From: Fuscovulum blasticum DSM 2131
GTDB lineage: Bacteria > Pseudomonadota > Alphaproteobacteria > Rhodobacterales > Rhodobacteraceae
NCBI RefSeq assembly: GCF_003034965.1
Contig: NZ_PZKE01000003.1
Location: 62,001 to 126,000 of the forward strand
Direction: 5' to 3'
Length of the DNA stretch: 64,000 nt
Below the pieces are notes generated by a model, which had not been told where the DNA came from, did not search any database, and saw only the letters and a list, made by a program, of their open reading frames with translations. Made by a program: the position numbers and the translations under genes. Position 1 is the stretch's first letter; each line of letters begins with the position of its first letter. Positions 1-64,000 of the stretch are shown one piece after another.

Positions 1-72
1 CCGAAGGCGGCAGGCGGTTCGGTTCGGGGGGGCGGTTCGGGGGCGCGTGGTCCCCCGGACCGCCCGCCCGGA

Positions 73-621
73 TCAGCCGCCGGTCCCCCGCAGGGCCAGA
101 TGGCGGATCAGCGCGCGCGCCTCGGGCGGCGGGCGCTGCTCAAGCCGGGCATAGTCGGTGCCATCGGGCGCGCGGCGGACCAGGCCCAGCATCACCATGT
201 CGCGCCGCAACAGCGCGGCATCGCCAAAGCTGTGCAGCCCGTTCAGCAGCGCGCTGAACTGCCGTTCGGTCCGGCTGCCGCCGACCGGCAGCCGCGCCCA
301 CAGCGCCCAGAGGCACAGCACCTGCACATTGCGCCGCGCGGGCCAGCCCACCAGCCTGCCGGTGGCATCAAACTGGTTCAGCGCGCGGGCCACCAGCGTG
401 TGATCCACTGCCTCGGGCGGTGGCGGCGGGCTGTCCAGTCGGGCAGCGGCGGCCTGCGCGGCCCCAAGGTGCTGCAGGTTGCGAAACCCCGCCGCGCGGG
501 CCAGCATGTTCATCAGCGTCTGATGCGAGGGCGGGCTTTCGGCCGCCGTCAACTGGCGGGCCAGCGCGCGGGTAAAGGCCGAAAGATCGGCCACGGGAAG
601 CGGAACAAGGGTTCGGGTCAT
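73..621 (-). CDS. DUF2087 domain-containing protein
   Basis: A 182-residue protein of unknown function. The second half (about residues 85-160) fits the DUF2087 pattern: a 'GRLVGWPARR' opening, a helix, a stretch like 'RTERQFSALLNGLHSFGDAALLRRDMV', then 'GLVRRAPDGTDYARL'. DUF2087 is often linked to small winged-helix-like regulators, but no biochemical role is established. The N-terminal 60 residues are helical with no motif I recognise. The start at 621 has only a weak Shine-Dalgarno sequence (CCTGAG). It stands alone, with 217 bp of featureless sequence separating it from the next minus-strand gene. The family call is from memory of the consensus. Confidence 0.72.
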   Translation of the reverse strand: MTRTLVPLPVADLSAFTRALARQLTAAESPPSHQTLMNMLARAAGFRNLQHLGAAQAAAARLDSPPPPPEAVDHTLVARALNQFDATGRLVGWPARRNVQVLCLWALWARLPVGGSRTERQFSALLNGLHSFGDAALLRRDMVMLGLVRRAPDGTDYARLEQRPPPEARALIRHLALRGTGG

Positions 622-838
622 CTCAGGTCATCCGTTGCCGTGCCACAGCAGGGGTCGCGGGTCGCTGTCCTGGCGACGGGCACGGGGGGAAAACCGGGTG
701 CTGTCCGTCTGACCTCTGGCAGGTTCAGCTTGCCCTTGCGGGGCCCAGCGACGCCTTGGTGAACTGCCGACCGGGCGCAGTCATAGCACGGCGGCGCCGG
801 GGCGGCAATTTCCTTCGCGGGAACCGGCCGACCGGCCC

Positions 839-1267
839 TCAGCGCAGCCCGATCTCGGCCAGCGCGCGGGCCAGTTCGGGCGGAAGCGTATCGTCCGCCC
901 CCCGGCCTTGCGGCAGGTCGCGCGGGGCTTCGTCGGCGGCCAGATAGCGCCAGCCCTGAAAGGGGCGGCGCGGCGCGGGTTCGGTGCGGATGATTTCGGC
1001 ATCCAGCACCAGCGCACAGCGCGAAATCCCGTCGCCGCCCTGCACCGCCTCAAGCCCGACAATCCGCTGGCGGCACAGGATAATCCCCTTGATCACCCAA
1101 TACAGCGACCCGCCCGCCAGCACCTCGTCCTCGCGCTTGGGCCACATGCGGGTGATGTGCAGCGCCCGGCCCTGCGGCCACTGGCCGCGGTGGCTGTCCT
1201 GCCATTGGGCAAGGTCTTCCACGCTTTCGGCGCCGACGCAGAGCTTGAGGATGTTGAGATGAGTCAT
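839..1267 (-). CDS. DUF1489 family protein
   Basis: A 142-residue conserved alphaproteobacterial protein of unknown function. The opening 'HLNILKLCVGAESVEDLAQWQ' and the internal 'RMWPKREDEVLAGGSLYWVIKG' are characteristic of DUF1489, and the length is normal for that family (about 140). It is transcribed away from nrdJ and shares the 111-bp divergent spacer that holds the nrdJ promoter and a DnaA box. I see no signal peptide, membrane segment or catalytic motif. The start is the first ATG and lacks an obvious purine-rich ribosome site. Confidence 0.85.
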   Translation of the reverse strand: MTHLNILKLCVGAESVEDLAQWQDSHRGQWPQGRALHITRMWPKREDEVLAGGSLYWVIKGIILCRQRIVGLEAVQGGDGISRCALVLDAEIIRTEPAPRRPFQGWRYLAADEAPRDLPQGRGADDTLPPELARALAEIGLR

Positions 1268-1304
1268 GCCCGCAAGAATAGCCCTGCCGGTGGCCGTGGC
1301 AAGA

Positions 1305-1333
1305 TTGACCGGGCGGGGGCAGGGGCGTATCTT
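1305..1333 (+). promoter_or_regulatory. Predicted sigma-70 promoter of nrdJ
   Basis: A -35 element TTGACC (1305-1310) and a -10 element TATCTT (1328-1333) are separated by exactly 17 bp, just upstream of nrdJ. Transcription would start near 1340, giving a leader of about 40 nt. No cobalamin riboswitch would fit in so short a leader. Confidence 0.6.
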
Positions 1334-1348
1334 GGGCTTTCCGCCCGT

Positions 1349-1357
1349 TTATCCACA
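1349..1357 (+). promoter_or_regulatory. Perfect DnaA box in the nrdJ leader
   Basis: TTATCCACA is an exact match to the consensus DnaA box. It lies about 15 bp past the predicted -10 and 22 bp before the nrdJ start codon. DnaA is known to control ribonucleotide reductase transcription in E. coli (nrdAB). A role here is inference from position. Confidence 0.5.
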
Positions 1358-1378
1358 ACTTGAAGGACGATTCGCCCC

Positions 1379-3655
1379 ATGTCGCGATTCCATGCGCCCA
1401 TTGCCGAAGCCATCTGGGACATGAAGTATCGCTTCAAGGAAGCGGACGGCACGCCCATCGACGGCTCGGTCGAGGATAGCTGGCGGCGCATCGCCCGGTC
1501 GCTGGCCGAGGTCGAGAAGGAACCCGAGGTCTGGGAACCCCAGTTCTATGAGGCGCTTGAGGATTTCCGCTTCCTGCCCGCCGGGCGCATCACCGCCGGG
1601 GCCGGCACCGGCCGGCAGGTCACGCTGTTCAACTGCTTTGTCATGGGCACGATTCCCGACACCATGGCGGGCATCTTCGAAAGCCTGAAAGAGGCCGCGC
1701 TGACCATGCAGCAGGGCGGCGGCATCGGCTATGACTTCAGCACGATCCGCCCGCGCGGCGCGCCCGTGGCGGGCGTGGCGGCCGATGCCAGCGGCCCCCT
1801 GTCCTTCATGGACGTGTGGGATGCGATGTGCCGCACCATCATGTCGGCGGGCAGCCGGCGCGGCGCCATGATGGCGACCATGCGCTGTGACCACCCCGAC
1901 ATCGAATCCTTCATCGAGGCCAAGAAAGACCCCGCCCGCCTGCGGATGTTCAACCTCTCGGTTCTGGTGACCGATGCCTTCATGGCGGCGGTCAAGGCCG
2001 ACGGGCCGTGGGAACTGACCTTCGGCGGCAAGATCTACAAGACCTTGCCCGCCCGCGACCTGTGGAACCGGATCATGCGGTCCACCTATGATTTCGCCGA
2101 ACCGGGCGTGATCTTCATCGACCGCATCAATGCCATGAACAACCTGGGCTATTGCGAGACGATCGCCGCCACCAACCCCTGCGGCGAACAGCCCCTGCCG
2201 CCCTATGGCGCCTGCCTTCTGGGCAGCATCAACCTGGCCCGGCTGGTGAAAGATGCCTTCGAGCCCCATTCCAGCCTGGACATGGCCGCGCTGGACCGGC
2301 TGGTCCGGCTGGCGGTGCGGATGATGGACAATGTGGTGGATGCCAGCCGCTTCCCCCTGCCCGAACAGGCGCAGGAAGCGGCAGCCAAGCGCCGCATCGG
2401 GCTGGGCGTCACCGGGCTGGCCGACGCGCTGCTGATGGTGGGCCTGCGCTATGGCAGCGACGAGGCGGCCAAGGCGACCGAGATCTGGATGCACGCCATC
2501 GCACGGTCGGCCTATCTCGCCTCGGTCGATCTGGCGCGCGAGAAGGGCGCCTTCCCCCTGTTCGAGGCCGAGGGCTATCTGGCCAGCGGGTCCATGGCCC
2601 AGATGGATGACGACGTGCGCGCCGCCATCGCCAGGCACGGCATCCGCAACGCGCTGCTGACCAGCGTGGCGCCGACGGGCACGATCTCGCTTTATGCGGG
2701 CAACGTGTCCAGCGGGATCGAGCCTGTTTTCGCCTATGCCTATACCCGCAAGGTGCTGCAGAAGGACGGTTCGCGCAGCGAGGAAGAGGTGGTCGATTAC
2801 GCCGTGCAACTGTGGCGTGAGAAGAATGGCGACGAACCGCTGCCCGACTATTTCGTGAACGCCCAGACCCTGCCGCCGCTGGACCATGTGCGGATGCAGG
2901 CCGCCGCGCAGAAATGGGTGGATTCCAGCATCTCGAAAACCATCAACTGCCCCGAGGACATCAGCTTCGATGCCTTCAAGGAGGTCTATATGGCCGCCTG
3001 GGATCAGGGCTGCAAAGGCTGCACCACCTACCGCCCGAACGATGTGACCGGCTCGGTGCTGACCGTCTCGGAATCCAGCGACAAGACCCCGGCCGAAGCC
3101 CCCGAAACCACCCGCGGCGCCGAGGTGGTCTATCTCAGCGAACCGCTTGACCGGCCCGCCGCGCTGGAAGGCCAGACCTACAAGGTGAAATGGCCGGGCA
3201 GCGAACACGCGCTTTACATCACCATCAACGACATCGTCATCGCCGGCCACCGCCGCCCGTTCGAGGTGTTCATCAACTCCAAGAACATGGAGCATTTCGC
3301 CTGGACCGTGGCGCTGACCCGGATGATTTCCGCCGTGTTCCGCCGGGGCGGCGACATCAGCTTCGTGGTCGAGGAGCTGAAGGCCGTGTTCGATCCGCGC
3401 GGCGGCGCCTGGATGGAGGGGAAATACATCCCGTCGATCCTGGCCGCCATCGGCGGGGTGATCGAACGCCACCTGATCGAGATCGGCTTCATCGAGGGCG
3501 AGGGGCTTGGCCTGAAATCCGACCCCAAGGCCGAAATGCTGCGCGTCGGAGAAGCCCCGCGCGGTGCGGCCTGCCCCGCCTGCGGCAGCTATGACCTGCG
3601 CAAGGTGGAAGGCTGCCTCACCTGTGGAAGCTGCGGCCATTCCAAATGCGGCTGA
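1379..3655 (+). CDS. nrdJ: Adenosylcobalamin-dependent (class II) ribonucleotide reductase
   Basis: Reduces ribonucleotides to deoxyribonucleotides in the cytoplasm using adenosylcobalamin to generate the thiyl radical, so it works with or without oxygen. The 758-residue protein has the N-terminal RNR entry with a redox cysteine in 'LFNCFVMG'. The active-site loop 'NPCGEQP' supplies N266, C268 and E270, and a C-terminal cysteine-rich tail (CPACG, CLTCG, CGHSKCG) carries the shuttle cysteines. The length matches the shorter NrdJ form rather than the roughly 1,200-residue one. No small subunit (nrdB) or activase lies nearby, as expected for class II. The ribosome site GAAGGA sits 10 bp before the ATG. 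A sigma-70 promoter and DnaA box precede it, and a hairpin terminator follows. Confidence 0.95.
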   Translation: MSRFHAPIAEAIWDMKYRFKEADGTPIDGSVEDSWRRIARSLAEVEKEPEVWEPQFYEALEDFRFLPAGRITAGAGTGRQVTLFNCFVMGTIPDTMAGIFESLKEAALTMQQGGGIGYDFSTIRPRGAPVAGVAADASGPLSFMDVWDAMCRTIMSAGSRRGAMMATMRCDHPDIESFIEAKKDPARLRMFNLSVLVTDAFMAAVKADGPWELTFGGKIYKTLPARDLWNRIMRSTYDFAEPGVIFIDRINAMNNLGYCETIAATNPCGEQPLPPYGACLLGSINLARLVKDAFEPHSSLDMAALDRLVRLAVRMMDNVVDASRFPLPEQAQEAAAKRRIGLGVTGLADALLMVGLRYGSDEAAKATEIWMHAIARSAYLASVDLAREKGAFPLFEAEGYLASGSMAQMDDDVRAAIARHGIRNALLTSVAPTGTISLYAGNVSSGIEPVFAYAYTRKVLQKDGSRSEEEVVDYAVQLWREKNGDEPLPDYFVNAQTLPPLDHVRMQAAAQKWVDSSISKTINCPEDISFDAFKEVYMAAWDQGCKGCTTYRPNDVTGSVLTVSESSDKTPAEAPETTRGAEVVYLSEPLDRPAALEGQTYKVKWPGSEHALYITINDIVIAGHRRPFEVFINSKNMEHFAWTVALTRMISAVFRRGGDISFVVEELKAVFDPRGGAWMEGKYIPSILAAIGGVIERHLIEIGFIEGEGLGLKSDPKAEMLRVGEAPRGAACPACGSYDLRKVEGCLTCGSCGHSKCG

Positions 3656-3698
3656 CGGGTCCGGTTCCGGCCCGGCGCAGAAACGGCAGATGACGACG

Positions 3699-3723
3699 CA
3701 AGGGGGGCGAAAGGCCCCCCTTG
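3699..3723 (+). terminator. Hairpin terminator after nrdJ
   Basis: A 9-bp perfect stem, CAAGGGGGG (3699-3707) with CCCCCCTTG (3715-3723), plus one C-G pair extending it inward. It lies 44 bp after the nrdJ stop. No T-run follows, so it may act by structure alone. It may also serve the converging ABC operon. Confidence 0.55.
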
Positions 3724-3830
3724 CTGCTGCAGGCGGCTGAACAAGCCGACGAACGGCCCTCCGCGCGCGCCGCAGCGACCCGGCGTTCAGCCTTGGGGGC
3801 GGGGATCAGCTCTCGGGAACCGGCCGTCAC

Positions 3831-4625
3831 TCAGACGGCGGTCTGGCGCGCACGCATCCCGAAACCGAACAGGCGATGCGTGTAGTCATGGCGCGGCGCA
3901 GACATCAGCTCTGCCGTCGTGCCTTGTTCCAGCACCTCGCCGTTGCGCATGACCACCAGATGATCAGAAATATGCGCCACGACCTTCAGGTTATGGGTCA
4001 CGAAAAGCATCGAAAGCCCCGATTCTGCCTTGAGATCGGACAGAAAGTTCAGGATCTGCGCCTGAACCGAAATATCCAGCGCCGAGGTGGGCTCATCCAG
4101 CACCAGCAGCTTGGGGTCCAGCGCAAGCGCCCGGGCGATGGCAACCCGCTGCGCCTGTCCGCCGGACAGCTCTCTTGCCCGGCGGGGCAGGAAATCGGCG
4201 GGCAGGCCGCAGCGCGACAGCAGTTCGGCGGCCCTGTCCTGCAAGCCCCGTCTTGCAAGGCCCTGGCGGGCCAGCAGCGGTTCGGCCAGGATTTCGGCAA
4301 TGGTCATGCGCGGGCTGAGCGACAGGAAAGGGTTTTGCGCGACAACGCCGATGTCCTGGCGCGCGCGGCGCAGCTCGCGGGGCGACAAGGCCAGCCAATC
4401 CTGACCGTCCAGCACGACCTTGCCGCTTTCCGAGGGCACCAGCCGCAGGATCGCGCGCAGCAGGCTGCTTTTGCCGGACCCGGATTCGCCCACCACGCCA
4501 AGCGTCTGCCCCGGGGCAAGCGACAGGCTGACCCCGGACACCGCCGGGCGGGGCTGCCCGCGGAACAGCCCGCGGCTTCCATACCGGACAACCAGATCGC
4601 GCACCTCAAGCAGCGGCTTGGTCAT
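3831..4625 (-). CDS. Peptide/opine-type ABC transporter ATPase (DppF-like)
   Basis: One of two ATPase subunits that drive the importer encoded by the next four genes. The 264-residue protein has Walker A 'GESGSGKSS', Q-loop 'VVAQNPF', signature 'LSGGQAQR', Walker B 'LLVLDEP' and the H-loop 'VTHN'. The ORF stays open upstream, but the start MTKPLLEV at 4625 begins the conserved domain and overlaps the preceding ATPase stop by 20 bp. The C-terminal oligopeptide-binding extension typical of DppF/OppF is very short (about 20 residues after the H-loop region). It is the last gene of an eight-gene minus-strand operon. The substrate is unknown. The co-encoded HyuA and DUF917 suggest a hydantoin, oxoproline or other cyclic amide. 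Confidence 0.88.
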   Translation of the reverse strand: MTKPLLEVRDLVVRYGSRGLFRGQPRPAVSGVSLSLAPGQTLGVVGESGSGKSSLLRAILRLVPSESGKVVLDGQDWLALSPRELRRARQDIGVVAQNPFLSLSPRMTIAEILAEPLLARQGLARRGLQDRAAELLSRCGLPADFLPRRARELSGGQAQRVAIARALALDPKLLVLDEPTSALDISVQAQILNFLSDLKAESGLSMLFVTHNLKVVAHISDHLVVMRNGEVLEQGTTAELMSAPRHDYTHRLFGFGMRARQTAV

Positions 4626-5574
4626 CGGTTCCCCTTTCCACCAGGCAGGTCCAGCGGTGTTGCCCGTCCTGCCGTTCGGGCGGCGGGCGAAGGCGACATT
4701 CGGCCTGTGCGGCTGCGCAGCGCGGTGCGAAGGCGCAACCGGCAATCGCCTCGAAGGGCGGCGGAATGCGCCCTTCGATGGCGGCAAGCCGGGTGCCAGG
4801 CGGCCCGGCATCGGGCAAGGCGGCCAGCAGAGCGCGGGTATAGGGGTGGCGTGGCCGGGTCAGCACCTCGGACATCGGCCCGTCTTCGACCGAGGTGCCG
4901 GCATACAGGACCGTGGCGCTGTCGCAGACCTCGGCCACCACATCCATGTCATGGGTGATCATCAGGATGGTCAGGCCGCGCTCCTGCACCAGACGGCGCA
5001 GCAGCGCCAGCACCTGCGCCCCGATGGTCACGTCCAGCGCCGTTGTCGGCTCGTCCGCGATCAGCAGATCGGCCCCGGTCGCCAGCGCCTGCGCGATGAC
5101 CACCCGCTGCTGCATCCCGCCCGAAAGCTGATGCGGATAGCTGCGCAGCACCCGCGCGGGGTCGGGCAGCCCGGTTGCGGCCAGCAGTTCCACCGCGCGG
5201 GCGTCGCGGGCCACCCGGGGCAGGTCGTGGTGGGCGCGCAGCACGTCGTCGATCTGGCGGCGGATGGTCAGAACCGGGTTCAGCGCCGCCGCCGGGTCTT
5301 GCGAGATCAGCGCGATGCGCCGGCCCCGCAGGCTGCTCGCAACATCGCGCAACGCCATGCCGTCAAACAGGAAACGCTCCGCCCCGATGTCGGCGCCGCG
5401 CGGCAAAAGGCCCAGCAGCGCCATGGCCGTCATCGTCTTGCCGCAGCCGGATTCGCCGATCAGCCCGTGGATCGTGCCCCGCGTGACCGTCAGGTCCACC
5501 CGGCGCAGGGCGTGAATGGCACCGCCCGGGGCGGGCAGGTCCACCGACAGGGCGCGTATGTCAAGCAGAGCCAT
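4606..5574 (-). CDS. Peptide/opine-type ABC transporter ATPase (DppD-like)
   Basis: First ATPase of the hyu-linked importer, 322 residues from MALLDIR. It shows Walker A 'GESGCGKTM', Q-loop '[12 protein letters not shown]', signature 'LSGGMQQR', Walker B 'LLIADEP' and 'MITHDMDVV'. The C-terminal stretch '[16 protein letters not shown]' is the cysteine-containing oligo_HPY region characteristic of Dpp/Opp D-type subunits. The open frame extends upstream, but a start at 5574 overlaps the permease gene by only 14 bp and begins the conserved sequence. It is translated in close coupling with its partner ATPase. Confidence 0.9.
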
Positions 5575-6400
5575 CGCGGCGCCCTCCTGCACGGTCGCGC
5601 AGTGCATCCCCCAGAACCGAGAAGGCCAGCGCAAGGATAAAGACCGCCATCCCCGGGGCGGCGGAATACCACCAGCGCTCGGGAAAGAACTTGCGCCCCG
5701 CATCGACCATCTGGCCCCAGTCCGCCGTCGGCGGCAGCACGCCCAGCCCAAGGAAGGACAGCGCCGATGCGGTCAGCAGGGCAGGCCCCACGTCCAGCGC
5801 GGCCTGCACCGACAGCGGGCGAACGGCGGCGGGCAGGATGTGGCGCAGGATGATGCGCGGATGGCCAACCCCCATCAGTTGCGCCGCCTCGACATAGGGC
5901 TGCCCGCGCAGCGCCAGCACCTCGGCCCGGGCCATGCGGGCATACCAGGGCCACCAGGTCACGGCCACGGCGACGATGCTGTTCAAAAGGCCCGGCCCCA
6001 GCGCCGCCGCCATCAGCACCGCCAGCAGCAGCGCTGGGAAGGCCAGAAACACATCGGTGATCCGCATCAGCCCTTCATCCAGCCAGCCGCCGAAATACCC
6101 GGCCAGCACGCCGACCGGCAGCCCGATCAGCAGCGAGAAGGCAACGATCAGCAGCCCCGAACTCAGCGACACCCGGGCGCCGTAGATCACCCGGCTTACC
6201 ATGTCGCGGCCAAGGTGATCGGTGCCCAGAAGGTGGTCGGCCGAAGGCGGCAGGAACTTGGTGGCGATGCTGGGCGCCCCGGCGCCCTGATCGGGAAAGG
6301 GCGCGACCCAGGGCGCCAGAAGCGCCATGCCGAAGGCGATCAGGATCAGGGCCAGCGACACCGCGCCCGGCCAGCCAAGCCGCTGATGCAGGCCCCTCAT
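5561..6400 (-). CDS. ABC transporter permease (DppC-like)
   Basis: Second inner-membrane permease of the hyu-linked importer, 279 residues. One transmembrane helix near residues 15-35 is followed by the conserved DppC segment 'LLGTDHLGRDMVSRVIYGARVSL' and a BPD_transp_1 domain. The EAA-type loop 'VEAAQLMGVGHPRIILRHILP' contacts the ATPases. The start overlaps the stop of the upstream permease gene by 4 bp (ATGA), indicating translational coupling. Length and order are normal for a dipeptide-type cassette. Confidence 0.9.
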   Translation of the reverse strand: MRGLHQRLGWPGAVSLALILIAFGMALLAPWVAPFPDQGAGAPSIATKFLPPSADHLLGTDHLGRDMVSRVIYGARVSLSSGLLIVAFSLLIGLPVGVLAGYFGGWLDEGLMRITDVFLAFPALLLAVLMAAALGPGLLNSIVAVAVTWWPWYARMARAEVLALRGQPYVEAAQLMGVGHPRIILRHILPAAVRPLSVQAALDVGPALLTASALSFLGLGVLPPTADWGQMVDAGRKFFPERWWYSAAPGMAVFILALAFSVLGDALRDRAGGRRDGSA

Positions 6401-7419
6401 TTCAGCGTCACCCTCGGATCAATCAGCGCCTGCGCCAGATCGAGAACCAGGTTCATGGCGACATAGCACAGCGTCACCACAAGGGTTGCGGCGGCGATGA
6501 CGGGAAAGTCCTTGGACAGGATCGCCTCGGACACATAGCGGCCAAGGCCGGGCCAGGCGAAGATGATCTCGACCAGAACCGCGCCGGTCAGGGCAAAGGC
6601 GAAACTCAGCCCCAGCACCGTCAGCGCCGGCCCCACCGCGTTGGGCAGCGCATGGCCGAACAGGATGCGGCGGCCCGACAGGCCAAGGGCGCGGGCCGCC
6701 AGGATGTGCCGGCGCTCCAGGATCTCGATCATGGCCGACCGGGTCAGCCGCATGGCGATGCCCGCGGGATAGGCCGCCAGCGTCAGCGCCGGAAGGATCA
6801 GATGCGCCAGCGCGTCACCAAAGGCATCGAAGCGGCGCGACAGCAGCGCGTCGATCAGGGCAAAGCCCGTCACCGGCGCCAGCGGGGCCGAGATGGCAAT
6901 CTCGCGCGACATCCGCCCCGACAGCGGCAGCACCCCCAGCCATTTGGCAAAGACGAATTGCAGCAGCATGGCAAGAAAGAACGCGGGCATGGCAACGGCG
7001 GCAATCGAGGCAAGCCCGCCCATCCTGTCCAGCCAGCCGCCCCTGCGGGCCGCGGCAAAGGCGCCGGCCGGGATGCCGATCAGCAGGGCCAGAAAGGTCG
7101 AGAAGGCCGCCAGCTCCAGCGTCGCGGGCAGGAAGGCGGCCAGATCCTGCGAGATCAGCCGCCGCGACTTGTAGGACACCCCGAAATCCCCGGTTGCCAT
7201 CGCCTTGCCAAAACGGATGAACCGCTCCGGCAAGGACGCCTCCAGATGCAGCTCGGCCCGCGCCTTTTCGATCTGCTCGGCGCTTGGGCGCGGCCCGGCA
7301 TACAGCGCCGCAGGGTCGGAAGGCACGACCTGCGCCGCGACAAAAACCAGGAAGGTCACGCCGACAACGACGAAGGCCGACAGGATGAACCGTCTGAAGA
7401 TGTACCGTCCCAGTCCCAT
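6397..7419 (-). CDS. ABC transporter permease (DppB-like)
   Basis: First inner-membrane permease of the importer, 340 residues. The N-terminus 'YIFRRFILSAFVVVGVTFLVF' is the standard DppB first helix. The BPD_transp_1 domain carries the coupling loop 'ILAARALGLSGRRILFGHALPNA', and the C-terminus 'ALIDPRVTLK' is typical of the family. Only 11 bp separate it from the binding-protein gene upstream, and it overlaps the DppC gene by 4 bp. It pairs with DppC to form the channel. Confidence 0.9.
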   Translation of the reverse strand: MGLGRYIFRRFILSAFVVVGVTFLVFVAAQVVPSDPAALYAGPRPSAEQIEKARAELHLEASLPERFIRFGKAMATGDFGVSYKSRRLISQDLAAFLPATLELAAFSTFLALLIGIPAGAFAAARRGGWLDRMGGLASIAAVAMPAFFLAMLLQFVFAKWLGVLPLSGRMSREIAISAPLAPVTGFALIDALLSRRFDAFGDALAHLILPALTLAAYPAGIAMRLTRSAMIEILERRHILAARALGLSGRRILFGHALPNAVGPALTVLGLSFAFALTGAVLVEIIFAWPGLGRYVSEAILSKDFPVIAAATLVVTLCYVAMNLVLDLAQALIDPRVTLK

Positions 7420-7431
7420 CGGCCCGGCGTC

Positions 7432-9000
7432 CTATCGGCTCAGGTCGTTGACGAAGACGACATGGCCATAGGCCGGATTGTCGGCATAGCCCTTCACATC
7501 AGACCGCAGGATATGGACGTTCGGCTTGTCCAGGATGAAAACCGCGGGCGCGTCCTCGATCATCATCCGCTGCGCGGCCTTGAACATGTCTTCGGCCTTG
7601 GCGCGGTCGGTGCCCGAAAGGGCGGCCGCCTCGTCGATCAGCCTGTCGAAGGCGGGGTTGCTGTAATAGGCCAGATTGAAGGTCGGCGTCTCTTCGCTGT
7701 GGAAGAGGTTGAACAGATAGTCATAGGGCGTGACATAGGTCGCCCACCAGTACAGCAGCAGGATGTCCTGCGCCTGTGCCGGATCGGCCTTGGACAGATC
7801 CCACATCGCCTCCCAGGCCATCGGCTGCAGGGTCAGCGTGATGCCAAGGGTTTCGAGATTGGCCTTCCACAACTCTCCCGCCAGTGCCTCAAGCGCATCA
7901 GAGGTGACATAGGTCAGCGTCAGCTCCAGCCCGCTGTCAGCCAGGCCTTCCTCGGCCAGCAGCGCGCGGGCGGCCTCAAGATCGGTCATCACCATCGGCG
8001 CCTCGGGGTCATGGCCCCAGATGCCCGGCGGCACGATGCCACGGGATCGGGTGCCAAGCCCCGCCGTCCCGGCGGTGATCACATCGTCATAGGGAAAGGC
8101 CAGCGCCAGCGCCTGCCGCACGCGGGGCCGGTCCAGCGGCGCGCGGCGGGTGTTCAGCAGGGCAAAGAGGTTCTCGAACGACGGATTGGCCACCACCTGC
8201 AGGTCGGGATTGGCCTTCATCGCCTCAAGATTGTCGAAGGGCAGGCTGTAGGTCCAGTCCGCATTGCCGCTTTCGATCATGCTCTGGGCCAGAACCGAAT
8301 CCTCGACCACCTCGAAAACGGCGGTGTCGAAGCCGCCCTCGGGCGTGCCGCCCCAATGGTCGGCAAAGCGCGAGGCGATGACGCGCTGGCCCGGCTCATA
8401 GCTGTCGATGCGGAAGGGGCCGGTGCCGCCGTCCTGTCCCGCGTTGAACCAGGCATTGTCCTGGGCCTGCGCGGCGGGGCTGATGATCCAGCCCGCAAAG
8501 CCCGCCGAGGCGATCAGGTCAAGCGGCTGGGCCGTGGACAGGGAAAAGACCACCGTCAGCGGATCGGGCGCGGTGATGGCGGTCACGGCGCTCCAGATGA
8601 AGGCCGCGCCGCCGCCGATCTTCATCGTCCGCTCGATCGAACCCTTGACGGCCTCTGCCGTCAGCTCGGTGCCGTCATGGAACCGCACGCCCTTGCGCAG
8701 GGTGAAGGTCCAGGTCTTGCCCCCGTCGGTGGCCTGCCAGCTTTCGGCCAGCAGCGGCGCCACGCTTGCCGGGGCCTCTGTCGTGCCCGGAACATAGCGG
8801 GTCAGGCTTTCATAAACATTGGCCAGCACCAGCCCGTCATTGGAAAACGAGGTGGAGGGGTCCAGGTCGGGAAACCCCGTGGGGTTGGCAAGGGTGAAGA
8901 TGCGGCTGCCATCCTGGGCCTCTGCCACGCTCCAGCGCGACAGGGCCTGCAGGGCCAGGGGGGCAAGTCCGGCGGAAATCAGAAGGTCGCGGCGGTTCAT
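7432..9000 (-). CDS. ABC transporter substrate-binding protein, family 5 (peptide/opine type)
   Basis: Periplasmic receptor that delivers substrate to the adjacent permeases, 522 residues. The N-terminus 'MNRRDLLISAGLAPLALQAL' is an export signal; the RRDLL arrangement resembles a Tat signal. SBP_bac_5 hallmarks follow, including 'VYESLTRY', 'AESWQATDGGKTWTFTLRKGVRFHDG' and 'LAYYSNPAFDRLIDEA'. The start overlaps the DUF917 gene stop by 4 bp, so the receptor is co-translated with enzymes rather than separated as often seen. That argues its ligand is the substrate of those enzymes. Specificity cannot be read from the sequence. Confidence 0.9.
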   Translation of the reverse strand: MNRRDLLISAGLAPLALQALSRWSVAEAQDGSRIFTLANPTGFPDLDPSTSFSNDGLVLANVYESLTRYVPGTTEAPASVAPLLAESWQATDGGKTWTFTLRKGVRFHDGTELTAEAVKGSIERTMKIGGGAAFIWSAVTAITAPDPLTVVFSLSTAQPLDLIASAGFAGWIISPAAQAQDNAWFNAGQDGGTGPFRIDSYEPGQRVIASRFADHWGGTPEGGFDTAVFEVVEDSVLAQSMIESGNADWTYSLPFDNLEAMKANPDLQVVANPSFENLFALLNTRRAPLDRPRVRQALALAFPYDDVITAGTAGLGTRSRGIVPPGIWGHDPEAPMVMTDLEAARALLAEEGLADSGLELTLTYVTSDALEALAGELWKANLETLGITLTLQPMAWEAMWDLSKADPAQAQDILLLYWWATYVTPYDYLFNLFHSEETPTFNLAYYSNPAFDRLIDEAAALSGTDRAKAEDMFKAAQRMMIEDAPAVFILDKPNVHILRSDVKGYADNPAYGHVVFVNDLSR

Positions 9001-10148
9001 GTCAGTTCACCTGTCATGATGGGGGTTGCAGCGGGTTCGGCATAGGCCGCGACCGGATGGGCGACGGTGGCCGTGCCGAAGGGGGTGTAGTCGAAGTCAT
9101 AGCCAAAGGCGCGCGGCCCCATCATCCGCAGCGATTCCGGCGTGCGCAGCAGGGGCGCGCAGGGAATGGCCAGCACCGAGACACGCAGACCATAGCGCTG
9201 TTCCTCGGTGCCGATGGGCCGCCCGGTCTCGCTGTCAACGATGCAGATCAGGTCGGGCACCATCACCAGACGCCGGCCGTCCTCGGTGGCGACCAGAAAT
9301 TCGTTCTGGATGTCGATGGTCAGGGTCCGGCCCTGATCCCCGGCAAGGCCCGCCACCGTCAGGCTGCCGCGCACAAAGCCACCCTCGATCCGGCGCGCAA
9401 TGTCGGTCACCTTGCCCTGCATCAGCAGCCGCCCGCCCGAGACCCGCTCGATGGCCGCGACCGGATCGGTCTTGGCGGCGCGGGCCTGCAGCACCGCATC
9501 GCCCAGATGCCAGGCCTGGCTTGTGGTATGGGCAATCCCGAAGCGGCGCACGAAATCGCCGGTCATGGGCGCGGTGGTCATGCAGGCGGTGCAGCCCATG
9601 GCCACGGTCGCCGTCCGCATCAGCTTTTCCAGCATCTCGGGCGATTTCGCCTGCGTGATCACCAGCGTATTGCCCTCGGAATCCGACAGGGCCGCAGGCT
9701 GGTTCGCCTGACCGTAAACGAAGAACGAGGTCATCTGCACCTCGGGGAAGGCGCGGCCCATGCCATCGGCATCGACCACCGGCAGGTCCAGCTTGGCCGC
9801 CGTGATCATCGGATAGATGCCGTTGCCGCCGCCGACCTCATCGCCCAGCACGGCATCGACGCGGCGCCCGGTATGCGCCTCGATGGCGCGCAGGACGCGG
9901 ATGCCCTCATTCCCCTCTTCCATCTTCTCGATGCTGACGGTGGGGGCGCCAATGCCGCCAAGGCCGATCACCTGCGCATCCGGCGCCAGATCGGCGGGGC
10001 GGATCATGCGGATGCGCTTGCCCTGCCGCAACAGCGCCTTGGCGATCAGCAGTTGCAGATAGGGGCTGCCGCCGCCGCCGGTGCCAAGGATGCCAACGCC
10101 GATGGCGATGCGGTCGATGTCGGTCTCGTTCAGTGTCCAGAAGGTCAT
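8997..10148 (-). CDS. DUF917 (hydantoin-utilisation associated) protein
   Basis: A 383-residue DUF917-type protein. The opening 'GVGILGTGGGGSPYLQLLIAK' is the conserved glycine-rich motif, followed by 'LGDEVGGGNGIYPMITAA'. The family is usually found next to HyuA/oxoprolinase genes, and some members are annotated S-methyl thiohydantoin desulfurase domain proteins. A precise reaction for this one is unknown. It overlaps both hyuA upstream and the binding-protein gene downstream by 4 bp. The likely role is turnover of a cyclic amide or hydantoin-like compound together with HyuA. Confidence 0.85.
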   Translation of the reverse strand: MTFWTLNETDIDRIAIGVGILGTGGGGSPYLQLLIAKALLRQGKRIRMIRPADLAPDAQVIGLGGIGAPTVSIEKMEEGNEGIRVLRAIEAHTGRRVDAVLGDEVGGGNGIYPMITAAKLDLPVVDADGMGRAFPEVQMTSFFVYGQANQPAALSDSEGNTLVITQAKSPEMLEKLMRTATVAMGCTACMTTAPMTGDFVRRFGIAHTTSQAWHLGDAVLQARAAKTDPVAAIERVSGGRLLMQGKVTDIARRIEGGFVRGSLTVAGLAGDQGRTLTIDIQNEFLVATEDGRRLVMVPDLICIVDSETGRPIGTEEQRYGLRVSVLAIPCAPLLRTPESLRMMGPRAFGYDFDYTPFGTATVAHPVAAYAEPAATPIMTGELT

Positions 10149-11695
10149 GCTGCCAGATCCCCCACCACTTTCACCGCAATCCGCATGGCATTTCCGGGCA
10201 GATAGCTCAGCGGTGTCTCCTCCAGCTCGGCCAGCGTCACGCTTTCGGCCCGGGCACCCGCCTCGACCGCGCGGGTGCGGGCGTCTTCCACGATCTGCTC
10301 CAGCGCCGCGCCGCGTGTCGTGCCCTCAAGCGAAACCACACGGTCCACCTCGCCCGAAACCTGCGCGATGGCGGCCCCGATGGCATTGGCCGAACCAAAG
10401 TGATCGGGCCGCAGCGAAACCGATGTTCCGGCAAGCTGCCCCTCCAGCAGAACCGATCCGCCGCCCACCAGAACCGCCGGGATCGGCTCGGCGCTGGGCT
10501 TCATGCGGTCCAGCACGGCCTCGACATCGGCTTTCATCTTCTCGACGGTAGCCTTGACGAACCCTGCATCCAGATGCCGCAGCCGCGCCGGATCGCCCAA
10601 GGTCACCAGACCAGCCGCCACGGCAATGTCCGTGGCCGTCAACGTGTCGCCGCCAAAGCAAAGCGCCTTTTCGGCCAGGCGGAAGCCCACCGATTGCGGC
10701 CCGATGGCCAGCGGCGCCGATCGCACCAGACTGCCGCCGCCCAGACCGAAGGAATAGACATCCGGCACGCGGAAATTGGTCGGGATGCCGCCGATTTCGG
10801 CGCCTTCGCTGCGCACGCGCGGAAAGCCCGCCACCAGCATTCCGATATCGGTGGTCGTCCCGCCGACATCAATCACGGCGGCATCCGTCAGACCCGTCAG
10901 GAAGGCCGCGCCGCGCATCGAGTTGGTCGGCCCCGAGGCGATGGTGAAGACAGGGTGACGCTCGGCATAATCCGCGCCCATCAGCGTTCCGTCGTTCTGG
11001 GTCAGGTACAGCGGGCAGAACAGGCCCAGCCGCTGAAAGGCCGAACGGAAGGCGCCAACCGTTTCCTGCCCCAGGGCGTGCAGGCTGGCATTCAGGATCG
11101 TCGCACTTTCGCGCGCCAACAGCCCCGTGCGGCCGATCCGGTGCGACAGGCTGATCGCGGCATCGGGCATCTCTTCCGCGCAGATCTCGGCCGCTTCGAC
11201 CTCCATCCGTGCATCGACCAGCGCGAAGACCGAGGAAATCGCAACCGCCCCGATTCCGGCGGCACGCCAGGCCTTGCAGGCCGCCCGGATCTCGCGGGCA
11301 TCCAGCCGGGCGATGGGCGCGCCGTCGAACTGCACGCCGCCATCCACCAGCGCGGCCCCGCCATCGACAATCCCGCGCAGATCGGCCGGCCAATCCACCA
11401 TCGGGGGCAGGGCGCGCGTGGCCCGGCCGCACAGCCGCAGGATGCCCACCTTGCGCAACTGCCGCCCCTCGACCACGGCGTTCAGGAAATGCGTGGTGCC
11501 GATCATGATGGCCCCGACCTCGGCCCCGGTAACACCGCTGCCGTCCAGCACCGCGCGGATGGCATTGGCAACGCCGCCCGTCACATCCGCCGTCGTGGCC
11601 GTCTTGACCGTCGCCAGAACCTTGCCGCCGCGCAGCAGGGCGGCATCGGTATTGGTGCCGCCAACGTCAATGCCGATGCGAACCAGCCCCGACAT
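10145..11695 (-). CDS. Hydantoinase/oxoprolinase family protein (HyuA type)
   Basis: Probable ATP-dependent amidohydrolase acting on a hydantoin, 5-oxoproline or similar ring, 516 residues from MSGLVRIGIDVGG. The N-terminal Hydant_A_N nucleotide site 'IGIDVGGTNTDAALL' and the second ATPase-fold motif 'VIDVGGTTTDIGML' are clear. It is shorter than HyuA or OplA (about 690), as is usual for members paired with DUF917. No HyuB is encoded next to it. The open frame continues upstream, but the start at 11695 forms a TGATG junction with the Lrp-type gene. Substrate assignment is by neighbourhood only. Confidence 0.85.
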   Translation of the reverse strand: MSGLVRIGIDVGGTNTDAALLRGGKVLATVKTATTADVTGGVANAIRAVLDGSGVTGAEVGAIMIGTTHFLNAVVEGRQLRKVGILRLCGRATRALPPMVDWPADLRGIVDGGAALVDGGVQFDGAPIARLDAREIRAACKAWRAAGIGAVAISSVFALVDARMEVEAAEICAEEMPDAAISLSHRIGRTGLLARESATILNASLHALGQETVGAFRSAFQRLGLFCPLYLTQNDGTLMGADYAERHPVFTIASGPTNSMRGAAFLTGLTDAAVIDVGGTTTDIGMLVAGFPRVRSEGAEIGGIPTNFRVPDVYSFGLGGGSLVRSAPLAIGPQSVGFRLAEKALCFGGDTLTATDIAVAAGLVTLGDPARLRHLDAGFVKATVEKMKADVEAVLDRMKPSAEPIPAVLVGGGSVLLEGQLAGTSVSLRPDHFGSANAIGAAIAQVSGEVDRVVSLEGTTRGAALEQIVEDARTRAVEAGARAESVTLAELEETPLSYLPGNAMRIAVKVVGDLAA

Positions 11696-12192
11696 CACGG
11701 TTTGCCCTCGGCCCGATCCGTCGCCGTGTTTAGCGCGGTGGTGCGGGTCCCAAAGGCCTTGTACATCCGCAGGATGACCCAGGGCTCCACCCGGCGCACC
11801 CCGGGGATGCGCCCGATCGTGTTCTCGCAAAAGTCCAGCAGCGCCGCGTGCGTCTCGACGAACAGCGACCCCGACAGGTTGAAGCGCCCGCTGGTCGCCG
11901 CCAGATAGCCGATCTCGTCGAATTCCCCCAGGGCGATGGCCACCTCCTCGATGCGGCCGGGCTCGACCTCGATCATCACATCGGCCTGCACATCGCGCCC
12001 CATCGCGGTGGGGTCGGGAATGGCGCCGATGGTGATCATCCGGCTTTGCAGCAGCGCGGTGATCCGGTTGCGCACCGTGCGTTCGGACGCGGTGCCGATC
12101 TTCGAGGCGATTTCGCTGGCGGAAAGACGCCCGTCCTCGGTCAGAAGGCTGATGATCGTCCGGTCAAGATCGTCAAGGTCGTAACGCTGCAA
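11695..12192 (-). CDS. Lrp/AsnC-family transcriptional regulator
   Basis: Likely local regulator of the hydantoinase-importer operon that it heads. It is 165 residues, with an N-terminal winged helix (about residues 5-60: 'LDDLDRTIISLLTEDGRLSASEIASKIG') and a C-terminal RAM/AsnC ligand domain ('VEVAIALGEFDEIGYLAATSGRFNLSGS'). A strong AAGGAG ribosome site lies 8-13 bp before the ATG. The upstream spacer holds a perfect 9-3-9 inverted repeat and two related dyads, which fits autoregulation by an oligomeric Lrp-type protein. The inducer is probably the transported compound (inference). Confidence 0.9.
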   Translation of the reverse strand: MQRYDLDDLDRTIISLLTEDGRLSASEIASKIGTASERTVRNRITALLQSRMITIGAIPDPTAMGRDVQADVMIEVEPGRIEEVAIALGEFDEIGYLAATSGRFNLSGSLFVETHAALLDFCENTIGRIPGVRRVEPWVILRMYKAFGTRTTALNTATDRAEGKP

Positions 12193-12248
12193 GGGGGCTC
12201 TCCTTCATATGGGGTGACGATGAGGTGATCGCGGGGGTCTGTCAACAG

Positions 12249-12359
12249 AAATTTCCGAAACGGAAATTTATGTGAAAATTGCTTCCGAATACGGCAGCTT
12301 GCGTTTGAAAGATGGCCGGATGTTCGGTGCGCGGCGCGTCCGTATCCCGAAGCGGATAC
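12249..12359. promoter_or_regulatory. Cluster of three CCGAA-CGG dyads upstream of the Lrp-type operon
   Basis: The 446-bp spacer 12193-12638 has no gene but contains this cluster. Site 1 (12249-12269) is a perfect inverted repeat: arms AAATTTCCG and CGGAAATTT around AAA. Site 2 (12283-12296) has CCG and CGG around AATA. Site 3 (12342-12359) has CCG-AAG-CGG inside arms GTATCC and GGATAC. The centres are about 30 and 61 bp apart, close to whole helical turns, as expected for a wrapping Lrp-type protein. The first 60 bp are AT-rich relative to the surroundings. I see nothing else defined in the spacer beyond a twice-repeated CCCAAGCCGCC near 12602-12627. Confidence 0.55.
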
Positions 12360-12638
12360 CGTTTCTGTAGGATATTTGTCCCGTTCTTGACATGGAAAAG
12401 CACCCGGCAAGATTTCCGCCCGGCAGATTCCGCAGCCGCAGAACTGCCGGGCATGGCGCGCTTTCGGTGCCTCGTGGGGCAAGGGGTGTGGCGCCCGCCG
12501 CCCCGATCGTCCGGGGGCGGCCGATGGCCGCAGGGGCGTGCCCGCTTCCCGCTGGCGTTGTGATCGCGCGGCGCACCCGCTAGGGTTGCCCGCCCCCCGA
12601 CCCAAGCCGCCCCCAACCCAAGCCGCCCAGGACCGCCC

Positions 12639-14459
12639 TTGACCCAGGATCTTGCCCTCGTCCTCTGCCTTCTGGCCGCGACCGTGCTCATGTTCGCGCT
12701 GAACCGCCCGCGCATGGACGCGGTGGCGCTGATCATGATGACGCTGCTGCCGCTGACCGGGGTCATCACCCTGGAAGACTCGCTCGCCGGGTTCAGCGAT
12801 CCGAACGTGCTGCTGATCGCGCTCCTGTTCGTGGTGGGCGAGGCGCTGGTGCGCACCGGCGTCGCGCAGCGGCTGGGCGATCTTCTGGTGCGCTCGGCCG
12901 GCCCGGGCGAAGCGCGGCTGATCGGGCTGCTGATGGTGCTGGTGGCGGGAATCGGGTCGTTCATGTCCTCGACCGGTGTGGTGGCCATCTTCATTCCCAT
13001 CGTGCTGCGGGTGGCGGCCAGTTCCGGCACCTCGGCGCGGCGGCTGATGATGCCGCTTTCGGTGGCCGCACTGATCAGCGGGATGATGACGCTGGTCGCC
13101 ACCGCGCCGAACCTTGTGGTCAACGCGCAACTGATCCGCGCCGGGCATGACGGGTTTTCCTTCTTTGCCTTCACGCCCTTCGGCCTGCCGGTGCTGGTGC
13201 TGGCCATCCTTGTCATGGTGGCCACCCGCCGCTGGCTGGGCGGCGCCGCCCCGGCCCCCGGCCCCGACCGCCCGCATCTGGCCGACTGGATCGCCGCCTA
13301 TGGCCTTGGCGCGCGGGAAGTCCGGGTGCGGGTCGAACCCGGCTCGGCCTGGGCGGGCCGGCGGCTGGATGCGCTGGACCTGCGGGCCACCTCGGGCATC
13401 AACGTGATCGCGGTCGAACGCGGGCGCGGCTTCGGCCACCGGCTGATCCGGCCCGCCGCCGATACCCTGCTGGAACCGGGCGACGTGCTGTTCCTTGACA
13501 TGTTCAGCCCCGGCATCGCGCAACAGGATTTCGCCGCCCGCTTCGGCCTGCATCCGCTGCCGATCTCGGGCCGCTATTTCAGCGACCATTCGCAGGACAT
13601 CGGCATGGTCGAACTGCTGGTCCCGCCCGGCTCGGCCCTGATCGGCAAGACCGTGACCGACGCCCGCTTCCGCAGCGAACACGGGCTGGCGGTGATCGGC
13701 ATCAAGCATGGCAGCAAGCCGGTGACCGGCCCCGTTCCGGCCGAACCCCTGCGGCTGGGCGATACGCTTCTGGCCGTGGGTCCGTGGAAGGCCATCGGCG
13801 CCCTGCGCAGCGGGCGCGACCTTCTGGTGCTGAACCTGCCCGCCGAGATGGACGAGGTGATCGAACGGCCGCGCCGCGCGCCCCATGCGCTGGCGGTGCT
13901 GGCGCTGATCGTGGCGCTGATGGTGACGGGCGTGGTGCCCAATGTGCAGGCGGCGCTGATCGGCTGCCTGCTCTTGGGCCTGTTCGGCTGCGTCGACATG
14001 AACGGCGCCTACCGCGCGATGCACTGGCAAAGCCTGATCGTGATCGTCGGCATGTTGCCGTTTTCCGTGGCCCTGCAGAACACCGGCGGGGTTGATCTTG
14101 CGGCTTCGGTGCTGGTGGCGGCGGTGGGCGATGCCGGGCCAAGGGTGGCGCTGGCGGCGCTCTTCGTGCTGACGGCGCTGTTCGGCCTGTTCATCTCGAA
14201 CACCGCCACGGCGGTTCTGGTGGCGCCGGTCGCGCTGGCCGTGGCCACCGAGCTGGGCGCCTCGCCCTATCCCTTCGCGATGACCGTCGCGCTCGCCGCC
14301 TCGGCCGCCTTCCTGATGCCGGTCTCCTCCCCCGTGAACATGCTGGTCGTGGGGCCGGGCAGCTACACCCTGACCGACTTCCTGCGCATCGGCACCCCGC
14401 TGGTGGCCATCACGCTGGTCATCACCATCGCCCTGGTGCCGCTGGTGTTTCCGTTCTAG
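12639..14459 (+). CDS. SLC13-family anion permease with RCK_C domains
   Basis: Probable sodium- or proton-coupled importer of an anion such as sulfate or a dicarboxylate, in the inner membrane. The 606-residue protein has a Citrate/SLC13 N-terminal half with about six helices ('FMSSTGVVAIFIPIVLRVA' matches the conserved re-entrant region). Two cytosolic RCK_C-type domains follow (about residues 215-400: 'VRVRVEPGSAWAGRRLDALDL' and 'MVELLVPPGSALIGKTV'). A second SLC13 half carries 'FISNTATAVLVAPVALAVA' and 'MPVSSPVNMLVVGPGSYTLTDF'. The start is TTG with AGGA six bases before it; no ATG gives the first helix. The adjacent sulfatase, transcribed convergently, hints at sulfate but does not prove it. 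Confidence 0.87.
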   Translation: MTQDLALVLCLLAATVLMFALNRPRMDAVALIMMTLLPLTGVITLEDSLAGFSDPNVLLIALLFVVGEALVRTGVAQRLGDLLVRSAGPGEARLIGLLMVLVAGIGSFMSSTGVVAIFIPIVLRVAASSGTSARRLMMPLSVAALISGMMTLVATAPNLVVNAQLIRAGHDGFSFFAFTPFGLPVLVLAILVMVATRRWLGGAAPAPGPDRPHLADWIAAYGLGAREVRVRVEPGSAWAGRRLDALDLRATSGINVIAVERGRGFGHRLIRPAADTLLEPGDVLFLDMFSPGIAQQDFAARFGLHPLPISGRYFSDHSQDIGMVELLVPPGSALIGKTVTDARFRSEHGLAVIGIKHGSKPVTGPVPAEPLRLGDTLLAVGPWKAIGALRSGRDLLVLNLPAEMDEVIERPRRAPHALAVLALIVALMVTGVVPNVQAALIGCLLLGLFGCVDMNGAYRAMHWQSLIVIVGMLPFSVALQNTGGVDLAASVLVAAVGDAGPRVALAALFVLTALFGLFISNTATAVLVAPVALAVATELGASPYPFAMTVALAASAAFLMPVSSPVNMLVVGPGSYTLTDFLRIGTPLVAITLVITIALVPLVFPF

Positions 14460-14466
14460 GGGCGCC

Positions 14467-15972
14467 TCACTCCCCCCGCGGAAAGCGTTTGCTCTCTTCC
14501 AGCACGTTCAGGTCCATGTGGTTGCGCATGTAGCGTTCCGAGGCGGCGCGGAGGGGCTGGTAGTCCCAGGGGAAATAGGCGCCGTTGCGCAGGGCCTCAT
14601 ACACCACCCAGCGGCGGGCCTGGCTTTCGCGCACTTCGGCGTCATAGCGGGGGATGTCCCAGCGCAGGTCGGCCAGCGCGCGGAAATGCGCCAGCACCTC
14701 GGCCGCGCGCGGGTCGGCGGCCAGGTTCTGCCGTTCGGCCGGGTCATTGGCCACGTCGAACAGCATCTCGGGGTCGGCCGGGCAGCGGATGTATTTCCAG
14801 GCCCCGTCGCGCAGCGCCACCATCGGGGTGATCGTGCCCTCGGCGGCATATTCCATCGGCACCGGACCGCGCGGCTGGCCTGCCGCCACCGGCAGCAGGT
14901 TCACCCCGTCGGTCCAGGGCATCACCTCGGACAGGTCCACCCCGGCCAGCGCGGCCAGCGTCGGCGTCACGTCGATGGTCGAGACCGGCACCTCGACCCG
15001 CCCCGGCGCCAGCCCCGGTGCCGAAATCATCAGCGGCACGCGCGCCGCGCCTTCGAAGAAGTTCATCTTGAACCACAGCCCGCGCTCGCCCAGCATTTCG
15101 CCATGGTCCGAGACGAAGACGATGATCGCCTCCTGCCGGGTCGCCTCCAGCGTGGCCAGGATCTCGCCGATCTTGTCATCGACATAGGAGATATTGGCGA
15201 AATAGCCCTGCCGCGCGCGGCGGATATGGTCGGGGGTAATGTCGAAGGCCCGCCAGTCGCAGGCATCCAGCAGGCGCTGCGAATGGGGATCAAGCCGGTC
15301 ATAGGGCAGGGCCTCGGGCGGTTCCAGTTCCGGGGCGCCCTCGTACAGATCCCAGTATTTCCGCCGCGCCACGAAGGGATCATGCGGATGGGTGAAGCTG
15401 ACCGTCAGGCACCAGGGCCGCGGATCGCCGCCGCGCGACAGGTCATACAGCTTCTGCACCGCCTGGAAGGCCACGTCGTCATCATATTCCAACTGGTTGG
15501 TGATCTCGGCCACGCCGGCGCCGGTCACGCTGCCCATGTTGTGATACCACCAGTCGATCCGCTCGCCCGGCTTGCGGTAATCGGGGGTCCAGCCGAAATC
15601 GGCGGGGTAGATGTCGGTCGTCAGCCGTTGTTCAAAGCCGTGCATCTGGTCGGGGCCGACGAAGTGCATCTTGCCGCTCAGCGCGGTCTGATACCCCGCC
15701 CGGCGCAGGTGATGGGCATAGGTCGGAATGTCGGAACAGAACTCGGCCGCGTTGTCATAGACCCGTGTCCGCCGCGGCAACTGCCCCGACATGAAGCTGG
15801 CCCGCGCCGGCGCGCACAGCGGCGAGGCGGTATAGGCATTTGCGAACCGGGCGGAACGCCCGGCCAGTGCCCGCAGGTTCGGCGCGTGCAGGAAGGGCGC
15901 CGGTCCGTCGGGGAACAGCGTGCCGTTCAACTGGTCAACCATCAGGATCAGGATGTTCGGGCGGGCGGTCAT
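14467..15972 (-). CDS. betC: Choline-sulfatase
   Basis: Hydrolyses choline-O-sulfate to choline and sulfate in the cytoplasm, feeding glycine betaine synthesis or sulfur supply. It has 501 residues from MTARPNILILMVDQ, with a GGAGGA ribosome site 5 bp upstream. The formylglycine motif C-x-P-x-R is present as CAPAR, so C53 is the predicted modified residue. The metal-binding 'MVDQ' start and 'VFVSDHGEMLGERGLWFKMNFFEGAARVPLMI' are typical. The C-terminal stretch 'YMRNHMDLNVLEESKRFPRGE' belongs to the choline-sulfatase C-terminal domain, which separates it from general sulfatases. No betA, betB or betI is adjacent. It diverges from a hydrolase/importer operon with a shared 158-bp regulatory spacer. 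Confidence 0.9.
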   Translation of the reverse strand: MTARPNILILMVDQLNGTLFPDGPAPFLHAPNLRALAGRSARFANAYTASPLCAPARASFMSGQLPRRTRVYDNAAEFCSDIPTYAHHLRRAGYQTALSGKMHFVGPDQMHGFEQRLTTDIYPADFGWTPDYRKPGERIDWWYHNMGSVTGAGVAEITNQLEYDDDVAFQAVQKLYDLSRGGDPRPWCLTVSFTHPHDPFVARRKYWDLYEGAPELEPPEALPYDRLDPHSQRLLDACDWRAFDITPDHIRRARQGYFANISYVDDKIGEILATLEATRQEAIIVFVSDHGEMLGERGLWFKMNFFEGAARVPLMISAPGLAPGRVEVPVSTIDVTPTLAALAGVDLSEVMPWTDGVNLLPVAAGQPRGPVPMEYAAEGTITPMVALRDGAWKYIRCPADPEMLFDVANDPAERQNLAADPRAAEVLAHFRALADLRWDIPRYDAEVRESQARRWVVYEALRNGAYFPWDYQPLRAASERYMRNHMDLNVLEESKRFPRGE

Positions 15973-16031
15973 GCGGTCCTCCGGGGCTGGCTGGCCCATC
16001 GGTGCCGTTGCGGCAGGCGTCGCGCAAGGGG

Positions 16032-16084
16032 GTTTGCGGGCCGCTTGTCGCAAACGCGGGGCAATGCGGCGGAATCGGATTGCC
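16032..16084. promoter_or_regulatory. Two inverted repeats between betC and the CocE-type operon
   Basis: In the divergent spacer (15973-16130), GTTTGCG (16032-16038) pairs with CGCAAAC (16049-16055) across 10 bp. Just beyond it, GGCAAT (16060-16065) pairs with ATTGCC (16079-16084) across 13 bp. Both have operator-like geometry and could co-regulate the two divergent units. No regulator gene lies beside them. Confidence 0.4.
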
Positions 16085-16130
16085 GGGGCGGTGCGGCCCC
16101 GTGCCCAATGCGGCAAAGGAGACTCTGCCG

Positions 16131-18170
16131 ATGGTTGTTCGCACCGATTTCCCGTTCCGCGTGGTCGAACACGAGGACATGGGGATCGTCCTGCCCGACG
16201 GCACGCGCCTGTCGGCCCGGGTCTGGATGCCCGAGGATGCGCCCGCGAACCCGGTGCCCGCGGTACTGGAATACATTCCCTATCGCAAGCGCGACGGAAC
16301 CCTGCCACGCGACGAGATGATGCACCCCTGGTTCGCCGGCCACGGCTATGCCGCGGTGCGGGTCGACATGCGCGGCAACGGCGACAGCCAGGGCCTGATG
16401 GATGATGAATACAGCCCGCAGGAAATGGCCGATGCCCTGGCCGTGATCGACTGGCTGTCGCGCCAGCCCTGGTGCAGCGGCAGCGTCGGGATGATGGGCA
16501 AAAGCTGGGGCGGCTTCAACTGCCTGCAGGCCGCCTTCAACCAGCCGCCCGCGCTGAAGGCGGTGGTCTCGGTCTGCGCCACGACAGACCGTTTTGCCGA
16601 TGACATCCATTTCAAGGGCGGCTGCCTGCTGGGCGAGAATTTCGGCTGGGGCGCGGTGATGCTGTCCTTCTCCAGCCGCCCGCCCGATCCGGCCCTGCGC
16701 CCCGACTGGCGCGAAGACTGGCTGCGCCGGCTGGAAGCCGAACCCTGGCTTGCGCCGCGCTGGGCGGCGCATCAGGCGCGTGATGCTTATTGGGCGCATG
16801 GGTCGGTCTGCGAGGACTGGTCGCGCAACACCGTGCCGGCCATGATCTGGGGCGGCTGGGCCGACAATTACATGAACACGGTGGCGGCGCTGGTCGAAGG
16901 GGCGCCCGCGCCGGTGAAGGGCGTGGTCGGGCCCTGGGTCCACCAGTATCCGCATACCGCCGTGCCGGGGCCGCAGGTGGGTTTCCTGCAGATCGCGCTG
17001 CGCTGGTGGGACCGCTGGCTGAAAGGCGTGCCGAACGGGGCCGAGGCCGACCCCGCCTATCGCGCCTATGTGCTTCATTCCGAACCTCCCGATGCCAGCG
17101 CGAAAGCACGCGCCGGGCATTGGGTGGCCGAGGCCGTGTGGCCGTCGCCCCGCGTGGTGCCGCAGGTCTGGCATCTGGCCGCCGCCGCACCGGGGGTTTC
17201 ACACCCCCGGACCCCCGTGGGATATTTGCAGACAGATGAAAGCCCGGACGGGTTTTTTGTTGAGGTGGCCACGCTGCAACATCTGGGCCTTGCGGCGGGC
17301 GAATTCTTCCCGATGGGCCTGAACGCCGAAATGCCGGGCGATCAGGCGGGCGACGATGCGCTGTCGGTCTGTTTCGACGGGCCGGAACTGATGGCGCCGC
17401 TGCAACTGCTGGGCGCGGCCGAACTGACGCTGCGGCTGTCGTCGGACCGGCCGCTGGGCTTTGTCGTGGCGCGGCTGTGCGATGTGGCGCCGGACGGTTC
17501 CAGCGTTCGCATCGCCCATGGCATGTTGAACCTGTGCCACCGCGACGGCATGGCCACGCCCGCGCCGCTGGTGCAGGGGCAGCCGGTCGCGGTGACGGTC
17601 CGGCTCGACCAGATGGGTTATCGGCTGGCGCCGGGGCACCGTCTGCGGCTGGCGCTGTCGAACAGCTACTGGCCCTTCGTCTGGCCCTCGCCGCAGGCGG
17701 GGGTGCTGACGGTCACGGCGGGGCGGCTGGTGCTGCCCGTGCACCCGGGGGCCGACCGCAGCGAATGGACCCCGCCGCCCGCCGAACATGCCGCGCCCTG
17801 GCAGCACCTCGTTCTGCGACCCGGCCAAAGCCGCCGCTTCGTGGAACAGGATCTGATCACCGGCACCCGCGCGCTGGTGGTTGAAGAGGATGGCGGCGAT
17901 GTCGAGAACCTCACCCATGGCCTGTGTTCCGGCGAGACGATGACCGAGCGCTGGGAGATCGCGCCCGACGATCCGTTGTCGGCCCGGGCGGTGCATGTCT
18001 GGGAACAGCGGCTGTCGCGCGGCGACTGGCGCATCAGGACGCGGGCCGAGGCCACCATGACCGGCACCGCCACCCATCTGCGGATGCAGGCCCGGCTGAC
18101 AGCCTGGGAGGCGGACCGCCAGATTTTCCTGCGCGAATGGGACGAGGAGGTGCCTCGCCACTTCGTGTGA
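16131..18170 (+). CDS. CocE/NonD-family alpha/beta hydrolase (X-Pro dipeptidyl-peptidase S15 type)
   Basis: Predicted serine hydrolase of an ester or amide, possibly acting before or after uptake by the adjacent importer; 679 residues. An S15 alpha/beta-hydrolase domain (about 15-300) carries the nucleophile in 'GKSWGG', the acid in 'WGGWADNYMN' and the histidine near 'GPWVHQYPH'. A C-terminal jelly-roll domain (PepX_C, about 330-560) follows, then an extra tail of about 100 residues. ATG at 16131 is preceded by AAAGGAGA. No signal peptide is evident. Residues about 354-378 are encoded by a palindromic repeat-like element with codon use unlike the rest (TTT TTT, ATA-like low-GC stretch), described separately. 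Confidence 0.88.
   Translation: MVVRTDFPFRVVEHEDMGIVLPDGTRLSARVWMPEDAPANPVPAVLEYIPYRKRDGTLPRDEMMHPWFAGHGYAAVRVDMRGNGDSQGLMDDEYSPQEMADALAVIDWLSRQPWCSGSVGMMGKSWGGFNCLQAAFNQPPALKAVVSVCATTDRFADDIHFKGGCLLGENFGWGAVMLSFSSRPPDPALRPDWREDWLRRLEAEPWLAPRWAAHQARDAYWAHGSVCEDWSRNTVPAMIWGGWADNYMNTVAALVEGAPAPVKGVVGPWVHQYPHTAVPGPQVGFLQIALRWWDRWLKGVPNGAEADPAYRAYVLHSEPPDASAKARAGHWVAEAVWPSPRVVPQVWHLAAAAPGVSHPRTPVGYLQTDESPDGFFVEVATLQHLGLAAGEFFPMGLNAEMPGDQAGDDALSVCFDGPELMAPLQLLGAAELTLRLSSDRPLGFVVARLCDVAPDGSSVRIAHGMLNLCHRDGMATPAPLVQGQPVAVTVRLDQMGYRLAPGHRLRLALSNSYWPFVWPSPQAGVLTVTAGRLVLPVHPGADRSEWTPPPAEHAAPWQHLVLRPGQSRRFVEQDLITGTRALVVEEDGGDVENLTHGLCSGETMTERWEIAPDDPLSARAVHVWEQRLSRGDWRIRTRAEATMTGTATHLRMQARLTAWEADRQIFLREWDEEVPRHFV
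17192..17266 (+). repeat. Palindromic repeat-like element translated in frame inside the CocE-type gene
   Basis: CCGGGGG (17191-17197) pairs with CCCCCGG (17204-17210) across TTTCAC-type loop bases. This is followed by ACCCCCGTGGGATATTTG, CAGACAGATGAAAG and a T-run (GGGTTTTTTG). The hairpin, GATATTT and GATGAAAG order looks like an intergenic repeat or terminator-like element, and from memory similar sequences occur between genes in Rhodobacterales. Here it is read through without a stop. I found no second copy in the window. Confidence 0.5.
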
Positions 18171-18187
18171 CGGCCCTGCGCGGCGGC

Positions 18188-18230
18188 CCGGGCAAGAATC
18201 GTTGCCCGGTCAGCGCCTTCGCGGTTTAGT
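18188..18230 (+). promoter_or_regulatory. Hairpin and candidate promoter ahead of the binding-protein gene
   Basis: CCGGGCAA (18188-18195) pairs with TTGCCCGG (18202-18209) with a 6-nt loop. This could protect or partly terminate the upstream transcript. Overlapping it, TTGCCC (18202-18207) and TTTAGT (18225-18230) are 17 bp apart and could form an internal promoter giving extra expression of the receptor. A GGGAGAAG ribosome site follows. Confidence 0.35.
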
Positions 18231-18286
18231 GAGTGCAATAAACAAACAGGCCCCGAAAAAACCGGGCCAGACAGGGAGAAGACAAG

Positions 18287-19873
18287 ATGACGGACCAACT
18301 TGACCGGATGATCGACACGGTGCGCCGCGGGCGGATGACCCGGCGCGAATTTGTCGGCCGCGCCTCGGCCATGGGCATCACGGCGGGGCTTGCCTCGGCG
18401 CTGTTCAGCAAGACCGCGATGGCGCAGGAACCCAAGAAGGGCGGCGTGATCCGCGTCGGTATGCAGGGCGGCGAATCGACCAACTCGCTTGACCCGGCGC
18501 TGGCCGCTTCGGAAGTGCCGTTCCAGGTGAACATGACCTGGGGCGAAATGCTGGTGGACGTGAACCCCGACGGGTCGATCGACCACCGCATCGCGGAAGA
18601 GGTCAGCAGCAATGCCGACGCGACCGAGTGGAAGTTCAAGATCCGCGCCGGCGTCGAATTCCATGACGGCAAGACCGTCACCGCCGAAGACGTGGTGGCC
18701 ACTCTGAAGCGCCACACCGACGAGAAGTCGCAATCGGGCGCGCTGGGCATCGTGCAGGGCATCAGCGAGATGAAGGCCGAGGGCGACATGGTCACCCTCA
18801 AGCTGTCGGCCGCCAGCGCCGACCTTCCCTATCTGATGGCCGACTATCACCTGATCATCCAGCCCGGCGGCGGCGTGGACAATCCGGCCGCCGGCATTGG
18901 CGCAGGCCCCTACAAGGTGGTGGTGAACGAGCCGGGCGTGCGGCACACCTTCGCCAAGCACGCCAACTATTTCGACAGCAGCATCGGCCATGCCGATGAG
19001 GTGGAAATCCTGGTCATCAACGACAACACCGCCCGTACCGCGGCGCTGCAATCGGGCCAGATCCACATGATGAACCGGGTCGATCCGAAGATCGTCGAAC
19101 TGCTGAAAGGCGCGCCGGGCATCCAGATCAAGTCGGTGGCCGGGCGCGGGCATTATGTCTTCATCATGCACGTCGACAAGCCGCCCTTCGACAACAACGA
19201 TCTGCGGATGGCGCTGAAATACTCGATCAACCGTCAGGAAATGGTGGACAAGATCCTGGGCGGCCTGGGCAGCCGGGGCAACGATTTCCCGATCAACGCG
19301 GCCTATCCGCTGTTCGACGACAGCATCGAGCAGCGCGAATACGATGCGGCCAAGGCGGCAGAGCATTACAAGAAGTCCGGCCATGACGGCAGCCCGATCG
19401 TGCTGCGCACCGCGCCGGGCGCCTTCCCGGGTGCGGTCGATGCGGCCAACCTCTTTGCCGCCAGCGCCAATGCCGCCGGCATCCCGCTCTCGGTCAAGCT
19501 GGAACCCGATGACGGCTACTGGTCGAACGTCTGGAACGTGGAACCCTTCTGCGCCAGCTACTGGGGCGGCCGCCCCGTGCAGGACCAGATGTATTCCACC
19601 GCCTATCTCTCCACCGCGGAATGGAACGACACCAAGTTCAAGAACGCCCGGTTCGACGAACTGCTGCTGGCCGCCCGGGGCGAGCTGGACGCGGCCAAGC
19701 GCAAGGGCATGTATTCGGAAATGGCCCATATCCTGCGCGACGAAGGCGGCCTGATCCTGCCGATGTTCAACGACTTCGTGTCGGGCGTCAGCGATGCCAT
19801 CGCCGGCTGGGCCGACGATCCGAACGGCGAGTTGATGAACGGGCGGGCCCAGGTCCGCTGCTGGCTGGCATAA
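18287..19873 (+). CDS. ABC transporter substrate-binding protein, family 5 (Tat-exported)
   Basis: Periplasmic receptor for the second peptide-type importer, 528 residues. The twin-arginine signal is explicit, 'RRGRMTRREFVGRASAMG', followed by a hydrophobic stretch and 'AMAQE' cleavage near residue 47. SBP_bac_5 motifs include 'VRVGMQGGESTNSLDPALA', 'WKFKIRAGVEFHDGKTVTAEDVVATLKRH' and 'DLRMALKYSINRQEMV'. It is encoded between the CocE-type hydrolase and its permeases. Tat export suggests folding before export. The ligand is unknown; the flanking sulfatase, hydrolase and phosphodiesterase suggest an esterified compound. Confidence 0.92.
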   Translation: MTDQLDRMIDTVRRGRMTRREFVGRASAMGITAGLASALFSKTAMAQEPKKGGVIRVGMQGGESTNSLDPALAASEVPFQVNMTWGEMLVDVNPDGSIDHRIAEEVSSNADATEWKFKIRAGVEFHDGKTVTAEDVVATLKRHTDEKSQSGALGIVQGISEMKAEGDMVTLKLSAASADLPYLMADYHLIIQPGGGVDNPAAGIGAGPYKVVVNEPGVRHTFAKHANYFDSSIGHADEVEILVINDNTARTAALQSGQIHMMNRVDPKIVELLKGAPGIQIKSVAGRGHYVFIMHVDKPPFDNNDLRMALKYSINRQEMVDKILGGLGSRGNDFPINAAYPLFDDSIEQREYDAAKAAEHYKKSGHDGSPIVLRTAPGAFPGAVDAANLFAASANAAGIPLSVKLEPDDGYWSNVWNVEPFCASYWGGRPVQDQMYSTAYLSTAEWNDTKFKNARFDELLLAARGELDAAKRKGMYSEMAHILRDEGGLILPMFNDFVSGVSDAIAGWADDPNGELMNGRAQVRCWLA

Positions 19874-19885
19874 GGCCCGAAGCCG

Positions 19886-20842
19886 GTGCATCCCGTTCTT
19901 GTTCTGGTGGTCCAGCGCATCGCGCTGGGCCTCCTCCTGCTCCTCGCCGTGTCGGCGGTCATCTTCCTGGGCGTCGAGGCGCTTCCGGGCGATACCGCCC
20001 AGGCGATCCTGGGGCAGCAGGCCACGCCCGAGGCGCTGGCCAACCTGCGCGAAAAGCTGGGCCTGAATGACCCCGCCATCACCCGTTATTTCCGCTGGCT
20101 GGGCGGTGTCCTGACCGGCGATCTTGGCACGGCACTGACCAATGGCGCCGACATCGCCACCTCGATCGGGCAGCGGCTGGGCAACACGCTGTTCCTGGCG
20201 GGCTGCGCCGCGGCCATCTCGGTGCCGCTGGCCATCATCCTGGGTCTGATCGCCGCCCGCTACGCCGGGCGCTGGCCCGACAAGCTGATCTCGGGCGTCA
20301 CCCTGACCACGATCAGCCTGCCCGAATTCGTGGCGGCCTATTTCGTGATCTACCTGCTGACCCAGGTCTTCCCGGTGTTCCAGCCCGTCGCCATGGTCTT
20401 TCCCGGGATGAGCTTCTGGGCCAAGCTGCAGGCGGTGGCGCTGCCGGTCATCGTGCTGGTGGTGGTCGTGCTGGCGCATATGATGCGGATGACCCGCGCC
20501 GCCATCCTGAACGTCATGCAATCGGCCTATATCGAAACGGCCGAGCTGAAGGGCCTGTCACCGATGACGGTGATCTGGCGCCACGCCTTCCCCAATGCCA
20601 TCGCGCCGGTCGTCGCGGTCGTCATGCTGAACATGGCCTATCTGGTGGTGGGGGTTGTCGTGGTTGAGGTGGTGTTCAGCTACAACGCATTGGGGCAATA
20701 TCTGGTGGACCACGTTTCCAAGCGCGACCTGCCGGTGGTGCAGGCCGTCGGCCTGATCTTCGCCGCCGTCTACATCACCCTGAACATGCTGGCCGATGTC
20801 ATCGGCATCATCAGCAACCCGCGTCTGAGGCATCCGAAATGA
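19886..20842 (+). CDS. ABC transporter permease (DppB-like)
   Basis: First permease of the second importer, 318 residues, with a BPD_transp_1 domain. 'RIALGLLLLLAVSAVIFLGVEALPGD' is the first helix and the start of the conserved DppB region. The coupling loop is 'IETAELKGLSPMTVIWRHAFPNA'. The start is GTG, 12 bp after the binding-protein stop, and the 3' end overlaps the next permease gene by 4 bp. The C-terminus 'ISNPRLRHPK' matches the family's usual 'NPRLR' ending. Confidence 0.9.
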   Translation: MHPVLVLVVQRIALGLLLLLAVSAVIFLGVEALPGDTAQAILGQQATPEALANLREKLGLNDPAITRYFRWLGGVLTGDLGTALTNGADIATSIGQRLGNTLFLAGCAAAISVPLAIILGLIAARYAGRWPDKLISGVTLTTISLPEFVAAYFVIYLLTQVFPVFQPVAMVFPGMSFWAKLQAVALPVIVLVVVVLAHMMRMTRAAILNVMQSAYIETAELKGLSPMTVIWRHAFPNAIAPVVAVVMLNMAYLVVGVVVVEVVFSYNALGQYLVDHVSKRDLPVVQAVGLIFAAVYITLNMLADVIGIISNPRLRHPK

Positions 20843-21654
20843 GGCTGCCGTTCTCCGCCCTGCTGGGCCTGTCGCTGACCGGCCTGTTCCTGTTCATCGC
20901 GATCTTCGCCCGCTGGATCGCGCCCTATCCCATCGACCTGGCGGTCGGCGGGGTCTGGGAAGGCCCCTCCGCGAAATACTGGCTGGGCACCGATACCATC
21001 GGCCGCGACATCCTTTCGCGGCTGATCTACGGCGGTCAGGTCACCATCTTCGTGGCGCTGGCCTCGTCGATCCTGGCCTTCTCGCTGGGCTCGTTCCTGG
21101 GCTTCCTGGCCGCCGTCAAGGGCGGGCTGGTCGATCAGCTTCTCAGCCGGATGGTTGATCTGGTGATGGCGATCCCGTCGCTGATCGTGGCGCTGGTCAT
21201 GCTTTCGGTGCTGCCGCTGAACCTGACGGTGCTGATCCTTGTCATCGGCGTTCTCGACAGCACCCGCGTCTTCCGCCTGTCGCGCGCGGTGGCCGTCGAC
21301 ATTGCCGTGATGGATTACGTCGAAGCCGCCAAGCTGCGCGGCGAAGGCCAGTCCTGGGTGATCTTCCGCGAAATCCTGCCCAATGCCCTGTCGCCGCTGG
21401 TGGCGGAATTCGGGCTGCGCTTCATCTTCGCCGTGCTCTTCATCTCGACCCTGTCCTTCCTGGGCCTCGGCATCCAGCCGCCGCTGACCGACTGGGGCGG
21501 CATGGTCAAGGAAAACAAGGATGGCCTGATCTATGGCAAGGCCGCCGCGCTGATGCCCGCCGCCGCCATTGCCGCGCTGGCGATCAGCGTCAATCTCGTG
21601 GCCGACTGGGTGCTGACCCGCACCTCCAGCCTGAAAGGAGGCCGCGGTGGCTGA
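20839..21654 (+). CDS. ABC transporter permease (DppC-like)
   Basis: Second permease of the importer, 271 residues. It shows 'WLGTDTIGRDILSRLIYGGQVTI' after the first helix, and the coupling loop 'VEAAKLRGEGQSWVIFREILPNA'. It overlaps the preceding permease gene by 4 bp and the ATPase gene by 8 bp, so the whole transporter is translationally coupled. The domain structure is normal. Confidence 0.9.
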   Translation: MRLPFSALLGLSLTGLFLFIAIFARWIAPYPIDLAVGGVWEGPSAKYWLGTDTIGRDILSRLIYGGQVTIFVALASSILAFSLGSFLGFLAAVKGGLVDQLLSRMVDLVMAIPSLIVALVMLSVLPLNLTVLILVIGVLDSTRVFRLSRAVAVDIAVMDYVEAAKLRGEGQSWVIFREILPNALSPLVAEFGLRFIFAVLFISTLSFLGLGIQPPLTDWGGMVKENKDGLIYGKAAALMPAAAIAALAISVNLVADWVLTRTSSLKGGRGG

Positions 21655-23284
21655 CAACACCCTTCTGGAAATCCGCGGCCTTGTGATCCAGGCCACCAGC
21701 TACCCGCCCGGCGAACCCCCGAAAGAGGTGACGCTGGTCCACGGGGTAGACCTCACGCTGCAACGCGGCCGCGTGCTGGGGCTGATCGGTGAATCCGGCG
21801 CCGGCAAATCCACCATCGGCCTGTCGGCCATGGCCTATGGCCGGGGCGGGGTGCGGCTGACCGGCGGCACCATCACCCTGAACGGCCGGGAAATCCGGCT
21901 GGCCAGTCCCGCGGCGCTGCGCAGCCTGCGCGGGCGCGAGGTGACCTATGTCTCGCAATCCGCGGCGGCCTCGTTCAACCCGGCCAAGCGGCTGATGGAA
22001 CAGGTGATCGAAACCAGCATCGCCCATGGCGTGATGACGCGCCCCGAGGCCGAGGCGCGGGCGGTCCTTCTGTTCCGCAAGCTGGGCCTGCCCAACCCCG
22101 AAACCTTCGGCAACCGCTATCCGCATCAGGTGTCGGGCGGGCAGTTGCAGCGCGCGATGACGGCCATGGCGCTGTGCCCCAAGCCCGATCTGGTGATCTT
22201 CGACGAACCCACCACCGCGCTGGACGTGACCACGCAGATCGACGTGCTGGCCGCCATCAAGGAAGCCATCCGCGACACGCAGGTCGCCGCGCTCTATATC
22301 ACCCACGATCTTGCAGTGGTGGCACAGGTGGCGGATGAGATCATGGTGCTGCGCCATGGTCGCATGGTCGAACTGGGCGAAACGGCGCAGATCATCAAGG
22401 AACCCCGGCAGGACTATACCCGCGCGCTGGTCTCGGTCCGCAGTCTGGAACATGCCGAAAAGCCGCCCGCGCCCCCGGTGCTGCGGATCGAAGGGCTGAC
22501 CGCGCGCTATCGCGGCACGCATTTCGACGTGCTGAAACGGGTCTCGGTCGAACTGCCCAAGGGGCAGACGCTGGCCGTGGTGGGCGAAAGCGGATCGGGG
22601 AAATCGACGCTGGCCCGCGCCATCACCGGGCTGCTGCCGCCGTCCTCGGGGCGCATCACCTTTGACGGGCGCGAACTCTCGCCCGATCTGGCCGGGCGCA
22701 GCAAGGATGACCTGCGCGAAATCCAGATGATCTACCAGATGGCCGATACCGCGATGAACCCCCGGCAGACCGTGGGCACCATCATCGGCCGGCCGCTTGA
22801 ATTCTACTTCGGCCTGAAGGGCGCCGCCCGCGACCGCCGCGTGCAGGAACTTCTGGACGAGATCGAGATGGGCAAGGGCTTTGCCGACCGCTATCCCGCC
22901 GAACTGTCGGGCGGGCAGAAACAGCGTGTCTGCATCGCCCGCGCGCTGGCCGCCAAGCCCAAGCTGATCATCTGCGACGAGGTGACTTCGGCGCTTGATC
23001 CGCTGGTGGCCGATGGCATCCTCAAGCTGCTGCTGAACCTTCAGGCCATCGAACATGTGGCCTATCTGTTCATCACCCATGATCTCGCCACGGTCCGCGC
23101 CATCGCCGACAAGATCGCGGTCATGTACAAGGGGCAGGTCGTCCGCTACGGCCAGAAATCCGATGTGCTGGCCCCGCCTTTCGACGATTACACCGACCTC
23201 CTCCTGTCCTCTGTTCCCGAGATGGAAGTGGGCTGGCTTGAGCAGGTGATCGCGCATCGCAAGATGGAAAGTGCCGGAAACTAG
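21647..23284 (+). CDS. Double ABC ATPase (fused DppD-DppF type)
   Basis: Drives the second importer with two ATPase domains in one 545-residue chain, unlike the separate pair in the first importer. Domain 1 (about 5-265) has 'GESGAGKST', 'VSGGQLQR' and 'LVIFDEP'. Domain 2 (about 280-535) has 'GESGSGKST', 'LSGGQKQR' and 'LIICDEV'. The second Walker B ends DEV rather than DEP, though the catalytic Glu is kept. GTG at 21647 is preceded by AAAGGAGG, which fixes the start. Fused forms like this are common in proteobacterial peptide and glutathione-type (Gsi/Yej) systems. Confidence 0.92.
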   Translation: MADNTLLEIRGLVIQATSYPPGEPPKEVTLVHGVDLTLQRGRVLGLIGESGAGKSTIGLSAMAYGRGGVRLTGGTITLNGREIRLASPAALRSLRGREVTYVSQSAAASFNPAKRLMEQVIETSIAHGVMTRPEAEARAVLLFRKLGLPNPETFGNRYPHQVSGGQLQRAMTAMALCPKPDLVIFDEPTTALDVTTQIDVLAAIKEAIRDTQVAALYITHDLAVVAQVADEIMVLRHGRMVELGETAQIIKEPRQDYTRALVSVRSLEHAEKPPAPPVLRIEGLTARYRGTHFDVLKRVSVELPKGQTLAVVGESGSGKSTLARAITGLLPPSSGRITFDGRELSPDLAGRSKDDLREIQMIYQMADTAMNPRQTVGTIIGRPLEFYFGLKGAARDRRVQELLDEIEMGKGFADRYPAELSGGQKQRVCIARALAAKPKLIICDEVTSALDPLVADGILKLLLNLQAIEHVAYLFITHDLATVRAIADKIAVMYKGQVVRYGQKSDVLAPPFDDYTDLLLSSVPEMEVGWLEQVIAHRKMESAGN

Positions 23285-23336
23285 GTATGACCCTTTGCCA
23301 TACGCCGGACATACCCAAGGCAGACGGAACGCAGAC

Positions 23337-24170
23337 ATGACGAAACTCCTGCTCATCATCCTTGACGGGGTGCCTTACGCGAACTGGCGCCGGCTGTTCG
23401 GCAATCTGGAAGGCTGGGTCGAAAGCGGCGACGCGCGGGTCCGCCGGATGCGCGCCGTGCTGCCCTCGACCTCGGCCAGTTGCTACGCCTCGATCCACAC
23501 CGGCGTGCCGCCGCAGGTGCACCGGATCTGGGACAATGCCGACATAAGGCGGCTGGAAATGCCCGACGTGTTTTCCGAACTCACGCGGGCGGGCAAGAAG
23601 ACCGGGGCCGTAACCCATTCATATTGGTCGGAATTCTTCAACCGCGCGCCCTTCGATGTGGTGCGCGACATCGAATATGACGAACCCGGCGGCCCCATCA
23701 CCCATGGCCGGTTCCACACCATGAAGGGCTATGGCCACGCCAACCAGATGACGCCGGCCGATTACGACCTGTTCGGAACCCTCACCCGTCTGGCCGAGGT
23801 GAAGGGGATCGACTACGGCATCCTGCACACCTGCACGCTGGACAGCATGGGCCACCGCTTCTTCCACGACTGCGAAGAAATGGACCACGCCTGCTTCGCC
23901 ATGGACGCCACCCTTGCCCCCTTCATAAGCCGTTGGAGAGACAAGGGTTTTGAGGTGATCGTCACCGCCGACCACGGGCAGGATTCGCGCGGCCACCACG
24001 GCGGAACCGGCGAAGCACAGCGCGATTTCGCCTTCTACTATTTCGGCACCTCCCCCCTTCCGCCGGGGGATGAGGTGCTGGACCAACTGGCCCTTGCCCC
24101 CTCGATCCTGACACGGATGGGCGTTCCGGTGCCCCCCGGCATGAAGGCCCGCCCCTTCCTGTCGGCCTAG
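23337..24170 (+). CDS. Alkaline-phosphatase-superfamily phosphodiesterase/nucleotide pyrophosphatase
   Basis: Predicted metal-dependent phosphodiesterase, 277 residues from MTKLLLIILDGV. 'LLIILDGVPYANW' supplies the first metal ligand, 'LPSTSASCYASIHTGV' the nucleophile Ser/Thr region, and 'VIVTADHGQDSRGHHGG' the C-terminal Asp-His metal ligands. These are all hallmarks of the type I phosphodiesterase family. It is the last gene of the CocE-importer operon, 52 bp after the ATPase. An upstream in-frame GTG (23271) would overlap the ATPase gene, but the conserved domain begins at 23337. The substrate could be a phosphate or phosphonate ester brought in by the importer; this is inference. Confidence 0.82.
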   Translation: MTKLLLIILDGVPYANWRRLFGNLEGWVESGDARVRRMRAVLPSTSASCYASIHTGVPPQVHRIWDNADIRRLEMPDVFSELTRAGKKTGAVTHSYWSEFFNRAPFDVVRDIEYDEPGGPITHGRFHTMKGYGHANQMTPADYDLFGTLTRLAEVKGIDYGILHTCTLDSMGHRFFHDCEEMDHACFAMDATLAPFISRWRDKGFEVIVTADHGQDSRGHHGGTGEAQRDFAFYYFGTSPLPPGDEVLDQLALAPSILTRMGVPVPPGMKARPFLSA

Positions 24171-24176
24171 GCCGCC

Positions 24177-24923
24177 TCAGCCCGCGTAGCCGGGATCTTC
24201 CGCGTCCAGAATGGCCCGGATCTCGCGCAGATGCGCCTCGGCAAAGCCGGGGTAGTCTTCCCATTCGCGCGCGGTCTTTTCGGCAACCTCGTCCGGCAGA
24301 ACCCGCAGCGGCCGCCCCGTCTGCAGGGCGCGGATGTAGGTTTCTGCTGCGCGTTCAAGGTAATAGAGCCGGTTGAACGTCTCGGCCACCGTGCGGCCGA
24401 TCACCAGAACGCCATGGTTTCCCATGATCAGCGTGGTGATCTTCGGGTCGGCCAGCAGGCTTGCGCACCGGGCGCCTTCGGCCTCGAACGCCATGCCGCC
24501 ATAGGCGTCGTCCACCACATGACGGCCAAAGAACATGGCGGTGTTCTGGTCAATCGCCGGCAACCGGCTGTCGGCCAGGCTGGCCAACACGGTTGCATGG
24601 ATCGAATGGACATGCATCACGCAGGCCGCATGGGGCAGGGCGCGGTGGATCGCGCCATGCAGGCCCCAGGCGGTGGGGTCGGGCGCATCGGAGCGGGTCA
24701 TGGTGGCCGGATCGTCTGCGTCAATCTCGATCAGCGACGAGGCGGTGATCCGGCTGAAATGCCGGCCGTTCGGGTTGATCAGGAACCGGCTGCCCGAGGG
24801 GTTTACCGCCAGCGAAAAGTGGTTCGCCACCGCTTCATGCATGTTCAGCCGCGCCGTCCAGCGGAAGGCGGCGGCCATGTCAACACGCTGGGCCCAATGG
24901 GTGATGTTGGCAGGGGCGTTCAT
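24177..24923 (-). CDS. Class II aldolase/adducin family protein
   Basis: A zinc-dependent aldolase-fold protein of 248 residues. The conserved '[13 protein letters not shown]' gives the His ligands of the metal site, and '[29 protein letters not shown]' is the typical C-terminal half. It is closest in layout to the adducin-like members annotated only as class II aldolase family, so cleavage of a sugar phosphate cannot be assumed. It overlaps the upstream hydrolase gene by 4 bp and converges on the phosphodiesterase gene with 6 bp between stops. Confidence 0.87.
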
Positions 24924-25969
24924 GGGCGGTCTCCGAAAGGCCAGTCGCCACGGGCAAAGCTGGCAAGGGTGGCGGTGATCAGGGCAAAGCTGTCGGCGGC
25001 GCGGGGAACCGTGGCCCGCGCCCGCAGATAGCCATGGACAAGACCGGGCGCCGTCACCGCATGGGCACGGCCCCCGGCGGCAGTGATCGCCGCGGCATAG
25101 GCGGCGGCATCGTCATGCAGCGGGTCACATTCGGCGCCGATGGCCAGGGTCATGGGCAGGCGGGTGAAGTCCTTGTCCTGCAAGGGGGAAACGGTCGGAT
25201 CGCCCGGCGGTGGGGCGGTGCCGCCGTGGCGGATTCCGGCGTAGAACTCCAGATCGGCGGCGGTCAGCATCGGGGCGTTCGCGTGGGTGCGATAGCTGCC
25301 TGTGCTGCGGTCTCCGCCAAGGCCGGGATAGACCAGCACCTGGCCCAGAAGCCGCGTCTCGCGCAGCACATGCGCGGCGGCGGCCACCAGATTGCCCCCC
25401 GCGCTGTCACCCGCCAGCAGCAGCGGCCCGGGCGTGGCGCGGATCACGGCCAGCACATCCTCCAGCGCGGCGGGGTGGCGGTGTTCGGGCGACAATCGGT
25501 AATCGACACTGATCACCGTCAGCCCGGTTTCGGCGCGGATCTCGGCGCAGACGTCATCATGGCTGTGCAGCCCGCCCACCACATAGCCGCCCCCATGGGC
25601 GTAGATCACCACCGGCCCAGTGCCGGGGTAACGGCGGCAGGGAACGCCGGCAATCACCTCGTCCGTGGCGGTCACGCCCGGCGGATAGCCGCGAAAGAAG
25701 GCGCGGCACATCCTGTCATAGATCGCGCGCTGGTCGGCGATGGACAGGGTGGCGGTGTCGGGGGGATAGGCGGCCTCGGTCGCGCGGATGAAGGCCCAGG
25801 TGGGCGCGTCGATGAGGCGGGTGTAATCGGGCTGGGTCATGCCCGCAGTCTGCGCGGGGGCGCGTTCCAGCGCGGTGATGTGAACGAACACGTCCTTCTT
25901 GCCGCCTTCCGGGGCAATGAAGCCGTAGCCTTTGGTTTCATTGAACCACTTCACGGTGCCCTTGGCCAT
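24920..25969 (-). CDS. Chimera: truncated cold-shock domain fused in frame to an HSL-family alpha/beta hydrolase
   Basis: One open frame encodes 349 residues. Residues 1-37 are the first half of a CspA-type cold-shock protein, with both RNA-binding motifs (KGYGFI and VFVHI). The usual continuation (GLTGL...) and last two strands are missing. After a 6-residue linker the sequence restarts at a Met (ATG 25840) as a family IV hydrolase, 306 residues, with oxyanion motif 'HGGG', nucleophile 'GDSAGG', acid 'ECDPLHDD' and 'GLVHGYL' histidine. A strong AAGGAG lies before the cold-shock start, while the internal ATG has no evident ribosome site, so translation probably begins at 25969. It looks like a deletion that joined a csp gene, with its leader, to the hydrolase. 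It heads the unit with the aldolase. Confidence 0.75.
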
Positions 25970-26229
25970 CGTGAAACTCCTTCCGAAGTGCCGCCCGCGG
26001 GAGTGCGGCGGCCTGGCGCAGTCAGCTGTAGTCGATAGCTGCGGCCATAGGCCCGAGACAGATCGAGAGAGATAACGTCGCCCCCTGCATATGCGGCAAA
26101 GGCGACCAAAATGCAAGTATTTCCGCCATTGCGGGAGCGTGGCGATCCGGGGCGAACCGGCCCTTCCCATGTTATTGCACAAACGATTTCAGCCGGTTGC
26201 GGGCAGGAGGGGCCGCCTTGCCAAGATAT

Positions 26230-26255
26230 GGGGGCCGCGCGATGGCGCGGCCCCC
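26230..26255 (-). terminator. Strong hairpin downstream of the micropeptide gene
   Basis: A perfect 11-bp stem, GGGGGCCGCGC (26230-26240) with GCGCGGCCCCC (26245-26255), around a 4-nt loop. It lies 16 bp past the stop of the 25-residue ORF on the minus strand. There is no long T-run. Confidence 0.6.
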
Positions 26256-26271
26256 CCCTCATGGGGCAGGG

Positions 26272-26349
26272 TCAGAAGACATCGGTCAGATAGAGGATGA
26301 TGATGATGGGGATGGGAATACCGATCACCCAGGCGAGAATGCCTTTCAT
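26272..26349 (-). CDS. 25-residue membrane micropeptide
   Basis: A very short gene missed by length cut-offs. ATG at 26349 is preceded by GGAAAGGAGACGGCC, a near-ideal ribosome site. The 25 codons end in TGA and are followed at once by a strong hairpin. The peptide begins MKGILAWVIG, continues with a Pro-Ile repeat (IPIPIIIIL) and ends YLTDVF, so almost the whole length is a single membrane span. Its position downstream of no other gene, with its own ribosome site and terminator, argues for a real, separately transcribed gene. Similar 'G-x-P-x-P' hydrophobic peptides are familiar from alphaproteobacteria, but I know no function. Confidence 0.65.
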   Translation of the reverse strand: MKGILAWVIGIPIPIIIILYLTDVF

Positions 26350-26827
26350 GGCCGTCTCCTTTCCATGTTCGGGGAAATCCCGTGCCTCAGGATGTGTGGT
26401 CTGATCCCGGTCCGGCAAGAACAGGGCCATCGGGACTGGCGGTATTCTGCTGAAACGGGAATTCCGAATCTGCCGCGCAATCGAAGGAGATCCGCCGACG
26501 CCTCGCTTGCGCTCTGACTGGGAAAGCCGGCTTGATTCTGCCCTGCCGCCCGGAAACGGCGCGCGTAAGGCCGGGAATTGTGGCGCACCTGTTTCCAGTT
26601 ATGCGCGGAATACCGTCTTGGGGGTGGGATTGATGAACTGAAATTGCTTAACCGTGTCTTGTTGTCGCGCGACACAACCTGAAGTTGACAAAAATATGCC
26701 GCGGATTTACCAATTTTGGCAGCGGAACCATCCCCGCTCGGGGCCAACCTGCGCCGTGTGCCCCCGTTCCACCCGGTGAAAGCCGAAAACCAGAAAACCC
26801 GGAGATATTCTGCTCAAGGAGACGGAA
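26350..26827. promoter_or_regulatory. 478-bp spacer with a palindrome and a candidate promoter
   Basis: No convincing gene is present in this region between two divergent small genes. TGTCGCGCGACA (26663-26674) is a perfect 12-bp palindrome, flanked by GTTGT and ACAAC as outer arms. TTGACA (26685-26690) is an exact -35 hexamer, but the -10 about 17 bp on (TACCAA, 26708-26713) is weak. Together they could be the regulated promoter of the 61-residue gene at 26828. The stretch 26590-26720 is more AT-rich than its surroundings. Confidence 0.4.
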
Positions 26828-27013
26828 ATGACTGATCTTGCTGAAAAAGCCCGTGCCGGTCGTCTGGCTGCCCTTGGTTTTCGCGGGACCGCCGCGCTGT
26901 CTTCCCAAGACCCGTCGGTGGAAGGGGCGCGCTACCGCGTGCCAGCACGGCAAGAGAATGTGATCTTCTTCTCCCGCCGTCACGGCGGCAAGCCGGCCCG
27001 TCTGGTGCTTTGA
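26828..27013 (+). CDS. Small hypothetical protein (61 residues)
   Basis: The start is supported by CAAGGAGACGGAA directly before the ATG. The protein is basic and soluble, opening MTDLAEKARAGRLAALGFRG and ending FFSRRHGGKPARLVL. There is no signal peptide, membrane segment or recognised domain. It is followed 11 bp later by a 13-bp hairpin and preceded by a possible regulated promoter, so it appears to be its own transcription unit. I do not recognise the family. Confidence 0.6.
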   Translation: MTDLAEKARAGRLAALGFRGTAALSSQDPSVEGARYRVPARQENVIFFSRRHGGKPARLVL

Positions 27014-27024
27014 CACCGCGCCGG

Positions 27025-27055
27025 CGGCTGGCCCCGACAGGTTCGGGGCCAGCCG
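27025..27055. terminator. Bidirectional hairpin between the small gene and ettA
   Basis: A perfect 13-bp stem, CGGCTGGCCCCGA (27025-27037) with TCGGGGCCAGCCG (27043-27055), around a 5-nt loop. It sits midway between two converging stop codons (27013 and 27070), so it can end transcripts from both sides. Confidence 0.7.
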
Positions 27056-27069
27056 TCGCAGGCTGGACC

Positions 27070-28725
<1,656 letters not shown>

Positions 28726-28799
28726 GGTCGTTCTTCCTTTTCCGGCGGACCAAGGTGAGATAGCGGCAAACTGCGGGAAGGGCAACGAAGGGCGTAGCG

Positions 28800-29396
28800 A
28801 TGCGGGCGGGGTTTCCGGTGGCGCGGCGGGGGATGGTGGTCGGCCTGCTGGGCGGGTCGTTCGATCCCGCGCATGAAGGGCATGTGATGATCACCCGCGA
28901 GGCGCTGAAGCGGATGGGGCTGGACCGGGTGTGGTGGCTGGTCAGCCCCGGCAACCCGCTGAAGGCCCGCCAGCCGGCGCCGATGGCGGCGCGGCTGGCG
29001 CGGGCGCGGGCGCTGATGCGCGACCCGCGGGTCGAGGTGACCGACCTTGAGGCGCGGTTGGGCACGGTCTATACCGCCGATACGGTGAAGCGCCTGCAGG
29101 AAATCTATCCGGGCGTGGCCTTTGTCTGGCTGATGGGGGCCGACAATCTGGTGCAGTTCCACAAATGGGGCCGCTGGCGCGAGATCATGGAGCGGGTGCC
29201 GGTGGGCGTGCTGGCGCGGCCCGGATCGGGGCTGAAGGCGCGGCTGTCGGTGGCGGCGCAGATCTACCGGGGCAACCGCGTGGGCCGGGGCGAGAACCTG
29301 GCCAAGTGCCGCGCGCCGGCCTGGGTCTTTGTGAACCTGCCGATGAATGACGCCTCGTCCACCGAGATCCGGGCGCGGGGGGGCTGGCGGCGCTGA
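28800..29396 (+). CDS. nadD: Nicotinate-nucleotide adenylyltransferase
   Basis: Adenylylates nicotinate mononucleotide in NAD synthesis. The 198-residue cytoplasmic protein has the nucleotidyltransferase motif '[11 protein letters not shown]' (HxGH at 25-28) and the C-terminal '[10 protein letters not shown]' that closes the active site. '[17 protein letters not shown]' is typical of NadD. The protein stops right after the signature, shorter at the C-terminus than many homologues (about 200-215). The 11-residue leader before GMVVGLLGG may not be fully native; no better start with a ribosome site is visible. Confidence 0.93.
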
Positions 29397-29487
29397 CACC
29401 CGGGCCGGGCCTCTGGGTGGGCGATCCCGGACTGACGCCGGCGGCCGGATCGGGTATTCCGGGCCGGTGAGTTTCAGGAGAATCGCT

Positions 29488-30963
29488 GTGATTACGCGAC
29501 GCGGAATGTTGGCGGGGCTGCTGGTGGGCACAGCCCTGCCGGCCTGGGCTGAAGGAATGGACCGTTCGCCGCGCCCGGTGGCGCGGGGCGGCGCCCCGGC
29601 GGCGGCTGTGGCAACGCCTGCGGTTGTCGATGCTGGCGCGCTGGTCAAGGCGGCCGATCTGGGCGGTACGGTCGGTTATGTCGTGGCCGACGCCGAAACG
29701 GGTGCCGTGCTTGAGGCGCGCGAGCCCGAGGCGATGCTGCCGCCGGCCTCGGTCGCCAAGGCGGTGACCTCGCTTTACGCGCTGGAGAAGCTGGGCCGTG
29801 GCCACCGCTTTGCAACGCGGGTGCTGGCGACGGGGCCGGTGCAGAACGGCATTGTGCAGGGCGATCTGGTGCTGGCGGGCGGCGGAGATTCCACCTTGCA
29901 GACGGATCAGCTTGGCGATCTGGTGAAGCGGCTGGCGGGGCAGGGGCTGCGCGGCGTGACGGGCGGCTTCCTGCGGTGGGAAGGCGCACTGCCGCAACTG
30001 GAACAGGTGGCCGGGGATCAGCCGGTGCAGGTGGGCTACAACCCGGCGATTTCGGGCCTGTGCCTGAATTTCAACCGAGTGAACTTTGAATGGAAGCGCG
30101 CGGGCGACGGCTGGTCGGTGCAGATGGATGCGCGCGGCGAGCGGTTCCTGCCGCTCGTCGAAATGACCCGCATGTCGGTGGCCCGGCGCGAGACGCCGAT
30201 CTTCACCTATGACCGGGGCGCGGATCATGAGGACTGGACGGTTGCCTCGACCGCCCTGGGCAAGGGGGGCAGCCGCTGGTTGCCGGTGCGCCTGCCGGGG
30301 CTTTATGCGGCCGAGGTGTTCCGCACGCTGGCCCGCGCGCAAGGCATCAAGCTGCCCGCGCCGGTTGCCGTGCCGGCCTTGCCCGGCGGCACCGAGCTGG
30401 GGCGCGTCGAGAGCGAGGACTTGCCCGAGGTTCTGCGGGCGATGCTGAAATTCTCGACCAACCTCACGGCCGAATGTTCCGGGCTGAGCGCCAGCGGCAA
30501 GGCCGATCTGGCCACATCAGGGGCCGCGATGACCGACTGGGCGCGGGCCAGTTTTGGCATCGGGGCGCGGTTCGTGGACCACTCCGGTCTGGGCGGCGCG
30601 TCGCGGATCAGTGCGGCGGACATGGTCAAGGTGCTGCTGGCCGACCATGCGCAAGGCCGGGGCCTGCGGCCGATCCTGCGCGACGTGGGCATGAAGGACG
30701 ACAAGGGCAAGGTGATCAAGGGCCATCCGGTGAAGGTGGTGGCCAAGTCGGGCACGCTGAACTTTGTCTCGGGGCTGGCGGGCCATATCATCCCGCCGGG
30801 CGGCCGTGAGATGGTATTCGCCATCTTCACCGGCGACCCTGACCGCCGCGATGCGGTGCCCGTGGCCAAGCGCGAAGACCCGCCCGGCGTGAAAGCCTGG
30901 ACCGCCCGGTCCCGCCGCTTGCAGGGACAACTGATTTCCCGTTGGGCGGCGGTGTATGGGTGA
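29488..30963 (+). CDS. dacB: D-alanyl-D-alanine carboxypeptidase/endopeptidase (PBP4, S13)
   Basis: Periplasmic penicillin-binding protein that trims or cuts peptidoglycan peptides, 491 residues. The start is GTG at 29488, with AGGAG seven bases upstream. The signal peptide is 'MITRRGMLAGLLVGTALPAWA', in which a TRRGML core may direct Tat export. Catalytic motifs of class C-type PBPs are S-x-x-K in 'PASVAKAV', S-x-N in 'FSTNLTAE' and K-[ST]-G as 'AKSGTLNF'. The open frame continues upstream to 29347 in the end of nadD, but that extension has no ribosome site and lacks signal character. A strong terminator lies 122 bp downstream. Confidence 0.92.
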   Translation: MITRRGMLAGLLVGTALPAWAEGMDRSPRPVARGGAPAAAVATPAVVDAGALVKAADLGGTVGYVVADAETGAVLEAREPEAMLPPASVAKAVTSLYALEKLGRGHRFATRVLATGPVQNGIVQGDLVLAGGGDSTLQTDQLGDLVKRLAGQGLRGVTGGFLRWEGALPQLEQVAGDQPVQVGYNPAISGLCLNFNRVNFEWKRAGDGWSVQMDARGERFLPLVEMTRMSVARRETPIFTYDRGADHEDWTVASTALGKGGSRWLPVRLPGLYAAEVFRTLARAQGIKLPAPVAVPALPGGTELGRVESEDLPEVLRAMLKFSTNLTAECSGLSASGKADLATSGAAMTDWARASFGIGARFVDHSGLGGASRISAADMVKVLLADHAQGRGLRPILRDVGMKDDKGKVIKGHPVKVVAKSGTLNFVSGLAGHIIPPGGREMVFAIFTGDPDRRDAVPVAKREDPPGVKAWTARSRRLQGQLISRWAAVYG

Positions 30964-31084
30964 AGGATGCGGAGGGGGCGACCCTGACCGCATGGAACCG
31001 AGTGCGCACCCTGACCGTTGTGATCCTTGAGCGGAACGCCAGATGCCCCGTTGGCCCGGAATCAAGGGCGAAGCCCGCCGGGCC

Positions 31085-31110
31085 GCGCCCTCCCTCGGGA
31101 GGGCGCTTTT
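31085..31110 (+). terminator. Intrinsic terminator downstream of dacB
   Basis: GCGCCCTCC (31085-31093) pairs with GGAGGGCGC (31098-31106) around CTCG and is followed by TTTT (31107-31110). This is a textbook terminator on the plus strand. The rest of the 303-bp spacer 30964-31266 shows no gene or other defined element. Confidence 0.75.
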
Positions 31111-31266
31111 GCGACGGGGTTCACCCGAACTGCGGCGGAGGGTGTTGTGCCATAAACTGCCTCTGCCGGCCGTTGCTGCGCCCCACCCGAGGAAGGGCGC
31201 GGCCCTGCGTTGCGCCGACTGCGTGGCGTCAGGTGAGCAGGCCGGGAGCGCCCGATCGGCCCCCCC

Positions 31267-31686
31267 TTACACCACCATATGTCGCACCCTTGCGCCCCAT
31301 TCGATGGCGGCGGCGTGCAGGCGGTCGATGCCCAGTTCGTGGCTGACTTCTTCCAGCATCCGCAGTTCAAGCTGGCTGTGCCGCCCGTCGGCGGTGACCA
31401 CATCGCAGGCCAGCGCATAGGCGGTTTCATAAAGGCGCTCGGGCAGGGCGCCGCGGATCAGGCCGAACAGGGCGTCCAGCCCGTCTTCCTCTTCGAACAG
31501 GTCAAAGACGGTCTGGCTGACGCGGCGGATGCGGTCGGTGTCATAGGTGGCGAAGACGGGCATGTGGTTGACCATGCGCTGGATCGCCACCAGTTCGGCG
31601 GTGCGCATGTTCTGGTCAGAGGCCGAACAGGCCACCATGACGGCCACCAGGGCATCTTGCGGTGACATCGGGGCGGTATCGGTCAT
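31267..31686 (-). CDS. TerB-family (tellurite resistance-like) protein
   Basis: A small all-helical cytoplasmic protein of 139 residues in the TerB family. 'SPQDALVAVMVACSASDQNMRTAELVAIQRMVNHMPVF' is the first half, with its acidic/metal-site pattern. 'YALACDVVTADGRHSQLELRMLEEVSHELGID' is the repeated second half, whose DG..S..E echoes the first. The function of stand-alone TerB proteins is not established; some bind metals or couple to membrane TerC. A TerC homologue is 29 kb away, not adjacent. AGAGGAG lies 8 bp before the ATG. It is divergent from lysK. Confidence 0.82.
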   Translation of the reverse strand: MTDTAPMSPQDALVAVMVACSASDQNMRTAELVAIQRMVNHMPVFATYDTDRIRRVSQTVFDLFEEEDGLDALFGLIRGALPERLYETAYALACDVVTADGRHSQLELRMLEEVSHELGIDRLHAAAIEWGARVRHMVV

Positions 31687-31800
31687 CTGCGGCTCCTCTC
31701 TCGCGATGGCCGGAGATTATTGACGGGGCAGGGCGGCGGCAATAGAGGACACAGGGTCCGGGACACAGGGTTCCGGGCGTTTCCTTGAAGGATCATTCCC

Positions 31801-33384
31801 ATGACCGCGCTCCGCGACGCTGCGATGAAATCGAAGGCCTGGCCGTTCGAAGAGGCGCGCGCGGTGCTGAAACGGTATGAGAAGAAGGACCCCGAAAAGG
31901 GTTATGTGCTGTTCGAGACCGGCTATGGCCCGTCGGGCCTGCCGCATATCGGCACCTTCGGCGAGGTGGCGCGGACGACGATGATCCGCCGCGCCTTCGA
32001 GATCATCAGCGACATCCCGACGCGGCTGATCTGCTTCAGCGATGACGTGGACGGTATGCGCAAGGTGCCCGAGAATGTGCCGCAGCAGGAGATGTTGCGC
32101 CAGCACATGCAGAAGCCGCTGACCAGCGTGCCCGACCCCTATGGCGAGTACGAAAGCTTCGGCGCGCATAACAACGCCATGTTGCGGCGGTTCTTGGATA
32201 CGTTCGGCTTTGAATACGAATTCATCAGCGCGACCGAATTCTACAAGAGCGGCCGGTTCGACGACACGCTGCGACTGGCGGCGGAACGCTATGACGCGAT
32301 CATGGAGATCATGCTGGCGTCGCTGCGGGAAGAGCGGCAGCAGACCTATTCCGCCTTTCTGCCGATCCACCCCGAGACGGGCCGGGTTCTGTATGTGCCG
32401 ATGAAGGAGGTGAACGCCAAGGACGGCACCATCACCTTCGACGACGAGGCGGGCCGCGAATGGACGCTGCCGGTGACGGGCGGCCATGTGAAGCTGCAAT
32501 GGAAGCCCGACTTCGGCGCCCGCTGGACGGCGCTGGACGTGGACTTTGAAATGTACGGCAAGGACCACAGCACCAATACGCCGATCTACGACGGCATCTG
32601 CGAGGTGCTGGGGGGCCGCAAGCCCAACCACTTCACCTATGAGCTGTTCCTGGATTTCGAGGGCCAGAAGATTTCCAAGTCCAAGGGCAACGGGCTGACC
32701 ATCGACGAATGGCTGACCTATGCGGCGACGGAAAGCCTGTCCTATTTCATGTACCAGAAGCCGAAGACGGCCAAGCGGCTCTGGTGGGATGTGATCCCCA
32801 AGGCGGTGGACGAATATCACCAGCAGCTCAAGGCCTTCCCCGAGCAGCCGCTGGAGCAGCAGGTGAACAACCCGGTCTGGCACATCCATGACGGCAAGCC
32901 GCCGGTGTCGAACATGGTGGTCAGCTTCGGCATGTTGCTGAACCTGGCCTCGGTGGCCGGGGCCAAGGATGCCAAGGGGCTGTGGGGCTATATCAAGGCC
33001 TATGCGCCCGAGGCGAGCCCGGAGACCCACCCCGATCTGGACGCGGCGGCCGGGTTCGCGGTGCGCTATTTCGCTGACAAGATCGCGCCGACCCGTGCCT
33101 TCCGCCTGCCGGATGACAAGGAGCGCGCGGCGATCGAGGATCTGCGGGCGCGGCTGGCTGCCTGGGAAGGCAGCCATGATGCCGAGGAGTTGCAGGCGGT
33201 GGTCTATGCCGTGGGCAAGGACCACGGCTTCGACCCGCTGCGCGACTGGTTCAAGGCGCTGTACGAGGTGTTGCTGGGCGCCAGCGAAGGCCCGCGCTTC
33301 GGCGGCTTCATCGCGCTTTATGGCGTGACCGAGACCGAGGCGCTGATCGCCCGCGCGCTGCGGGGCGAACTGGTCGCCGGCTGA
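31801..33384 (+). CDS. lysK: Lysyl-tRNA synthetase, class I (archaeal type)
   Basis: Charges tRNA-Lys with lysine. This is the class I enzyme found in archaea and some bacteria including alphaproteobacteria, unrelated to the class II LysS of most bacteria. It has 527 residues, with the HIGH-type motif '[12 protein letters not shown]' (about residue 50), a Rossmann core, and the KMSKS-type 'KISKSKGNG' (about 290). Helical anticodon-binding parts lie in the C-terminal third. A GAAGGA-like site precedes the ATG. It is a single-gene unit with a possible terminator about 25 bp after its stop. Confidence 0.95.
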
Positions 33385-33407
33385 GGCCCGGATTGGCAGC
33401 ATTTCCG

Positions 33408-33447
33408 GGGGCCGGGGCGCGCAGTCGTTCCGGCCCCTGTCTTTTGG
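33408..33447 (+). terminator. Possible terminator of lysK
   Basis: GGGGCCGG (33408-33415) pairs with CCGGCCCC (33430-33437) across a 14-nt loop, followed by TGTCTTTT. The long loop lowers confidence. Confidence 0.4.
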
Positions 33448-33516
33448 CCCCCTTTCCTTGCCGCCATGGTATGTTGCGCGGGCGGCTCCTGGGCCGTGCG
33501 CCCGTCTGAGGCGCGG

Positions 33517-33531
33517 TTAACCCTTCATTGA
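33517..33531 (+). promoter_or_regulatory. CtrA-like site upstream of the beta-helix gene
   Basis: TTAA-N7-TTGA, one mismatch from the alphaproteobacterial CtrA consensus TTAA-N7-TTAA, lies 74 bp before the start codon. The only gene it could serve in this position is the spike-like gene. Confidence 0.4.
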
Positions 33532-33604
33532 TACTTCGCTGTCCCCAAGGCGCGGCGGACATCGCCCGCCCGGCATCCGGCGGAACGAGGCGAGGGGATT
33601 TTCA

Positions 33605-35893
33605 ATGAACATGGCAATTACCGACGGGCTGGTCCTGATGCCGCCGCCGTTTCTGGGCGGGCTGGCGAACTGGTCCAGCGCGAATGGGCTGGCAGGCGAT
33701 GCCTCGTATGACGGGGCGGCCAACGCGGCGCTGGTGACCAACGATCAGGATTTCGGGGCCTGTCTGGAGCTGCAAAAGACCCAAGGCACGCAGAAGCTGC
33801 GCGCCTTTGCCGAAACGCCGCTGCGGCCGGACATGTACATCCGGGTTTCCGCGCGGGTGAAGGCGGTGTCGGGCAACCTGCCGGCGGTGCGGATTGCGGC
33901 CTGGGCGGGAAATGCGGCGGGTACCGCTGTCGGTTCCGTTCCGCAGACTGGCCCATCGGTGCAACTGCTGACCTATGGCGAGGTGGTGACGGTCCAGGCG
34001 ATCATCGGGGCGGGCAGCCGGACGGGGGTGGATCTGGTCTGGGGGCTGACGCCGGTGCTGGCGCATGTCGGGCTGGACCTGACCGGGGCGAATGGCGGCG
34101 TGGTGCGCATCGACGACATCACGGTCGAGGACGTGACCGAGGTGTTCCTGCGCAAGCTGGTGGATGTGGTCGATGTGCGCGATTACGGCGCCAGGGGCGA
34201 CGGGGTGACCAATGACTTCGCCGCCTTCCAGGCGGCCGATCTGGCGGCGGCGGGCCGGACGGTGCTGGTTTCGGCGGGCACCTATCTGGTTGCCGGCAAC
34301 CTGACGGTCAATTCCTCGATCCGCTTCGTCGGCAGCGTGACACAGCCGGCGGCGAACCGGATGGTGCTGACGCGCAACTTCGATCTGGACACCTATGCCG
34401 CCGCCTATGGCAGCGATGCCGAAGGCTTCCGCCGTGCATTGCAGGCGCTGTTCTATTTCAGCGACCACGTCACGCTGGACCTGTCGGGGCGCCGGATCGA
34501 CCTGAGCGCGCCGGTGGATGTGGCGGCGGTGGCCGGTCTGACCAGCTTCAGCAACCGCCGGGTGCTGCGCAACGGATCCTTGAACGCGGTGCCGTCAAGC
34601 GGCTGGGACAACGAGACGGTCACCTCGGTCGCAACCTATTCGGCCTCGGCGCAGACAACACTGACGGCGGTGGCCAATGTCGCCAATGTGCCGGTGGGCG
34701 CCCTGGTCGAAGGTACCGGCGTAGGACGCGAGGTCTATGTCAAGGCCAAGGACGTGGGGGCCGGCACGATTGAGCTTTCGCAGCCGCTGTACGGGGCGGT
34801 GGGAACGCGCAGCTATACCTTTACCCGCTACAAGTATCTGCTGGATTTCTCAGGCTTTTCCAAGCTGTCGCAGTTCGAGATCCTGGATGTCGAATTCAAC
34901 AGCCTTGGCCTTGCCTCGGGCGTGATGCTGGGGATGTCGGGGTCGGTCAACCGCTTTGACCATTGCACCTTCAACCGCCCGCGCGACCGGGGCATCACCT
35001 CGATAGGGACAGGCTGTCAGGGGCTGCATGTCGATTACTGCCAGTTCCTGTCGAACGAACAGGCGCTGCCGGCCCAGACCCGCACCACCATTGCGCTGAA
35101 CGTGCAGGCCAATGACGTCAAGCTGCGCAACAATCGCGTGGTGCGCTTCCGGCATTTCGCCGTGATGAATGGCACCAGCCACATGATCCAGTCCAACCAC
35201 TTCTTTCAGGGCGACGATCAGACGGCCGGAGTGCGGGTGGCCGGGCTGGTGTTCACGCAGACCAATGTGGCGACCGTGATCACGGGCAATTATGTGGACA
35301 ACTGCTTTATCGAATGGGGCAACGAACACGATGCAGAGCCCGAATTCACCAACGAGTTTTCGTTCGGCGGGCTGAACATCACCGGCAACATCTTCATCGC
35401 CTCGGATGTGTCGTCGGCCTTTCGCTGGTTGGTGGTCAAGCCCTATGGTGCGGGCCATTTCTTCAATGGCTTCAGCCTGGTGAACAACACGTTCCGCGTG
35501 TTCAACGCCACGGTCGACCGGGTCGAGGCCGTGGACACCACCTTTGCCACGCTGAACGCGGGGCGCGCGCGCAACGTGCAGATTGCGGGCAACACCTTCA
35601 ATCAGGTGAACCAGACCATCGCCAATCCGCTGGTGATTGCGCATACGCAGAACACAGCCGCGGATACCTGGACCATCGACCCCGGCCCCGCGGTGCCGTT
35701 TGGCGGCCAGATCCGGCAGGTCGAAAGCATCTGCCCGGAAGGCACCATCACCAACGGCGCGAACGCGGCGCGCTACATGTTTCCGAACGCCACCCCTGCG
35801 GTGGGCAGTTCCGGCGCGCAGGCGCAACTGCGCTGGGGCGAGGCGGTGAAGGGCAAGGTCGTTGCTGTCCTGCGGATGGACGTGACGGTCTGA
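33605..35893 (+). CDS. Right-handed beta-helix (pectate-lyase/GH28-like) protein, possible phage or gene-transfer-agent spike
   Basis: A 762-residue protein without a signal peptide. Residues 1-180 form an N-terminal beta-rich module ('GLVLMPPPFLGGLANWSSANG', then a carbohydrate-binding-like 'LRPDMYIRVSARVKAVSGNLPAVRIAAWAG'). 'VDVRDYGARGDGVTNDFAAFQAAD' at about 193-216 is the classic start of a pectate-lyase-3/GH28-type beta-helix, and repeated short strands with N-rich turns run to about 700. A small beta domain ends the chain. Such proteins are typical tailspikes that bind or cut surface polysaccharide. The opening recalls proteins I associate with the head spikes (GhsA/GhsB) of Rhodobacter gene transfer agents, but that link is from memory. 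No other phage gene is nearby. A CtrA-like box precedes it. Confidence 0.7.
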   Translation: MNMAITDGLVLMPPPFLGGLANWSSANGLAGDASYDGAANAALVTNDQDFGACLELQKTQGTQKLRAFAETPLRPDMYIRVSARVKAVSGNLPAVRIAAWAGNAAGTAVGSVPQTGPSVQLLTYGEVVTVQAIIGAGSRTGVDLVWGLTPVLAHVGLDLTGANGGVVRIDDITVEDVTEVFLRKLVDVVDVRDYGARGDGVTNDFAAFQAADLAAAGRTVLVSAGTYLVAGNLTVNSSIRFVGSVTQPAANRMVLTRNFDLDTYAAAYGSDAEGFRRALQALFYFSDHVTLDLSGRRIDLSAPVDVAAVAGLTSFSNRRVLRNGSLNAVPSSGWDNETVTSVATYSASAQTTLTAVANVANVPVGALVEGTGVGREVYVKAKDVGAGTIELSQPLYGAVGTRSYTFTRYKYLLDFSGFSKLSQFEILDVEFNSLGLASGVMLGMSGSVNRFDHCTFNRPRDRGITSIGTGCQGLHVDYCQFLSNEQALPAQTRTTIALNVQANDVKLRNNRVVRFRHFAVMNGTSHMIQSNHFFQGDDQTAGVRVAGLVFTQTNVATVITGNYVDNCFIEWGNEHDAEPEFTNEFSFGGLNITGNIFIASDVSSAFRWLVVKPYGAGHFFNGFSLVNNTFRVFNATVDRVEAVDTTFATLNAGRARNVQIAGNTFNQVNQTIANPLVIAHTQNTAADTWTIDPGPAVPFGGQIRQVESICPEGTITNGANAARYMFPNATPAVGSSGAQAQLRWGEAVKGKVVAVLRMDVTV

Positions 35894-35972
35894 GGCGCGG
35901 CGCCCCGGCTGGGGCGGGGCGGCGCGGAACGGGCGGCGGTGTGGGGGCACCGCCGCCCGTTGACATTCGCGC

Positions 35973-36485
35973 CTATCCCGGCGGGCCGGCCAGAAGGTCG
36001 GACGGGGCCAGCCGGAAGGCGCGGGCAAAGCCGCCGTTCAGCAGCGCCGATTGCGGCACCAGCCGGACAAAGGCGAAATCGGGCAGGTCGATATAGACCT
36101 TGGCCTTGGGAAACCGGGCAAGCCAGGCCGCGCGCAGCGGCGCGCACTGGTCTTGCGGCACAAACTCGGCGCGGGCGCGCAGCATCAGCCGGGCATGGGT
36201 CATCGGATCGCCGCGCGTGGTGTCTTCCACCACCATCAGCGCGCAGGCGGGATGGGCCCGCAGCGCGGCGGTATGGGGCGCAAGACCGGACACCAGCACC
36301 AGCGGACAGCCATCCTCATCCAGCCCGAAGGCGACGCGGCTGATGCCGGGGGTGCCGTCGGCGGGATCAATCCACGACAGCGCCGCATGGCCGGTGCCCG
36401 ACAGCAGCGTCTGCGCCAGCGTCCGCGCCTCGTCATTGGCGGCGGCAACGGGGTCGGGGCGGCGGGTTGGTTGGGGTTCGGTCAT
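35973..36485 (-). CDS. Pyridoxamine 5'-phosphate oxidase-fold (HugZ-like) protein
   Basis: A 170-residue split-barrel flavin-binding-fold protein. 'EARTLAQTLLSGTGHAALSWID', 'GCPLVLVSGLAPHTAALRAHPACALMV' and the final 'FKAKVYIDLPDF' type segment are typical of small PPOX/HugZ-like proteins involved in FMN- or heme-linked redox. The substrate is unknown. The open frame extends upstream to 36653, but ATG at 36485 has AGGA at the right distance and begins the conserved part. The gene is divergent from the SulP gene, with about 110 bp between starts. Confidence 0.82.
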   Translation of the reverse strand: MTEPQPTRRPDPVAAANDEARTLAQTLLSGTGHAALSWIDPADGTPGISRVAFGLDEDGCPLVLVSGLAPHTAALRAHPACALMVVEDTTRGDPMTHARLMLRARAEFVPQDQCAPLRAAWLARFPKAKVYIDLPDFAFVRLVPQSALLNGGFARAFRLAPSDLLAGPPG

Positions 36486-36594
36486 CACATGGTCCTGATC
36501 GCGGTTGACAGCCGGCAAGGGCGGGAGTCTTCTGGCGTCATTCAGAACGGCTTGCCAGTGATTTCTGGCGTGTGATCCCCCTTCCGGTGGTGAA

Positions 36595-38244
36595 ATGACC
36601 GACCAGATCCGACTGTCCCGCGTGCCGGAAGAGTTCCTTCCGAAAATCGTCACCGTTTTCCGCGAAGGCTATGGCGCGGCCGCGCTGCGGGCCGATGCGC
36701 TGGCCGGGCTGACGGTGGCAATCGTGGCGCTGCCCTTGTCGATGGCGATTGCCATTGCCAGCGGCGTGGGCCCCGAGCGGGGGCTGACGACGGCGATCAT
36801 CGGCGGCTTCCTTGTCTCGGCCTTCGGTGGCAGCCGGTTCCAGATCGGCGGGCCGGCCGGGGCGTTCATCGTGCTGGTTTCGGCCTGCGTGATGACGACC
36901 GGGATCGACGGGCTGATCACCGCAACCTTCCTGTCGGGCTTCATCCTGATCGCGGCGGGGCTGCTGCGGCTGGGAACCTATATCAAGTTCATTCCCTATC
37001 CGGTGACGGTTGGCTTTACCGCCGGGATCGGGGTGATCATCTTTGCCAGCCAGATCAAGGATCTGTTCGGCCTGACCCTGACCGCGGGCGAGCCGGCCGA
37101 AATTCTGGGCAAGCTTGAGGCGCTGTGGGCGGCGCGCGGGTCGGTCACGCCGCAGGCGGTGGCGGTGGCGCTGGTGACCATCGTCACCATCATGGCGGTG
37201 CGGCGGTTCAGGCCGCATTGGCCGGGGATGCTGATCGCGGTGGTGCTGGCGGCGGTCGGGGCCGTGGCGCTGAACCTGCCGGTTGAAACCATCGGCAGCC
37301 GCTTCGGCGCCTTGCCGAACCTGCCGCCCCTGCCCGCCCTGCCGGTGCTGGACCGGGCGGCGGTGATGGCGGCGCTGCCCTGGGCAACCAGCTTCGCGCT
37401 GCTGGGGGCGATCGAATCGCTGCTGTCGGCAGTGGTGGCCGACGGGATGAGCGGTGCGCGCCATCGGTCCAATGCGGAACTGGTGGGGCAGGGTGTGGCG
37501 AACATCGGCAGCGCGCTGTTCGGCGGCTTCTGCGTGACCGGCACCATTGCCCGCACCGCAACCAATGTGCGGGCCGGCAGCCGGGGGCCGGTGTCCGGCA
37601 TGTTGCACGCGCTGTTCCTGCTGGCCTTCATGGCGGTGGCGGCGCGCTATGCGGCCTATATCCCGCTGGCCGCGCTGGCGGGGGTGCTGGCCGTGGTCAG
37701 TTGGGGCATGATCGAGAAGGAAGAGTTCTGGAACCTTGTCCGCGGATCGCGGGGCGATGCGCTGATCATCCTGTCCACCTTTCTGCTGGTGGTGTTCCGC
37801 GATCTGACCGAAGGCATCGTGGTGGGCTTTGCCATTGCCGGGCTGGTGTTCATCAAGCGGATGTCCGATGCCACCGGCCTGCGGCAGGGCGAACTGCCCG
37901 CCGAGGAGGCAGGCTTCACCGCGGGCGACGTGCTGGTCTATCAGTTGAACGGCCCGTTCTTCTTTGGCGCGGCGGCGCAGGTGGGGGGCGTGCTGGACCG
38001 GATCGCCGAGCGGCCGCGCATCTTTGCGGTCGATTTCACCGAGGTGCCGATGATCGACAGTTCCGGTGCCAAGAGCTTTGAGGTTCTGGCGCGCAAGATG
38101 CACCGCAGGGGCGGGCGGCTGTGCATCGTCGGCGCCCGGCCCGAGGTGCGGCGCGCGTTGCAGGCGCAGGGCCTGACGGAAGCCGAGGCGCGCTACCTGC
38201 CCGATCTGGCCGCCCTGAAGGACTGCATCGCCACGCACGGCTGA
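36595..38244 (+). CDS. SulP-family anion transporter with STAS domain
   Basis: Inner-membrane transporter for an inorganic anion (sulfate or bicarbonate class), 549 residues. An N-terminal 'LRADALAGLTVAIVALPLSMAIAIASG' and 'FQIGGPAGAFIVLV' mark the SulP transport domain with about 11-14 helices (residues 25-420). A cytosolic STAS domain (about 440-545) has the conserved 'VPMIDSSGAKSFE', whose Ser resembles the SpoIIAA phosphosite. It is annotated generically because the ion cannot be told from sequence. No carbonic anhydrase or cysteine gene is adjacent. Confidence 0.92.
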   Translation: MTDQIRLSRVPEEFLPKIVTVFREGYGAAALRADALAGLTVAIVALPLSMAIAIASGVGPERGLTTAIIGGFLVSAFGGSRFQIGGPAGAFIVLVSACVMTTGIDGLITATFLSGFILIAAGLLRLGTYIKFIPYPVTVGFTAGIGVIIFASQIKDLFGLTLTAGEPAEILGKLEALWAARGSVTPQAVAVALVTIVTIMAVRRFRPHWPGMLIAVVLAAVGAVALNLPVETIGSRFGALPNLPPLPALPVLDRAAVMAALPWATSFALLGAIESLLSAVVADGMSGARHRSNAELVGQGVANIGSALFGGFCVTGTIARTATNVRAGSRGPVSGMLHALFLLAFMAVAARYAAYIPLAALAGVLAVVSWGMIEKEEFWNLVRGSRGDALIILSTFLLVVFRDLTEGIVVGFAIAGLVFIKRMSDATGLRQGELPAEEAGFTAGDVLVYQLNGPFFFGAAAQVGGVLDRIAERPRIFAVDFTEVPMIDSSGAKSFEVLARKMHRRGGRLCIVGARPEVRRALQAQGLTEAEARYLPDLAALKDCIATHG

Positions 38245-38281
38245 TAGCCGCCCCCGAATCACCCACGTTTTCGTGAGGGCC

Positions 38282-38520
38282 TGCCGGCACCGCTGGCCGG
38301 CACTGCGCTGTGTCGGGGCCGTTGCCCTGACGCCGCGTAAGCCCGGGGCGGAACTCCGGGGCTGACTTGTGAATCTGCAGCACGTTGAAAAAACGCATCA
38401 AATCGGATGCGAGCTACGGGATATTTACATAATTCACGCTTTATTCGTTAATTTATTTACAGAAAAATGTTTGCGTTAAAAGGGGTTATCAGAAAATTGA
38501 CGATGCAGTAGAGTGGCGTT
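38282..38520 (+). promoter_or_regulatory. Spacer between sulP and acs: hairpin and AT-rich promoter region
   Basis: In the 356-bp spacer, TGCCGGC (38282-38288) pairs with GCCGGCA (38296-38302), a weak candidate end for sulP. From about 38380 to 38500 the sequence is strikingly AT-rich for this genome, with A- and T-runs, as expected for the control region of a regulated gene such as acs. A TTTACA (38424-38429) and TTAATT (38448-38453) pair with an 18-bp gap is the best sigma-70 candidate. I could not identify a specific activator site. Confidence 0.4.
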
Positions 38521-38600
38521 GGGAGAGATCTTCCCGGGACGACCCGGAAGATGTGGCGCAGGTACGGGCCCGGCCTGCGATTTTATGGGGGGAGAACGCC

Positions 38601-40565
38601 ATGAAGGACCAGCCAGACGCGAGCGCCGTCTACAAGCCGTCGGATGACTTCGTTGCGAACGCGCATGTCGATGCCGGCGCCTATGCGAAGATGTACGCGG
38701 CCTCGGTCGCCGATCCAGATGCCTTCTGGGCCGAACACGGCCAGCGGATCGACTGGATCCAGCCCTTCACCAAGGTGAAGAACACCAACTTCGAATTCGG
38801 CAAGGTTGACATCAAGTGGTTCGAGGACGGCACGCTGAACGTCAGCGCGAACTGCATCGACCGCCACATGATCACCCGCGCCAACCAGACCGCGATCATC
38901 TGGGAACCCGATGACCCCAAGACCCCGGCGCTGCACATCACCTATGCCAAGCTGCTGGAAGAAACCTCGCGCATGGCGAACGTGCTGAAGTCGGTTGGCG
39001 TCAAGAAGGGCGACCGTGTCGTCATCTACCTGCCGATGATCCCCGAAGCGGCCTATGCGATGCTGGCCTGCGCGCGGATCGGCGCCATCCATTCCATCGT
39101 CTTCGCCGGCTTCTCGCCCGATGCGCTGGCCAACCGCATCAACGACTGCGACGCCAAGGTGGTGATCACCGCCGACTATGCGCCGCGCGGCGGCAAGAAG
39201 ACCCCGCTGAAGGACAACACCGACAAGGCGCTGCTGCACTGTTCGGACCGGGTGAAGTGCCTGGTGGTCAAGCATACCGGCGACCAGATCCACTGGATCG
39301 CTGACCGCGACATCGACCTGCGCCAGCAGATGGACTGGGCCAAGCCCTATTGCCCCTATGTGGAAATGGGCGCCGAAGACCCGCTGTTCATTCTGTACAC
39401 CAGCGGTTCGACCGGCAAGCCGAAGGGGGTGGTGCATACCTCGGGCGGGTATCTGGTCTATGCCTCGATGACCCAGCAACTGACCTTCGATTACCATGAC
39501 GGCGATGTGTTCTGGTGCACCGCCGACGTGGGTTGGGTCACCGGCCACAGCTACATCATCTATGGCCCGCTGGCGAACGGCGCGACCACGCTGATGTTCG
39601 AAGGCGTGCCCACCTTCCCCGACGCTGGCCGGTTCTGGGAGGTTTGCGCCAAGCACAAGGTCAGCCAGTTCTACACCGCCCCGACCGCGATCCGCAGCCT
39701 GATGGGCCTTGGCCCGGAATGGGTGGAAAAGCACGACCTGTCCTCGCTCAAGGTGCTTGGGTCGGTGGGTGAACCCATCAACCCCGAGGCCTGGAACTGG
39801 TACAACACCCATGTCGGTAAGGGCACGCGCCCCATCGTCGATACCTTCTGGCAGACCGAAACCGGCGGCCACATGCTTACCCCGCTTCCGGGCGCCATCC
39901 CGGCCAAGCCGGGCTCGGCCACGCTGCCATTCTTCGGCGTCAAGCCGGTGGTTCTGGACCCGGCAACCGCCAAGGTTCATGACGAGGTGGAAACCGAAGG
40001 CGTGCTGTGCATCGCCGATAGCTGGCCGGGCCAGATGCGCACGCTCTGGGGCGACCATGAACGCTTCCAGGAGGCGTATTTCGCCCAATACAAGGGCTAT
40101 TACTTCACCGGCGACGGCTGCCGCCGCGATGCGGATGGCTACTACTGGATCACCGGTCGCGTCGATGACGTGATCAACGTCTCGGGTCACCGGATGGGCA
40201 CCGCCGAGGTCGAAAGCGCGCTTGTGGCGCATGAGAAGGTGGCCGAAGCGGCGGTCGTGGGCTACCCGCATGACATCAAGGGCCAGGGCATCTATGCCTA
40301 TGTCACGCTGATGAAGGGCGTCGAACCCAGCGATGCGCTGCGCAAGGAGCTTGAGGCCTTTGTTCGCCAGGAAATCGGTCCCATCGCCAAGCCGGACCTG
40401 ATCCAGTGGGCGCCCGGCCTGCCGAAAACCCGCTCGGGCAAGATCATGCGTCGCATCCTGCGCAAGATCGCCGAAAACGACTTTGGCAGCCTGGGCGATA
40501 CCTCGACGCTGGCCGATCCGTCGGTGGTGGACGACCTGATCGAAAACCGCATGAACCGGCACTGA
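38601..40565 (+). CDS. acs: Acetyl-CoA synthetase (AMP-forming)
   Basis: Activates acetate with ATP and CoA to acetyl-CoA, AMP and PPi, for growth on or salvage of acetate. It has 654 residues, the normal length. Motifs include the phosphate loop '[12 protein letters not shown]' (about 262-273), '[20 protein letters not shown]', '[10 protein letters not shown]' and 'YYFTGDGC'. The C-terminal '[15 protein letters not shown]' contains the Lys that is acetylated by Pat-type enzymes in other bacteria. ATG at 38601 follows GGGGGGAGAACGCC. The stop is one base before adenylate kinase, so the AMP product and the enzyme that recycles it are co-produced. Confidence 0.96.
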
Positions 40566-40566
40566 G

Positions 40567-41241
40567 ATGGCGGCATCCCAGTCCCCCGTCCTGATCCTGC
40601 TCGGCCCTCCGGGGGCCGGGAAGGGCACACAGGCGCGTATCCTGGAAGAGGACTTCGGTCTGATCCAGCTTTCGACGGGTGATCTGCTGCGCGCCGCTGT
40701 TGCCTCGGGCAGCGAGGCCGGCCGTCGGGCGAAATCGGTGATGGACGCCGGCGGGCTGGTCAGCGACGAGATCGTCCTGGCCATCCTGCGCGACCGGATG
40801 GCGGCGCCGGATGTGGCGCGCGGCATCATCCTGGACGGCTTTCCCCGGACCGATGGCCAGGCCTCTGCGCTGGATGTGCTGCTGGCCGAAACCGGCCAAC
40901 GGGTGACGGCCGCGATCAGCCTTGAGGTTGATGACGAGGCCATGGTCGGCCGCGTTGCCGGCCGCAGCACCTGCGCCACCTGCGGCGAAGGCTATCACGA
41001 CGAATTCAAGCGGCCCGCCGTGGCGGGCACTTGCGACAAATGCGGCGGCACGGCGTTCAAGCGCCGGGCCGACGACACCGCCGAAACGGTGCGCGAAAGG
41101 CTGAAGGCCTATCACGCCCAGACGGCACCGCTGATCGCCTATTACGACGGCAAGGGCGTGCTGGAGCGCATCGACGCGATGGGAACCATCGCCGCGATCC
41201 GGGCCGCGCTGGGGGCCATCGTGGGGCGCGTGGCGGCCTGA
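40567..41241 (+). CDS. adk: Adenylate kinase, long (zinc-lid) form
   Basis: Interconverts AMP + ATP and 2 ADP. It has 224 residues, with P-loop 'LLGPPGAGKGTQ', the AMP-binding 'STGDLLR', 'DGFPRT' and 'RRADDTAETVRERL'. The LID domain carries four cysteines (C-x2-C ... C-x2-C, 'CATCGEGYHDE' and 'CDKCGG'), consistent with zinc binding. It sits one base after acs, not in a ribosomal protein operon where the housekeeping adk normally lies, so it may be a dedicated second copy that clears AMP made by Acs (inference; the rest of the genome is not visible). Confidence 0.93.
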   Translation: MAASQSPVLILLGPPGAGKGTQARILEEDFGLIQLSTGDLLRAAVASGSEAGRRAKSVMDAGGLVSDEIVLAILRDRMAAPDVARGIILDGFPRTDGQASALDVLLAETGQRVTAAISLEVDDEAMVGRVAGRSTCATCGEGYHDEFKRPAVAGTCDKCGGTAFKRRADDTAETVRERLKAYHAQTAPLIAYYDGKGVLERIDAMGTIAAIRAALGAIVGRVAA

Positions 41242-41458
41242 CGACCAGCCGGCATCCGGGCAGGAGGAGCCCGGGCGCCGGACAAGACCGGAAGGGGAGG
41301 CGGACCGCACCACCTGCGGGATGCCCTCTCGCCCGACCTCCGGCCCCGCAGGGGGACGGGGGCCCAGGGGCCCGGCCCGTCTTTCGCGGGCGGGCAAGAG
41401 GCCGAATGCGAAAGGGAACCGCTCCGACCGCAAGGCGGGGCAACATGGAGGAAGCCAA

Positions 41459-43552
41459 ATGGCTATGACCGGTTCGGACGTGCGCGATCGCTCGCGTCCC
41501 ATGACCGCAGAGGAGAAGAAGGTTATTCTTGCTTCCTCTGCCGGGACCATCTTCGAGTGGTACGACTTCTATCTTTACGGCTCGCTCGCCGCGATCATCG
41601 GCGCGCAGTTCTTCACCCCCTTCCCGGAAGCCACGCGCAACGTGTTTGCGCTGCTGGCCTTTGCGGCGGGCTTCATCGTGCGCCCGTTCGGCGCGCTGGT
41701 GTTCGGGATGCTGGGTGACCTCATCGGCCGGAAGTACACCTTCCTGATGACCATCCTGATCATGGGCCTGTCGACCTTCATCGTCGGCCTGCTTCCCAAC
41801 TACTTCTCCTGGGGCATCGCGGCGCCGATCATCCTGATCGTGCTGCGGATGGCGCAGGGTCTGGCGCTTGGCGGCGAATACGGCGGGGCCGCGGTCTATG
41901 TGGCCGAGCACGCGCCGGCCAACCAGCGCGGCTACTTCACCGCCTTCATCCAGACCACCGCGACGCTGGGTCTTCTCCTGTCGCTGGTCGTCATCCTGTC
42001 GGTGCAGGGCTATGTGAACGGCGCCTATCCCGACCAGCCGGTGCTGGACGCGGCCGGTGCGGCCACCTTCAACGCTGACGGCACGCCGGCAATGATGAAG
42101 GCGTTCAACGCCTGGGGCTGGCGGATTCCGTTCCTGGGCTCGATCCTGCTGCTGCTGGTTTCGCTCTACATCCGTCTGCAGATGAACGAATCCCCCGCCT
42201 TCAAGAAGATGAAGGAAGAGGGTTCCGCCTCGAAGGCGCCGCTGCGCGAAGCCTTCGGCCAGTGGAAGAACGCCAAGATCGCCCTGATCGCCCTGCTCGG
42301 TCTGACCGCCGGCCAGGCCGTGGTGTGGTACTCGGGCCAGTTCTACGCGCTGTTCTTCATGCAGAACGTGATCAAGGTCGACAGCTTCAGCGCCAACGTC
42401 TTCGTGGCCTGGTCGCTGATCCTGGGCACCTGGGGCTTCATCTTCTTCGGCTCGCTCTCGGACCGTATCGGCCGCAAGCCGATCATCCTGGCGGGCTGCC
42501 TGATCGCGGCCGTCACCTACTTCCCGGTGTTCAAGTTCCTGACCGCCACCGCGAACCCCGCTCTGCACGCCGCGCAGCAGGTTCCGGTCGTGGTGACCGC
42601 CGATCCGGCTGACTGCTCGTTCCAGTTCAACCCGGTCGGCACCGCGAAGTTCAACAATAGCTGCGACATCGTGAAAGCCACGCTGTCGAAGAGCTCGGTG
42701 AACTCGACCACGGTCGAAGCCCCGGCTGGCACCGTTGCCACCGTCAAGGTGGGCGAGACCGAAGTGGTTGCCTATGACGCCGCCAAGAACGCCGCGGCCA
42801 TCGCCGATGCCAAGGCTGCGCTTGCCGAAGTGTCGAAGGGCATCGACGCCGCTGCGCTGACCGCGCTGACGGATGCCGAAAAGGCCGTGGCTGCCGCCAA
42901 GGCTGCCGTTGGCACTGCCCAGAAGGCGCTGACCGCCGCCGAAGCCGGCACCGACGACGCGGCCAAGGCTGCGGCGCAGGCTGCCGTTGACAGCGCGACC
43001 GCCGCCGTTGCCCCGCTTCAGGCGACGCTGGACACCGCCCGCATGGCGGTTCCGGCCGACATCCTGGCCAAGTATGACGAGGCTGCGGCTGTTGTTGCCA
43101 AGGAAAGCGGCGTGAAGGCCGCCTTCGAAAAGGCGCTGAACGATGCGCTTGGCGCTGCCGGCTATCCGCTGGTTGCCGACAAGAACACCACTGTTGCCAA
43201 GGCGCAGAACTTCATCGACATCTTCACCGCGCAGAAGCTGACGATCATTGCGGTCCTGACCTATCTGATCCTGCTGGTGACGATGGTTTATGGCCCGATC
43301 GCCGCGATGCTGGTGGAACTGTTCCCGACGCGCATCCGCTACTCGGGTCTGTCGCTGCCCTATCACATCGGCAACGGCTGGTTCGGTGGCCTGCTGCCCG
43401 CGACCGCCTTCGCGATCTCGGCGCAGTCCGGCAACATCTACGCCGGCCTGTGGTACGCCATCGTGGTTGCGGTGATGACCGTGGTCATCGGCGCGATCTT
43501 CGTGCCGGGCGGCACCCACAAGAAGGACATCTTCGCCGACACCGGCAAGTGA
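41459..43552 (+). CDS. MHS-family MFS symporter with a large Ala-rich periplasmic insert
   Basis: Predicted proton-coupled importer of a small organic acid, 697 residues from MAMTGSDVRD, with GGAGGA before the ATG. MFS motif A is 'GDLIGRKYTFL' after TM2, and 'FEWYDFYLYG' at TM1 is the MHS hallmark. 'SLSDRIGRKP' in the TM8-9 loop places the following TM9-TM10 loop in the periplasm. That loop (about 362-590) is enormous. A part with two cysteines (C386, C402; 'CSFQFNPVG') is followed by an Ala-rich helical segment (about 439-530, A-K-A-A-x-E type), probably a coiled coil. Normal MHS proteins have 430-560 residues. Its position after acs-adk suggests acetate or a related acid as substrate. Confidence 0.88.
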   Translation: MAMTGSDVRDRSRPMTAEEKKVILASSAGTIFEWYDFYLYGSLAAIIGAQFFTPFPEATRNVFALLAFAAGFIVRPFGALVFGMLGDLIGRKYTFLMTILIMGLSTFIVGLLPNYFSWGIAAPIILIVLRMAQGLALGGEYGGAAVYVAEHAPANQRGYFTAFIQTTATLGLLLSLVVILSVQGYVNGAYPDQPVLDAAGAATFNADGTPAMMKAFNAWGWRIPFLGSILLLLVSLYIRLQMNESPAFKKMKEEGSASKAPLREAFGQWKNAKIALIALLGLTAGQAVVWYSGQFYALFFMQNVIKVDSFSANVFVAWSLILGTWGFIFFGSLSDRIGRKPIILAGCLIAAVTYFPVFKFLTATANPALHAAQQVPVVVTADPADCSFQFNPVGTAKFNNSCDIVKATLSKSSVNSTTVEAPAGTVATVKVGETEVVAYDAAKNAAAIADAKAALAEVSKGIDAAALTALTDAEKAVAAAKAAVGTAQKALTAAEAGTDDAAKAAAQAAVDSATAAVAPLQATLDTARMAVPADILAKYDEAAAVVAKESGVKAAFEKALNDALGAAGYPLVADKNTTVAKAQNFIDIFTAQKLTIIAVLTYLILLVTMVYGPIAAMLVELFPTRIRYSGLSLPYHIGNGWFGGLLPATAFAISAQSGNIYAGLWYAIVVAVMTVVIGAIFVPGGTHKKDIFADTGK

Positions 43553-43560
43553 TGCCTCAC

Positions 43561-43608
43561 GCCCGGGCCGGGGTTCGCCCCCGGCCCGGGCTTTCTGCTT
43601 CTTTCTCG
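43561..43608 (+). terminator. Intrinsic terminator of the MHS transporter gene
   Basis: A 13-bp stem, GCCCGGGCCGGGG (43561-43573) with CCCCGGCCCGGGC (43579-43591), is followed by a T-rich tail TTTCTGCTTCTTTCT. It begins 9 bp after the stop codon. Confidence 0.85.
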
Positions 43609-43645
43609 TTTGGCCCTTTTGCAGATACTGAGGTGAGACCAAGCG

Positions 43646-44047
43646 ATGCCCGCGGACGCTGCCGTCCCAGTCGAGGCGCATCCGCGCCATGTGATGATCG
43701 TCGAGGACGACGATTCCATCGCGCTTGCGCTGGAGTTCGTTCTGGGCCGCGAAGGCTATGCGCATGAACGGGTGGCCGACGGGGCAGAGGCGCTGCGGCT
43801 GATCCGCGACCGCCGTCCCGATCTGGTGCTGCTTGACGTGATGCTGCCCGGCCTCTCGGGCTATGACATCTGCCACCAGTTGCGCGACGATCCCGCCACC
43901 GCCGGCATCCGCATCCTCATGATGACGGCGCGCGGCTCCGCGCAGGACCAGCGCCGCGCCCGCGATCTGGGCGCCGATGGCTTCGTGTCAAAACCCTTCG
44001 AACTGGAAAGCCTGCGCCGCGAATTGCGCCGCCTGCTGGCCGCCTGA
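43646..44047 (+). CDS. Single-domain response regulator
   Basis: A CheY-like receiver without an output domain, 133 residues. The acidic pocket is E20-D21-D22 ('IVEDDDSI'), the phosphoacceptor is D64 ('LLDVMLPG'), with T94 ('MMTARG') and K116 ('SKPFE') completing the site. It probably passes phosphate or acts by protein contact. No histidine kinase is nearby and the transporter terminator separates it from the upstream operon, so its partner is elsewhere. AGGTGAG lies upstream of the ATG. Confidence 0.9.
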   Translation: MPADAAVPVEAHPRHVMIVEDDDSIALALEFVLGREGYAHERVADGAEALRLIRDRRPDLVLLDVMLPGLSGYDICHQLRDDPATAGIRILMMTARGSAQDQRRARDLGADGFVSKPFELESLRRELRRLLAA

Positions 44048-44051
44048 GCCG

Positions 44052-44336
44052 TCAGCCGCCGCGGGCGCGGCGGATCGCCGTCCAGATGCCCAGAACCACG
44101 CCCAGGATCACGCTGTTCGCGACCACACCCGTCGCCACCTGCCGCCACAGCGGTTCGGGGCTGGCGGTGCCCATGGTGGTGGGCAGGATCACTGCCACGA
44201 AAAGCACGCCCGCGGCCAGCGGCAGCCAGACGCCCGTGGCAGAGCGGGTGCGCAGCATGGTGAAGACAAGCGCGATGATCAGGCCAATGCGGAACGGATC
44301 GGCAAGTTGCGACAGGATCAGTTGGCTGAGGGTCAT
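44052..44336 (-). CDS. Small hypothetical membrane protein
   Basis: A 94-residue protein with three predicted membrane spans (about residues 15-32 'FRIGLIIALVFTML', 37-53 'VWLPLAAGVLFVAVILP' and 67-86 'VATGVVANSVILGVVLGIWTAI') and a short basic C-terminal tail 'RRARGG'. I do not recognise the family. It converges on the response-regulator gene, with 4 bp between stops. It lies downstream of truA on the same strand and may be cotranscribed with it. Confidence 0.6.
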   Translation of the reverse strand: MTLSQLILSQLADPFRIGLIIALVFTMLRTRSATGVWLPLAAGVLFVAVILPTTMGTASPEPLWRQVATGVVANSVILGVVLGIWTAIRRARGG

Positions 44337-44409
44337 GCAGGGGCCTTTCTTCGCTGTGCAGAATTCCTAAGCCAAACCGGCCTGCCGGTCCACCGTTTCG
44401 CCTTTGCGA

Positions 44410-45183
44410 TCAGCCGGCGAAGGGATCGGCCGGATAGGTGACGCCCGTCAGATACAGCCCCTGTGGCGGGGCAACCGGGCCGCAGGCGGCGCGGTCGCGG
44501 GCGGCAAGGGCCGTTGCCACGCGGTCCGGGGGCCAGGCCCCGGCGCCGACACGTTCCAGCGTGCCGACGATCGAGCGCACTTGATTGTGCAGGAAGCTGC
44601 GGGCGCGCAGGGCAAAGCGGATTTCCGTGCCGCCCGGATAGGGGTGTTCGGACACGGTGATCTCGTCCAGCGTCTTGACCGGGCTGTCGGCCTGACACAG
44701 CGCCGCGCGGAAGGTGGTGAAATCATGCCGGCCCACCAGATGCGCGGCGCCTGTCCGCAGCGCCTCCAGATCGGGGCGCGATTGCACCTGCCAGACCAGA
44801 CCCGCATCATGGGTGACCGGCGCGCGGCGGGCGACCATTCGGAACAGGTAGCGGCGTTCCACGGCCGAAAACCGGGCGTGGAACTCGTCATCCACGCGGG
44901 CGCAGGCGGTGATGGCCACCGGCAGCGGCCGGAGGTGCCAGTTCAACGCCTCGGACAGGCGGAACGCGTCCCAGTCGCGCGCCAGATCGGCATGGGCGAC
45001 CTGGCCTGTGGCATGGACGCCGGCATCGGTGCGCCCGGCTGCCGCAATGCGGTGCGGCCCGGGTTCCAGCCGGGCCAGCGCCTCCTCGATGGCGGCCTGC
45101 ACCGAGGGCTGGCCATCGGCCTGCCGCTGCCAGCCGCAGAACGGGGCGCCGTGATATTCAACCTTCAGGGCATAGCGCGACAT
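44410..45183 (-). CDS. truA: tRNA pseudouridine(38-40) synthase
   Basis: Isomerises uridines 38-40 in the anticodon arm of tRNAs. It has 257 residues from [12 protein letters not shown]. The catalytic Asp is in '[17 protein letters not shown]', and '[16 protein letters not shown]' and '[18 protein letters not shown]' are family signatures. The start at 45183 is chosen because '[21 protein letters not shown]' is the standard TruA N-terminus, although the frame is open to 45228. It is divergent from ycjX. Confidence 0.95.
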
Positions 45184-45273
45184 GTCGCGGCGATTAGCGC
45201 ATGGTCCCCGGCCTGTCCACCTTTCCAATGGCCGCTGTCGCGCCTATCTTGCGCCCGAAGAAAAGGACGCATC

Positions 45274-46689
45274 TTGGCACTCTTCGGGATCACGGACGGT
45301 ATTGCGCGGGGCGTCGAGGGCGTGCAGGCGCGCGTTTCGGAATATCTGTTCGAGCCGGTGATCCGGCTGGGCGTCACCGGCCTGTCGCGCGCCGGCAAGA
45401 CCGTGTTCATCACTGGGCTGATTTCCAACCTGCTGGCCCGGGGGCGGATGCCGCAACTGACGGCTGAACGCGAGGGTCGGATCGAGGCGGTCTATCTGCA
45501 ACCGCAGCCCGACGATACGCTGCCGCGCTTCGACTACGAAGGCCATATGGCCGCGCTGATGGCCGAGGTGCCGCGCTGGCCCGACAGCACGCGGTCAATC
45601 TCGGAACTGCGGCTGTCGTTCCGGGTGCGGCCCGGCGGCTGGTTCGCGGGGTTCCGCGGCCCGACCGTGGTGCATCTGGATATTGTGGATTATCCCGGCG
45701 AATGGCTGCTGGACCTGTCACTGATGGAGAAATCCTACGAGACATGGGCGCATGACACGCTGATCCGGCTGGAAGAGCGGCCCGAGGGGGCCGAGTATCT
45801 GGCGCTGGTGCGGGCCGAGGATGGCGCGGCCCGACTGGACGAGGCCCGCGCGCAGGCGCTGGCCCGCAGCTTCACCACCTATCTGCAAGCGGCGCGGGCG
45901 GCCGGACATTCCGATTGCACGCCGGGCCGCTTCCTGTTGCCCGGCGATCTGGCCGGGTCGCCCGTGCTGACCTTTGCGCCGTTGCGCCACCCCGGCCAGA
46001 TGCCGCGGGGCAGCCTCTGGCGCGAGATGGAGCGGCGCTATGCCGCCTACAAGGACCGCGTTGTCGCGCCGTTCTTCCGCGACCACTTTTCCCGGATCGA
46101 CCGGCAGGTGGTGCTGATGGACGTGCTGGGGGCCATCCATCAGGGGCCGCGCGCGGTGGAAGACCTGCGCCGGCTGATGGCCGAAATCCTGCAGGCGTTC
46201 CGCGTGGGGCGCACCGGCTGGCTGGCCACGCTTCTGGGGGCCAAGCGGGTGGAAAAGATCCTGTTCGCGGCGACCAAGGCCGACCATCTGCACCACGAAC
46301 AGCACCCGCAACTGGCGGCCATTGCCGAGGCGCTGGTGGCCGAAGCCAAGGGACGCGCCGAATTTGCCGGGGCCGAGGTGGCGGCGCTGTCGCTGGCCGG
46401 CCTGCGCGCCACGGTGGAAGAGGTGATCGAACGCGACGGGCAGCGGCTGCCCTCGGTCAAGGGGCGGCTGTTGTCCACCGGCAAGCCGGCGGTGATGTAT
46501 CCCGGCGCGTTGCCGGCTGATCCGTCGCGCGTGCTGGCGCCTGCGCGGGGCGGGGCGACGCGCTGGCTGGATGCCGAATACGGGCTGATGACCTTTGCCC
46601 CCGCGCGGCTGAACCTGCGCCCCGGCGAAGGCCCGCCGCATATCCGCCTGGACCGGGCGGTCGAGTTCCTGATCGGAGACCGTCTGTGA
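45274..46689 (+). CDS. YcjX-family GTPase-like protein (DUF463)
   Basis: A P-loop protein with a stress-response or membrane link, 471 residues. Walker A is in 'GVTGLSRAGKTVFITGL' (about 30-46). 'HLDIVDYPGEWLLDLSLM' resembles the switch II DxxGE region, and 'ILFAATKADHLHHEQHPQL' the TKAD base-recognition motif. E. coli YcjX belongs to the heat-shock/phage-shock regulon with YcjF. The start is TTG at 45274 with AAAGGA six bases before it; no ATG precedes the conserved N-terminus. It overlaps the next gene by 4 bp, as in other proteobacteria. Confidence 0.88.
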   Translation: MALFGITDGIARGVEGVQARVSEYLFEPVIRLGVTGLSRAGKTVFITGLISNLLARGRMPQLTAEREGRIEAVYLQPQPDDTLPRFDYEGHMAALMAEVPRWPDSTRSISELRLSFRVRPGGWFAGFRGPTVVHLDIVDYPGEWLLDLSLMEKSYETWAHDTLIRLEERPEGAEYLALVRAEDGAARLDEARAQALARSFTTYLQAARAAGHSDCTPGRFLLPGDLAGSPVLTFAPLRHPGQMPRGSLWREMERRYAAYKDRVVAPFFRDHFSRIDRQVVLMDVLGAIHQGPRAVEDLRRLMAEILQAFRVGRTGWLATLLGAKRVEKILFAATKADHLHHEQHPQLAAIAEALVAEAKGRAEFAGAEVAALSLAGLRATVEEVIERDGQRLPSVKGRLLSTGKPAVMYPGALPADPSRVLAPARGGATRWLDAEYGLMTFAPARLNLRPGEGPPHIRLDRAVEFLIGDRL

Positions 46690-47705
46690 CCGAGGCGCCC
46701 AAGCCCTTTCTGATGGAGCTGGAGGACGACGAGGCCGATCCCTCGACCGCGCCGCCGGTGCCCGATACCCTCCCTTCGGGCGAGGCGATGCAGGCGCTGG
46801 CCAGCATCGCCACCGCGCCGCCGAACCGGCTGCGCCGCTTTGCGGTCTGGGCCTTCGGGGCGTTGTTCAGCTTTGTGCTGTCGGTGGCGGCCTGGGAATT
46901 CGTGACCGACCTGCTGGCGCGCAATCCGGTTCTGGGCTGGATCGCGGTGGTTCTGGTCGGGCTGGCGGTGCTGGCCGCGCTGCTGCTGTCGCTGCGCGAG
47001 ATGGCGGGCTTTGCCCGGCTGGCGCGGCTGGATGCGCTGCGCAGCCGTGCGACCGAAGCCCATGCCAAGGCCGACCTCAAGGCCGCGCGCGGCGTGACAC
47101 AGGCGGTGCTGCGGCTGTATGACGGGCGTCCCGAGGCGGCCTGGGGCCTGTCGCGGTTTCATGAACGCGCCGATGAGCTGATGGATGCCGACGCCCTTCT
47201 GTCGCTGGCCGAGGCCGAGGTTCTGGCGCCGTTGGATGCACTGGTGCGGGCCGAGATCGAAGGCGCCGCGCGGCGGGTGGCGGCGATCACGGCATTTGTG
47301 CCGCTGGCGCTGGTCGATGTGGCGGCGGCGCTGTTTTCCAACCTGCGGATGATCCGGCGCATCGCGGAGATCTACGGCGGCCGCGCCGGCACGCTGGGAA
47401 GCTGGAAGCTGATGCGACGGGTCTTCACCTCGCTGGTGGCCACCGGGGCGGTGGCGCTGACCGATGACCTGATCGGGTCGGTCGCGGGCGGGGGGGTGCT
47501 GTCCAAGCTGTCGCGCCGGTTCGGCGAAGGCGTGGTCAACGGCGCCCTGACGGCGCGGATCGGCATTGCCGCCATGGACCTATGCCGCCCGCTGCCCTTT
47601 GTGGCGACGGAACGGCCCAAGGTCTCGGCCCTGGTCAGCCGGGCGCTGGCGGGGATGATCCCGCGCAACGGGGCGGCCAAGGGCAACGGTGGCGGCCAGG
47701 CCTGA
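46686..47705 (+). CDS. YcjF-family membrane protein (DUF697, TIGR01620)
   Basis: Partner of the YcjX-type GTPase, 339 residues. An acidic N-terminal 45 residues is followed by two membrane spans ('FAVWAFGALFSFVLSVAAWEF' and 'LGWIAVVLVGLAVLAALLLSL', about 60-105). A helical middle and a DUF697 domain (about 185-330, 'ITAFVPLALVDVAAALFSNLRMIRRIAEIYGGR') complete it. The start is GTG within the ycjX stop (GTGA), giving tight coupling. Function is unknown beyond a presumed membrane-stress complex. Confidence 0.87.
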   Translation: MTEAPKPFLMELEDDEADPSTAPPVPDTLPSGEAMQALASIATAPPNRLRRFAVWAFGALFSFVLSVAAWEFVTDLLARNPVLGWIAVVLVGLAVLAALLLSLREMAGFARLARLDALRSRATEAHAKADLKAARGVTQAVLRLYDGRPEAAWGLSRFHERADELMDADALLSLAEAEVLAPLDALVRAEIEGAARRVAAITAFVPLALVDVAAALFSNLRMIRRIAEIYGGRAGTLGSWKLMRRVFTSLVATGAVALTDDLIGSVAGGGVLSKLSRRFGEGVVNGALTARIGIAAMDLCRPLPFVATERPKVSALVSRALAGMIPRNGAAKGNGGGQA

Positions 47706-47716
47706 CCGGCGCGGGG

Positions 47717-48859
47717 TTACAGCGCGTCGGCGATGGCGCGCAGCATGGCCAGGTTCTGCGCCTCGACGCCCGGTTCCTCGAACCCGCGGTCGGCCGCGTT
47801 CACGGCGATGGCGATCCCCTTGGTGCGGTCGATCCAGAGGTATTGCCCGTAGATGCCCCGCGCCATCACCTCGCCGGGGCGGGCATCGTCGGGCACCCAC
47901 CACTGGAACCCGTATCCCGCCCCATCGGGAGCCTGTTTCGTGGTCATCGCCTCGACCCAGGGTTCGGGAACGATCTGCGTGCCGTTCCAGCGGCCGTTTG
48001 CGGCGATCATGCCCGCGACCCGGGCATAATCGCGCGTTCGCATGTTCAGCCCGCCCAGAACGAAGCTGACGCCCTCGCCATCGGTCAGGTAATAGGGCGC
48101 GGCCTCAAACCCCATCGGCGTCAGGATGCGGTCCTCCAGCAGTTCGGGAATGTCCTTGCCGGTGGCGCCGCGGATCACCATGCCGATCACATGCGTATCG
48201 ACGGAAACATAGTGCATATGGGTGCCGGGTTCGGTGGCGCGTTCGGTCAGGCCTGCGGCAAAGCCATCCATGCTGCCGCCAAGGGCAAGGATACGGCCCA
48301 TCTTGTTGATGTCGGACCAGAAATCCATGTAGTCCTCGTTGAAGGCCACACCCGAGGTCATGGTCAGCACATCGCGGATCGTGGTGCCGTCATAGGCCGA
48401 GCCCTTCAGCGACGGCGCGTATTTGATCACCGGATCGTCGATCGAGGTGATGGACCCGTCGGCCAGCACAAGGCCGAACAGCGAGGCCAGCACCGATTTC
48501 GCCATTGACCAACTGATCCGCAGATCGTCCGGCCCGGTGCCAAGGTAATAGCTTTCGTGCCGGATCTGGCCATCTTTCAGCACGACAAGCCCCGTCACGC
48601 TGCGCGCTTTGATCCAGTCCTCCGCGCCGGGGGGCAGGGTCATGGGTTCCCCCTGCGGCAGGGGTGAAACCGGCCCGTCGCCCCGGCTCAGGGCCCGGGT
48701 CAGGAACAACTTGTCCATATGGCTGAAATTCTGGACGATCGTGCCGGGGGAAAACAGCGAATTGGCCGCCATCAGGCGGGTGATCTCGTCGCGTTTCCAG
48801 GCGGCGACGGCTGCCAGTGCGACAACCGCGATCAGCAAAACCTTCAGGATGCGCCGCAT
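47717..48859 (-). CDS. Serine hydrolase, beta-lactamase/class C-like
   Basis: Probable membrane-anchored or periplasmic hydrolase, 380 residues. The N-terminal span 'ILKVLLIAVVALAAVAAW' is a signal anchor. The catalytic S-x-x-K is 'WSMAKSVLASLFGLVL' (about residue 117), and 'HMHYVSVDTHVIGMVI' holds the Tyr of the second motif (Y-V-S rather than Y-x-N). 'MARGIYGQYLWID' replaces the KTG region with the G-x-G type seen in esterases of this family. It is more likely an esterase or peptidase than a true beta-lactamase. GGAGGAG precedes the ATG. It is the terminal gene after pth. Confidence 0.83.
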   Translation of the reverse strand: MRRILKVLLIAVVALAAVAAWKRDEITRLMAANSLFSPGTIVQNFSHMDKLFLTRALSRGDGPVSPLPQGEPMTLPPGAEDWIKARSVTGLVVLKDGQIRHESYYLGTGPDDLRISWSMAKSVLASLFGLVLADGSITSIDDPVIKYAPSLKGSAYDGTTIRDVLTMTSGVAFNEDYMDFWSDINKMGRILALGGSMDGFAAGLTERATEPGTHMHYVSVDTHVIGMVIRGATGKDIPELLEDRILTPMGFEAAPYYLTDGEGVSFVLGGLNMRTRDYARVAGMIAANGRWNGTQIVPEPWVEAMTTKQAPDGAGYGFQWWVPDDARPGEVMARGIYGQYLWIDRTKGIAIAVNAADRGFEEPGVEAQNLAMLRAIADAL

Positions 48860-48952
48860 TCCCGTTTCTCCTCCGTGCCCCTGCCGCAGGAAGCATCAGG
48901 CGCGGGCCGCAATCAAGCGCGGGCAGGTCTGGTTGACGTTACGTCGGGCCAG

Positions 48953-49645
48953 TCAGCGGAACTTGTCGAGCAGCTTCTGCATCGGGCTGCGGCTGTCTTC
49001 GGCGGGGGGCTCCGGCGGGGTGGCGCGCGGCTTTTCGTCGGCTGTGGCCGAAGACCGGGGCGGTGCGGTGCGCAGCGACACCGCATTCATGAAGCGGGTG
49101 CCATCGCCCGCCGCCAGGGCCGCCGCCCCGTCCGACAGGCCGCGCAGCAGATCGTCCAGCCAGTCCTGATCGGCCTTGGCGAAATCGTGCAGCACATAGG
49201 CGGCCACGGCATCCTTGTGGCCGGGGTGGCCGATGCCCAGCCGGACCCGGCCGTAGGCTTCGCCCAGATGGGCATGGATGGACCGCAGCCCGTTGTGCCC
49301 GGCATGGCCACCGCCCTGCTTGACGCGGCACTTGCCGGGGGCAAGGTCCAGCTCATCATGGAAAACGGTAATGTCTTCGGGGCCGATCTTGTAGAAATCG
49401 GCAGCGGCGCGAACCGACTGGCCGGAGAGGTTCATGAAGGTTTCGGGCTTGAGCAGCACCACCTTTTCGGCGCCCAGCCGGCCTTCGCTGGCCAGCCCCT
49501 GAAACGCCTTCTTCCACGGGCCGAAGCCATGGTCGGCCGCGATGCGATCCACCGCCATGAAGCCGATGTTGTGCCGGTTGCCCGCGTATTTCGCGCCGGG
49601 GTTGCCAAGGCCGACAAAGAGTTTCACCGTTCCTGCCCCCGTCAT
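48953..49645 (-). CDS. pth: Peptidyl-tRNA hydrolase
   Basis: Releases tRNA from peptidyl-tRNA that drops off the ribosome. It has 230 residues, with the catalytic His in 'AGNRHNIGF' (H25), '[11 protein letters not shown]', '[29 protein letters not shown]' and 'RLGIGHP'. A Pro/Ser/Arg-rich C-terminal tail of about 40 residues is beyond the core fold and is common in alphaproteobacteria. ATG at 49645 has GGAG nearby. A GTG at 49627 would give the shorter N-terminus usual elsewhere ('[10 protein letters not shown]'). Confidence 0.95.
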
Positions 49646-49738
49646 CCTGTCGCTCCGGGCCGCCCGGATCTGACCCCGCCGGTATAGCGGCGATGCGCCG
49701 CCCCCTCAACCGGCAGCCCCGGATGATGCGCCTGCCGG

Positions 49739-49769
49739 AATGAAAACGGGGGGCGCGACGGCCCCCCGT
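49739..49769 (-). terminator. Intrinsic terminator after rplY
   Basis: On the minus strand, ACGGGGGGC pairs with GCCCCCCGT around a 6-nt loop (plus-strand 49746-49754 with 49761-49769). The sequence continues TTTTCATT, a T-run, 27 bp after the rplY stop. pth therefore probably depends on read-through or its own promoter. Confidence 0.7.
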
Positions 49770-49795
49770 GATCCTGTTCTGTAAAGGCCCAGGCC

Positions 49796-50392
49796 TTATT
49801 CTTCGTCAGCCACCGCGGCCAGACCGGCCGGAGCTGCGATGTTCGCCACGGCGAAGTTCCGGTTGACGGTCGGCTTGACGCCGGCAGGCAGCGGAATGTC
49901 GTTGATGTGGATCACGTCGCCGATCACCTTGCCGGTCAGGTCGACGGTGATGTGGTCCGGGATATCCCCGGCCATCACTTCCAGTTCGACTTCCGGGCGC
50001 ATCACCGTCAGCGTGCCGCCGCGCTTCAGGCCGGGGCTGGCTTCGTGGTTGATGAAGGTCACATGGATGAACAGGTTGATGCGCGATTCGTCGTGAATGC
50101 GCATGAAGTCCACATGGGTGGGCAGATCCTTGACCACATCGCGCTGCACACCGCGGCAGATCACATGCGTGTCAGGCTGGCCTTCAACCTTGAGGTTGAA
50201 CAGCGTCTGCAGGAAGCGGCCGGCCTTCAGGCGCTTCAGCAGATAGTAGTAGTTCAGGTTGATCGGCGTCGGCTCTTTGCCGTCGCCATAGACGATGCCG
50301 GGTACGTAGCCCTCTCTGCGGGCTTGACGGGCGGCCCCCTTGCCTGTCCCCGTCCGCACCACGGCCTGAAGATCGGGGATCTCGCGAGCCAT
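49796..50392 (-). CDS. rplY: 50S ribosomal protein L25/general stress protein Ctc
   Basis: Binds 5S rRNA in the large subunit. The 198-residue protein has the L25 domain (about 1-95, '[29 protein letters not shown]') and the C-terminal TL5/Ctc domain ('[33 protein letters not shown]', '[19 protein letters not shown]'). This is the two-domain form rather than the short E. coli L25. The frame is open to 50992, but ATG at 50392 begins the conserved domain, with AGGAGA upstream. It is transcribed toward pth, a very common arrangement. Confidence 0.94.
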
Positions 50393-50633
50393 TGGTTCTC
50401 TCCTAATGTTCGTCCGCCATCCTCCAAGGGTGCATGGCGCGACCCGCGGCCTATAGCGGGGAATCTGCGGCAGGGAAAGCCCGAAATCCGGCTGATCCGC
50501 AGGAAAAGCAGGCAGTCCGGCCCCTGTTCCGCAAGGCCCGCGCCGTTTCGCGCGCTTTCGGTGTCGCGCGCAGGATGGACGGGCGGGGGCGCGGCGGGCA
50601 AGGTCGCGGTTCCTGAAAGACCCGGAGTCCGTG

Positions 50634-51794
50634 ATGCCCCTTGCCCGAACCCTGATCGCCGCGCGGCCGGCGGTGGCGGCCTTCGCCGCCATGGGCGTGC
50701 TGTGGGGCACCTTCGCCGCCGTTCTGCCCGATCTGAAAACCATGCTGGGCGTTGATGAGGCGCGGCTGGGGTTCCTGCTGCTGTTCACGCCGCTGGCGGC
50801 GGTGACGGCCATGCTGCTGGCCCCCGTCATCGGGGCCGGTCTGGGCCGGATTGCGCTGCCGCTGTCCGCCGGGGCCATGGCGCTGGCCTTTGCGCTGCCG
50901 GGGCAGGTGCCCGTGGTCTGGCTGTTTCCGGTGGCCATGATGTGCTGCGGCGCAGCCACCGGGCTGACCGATGTGTTGATGAACGCCCGCACCGCCCAGA
51001 TCGAGACAGAGCGCGGCCTGCACCTGATGAACCTGACCCATGCCGCCTATTCCTTCGGCTATGCCGCCGGGGCGATCGGCACCGGCTTCATGCGCGGCTG
51101 GGGCTGGGGGCCGGGCTGGGTCATGGGGGTGATGGCGGCCTTCGGGCTGGTCTGCGCGCTGCTGACATGGGAACGGGATGGCACCATCCATGGCCTGCGC
51201 AAGCCGCAGGATGGATCGGGCGGCGGGCTTGGCCTGTTGCCGGTGATCGGCGGCGGCATGGTGCTGATCGCCTTCCTGACCGAGAATGCGGCCGAGAACT
51301 GGTCGGCGCTGCATATCGAAAAGACGCTGGGCGGCAGCCCTTCCGAAGGGGCGCTTGGCCCGGCGGCGCTGGCGCTGACCATGGGGTTTGCGCGGCTGGC
51401 GGGGCAGGGCATTGCCGGCCGGATCAGCCCGACCGCACTGCTGAAGGGGGGCGCGGTCATTTCCGCGACGGGGGCGCTGATCGCGTCGCAGGCCATTTCG
51501 CCCGCCATGGCCTATGCGGGCTTCATCGTGATGGGAATCGGCTCTTCGGTGATTGCCCCAACGGCCTTTTCGCTGGTGGGCCGCCTTGGCCCGCCTGAAG
51601 CGCGGGCGCGGGCCGTCGCGCGGGCCACCCTGTTGGGCTACTTCGGCTATTTCTTCGGCCCGCCGATGCTGGGTTTCGTCGCCGGGGCCTTCGGGTTGCG
51701 GGCGGCCTTCATCTTTACCGCCTGCGCGCTGCTCTGCATCTTCCCGCTGGCCGCGCTGATGCTGCGGGCCAGCGGCCGGGTTCAGCGGGCCTGA
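50634..51794 (+). CDS. MFS transporter
   Basis: Inner-membrane major facilitator, 386 residues with about 12 spans. The N-terminus is '[25 protein letters not shown]', and the central loop is near residue 190 ('[12 protein letters not shown]'). Its layout resembles the YbjJ/FucP-like group ('[38 protein letters not shown]'). The substrate is unknown. ATG at 50634 sits six bases after GGAG; a GTG immediately before it is the alternative. Its 3' end overlaps the converging decarboxylase gene by 13 bp. Confidence 0.87.
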
Positions 51795-53356
51795 ACCTCG
51801 ATCAGCCGGGGGCCGGGCGCGGGTGTCCGCAGCGCTTGGGCCAGCGCCTCCGGTTCCTGCGGGACGCGGGCATAGGGCAGGCTGCAGGCGGCCGCGAAAT
51901 GCGCCATGTCAAACGGGCTGGGGCTGCAGCCGATCACCTTTGTCTGGGCGGTGATCATTGCCTCGGCGATTTCGCGATAGGCGGCATTGTTCCAGACCAC
52001 GAAGGTGACGGGCAGGGTTTCATCGACCGCCACCCGAAGCTGGGCCGGGTCAAAGCCAAGGCCGCCGTCGCCGATCAGGCAGACCACCGGGGCACCCGGC
52101 GCCGCGACCGCCGCGCCGATGGCCGCGCCGGGGCCGAAGCCAAGCGCGCCATAGCCGGTGGCGGCGTTGAACCAGCCGCGCGGGCGGTCATGGTCATAGA
52201 ACAGGTTGGCGGCATAGACCGGCTGGGTGCTGTCGCCCACGATCAGCGCGCCCGGCATGGCATCGCGGATGGCCTCGACCATCGCCAACTGGTCGGACAT
52301 CCCCGGATGCAGCCCCGCCAGTTCGGCGCGGGCGGCGCTGCGCGCGGTTGCGGCACGGGCGGCACCGTCGCCCTGCCGGGGCGGCAGCCTTGCGGCCAGC
52401 GCGGCGGCAAAGGCGCCCGCTTCGGCCTGCACCGCCAACCGGGCCGGATGGCGGGCCAGTTGGGCGGCGCATAGATCGACCCGGATCATGGATGACAGGT
52501 CAGGCAGGCGACCGTTGACATACATGTCATAGTCGGTCGGCCCCAGTTCAGTGCCAAGCGCCAGAATTGCATCGGCGCCCCGGATCAGGTCGCGCGTCGC
52601 CTCAAGGCTGGGCGAGGCGGCAACGGCCAGCGGGTGCCCGTGCAGCAGGCCGCGGGCGTTGGCGGTCTGGATGACGGGGGCATCCAGCGTTTCGGCAAGT
52701 GATTGCAGCGCGGCTTCGGCAAAACGGGCGCCGCCGCCGGTCAGGATCACCGGGCGTCGCGCGGCCGACAGCAGGGCCGTGGCCGCCTCAAGATCTTGGG
52801 TGGTTGCCTGCGGCGGGGCCGGCAGCGCGGCGGGGGCCTCCAGTTCGGGGCAGGGCAGGCCCATCACATCGGTCGGAATCTCGATATGGGCCGGGCCCGG
52901 GCGGCCGCCCAGCATGGCGGCAAAGGCGCGGTCCAGCACGGCGCCCAGATCGGCGGGGTCGGTCAGGGTTTCTGTGGGGCACAGGGCGCGGACCATCGCC
53001 GCCTGATCGGGCAGTTCATGGAGCAGGCCCAGGCCCTTGCCCAGCGACGCGCGGCGGTTGACGCCCGAGATTACCAGCATCGGCACGGAATCGGCCTTTG
53101 CCTGCGCCATGGCCGTCAGCGTGTTGGTCAGCCCCGGCCCGGTGATGACGAAGGCCACCCCCGGCTTGCCGGTCACCCGGGCGTAGCCATCGGCCATGAA
53201 ACCCGCGCCCTGTTCGTGGCGTGGCGTGACATGGCGGATCAGCCCCTGCGCAAGCCCGCGATAAAGCTCGATCGTATGCACGCCCGGGATGCCGAACACC
53301 ACCTCGACCCCGCGCGCGGCCAGACCCTGAACCAGCCGTTCGCCAACCGTCGTCAT
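51782..53356 (-). CDS. Thiamine-diphosphate decarboxylase, AruI-like (5-guanidino-2-oxopentanoate decarboxylase)
   Basis: A 524-residue acetolactate-synthase-fold enzyme. The N-terminal TPP domain has the catalytic Glu in 'HVTPRHEQGAGFMADGYARVTG'. The central FAD/DHAP-like domain is at about 185-330. The C-terminal TPP-binding motif is 'GDGGLGFDPAQLRVAVDETLPVTFVVWNN', matching GDG...NN. On context, the adjacent aminotransferase resembles arginine:pyruvate transaminase (AruH), and AruI decarboxylates the resulting 2-ketoarginine to 4-guanidinobutanal. A generic acetolactate synthase-like enzyme is the alternative. It overlaps the aminotransferase gene by 4 bp. Confidence 0.75.
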   Translation of the reverse strand: MTTVGERLVQGLAARGVEVVFGIPGVHTIELYRGLAQGLIRHVTPRHEQGAGFMADGYARVTGKPGVAFVITGPGLTNTLTAMAQAKADSVPMLVISGVNRRASLGKGLGLLHELPDQAAMVRALCPTETLTDPADLGAVLDRAFAAMLGGRPGPAHIEIPTDVMGLPCPELEAPAALPAPPQATTQDLEAATALLSAARRPVILTGGGARFAEAALQSLAETLDAPVIQTANARGLLHGHPLAVAASPSLEATRDLIRGADAILALGTELGPTDYDMYVNGRLPDLSSMIRVDLCAAQLARHPARLAVQAEAGAFAAALAARLPPRQGDGAARAATARSAARAELAGLHPGMSDQLAMVEAIRDAMPGALIVGDSTQPVYAANLFYDHDRPRGWFNAATGYGALGFGPGAAIGAAVAAPGAPVVCLIGDGGLGFDPAQLRVAVDETLPVTFVVWNNAAYREIAEAMITAQTKVIGCSPSPFDMAHFAAACSLPYARVPQEPEALAQALRTPAPGPRLIEVQAR

Positions 53357-54540
53357 GCCGCGTGTCCTTGCAGGCGGGCGGCATGGGCCGCGATGCGCCG
53401 GATCGCCTCGGCCACGCGGGCGTCGTCCTGCGTCAGCGAAATGCGCAGCCAGCCGCCCAGGCTGCTGCCGAAACTTTCGCCCGGCATGGCGGCGACCGAC
53501 TGTTCTTCCAGCAGGCTGCGGGCGAAGGCTTCGCCCGACAGGCCGGTGGCCCGCACATCCAGCAGCGTGAACATGCCGGCCTCGGGGCGATGCACCCGCA
53601 GCCCGGCCACACCATCCAGCCCTTTAAAGAACATCGCGGCGCGGCGGGCAAAGCGTTCCGTCATGCCGGCCGCAACCGGAGAAGGTTCGGATACTGCAAG
53701 CGCCGTCATGTCTGCGATGAAGGGTTGCGCCCCGAAAAGCATGGTTTCTGAAAGCGGCAACATGCGCGAAATGAACTCGGACGGCCCGATGACCCAGCCC
53801 GAACGGAAGCCGGGCGCCGCGTGCGACTTGGAGATCGAGGCGGCGATCACCGTGCGTTCGGCCAGGTCCGGCAGATCCAGCGGCGAGGTGAAGGCGACCC
53901 CGGGGAAGACCAGATCCTCATAAACCTCATCGGACAGGATCCAGAGATCATGCTTGCGGGCCACCTCGCCCAAGGCGGCAATCTCTTCGCGGCGCAGCAC
54001 CGCGCCGGTGGGGTTGTGCGGCGTGTTCAGGAACAGCACGCGGGTGCGCGGGGTGATCCGCGCCTCGACATCGGCGGCCTGCATTCGGAAGCCGTGTTCG
54101 GGCCGCAGCGGCACGGGCACCATGGTCGCGCCGGTCTGTGCGATCAGCCCTTCATAGGTGGCATAAAGCGGATCGCCCAACAGCACCTCGTCCCCGGTTT
54201 CGACCAGCGTCCGCAGGATGCCGTAAAGCGCCGTCTGCGTGCCGGTGATGCAGATCACCTGATCGGTGCCGATCGGCCGGCCCCGGCGGGCCGCATAGCG
54301 GCGGGCGATGGCGGCCACCGTCTCGGGTTCGCCCCGGCCGTTGGAATAGCCGGTCCGCCCGGCCTGCATCGCCCGGGTTGCCGCCTGGATCAGGCTGTCG
54401 GGCGTGGGCACGTCGGGTTCGCCGATTGTGAATTCCAGAATGTCCCGGCCCGCCGCAGCCAGCGCGCGGGCGCGGAAATGCAGATCCCATTTGGCCGAGC
54501 CAAGGTGTTTCAGCCGTTCGGTCACGCTGGCGTATTTCAT
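53353..54540 (-). CDS. PLP aminotransferase, AruH-like (arginine:pyruvate transaminase type)
   Basis: A fold type I aminotransferase, 395 residues. 'MKYASVTERLKHLGSAKWDLHFRA' and 'EILEFTIGEPDVPTP'-type opening, 'TGTQTALYGILRTLVETGDEVLLGDPLYATYE', 'NTPHNPTGAVLRREE' and the PLP Lys region 'AASISKSHAAPGFRSGWVIG' are visible. From memory, the order and spacing of these motifs closely follow Pseudomonas AruH. It would transfer the amino group of arginine (or another amino acid) to pyruvate. It overlaps both tetR and the decarboxylase gene by 4 bp. Confidence 0.78.
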   Translation of the reverse strand: MKYASVTERLKHLGSAKWDLHFRARALAAAGRDILEFTIGEPDVPTPDSLIQAATRAMQAGRTGYSNGRGEPETVAAIARRYAARRGRPIGTDQVICITGTQTALYGILRTLVETGDEVLLGDPLYATYEGLIAQTGATMVPVPLRPEHGFRMQAADVEARITPRTRVLFLNTPHNPTGAVLRREEIAALGEVARKHDLWILSDEVYEDLVFPGVAFTSPLDLPDLAERTVIAASISKSHAAPGFRSGWVIGPSEFISRMLPLSETMLFGAQPFIADMTALAVSEPSPVAAGMTERFARRAAMFFKGLDGVAGLRVHRPEAGMFTLLDVRATGLSGEAFARSLLEEQSVAAMPGESFGSSLGGWLRISLTQDDARVAEAIRRIAAHAARLQGHAA

Positions 54541-55211
54541 GCTTGGGCCTTTCCGGGTGTCGTGTGCAGTTCGGGAATGAAGGTGGTGTGGCGGGTCAGG
54601 TCGGCGCCAAGGATGGCGCTGATCGAGCGCAGGCCGATGCGGACCAGTTCGCCGGGCTCAAATCCGCGCGGCAGGACCGAGCCTTCCAGCCACAGCCCGT
54701 CCAGCACGGCATTGCAGGCGATGGCCTCTTGCCGCAGTTGCGCCGTGGTCACGTCTGGCCGGTCCAGATCGGCGATCAGCGCCTGCAACTGATCGCGGTA
54801 GCGCAGGTAGCTGCGTTCATGCTGGGCCAGCAGGGCCGCATCCTGCTGGACCTGGTGCAGATAGCCCGCCCAAAGGCCAACCGCGCGGGCGTCCACCACC
54901 GGCGGGCGCAGCGAGGCGGCAACAAAGGCCGCAAGCCGTTCGCCGGGATCGGCGCCCACGCCGGCCAGCGCATCGGCGCCCTTGTCGGTCATCCCGTCGA
55001 CCAGCGCGGTATAGGCGGCGCGGGTCAGTTCGTCCTTGGACCCGAAGTAGTGCCGGATCAGCCCCGGGGTCACCCCGGCCCGCGCCGCAATGGCGCGCAC
55101 GGTTGCCGCCTGCGGCCCACCCTCGGCCACCAGTGCCTGCGTGGCGGCGATCAGCGCCTCGCGGCGGTTCTCTTCGGTGTCGCGAATGAAGCTGCGGCGT
55201 TCTGGTTGCAT
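54537..55211 (-). CDS. TetR-family (BetI-like) transcriptional repressor
   Basis: Probable autoregulator of the three-gene operon it heads, 224 residues. The N-terminal helix-turn-helix is about residues 15-65 ('ALIAATQALVAEGG', 'IAARAGVTPGLIRHYFGSKDEL'). The C-terminal ligand-binding half resembles BetI ('CNAVLDGLWLEG'). A 20-bp inverted repeat lies 17 bp before the start, and a TATAAC -10-like hexamer lies within it, so binding would block transcription. There is no clear Shine-Dalgarno sequence. The inducer is presumably the amino acid substrate of the enzymes. Confidence 0.88.
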   Translation of the reverse strand: MQPERRSFIRDTEENRREALIAATQALVAEGGPQAATVRAIAARAGVTPGLIRHYFGSKDELTRAAYTALVDGMTDKGADALAGVGADPGERLAAFVAASLRPPVVDARAVGLWAGYLHQVQQDAALLAQHERSYLRYRDQLQALIADLDRPDVTTAQLRQEAIACNAVLDGLWLEGSVLPRGFEPGELVRIGLRSISAILGADLTRHTTFIPELHTTPGKAQA

Positions 55212-55227
55212 GGGTAATCGGACCGGG

Positions 55228-55247
55228 GCAGATTGTTATACATCTGC
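55228..55247. promoter_or_regulatory. Candidate TetR operator
   Basis: GCAGAT (55228-55233) and ATCTGC (55242-55247) form a perfect inverted repeat with an 8-bp centre. This is the size and geometry of TetR-family operators, placed directly upstream of the tetR start. A TATAAC hexamer on the minus strand (55235-55240) falls inside it. Confidence 0.55.
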
Positions 55248-55304
55248 ATAATCTCCGGTCGGGGCGGCCTATGCAAGCCTGTTTGCGGCATGTCGCCGGT
55301 CTTT

Positions 55305-56207
55305 TCAGGTGCCCGGCTGGCCGTCGCGCGCCGCAACATCCTTGTGGATGATGACATCGGTCTGCGGATAGGTGGTCAGGATCGCGCGCCGCAGGCTGGC
55401 GCCAATCGCATGGGCCTCCCGCAGGGTCTGCTCGCCGTCCAGCTCGATATGAAGGTGAACAAACACCCGGCTGCCTGCGGTGCGGGTCTTCAGATCATGA
55501 TAGCCATGAACGCCCGGCCAGCCCTTGGCGATGGCGGCGATGCCGGCAATCAGGGCGGGGTCGGCGCGTCGGTCCATCAGCGCATCCCAGGCGCCGCTGC
55601 CGATCCTGATCGCGCCCAGGATCATGAAGCCTGCCGCCGCCAGCGCGATCACCGCATCCACCTGCGGCAGCGCGAACCGGGACGAGGCGATCAGCGCCAC
55701 GATGGCGCCGATGTTCGGCAGCAGGTCGCCAATGTAATGCAGCCGGTCTGCCGCCACCACACGGCTGCCGGTGCGCCGCGCCACCCGGCCCTGCCACCAG
55801 ACCAGCGCCAGCGTCAGCACGACGGAAACCGTCATGGCGATGATGCCGCGCCCTTCGGCCTGAAGCTGGGTCGCCTCTCCGGCCAGCAGGCGCAGCACGG
55901 CCGAAACGGCAATGATCACCGCCGATACCAGGATGAACACCGATTGCCCCAGCGCCGCCAGATCCTCGGCCGAGGTGTGGCCGAAGGCGTGGTCTTCGTC
56001 CGCCGGGCGCGCGGCGTACAGAATCGCGGCCGCCGCGGCCAGCGACATCACCAGATCCAGCGCGCTGTCGGCCAGCGAGGCGGCCACCGACAGCGCGCCC
56101 GTTTCCGAAAGCGCCCACAGCTTCAGCGCCACCAGCACGCCGGCGACGCTGACCGAGGCAAGCCCGGCGGAAAGGGTAAGGCGTGAGTCGTGGTTCGGGA
56201 GTGTCAT
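55305..56207 (-). CDS. Cation diffusion facilitator family transporter (FieF/YiiP-like)
   Basis: Proton-driven efflux of a divalent metal such as zinc, iron or manganese, 300 residues. Six membrane spans precede a cytosolic C-terminal domain (about 210-295). The transport site is complete: D47-x3-D51 in TM2 ('LADSALDL') and H-x3-D in TM5 ('LHYIGDLL'). The first half also has 'HAFGHTSAEDLAALGQS', the conserved loop after TM2. The C-terminal 'HLHIELDGEQTLREAHAIG' supplies the dimer-domain metal ligands. It is a single gene transcribed toward tetR. Confidence 0.92.
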   Translation of the reverse strand: MTLPNHDSRLTLSAGLASVSVAGVLVALKLWALSETGALSVAASLADSALDLVMSLAAAAAILYAARPADEDHAFGHTSAEDLAALGQSVFILVSAVIIAVSAVLRLLAGEATQLQAEGRGIIAMTVSVVLTLALVWWQGRVARRTGSRVVAADRLHYIGDLLPNIGAIVALIASSRFALPQVDAVIALAAAGFMILGAIRIGSGAWDALMDRRADPALIAGIAAIAKGWPGVHGYHDLKTRTAGSRVFVHLHIELDGEQTLREAHAIGASLRRAILTTYPQTDVIIHKDVAARDGQPGT

Positions 56208-56250
56208 GCGCCACCCCTAACCGGCAGAGGCGCGCCGTGCAATTAGGGGT

Positions 56251-56832
56251 TTATTCGATGATCTCGCCGGGCAGCACACCCCAAAGCGCGGTCTTTTCGA
56301 CCCAGCCTTTTTGCCCGTCGGCGGAAATCCGGCACCAGTCGGGCTGACATTCGATGACCTTGGCGATCACGCCCATCTCGGCCTGCGCCTCGACCGGGGC
56401 GCGGAGGTCGGGCTTGCTGCGCAACTCGGCCATGTCCAGCGTGATCAGCACGGTGCGCACACCTGACAGCAGGGCATAATGCACCCATCCGCCGGCGCCG
56501 TCCTGATCTTCGACCCGGCGCCAGTGTTCGAATTCGGCGGTGATCATCAAGGGCATCCCGGGCCGGGTGAACACCCAGTCGATCCGGTGCGTCAGCCCCG
56601 GGCCCCGGCGGGCGTTGCCCTCATCGCCCTTGAGGCTGACAAAGCGCGGCAGGGGAAGGTTTGTCACGCAGCCGAAGCCCGGTTTGCAGTCCTTTCCCGT
56701 CTTGGCCCCAGCGGCATCTTCCGACGGCATCGCCGCATCGGTTTCAACCCCGGCGGTCTCTTGCGCCGCAAGGGGCAGCGCCACCGCGCCGAACATCAGG
56801 AAAACCAGGAACGCCAATCGCCCACGAAACAT
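56251..56832 (-). CDS. Exported protein with two bacterial SH3 domains
   Basis: A 193-residue protein with a Sec signal peptide, 'MFRGRLAFLVFLMFGAVALPLAA', then an acidic Ala-rich linker with two Cys (CKPGFGC). SH3 domain 1 (about 60-130) contains 'NARRGPGLTHRIDWVFTRPGMPLMITAEFEHWRRV', and SH3 domain 2 (about 133-185) contains 'LRSKPDLRAPVEAQAEMGVIAKVIECQPDWCRI'. Such proteins are common in Rhodobacterales and likely bind the cell wall; no enzymatic domain is present. The open frame continues far upstream, but that is the antisense of the dehydrogenase gene. It is divergent from that gene. Confidence 0.85.
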   Translation of the reverse strand: MFRGRLAFLVFLMFGAVALPLAAQETAGVETDAAMPSEDAAGAKTGKDCKPGFGCVTNLPLPRFVSLKGDEGNARRGPGLTHRIDWVFTRPGMPLMITAEFEHWRRVEDQDGAGGWVHYALLSGVRTVLITLDMAELRSKPDLRAPVEAQAEMGVIAKVIECQPDWCRISADGQKGWVEKTALWGVLPGEIIE

Positions 56833-56970
56833 GTCACTTGCCCGTCTTCGCCGCCCGGCCGGGAATTCGCAGCCGCGGCGATGTTGCCTCGTCTCGGGGC
56901 TTGTGATCCGCCCCGCTTCGCCCCACTCTGCCCCAGCAAGACGCCCAAGGGAAGTGTTGAGGGAGAGACC

Positions 56971-57957
56971 ATGCCTACGCCGCGACTGAGTGTTGTTGTC
57001 ACGCGACGCCTTCCCGAGGCCGTCGAGACGCGGATGAAAGAGCTGTTCGATGTCGAATTGCGCGATCCCGATACCGCGATGAGCCGTGACGAACTGGCCG
57101 CCGCCATGCGGCGAGCCGATGTTCTGGTGCCGACCATCACCGATACGATCGACGCGGGCCTGATCGCGCAGGCGGGCGACAAGCTGAAACTGATCGCCAA
57201 CTATGGCGCGGGGTTCGATCACATCGACGTGGCGACCGCCCGGCAGCGCGGGATTCTGGTGTCGAACACGCCCGGCGTGGTGACCGAGGATACCGCCGAC
57301 ATGGTGATGGCGCTGATCCTGGGGGTGACGCGGCGTATTCCCGAAGGTCTGGCCAAGATGCAGTCGGGCGAATGGGAAGGCTGGTCGCCCATGGCCAACC
57401 TGGGCGGGCGGCTGGCGGGGCGCCGGCTGGGAATTCTGGGCATGGGGCGCATCGGCACGGCGGTGGCGCGGCGGGCGCGGGTGTTCGGGTGTCAGGTGCA
57501 TTACCACAACCGCCGCCGTCTGCGCCCCGAGGCGGAGGCCGAGGTTGAGGCGACCTGGTGGGAAAGCCTGGACCAGATGATCGCGCGGATGGACATCCTG
57601 TCGATCAACTGCCCGCACACGCCGTCCACCTTCCATCTGATCAACGCGCGCCGGCTCAAGCTGATGAAGCCGTCGGCGGTGATCGTGAACACCTCGCGCG
57701 GCGAGGTGGTGGATGAAAATGCCCTGACCCGCGCGCTGCGCGCGAACGAGATCGCCGGGGCCGGTCTGGATGTCTATGAGCGCGGCGCCGACATCAACCC
57801 GCGTCTGCGCGAACTGCCGAATGTCGTGCTGCTGCCCCATATGGGCAGCGCCACGCTGGAAGGCCGGATCGAGATGGGCGAGAAAGTCATCATCAATATC
57901 AAGACCTTCGCCGATGGCCACCGCCCGCCGGATCAGGTGGTGCCGGGGATGCTCTGA
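56971..57957 (+). CDS. D-2-hydroxyacid dehydrogenase (glyoxylate reductase-like)
   Basis: Reduces a 2-keto acid such as glyoxylate or hydroxypyruvate with NAD(P)H. It has 328 residues from MPTPRLSVVVTRRLP, with GAGGGAGAG before the ATG. The dinucleotide motif is 'LGILGMGRIGTAVARRA'. Catalytic residues are Arg in 'VIVNTSRGEVVDENAL', Glu in the following helix, and His in 'VVLLPHMGSATLEGR'. The gene overlaps the converging EEP gene by 25 bp at its 3' end. Confidence 0.92.
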   Translation: MPTPRLSVVVTRRLPEAVETRMKELFDVELRDPDTAMSRDELAAAMRRADVLVPTITDTIDAGLIAQAGDKLKLIANYGAGFDHIDVATARQRGILVSNTPGVVTEDTADMVMALILGVTRRIPEGLAKMQSGEWEGWSPMANLGGRLAGRRLGILGMGRIGTAVARRARVFGCQVHYHNRRRLRPEAEAEVEATWWESLDQMIARMDILSINCPHTPSTFHLINARRLKLMKPSAVIVNTSRGEVVDENALTRALRANEIAGAGLDVYERGADINPRLRELPNVVLLPHMGSATLEGRIEMGEKVIINIKTFADGHRPPDQVVPGML

Positions 57958-58673
57958 GCCCAGGGCAGCAAGGTCAGATCGGCCACCAGCGGCAGGTGGT
58001 CCGAGGCGCGGCGCGTCAGGGCGGTGTGCAGGGCGGTTGTCGATTGCGCCTGAAAGCCGGGGCTGATGGCGATGCGGTCCAGCGCGAAGAGCGGGTGGCG
58101 GCTGTGCCAGGTTGGCCCGCCCGACAGGATGTGGAACCGCGGCGACAGCCGGCCCAGACCCACCCGCAGCGATCTTTCGTTGAAATCCCCGGCGATCAGC
58201 GTGGGCATGTCCATGGCAGGCGGGATCAGATCGTTCAGCGCGCTGAGCTGCAACCGACGGCTGGCACGCAGCAGACCCAGGTGCACGCCGAGTATGCGAA
58301 AGGTATGACTGTTCGTGGCCACCACCGCCTCGATCATGCCGCGCGGTTCCAGACCGGGCAGGTCATGCAGGGCGGTGCGGACCAGATCGAGACCCGGCCG
58401 CAGCAGCAGGGCATTGCCGTGCCAGCCCAGACTTTCGCGGCCATGGTCGAAGCGCACCGCGCGCAGGCCGGTGACTTCGGCCAGTCGGTCGGCCGCCAGC
58501 ACCGGCGGGCGGGGGGGAAGGCGGAAGTCGGCCTCTTGCAGCAGCATGACATCGGCGCCGATTCCGGCGATTACCCGCATCACCCGCTCGGGGTCGCGGC
58601 GGCGGTCGGTGCCAAGGGCCTTGCGGATGTTCCAGGTGGCGATGCGCAGCGGCGCGGGATCGGTGTCGGTCAC
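57933..58673 (-). CDS. Endonuclease/exonuclease/phosphatase (EEP) family protein
   Basis: A 246-residue DNase I-like fold protein with a Mg-dependent phosphodiesterase or phosphatase site. 'IATWNIRKALG' gives the first Asn ligand, 'DVMLLQEADF' the catalytic Glu, 'IAGDFNERS' the D-x-N pair, and the C-terminal 'RASDHLPLVADL' the SDH motif. All four are present. The start is GTG, overlapping the phospholipase D-type gene by 4 bp (GTGA). The pairing of an EEP protein with a PLD synthase is common in proteobacteria and suggests a lipid-linked role. Confidence 0.87.
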   Translation of the reverse strand: MTDTDPAPLRIATWNIRKALGTDRRRDPERVMRVIAGIGADVMLLQEADFRLPPRPPVLAADRLAEVTGLRAVRFDHGRESLGWHGNALLLRPGLDLVRTALHDLPGLEPRGMIEAVVATNSHTFRILGVHLGLLRASRRLQLSALNDLIPPAMDMPTLIAGDFNERSLRVGLGRLSPRFHILSGGPTWHSRHPLFALDRIAISPGFQAQSTTALHTALTRRASDHLPLVADLTLLPWAQSIPGTT

Positions 58674-60028
58674 AGGATCGGGGCCCCCAGACGGAAGATG
58701 CCCTCGACCAGACGCCGCGACCGGGTGGCGGGGCGCAGGCCTTCGGCGCAATCGGGGGCCAGGCCAAGGAACCAGCCTTCCAGCGCGGCCACGGTTTCGG
58801 CGTCATAGATCATCAGCGCGGTTTCAAAGTTCAGCAGCATCGAGCGCACGTCGAAATTGGCGGACCCCACCCAGCCATAGCCGTCAATCAGCCCGGCTTT
58901 GGCGTGCATCATGCCGGGCAGGTAACGCTGGATGCGCACCCCGGCGGCGGCGGCTTCGCGCAGATAGGCGCCGCGGGCCAGATCGGCGGTTGGCTGGTTC
59001 GATTTGTCGGGCAGGCACAGCCGCACATCGCGCCCGGCCCGGGCCGCGGTGGCCAGCGCCAGCGCAAGGGGTTCGGTCGGCACGAAATAGGGTGTCGCCA
59101 GCCAGACCCGGCGGTCGGCGCGCTGAATGGCGGCGACCAGCCCGTCATGCAGCACATCATGCGCCTCGTCCGGCCCGGCGGGCACCAGTTGCACCCGCGA
59201 CGCGCCGGCCAGGGCGCATGGGGCCGGCAGCGGAACGGCTTGCCCGCCGGCAACGTGCCAGTCCGAGGCGAAAACCTCGGCATAGGCCAGCACAGCGGGG
59301 CCGGTCAGGGTGAAGCTGAGATCGGTCCAGCGGCCCGGGGGCGAGGCCAGATAGTCATCGCCCACATTGCGGCCACCGGCCCAGACCGAGGTGCCGTCGG
59401 CGATCACCAGCTTGCGGTGATTGCGCAGGTTCAGGTTGCCGGCCTTGCGCAGTTGCAGGATCGGCAGCAAGAGCCGCACTTCGCCCCCGGCTTCGACCAG
59501 CCGGTGCAGCGCCGCGCGAGGGCGGCACAGCGATCCCAGCCGGTCCACCCCCAGCCGGACCTTGACCCCGGCCCGCGCCCGTTCTGTCAGGTGTTCGACG
59601 AAGCGGCGGCCGCTGTCATCATCGGCCACGATGTAAAGCAGGGCGTCGATCCGGGCTGAGGCGTTGCCGACCAGCGTTTCCAGTGCCACGCGGGCCGCTT
59701 CGGGCGTGGCGTGCAGGTCAAGGCGGTTGCCCGACTGGGCCGGCGCAGCGCCCAGCCGGTGAAACAGCGTTGCCATGCCGGCCGGATCGCCGGGGTCCGC
59801 TGAAGCGGGGGCGTCGGCGGACATGCGCAGCGGCGTCTTGCCCCGGCGTTCCTTGCGGAACCCCAGCAGAAGGAACAGCGGCACCGCCACATAGGGCAGG
59901 GCGATGATGAACAGAATCCAGGCGGCCGCCGACTGGGGCGACCGCCGCGCCTGCAGGGCCAGAATCATCGACAGCGCCACAAGGAAGACGCCCAGGACGA
60001 CGGCAAGATGTTCCAGCACAAGGATCAT
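58670..60028 (-). CDS. Phospholipase D-type cardiolipin synthase
   Basis: Probable phosphatidyl transferase making cardiolipin, at the inner membrane. The 452-residue protein starts with two membrane spans ('HLAVVLGVFLVALSMILAL' and 'AAAWILFIIALPYVAVPLFLLLG', about 8-58). It then has two PLD domains with complete HKD motifs: 'NHRKLVIADG' and 'MHAKAGLIDGYGWVGSANFD'. That architecture is typical of Cls enzymes. The conserved linker 'TPYFVPTEPLALAL' also matches. It is cotranscribed with the EEP gene. Confidence 0.9.
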   Translation of the reverse strand: MILVLEHLAVVLGVFLVALSMILALQARRSPQSAAAWILFIIALPYVAVPLFLLLGFRKERRGKTPLRMSADAPASADPGDPAGMATLFHRLGAAPAQSGNRLDLHATPEAARVALETLVGNASARIDALLYIVADDDSGRRFVEHLTERARAGVKVRLGVDRLGSLCRPRAALHRLVEAGGEVRLLLPILQLRKAGNLNLRNHRKLVIADGTSVWAGGRNVGDDYLASPPGRWTDLSFTLTGPAVLAYAEVFASDWHVAGGQAVPLPAPCALAGASRVQLVPAGPDEAHDVLHDGLVAAIQRADRRVWLATPYFVPTEPLALALATAARAGRDVRLCLPDKSNQPTADLARGAYLREAAAAGVRIQRYLPGMMHAKAGLIDGYGWVGSANFDVRSMLLNFETALMIYDAETVAALEGWFLGLAPDCAEGLRPATRSRRLVEGIFRLGAPIL

Positions 60029-60176
60029 GCGGCCATGCTAGCCGCGCTTTCGCCCCGCCGCCAAGCCCGGCTCTGCGCAGAGGGGCGCTTTTCCCGAAGC
60101 GAACCTCGGGTTCATCTTGAAGAGACCAGCGTCATTCCTTACCAGTCTGCACAAAAGATATGGGAACCGGGACATC

Positions 60177-60923
60177 ATGGAAATCTTCACCTACGATGGC
60201 TTTCTTATCCTGCTTCAGGTCATCGGGATCGACCTGGTGCTGGCGGGCGACAATGCCATCGTGATCGGGCTGGCTGCGGCCGGCCTGCCGAAAGAACAGC
60301 GCGGCAAGGCCATTCTGGTTGGCATCATTGCCGCAACGATCATGCGCATCGGATTTGCGCTGATCACCACGCAGCTTCTGGCGATCATCGGCCTTCTGCT
60401 GGTGGGCGGCCTTCTGCTGCTGTGGGTCTGCTGGAAGATGTGGCGCGAGCTGCGCGAAGGCGGCCACGAGGCGCAGCAGGATGCAACCGAGGCGCTGGCC
60501 GACGAAGACCTGAACAAGGACGGAAGCATCGCCGGGGGCGCACCGCGCAAGACCTTTGCGCAGGCGGCGACGCAGATCGTGATCGCCGACGTGTCGATGT
60601 CACTGGACAACGTTCTGGCGGTGGCTGGTGCGGCACATGCACATCCGACGGTGCTGATCATCGGTCTGGCCCTGTCGGTGGCCCTGATGGGCTTTGCCGC
60701 AACCTTCATCGCGCGGCTGTTGAACAAGCACCGCTGGATCGCCTTCATCGGCCTTGCGATCATTCTCTATGTCGCGCTGAAGATGATGTATGACGGCGCG
60801 CTGGAAATCATCCATGGCCGCAAGGAACCGCCTGCGGTCGAGCAGATCGAGGCGGCCCCGGCCACGGGGGCGCCTGCGGGCACCACCACCGCGCCTGCGC
60901 CTGCGGCGACCTCATCGCCCTGA
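60177..60923 (+). CDS. TerC-family membrane protein
   Basis: An integral membrane protein of 248 residues linked to metal (Mn2+) or tellurite handling. The conserved 'IDLVLAGDNAIVIGLAAAGLP' (TM1) and 'VSMSLDNVLAVAGAA' carry the two D-N motifs of the transport site. About seven spans are followed by a Pro/Ala/Thr-rich C-terminal tail of 35 residues. Start choice: MEIFTYDGF at 60177 begins the conserved region, although the frame is open to 60117 with a TTG. No yybP-ykoY-type leader was recognised in the 148-bp spacer upstream. Confidence 0.9.
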   Translation: MEIFTYDGFLILLQVIGIDLVLAGDNAIVIGLAAAGLPKEQRGKAILVGIIAATIMRIGFALITTQLLAIIGLLLVGGLLLLWVCWKMWRELREGGHEAQQDATEALADEDLNKDGSIAGGAPRKTFAQAATQIVIADVSMSLDNVLAVAGAAHAHPTVLIIGLALSVALMGFAATFIARLLNKHRWIAFIGLAIILYVALKMMYDGALEIIHGRKEPPAVEQIEAAPATGAPAGTTTAPAPAATSSP

Positions 60924-60950
60924 GGGGCGCGACAGACCGCACGGAATCAG

Positions 60951-60988
60951 GAACCCGCCCCTCTGGCCCGAGGGGCGGGTTCTTTCGT
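60951..60988 (+). terminator. Intrinsic terminator after terC
   Basis: GAACCCGCCCCT (60951-60962) pairs with AGGGGCGGGTTC (60971-60982), 12 bp around an 8-nt loop, then TTTCGTT. It lies between two converging genes and could act for both. Confidence 0.8.
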
Positions 60989-60996
60989 TCCGGGGT

Positions 60997-62238
60997 TCAG
61001 AACCGGGCGGGGCTGACCGAGGCCAGCCGTGGATCAGCCCCCCGGCCAAGGATCAGGTCAGCCACCAGCCGGGCGGTGACGGGGGCCAGCGTGACACCCA
61101 GATGACCGTGGCCGAAGGCATGAACCACCTCGGCCCCGCCGGCAGAGGGGCCGATCACCGGCAGGCTGTCGGGCAGGCTGGGGCGGAACCCCATCCAGTC
61201 GCGGTCGGGCGTGGCGGGCAGGTCGGGGAAGATGGAACGCGCGCCTTCCACCAGTTTCGCGATGCGGTGGGGGGATGGCGGCAGCTTCAGCCCGCCCAGT
61301 TCCACGGTGCCCACGGCGCGCAGGCGGCCCTCCATCGGGCAGAGGTAGAAACCGCGCGCAGTGGGGCAGCAGGGGCGGTTCAGCCGCGGCGCGGGCATGT
61401 CCCATTCGACGTGATAGCCGCGCTCGGTATCCAGCGGAACCCGGTCGCCGGCCATGGCGGCCAGCGGGCGCGAATGGGCCCCGGCGGCCACCACCACGCG
61501 GCGGGCGTGCAGGTGCAGGCCAGGGCCGGTCAGTGTGATGCCGTCGGGCCGCCGGGCCATGGCCGCCACCGGGGCGCGGATGTGATCGGCCCGGGCGGTG
61601 ACATGGGAGGCAAGGGCGCGCATCATCCGGCCGGGGTCGTTCAGGAGGATCGCCTGCGGGAAATAGGCGGCCCCCGCCATGGGCGGAAGCGCGGGTTCCA
61701 GCCGGGCCAGATCGTCGCCGGACACCAGATCGACCGTCACCCCAAGTGCACGGCGGGCGGCCATGTCGGCCTCGGCCGCCTGCCGCTGGGGGGCGGTCTG
61801 GTACAGGTACAGCGCGCCGCGCTTTTGCAGGATGTCGCCGGCGCCGATCCGGTCGGACAGATCCAGCCACAGGGGGCCTGCGCCCTGCAACAGCGCGGCG
61901 ATGGCGGCGGCGTTGCGGCGGGCGGGGCCGGGCAGGGACTGGAAGGCGAAGCGCAAGAGCCAGGGCATCAGCGCGGGCAGCGCCTCGCGCCGAAGCGCCA
62001 GCGGCGAGTCGCGGTCGAACAGCAGTGCGGGCAGGCCGCGCAGCACATCGGGTGTGCCGACCGGGTTCACCGCGTAATCGGCGATGGTGCCGGCATTGCC
62101 GTAGGACGTGCCCATTCCCGGCTCGCCCGGATCGACCAGCGTCACCTCGCGGCCTTCGGCCAGCAGCCGTTCGGCAATGGCCAGACCCACGACGCCGGCG
62201 CCGAGGATCGCGATATCGGTGGTCAGGTGGTGGGTCAT
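60997..62238 (-). CDS. FAD-dependent amino-acid oxidoreductase (D-amino acid dehydrogenase-like)
   Basis: A DAO-family flavoprotein of 413 residues that probably oxidises an amino acid or amine. The N-terminal FAD motif 'IAILGAGVVGLAIAERLLAEGREVTLVD' is clear. 'GTSYGNAGTIADYAVNPVGTPDVLR' matches DadA-type proteins, and the C-terminal 'DWMGFRPSLPDSLPVIGPSAG' plus 'FGHGHLGVTLAPVTARLVADLI' completes the fold. It is related to DadA but clearly not identical. No alanine racemase (dadX) is adjacent. GTG at 62262 is an alternative start, and the ribosome site is weak for both. Confidence 0.88.
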   Translation of the reverse strand: MTHHLTTDIAILGAGVVGLAIAERLLAEGREVTLVDPGEPGMGTSYGNAGTIADYAVNPVGTPDVLRGLPALLFDRDSPLALRREALPALMPWLLRFAFQSLPGPARRNAAAIAALLQGAGPLWLDLSDRIGAGDILQKRGALYLYQTAPQRQAAEADMAARRALGVTVDLVSGDDLARLEPALPPMAGAAYFPQAILLNDPGRMMRALASHVTARADHIRAPVAAMARRPDGITLTGPGLHLHARRVVVAAGAHSRPLAAMAGDRVPLDTERGYHVEWDMPAPRLNRPCCPTARGFYLCPMEGRLRAVGTVELGGLKLPPSPHRIAKLVEGARSIFPDLPATPDRDWMGFRPSLPDSLPVIGPSAGGAEVVHAFGHGHLGVTLAPVTARLVADLILGRGADPRLASVSPARF

Positions 62239-62323
62239 GGTGCTGCGGGCGGACCTGCGCACCCCGCGTCTCCCACCGCGCCTTGGGCGACGGGAAGCGG
62301 GGCGCGCAGGACGCGCGGCCCTG

Positions 62324-63484
62324 TCAGAGGCAGGCTTCGAACAGCGCGCGGGTGTTCTTGCGCGTCATCTTCACCGGGTTGCCGCCGCAGGACGGATCTT
62401 CCAGCGCCATCTCGGTCAGCATGTCGAGATCGGGGTTGGTCACGCCCAGTTTCGTCAGGTTTTCCGGGATGTTCAGTTCCGCGCGCAGGTCCATGATCCG
62501 CGACCGGAAGCCCTTGTAACCGCCCTTGATGCCGCAATAGGCCGCCGCCGCCGCCAGCCGGTCCTTCACGGCCTTGCGGTTGAAGTCCAGCACCATGGGC
62601 ATGACCACGGCGTTGGTGGTGCCGTGATGGGTGTTGTAGACGGCGCCGATCGGGTGCGACAGCGAGTGGATCGCGCCAAGCCCCTTCTGGAAGGCGACCG
62701 CGCCCATGGCGGCGGCGCTCATCATGTGGCCGCGGGCCATCAGGTCATCGGGGTGCTTGTAGACCTTGGGCAGGTTTTCGAACACCAGCCGCATCCCTTC
62801 CAGCGCGATGCCCTGAGACATCGGATGGTAGAAGGGGCTGCAATAGGCCTCAAGGCAATGCGCCAGCGCATCCATGCCGGTGCCGGCGGTGATGAACTTG
62901 GGCATCCCCACGGTCAGCGCCGGGTCGCAGATCGTGACCTTGGGCATCAGGGCGGGGTGGAAGATGATCTTCTTCTTGTGGGTTTCGCTGTTGGTCAGCA
63001 CACCGGCGCGGCCGACCTCGGACCCGGTGCCCGCCGTGGTGGGCACGGCGATGATCGGGGCGATCTTCTTTGCATCGGCGCGGGTCCACCAGTCGTCGAT
63101 GTCTTCCAGTTCCCAGACCGAGAGCTTGGGTTTCTGGCCCGCCATCAGGGCGATCATCTTGCCCAGATCCAGCGCCGAGCCGCCACCGAAGCAGATCACG
63201 CCGTCATGCTTGCCTTCATTATAGACGGCGATGCCGGCGGCCATGTTCTTTTCGTTCGGGTTCGGGTCCACGTCGGAAAACACCGCGCGGCCAAGCCCGG
63301 CCTTTTCCAGCACGTCCAGCGCGGCGGCGGTGATCGGCAGGCTGGCCAGCGCCTTGTCGGTGACCAGAAGCGGCTTTTTCAGCCCGGCTTCCTTGGCGTG
63401 ATCGGCCAGTTCGCCGATGCGGCCCACGCCGAACTTGATGGCGGTGGGGTAGGACCAGTTCCGGTTCGGAACGTCGTGAGACAT
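62324..63484 (-). CDS. Iron-containing alcohol dehydrogenase
   Basis: A group III (Fe-ADH) NAD(P)-dependent dehydrogenase of 386 residues. The nucleotide site is 'ICFGGGSALDLGKMI'. 'PTTAGTGSEV' and the metal ligands in 'TGMDALAHCLEAYCS', 'IHSLSHPIGAVYNTHHGTTNA' are intact. It starts one base after the aldehyde dehydrogenase stop, so the two work together: alcohol to aldehyde here, aldehyde to acid by the neighbour. The substrate is undetermined. Confidence 0.92.
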   Translation of the reverse strand: MSHDVPNRNWSYPTAIKFGVGRIGELADHAKEAGLKKPLLVTDKALASLPITAAALDVLEKAGLGRAVFSDVDPNPNEKNMAAGIAVYNEGKHDGVICFGGGSALDLGKMIALMAGQKPKLSVWELEDIDDWWTRADAKKIAPIIAVPTTAGTGSEVGRAGVLTNSETHKKKIIFHPALMPKVTICDPALTVGMPKFITAGTGMDALAHCLEAYCSPFYHPMSQGIALEGMRLVFENLPKVYKHPDDLMARGHMMSAAAMGAVAFQKGLGAIHSLSHPIGAVYNTHHGTTNAVVMPMVLDFNRKAVKDRLAAAAAYCGIKGGYKGFRSRIMDLRAELNIPENLTKLGVTNPDLDMLTEMALEDPSCGGNPVKMTRKNTRALFEACL

Positions 63485-63485
63485 G

Positions 63486-64000
63486 TCACACCTTCTTGAG
63501 ATGATAGGATTTCGGGCGGGTCACCGAATGGAAACCCAGATAGGAAAGGCTGCCGCCGCGGCCGGTGTCCTTGCAGCCGGTCCAGCACAGGGCGGGGTCA
63601 AGATAGTCGGCCCGGTTCATGAAGACGGTGCCGGTCTCGATCCGGGCGCCGATGGCGGCGGCGGTGTCATAGTCCTGCGTCCAGACCGATGCCGTCAGCC
63701 CGTAGGGGCTGTCGTTCATCAGGGCGATGGCTTCCTCATCGTCCTTGACCTTCATGATGCCGACGACGGGGCCGAAGCTTTCTTCCATCATCACTCGCAT
63801 CGAGTGATCGACGTTCACCAGAATCTGCGGGGCCAGATAGGCGCCGCCGTCATCGGCGGGGAAATTCGCCGGGTCGATCAGCGCCTTGGCGCCCTGTGCC
63901 ACGGCTTCAGCGATCTGGTCGCGCACCACCTGGGCAAACCGCTTGTTGGCCATCGGGCCAAGGGTGCTGGAGGCGTCGAAGGGGTTGCCCAGTTTCAGCG
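63486..64000 (-). CDS. Aldehyde dehydrogenase, C-terminal part (gene runs off the window)
   Basis: Oxidises an aldehyde to the acid with NAD(P)+. Only the last 171 or so residues are in the window. The frame is open to the right edge and upstream of the nominal Met reads '...LKLGNPFDASSTLGPMANKRF', a typical ALDH stretch. Present are 'YLAPQILVNVDHSMRVMMEESFGPVVGIMKV' with the second conserved Glu, and 'MNDSPYGLTASVWTQD'. The catalytic Cys would lie past 64000. It is the upstream partner of the iron alcohol dehydrogenase in one operon. Confidence 0.9.
   Translation of the reverse strand, partial: LKLGNPFDASSTLGPMANKRFAQVVRDQIAEAVAQGAKALIDPANFPADDGGAYLAPQILVNVDHSMRVMMEESFGPVVGIMKVKDDEEAIALMNDSPYGLTASVWTQDYDTAAAIGARIETGTVFMNRADYLDPALCWTGCKDTGRGGSLSYLGFHSVTRPKSYHLKKV

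Follow-up and report, generated by a model that had tools for sequence, protein, structure and literature searches.

A probable deletion-born fusion of half a cold-shock gene to an esterase gene, behind csp expression signals, in Fuscovulum blasticum DSM 2131

The window, a stretch of 64,000 nucleotides from Fuscovulum blasticum DSM 2131, carries on its minus strand a single open frame in which the first half of a cold-shock protein gene (csp) is joined to a whole HSL-type esterase gene, with an aldolase-type gene directly downstream. The coding features are as follows.

24920..25969, minus strand: chimeric coding sequence, 349 codons plus stop, single open frame
25859..25969, minus strand: Csp part, codons 1–37, PF00313 positions 2–36 of 66
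25841..25858, minus strand: junction, codons 38–43 (PAQTAG), placed by sequence comparison
25838..25840, minus strand: ancestral esterase start codon, now internal, lacking a ribosome site (+0.3 kcal/mol)
24923..25840, minus strand: complete HSL-type alpha/beta hydrolase, PF07859
25405-25403, minus strand: S189, within the GDSAG motif (187–191)
25126-25124, minus strand: D282, conserved column
25036-25034, minus strand: H312, conserved column
24177..24923, minus strand: class II aldolase/adducin-type gene, PF00596

Residues 1–37 of the chimera are the first half of csp, residues 38–43 the junction, and residues 44–349 a whole esterase with its catalytic triad. Mechanically, the frame remains open back to a TTG at 26182; the ATG at 25969 was taken as the start because it is the csp start in all 19 relatives that carry csp at this locus. 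Residues 3–37 match the cold-shock domain (Pfam PF00313, E = 5e-14) over profile positions 2–36 of 66 only, so the domain is incomplete in the chimera. This homology is not chance. Both KGYGFI and VFVHI, which we take to be the RNP1 and RNP2 motifs, are kept. In the esterase part, residues 121–315 match Abhydrolase_3 (PF07859; E = 1.4e-49, 169 bits against a cut-off of 25), and HGGG (125–128), GDSAG (187–191), D282 and H312 all lie in columns conserved at 90% or more; presumably HGGG is the oxyanion motif, GDSAG holds the nucleophile, and the Asp and His belong to the triad. The esterase protein alignment had 48 rows, two of them covering the Csp part only, and one locus (L039) was omitted from protein alignment A3 for a stop in its translation. 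A sequence-only reading of this DNA had described half a cold-shock protein and a hydrolase in one frame, and the open frame and the two Pfam matches confirmed that description; the RNP1/RNP2 and HGGG/GDSAG motifs named there are present.

Seven NCBIfam models were matched by the esterase, none at its cut-off. Its dN/dS was 0.22 against the closest relative at the locus, L038, and the value between L038 and L026 was 0.19. In an AlphaFold model, the esterase body was mostly above pLDDT 90. Its best solved match was HylD1 (PDB 8yqj; 49% identity, TM 0.95 by target length), a family IV (HSL) hydrolase of Paracoccus kondratievae, for which the available text lists dimethyl and diethyl phthalate as substrates (PMC10537300). 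The solved HylD1 chain has 291 residues and, unlike the chimera, no aligned Csp extension. Judged from the model, folding and activity of the esterase body should be unaffected, and the first 37 residues would form a loose N-terminal extension. The downstream gene matches PF00596 over profile positions 2–183 of 183 (146 bits) and NF005689 above its cut-off, and its start overlaps the chimera stop in an ATGA (24923-24920).

The ancestral arrangement was sought in 99 esterase loci (L002–L020 and L026–L105). csp precedes the esterase in the same orientation in at least 20 of these loci, from 19 distinct genomes (L002 and L038 are one genome, counted once); the flanks of L002–L020 were only 1.5 kb long and some other loci stop at contig ends. 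The distance from csp to the esterase match was 106 to 759 bases in the 20 loci. The sequence-only reading had pointed to the syntenic locus of close species as the place to look for an intact csp, and a whole csp of 68 codons stands there in all 19 genomes. One further locus, L039, has csp downstream of the esterase and is outside the 19. The nearest relative at the locus is L038 (genome G010, Xinfangfangia pollutisoli Clo-40), at 82–83% protein identity; other close esterase matches are named Tabrizicola, Cypionkella, Pseudotabrizicola or Rhodobacteraceae.

Between csp and the esterase, 14 of the 19 relatives carry a convergent antisense ORF of about 130–155 codons, an ordinary-looking receiver-like gene; that of L038 (L038:4353-4781, minus strand) is homologous to the 13 others (E = 3.5e-8 to 1.6e-59), and the product is a small stand-alone receiver-like protein. 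Searches with two of the sequences gave no Pfam match. The AlphaFold model of the L038 protein had a pLDDT of 87, and its best Foldseek matches (E = 6e-4) were receiver domains such as DivK. A reading of the intervening gene as DUF192 was rejected: the one DUF192 match of the window genome is on another contig, and the intervening ORF has no Pfam match. In the other five relatives (L004, L033, L043, L044 and L051) csp is whole and the csp–esterase gap is 106–201 bases, too short for the receiver-like gene. Thus, this gene is missing in several lineages, and csp is cut too in the window only.

The Csp part of the chimera matches the relatives through ALERA, after which the relatives continue GL(R/T)(G/S)L and the window PAQTAG-M; the earlier remark that the cold-shock part breaks off at this point therefore stands. 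Homology to csp ends at 25859 and homology to the sequence upstream of the esterase (GCGCAGACTGC) begins at 25855, where similarity to the pre-esterase sequence of relatives (GCGCAGACTG, in L026 and L003) sets in. The ancestral esterase Met is residue 44 of the chimera (ATG at 25840). From csp codon 37 to the esterase start there are 845 bases in L038 versus 18 in the window, a net loss of 827 bp relative to L038 and of 792 bp relative to L026 (about 790–830 bp). Twelve other species of the genus were searched for the fused frame, and it was absent from all of them. A search of relatives for the same junction, as the sequence-only reading had advised, thus gave 19 genomes with the genes split and one with them fused; the derived state of the fusion follows from counting genomes, not from a tree.

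The receiver-like gene gave no match in the whole window genome, either with a single sequence or with a 14-row profile at a threshold of E 0.01. The same profile found some match in all 12 other species of the genus, and in 9 of the 12 a strong match (E = 5e-27 or better) adjoins csp; in G012 the adjoining csp is frameshifted, and G003, G009 and G011 have weak matches at other positions. These observations (relatives split, intervening gene gone from the genome, continuous open frame) are those of a deletion-born fusion. The chimera is a real feature of the assembly with a clear origin. Its being in frame says nothing about selection, since random joins of the same kind made from five relatives gave an open in-frame chimera in 6.5–33% of cases; the in-frame join was accordingly rejected as a sign of selection.

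Upstream of the chimera, the csp expression signals are arranged as follows.

26111..26116, minus strand: putative –35 element of the csp promoter (TTGCAT), CTTG columns identical in all 20 upstream regions aligned
26088..26093, minus strand: putative –10 element of the csp promoter (CATATG), a CATAT-like sequence in the majority of these 20 regions
25960..26091, minus strand: intact 5' leader RNA of csp, extended over the first 10 coding nucleotides, 126.2 bits with covariance model R1 (a high score partly by construction, the window being one of the 20 training rows)
25990..26012, minus strand: hairpin GCCGCCGC...GCGGGCGGC in the leader, immediately 5' of the ribosome site, covariation over 79 leaders
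25977..25984, minus strand: ribosome site GGAAGGAG serving the csp ATG, –6.6 kcal/mol as a duplex with the anti-SD

The putative –35 and –10 elements are spaced by 17 nt and, from their conservation, would constitute the csp promoter. A generic sigma-70 scan reported no promoter here or in L038, and a generic terminator scan reported none on the relevant strand; the DNA is GC-rich. The only good ribosome site had been placed before the csp start, and the duplex energies bear this out (–6.6 kcal/mol versus +0.3 kcal/mol at the internal ATG, 25840). The weak site at the internal ATG is not unique, since the esterase starts of 17 relatives range from –11.6 to +1.2 kcal/mol. With L047 and others having a weak site or none here too, the internal ATG could still serve at some rate.

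A GC-rich hairpin stands 11–63 bases past the csp stop codon in all 19 relatives and is gone from the window. Its score was reached by at most 1 of 60 dinucleotide shuffles per relative, and it is probably the csp terminator. In 17 of the 19 hairpins the 3' arm or tail contains at least three consecutive T; the hairpins of L038 and L034 have no T run, so the terminator reading is weakest at L038, the closest relative. With the probable terminator gone and the upstream elements retained, the esterase and the aldolase most likely use the expression signals of csp: its promoter, leader and ribosome site. Most likely, transcription from the csp promoter would reach both genes and translation would begin at the csp ATG. 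Altered expression of the esterase is likely, and capture of the downstream aldolase gene through the ATGA overlap is plausible from the sequence.

By analogy, expression of the chimera may also be cold-responsive. Cold raises Caulobacter cspA 68-fold and cspB 560-fold, according to the available part of the report (PMC8552747), which makes a cold response of csp at this locus plausible. In the literature searched on csp in Rhodobacter and Caulobacter, no report was found of cold induction for csp here in Rhodobacteraceae. The arrangement resembles that of pCold-type vectors, in which, as far as the available text describes them, the cspA promoter and 5' leader precede a foreign coding sequence as in the window (PMC9800685). 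Unlike in those vectors, the case in the window is natural and the leader is different, and cold induction would be an expectation.

The leader was followed across genomes with R1, a model built from 20 leaders at the csp–esterase locus. Of 80 genomes of the family, 67 gave a match, among them the window genome, and 13 gave none; of 115 genomes of the class, 2 gave a match, both from this family and one of them again the window genome; searches over 40 genomes used stricter filters. Among the best 63 of 110 matches, 59 were examined for csp (the window's own, G097, G031:C87 and the second G068 match were omitted, and the 47 weakest lie outside this set), and all 59 (loci L129–L187) precede an intact csp of 68–74 codons. 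In the combined 79 leaders (20 training and these 59), the hairpin next to the ribosome site was paired in 98.4% of cells and had two-sided changes in 6 of 8 pairs. These amounted to 57 cells versus 15.9 in shuffles, and 5 of 500 shuffles also reached 6 pairs; the alignment is fitted to the model and its rows are related, both of which bias towards structure. Helix 7 of the fitted structure had two-sided changes in 3 of 4 pairs, and when RNAalifold was run on the same alignment, nothing but the ribosome-site hairpin and a helix of three pairs survived. Folded as a single sequence, the window leader did not stand out from its shuffles (z = –0.27); thus, the structure signal comes from the alignments and not from single-sequence folding.

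Compared with Rfam, the leader-plus-gene regions of 19 of 20 relatives matched the cspA thermoregulator RF01766 below its 78-bit cut-off (best 70.1 bits, E = 2e-16), and that of the window reached 15.6 of 78 bits (E = 0.5). Leader-only pieces from the window and the two best-scoring relatives had no Rfam match up to E = 1, so the leader alone does not account for the RF01766 scores. RF01766 is itself a family of csp mRNAs. A 227-nt cspA leader of Agrobacterium was described as a thermosensor on the basis of an Rfam match, as stated in the accessible part of that paper (PMC3738593). We propose the csp leader as a conserved, covarying structured RNA of Rhodobacteraceae and a candidate new cis-regulatory RNA family, common across the family and outside the coverage of Rfam at its thresholds.

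The cut csp is not the only one in the window genome. Two further intact single-domain csp genes (L177 and L188) remain, so loss of this csp is probably tolerated; the paralogue L188 has no leader. Two adjacent partial matches in one frame indicate that the genome probably has a two-cold-shock-domain gene as well. All 12 other species of the genus have an intact 68-codon csp, which by leader score is the orthologue in 10 species and probably a paralogue in G003 and G012. The orthologue of G012 (L207, G012:C1:141700-143200) is frameshifted behind an intact leader (109.9 bits) and may be a second loss or a sequencing error. In L203 (G004:C8:95300-97300), a csp paralogue, the frame departs from the Csp sequence near the C-terminus only.

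We propose the following course of events. In the window lineage, a deletion of about 0.8 kb would have run from csp codon 37/38 to about 15 bases before the esterase start codon. By comparison with the relatives, it would have removed the csp 3' half, the hairpin after csp and the opposite-strand receiver-like gene, as well as the native promoter region and ribosome site of the esterase. The esterase, and the aldolase via the stop–start overlap, would then most likely be transcribed from the csp promoter, with translation most likely from the csp start to give a Csp(1–37)–esterase chimera. Taken as a whole, we consider a deletion-born Csp–esterase chimera behind csp expression signals very probable. 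The first of two alternatives offered by the sequence-only reading, that the hydrolase acquired a csp promoter and leader through a deletion, is thus strongly supported by the synteny in 19 relatives and by the genome-wide absence of the intervening gene.

Known deletion-born fusions provide the setting for this event. The available text of Kaul, Rossine, Brinda and Baym describes how a deletion between two genes fuses their remnants while relatives stay split (PMC12803068). Deletion-born fusion as a class of event is thus already published, and the chimera, with remnants in one open frame and split relatives, fits it. In the parts of the study that are available, no clear beneficial function is found for such fusions, and two fusions of the M. 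tuberculosis complex lost catalytic motifs. In contrast to those fusions, the downstream enzyme is whole here, and the captured part comprises a promoter, a leader and a ribosome site. A search of the literature on csp fusions and csp leaders, made by title and abstract and with subscription papers mostly outside it, found no csp–hydrolase fusion and no csp leader of Rhodobacteraceae.

Whether the deletion was also favoured because it placed the esterase and aldolase under csp signals is a separate question, and such selection, which would extend the main explanation, we regard as possible though tentative. In its favour, the promoter-like elements, structured leader and ribosome site were kept, the hairpin after csp is gone, the cold rise of Caulobacter cspA and cspB in the available account (PMC8552747) offers a precedent, and the engineered pCold vectors, as far as the available text shows, combine the same kinds of parts (PMC9800685). 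The first 37 codons, moreover, have no amino-acid difference from L028 and L031; this identity says little about use because the Csp N-half hardly varies among relatives. On the other side, no sign of selection was found in what is a single genome, in-frame joins are common by chance, and the literature searched on Rhodobacter and Caulobacter csp yielded no report of cold induction for the csp here in Rhodobacteraceae. A natural promoter-and-leader swap, which would have moved an intact esterase and aldolase as a whole into the csp regime, is likewise possible but less likely than not. If true, a catabolic enzyme would have come under temperature control in a single step via a family-specific, covarying csp leader, and the deletion-born fusion would be valuable for regulation and not for its hybrid protein.

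The fusion could instead be dead or dying, a unit heading for loss in which the internal ATG or nothing is used; this we think rather unlikely. The G012 csp orthologue also looks broken, which suggests that csp may be dispensable, and in 9 of the 12 other species of the genus the best esterase match, if any, is no better than E = 4e-39, so the esterase is dispensable as well. However, the catalytic triad is kept, no stop interrupts the frame, and dN/dS is like that of the relatives, although this value mostly reflects history before the fusion.

An artefact, in which the assembler dropped about 0.8 kb and the true locus is an intact csp, receiver-like gene and esterase, is very unlikely. The sequence is a single draft genome (3.59 Mb, 69 contigs), and the frameshifted orthologue in G012 may show that errors occur in such loci. 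However, the junction is internal to a contig of 287,672 bp, the genome has a completeness rating of 99.99%, and the missing receiver-like gene is on no other contig. The deletion explanation itself rests on one genome in one assembly, to which a misassembly or a recent laboratory deletion could still apply. Among plasmid records, 300 had partial matches and none covered 80% of the stretch.

Least probable, and unsupported, is the second alternative of the sequence-only reading, a new fusion whose RNA-binding half-barrel serves as a tag that retains RNA binding and directs or controls the esterase: RNP1 and RNP2 are both retained and strands at residues 4–10, 15–20 and 27–30 still form in the AlphaFold model, but about half of the domain is missing, strands 4–5 included, the Csp part is a loose piece of low confidence (pLDDT 66–68, below 50 in the disordered linker at residues 33–40, from a thin alignment with only two rows besides the chimera), and the one genome is the only case, with no second among 93 distinct csp N-halves in the loci compared. 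A function for the half-barrel, or a new protein function, is thus unlikely.

With the deletion-born chimera as the preferred reading, the locus is a clear case of a gene rewired through deletion, with a regulatory consequence likely and a new activity of the hybrid protein unlikely. A complete enzyme was kept and a complete expression module gained, with the split state known at base level in 19 relatives, and so the chimera makes it possible to ask directly whether a deletion can give rise to function by changing how a gene is expressed.

The neighbouring stretch (window 14467-24170) holds a choline-sulfatase gene at 14470-15969 (minus strand), a CocE/NonD-type hydrolase at 16101-18167 (plus strand), a peptide-type ABC importer at 18287-23284 (plus strand) and a phosphodiesterase-type gene at 23271-24170 (plus strand), the last convergent with the esterase–aldolase pair.
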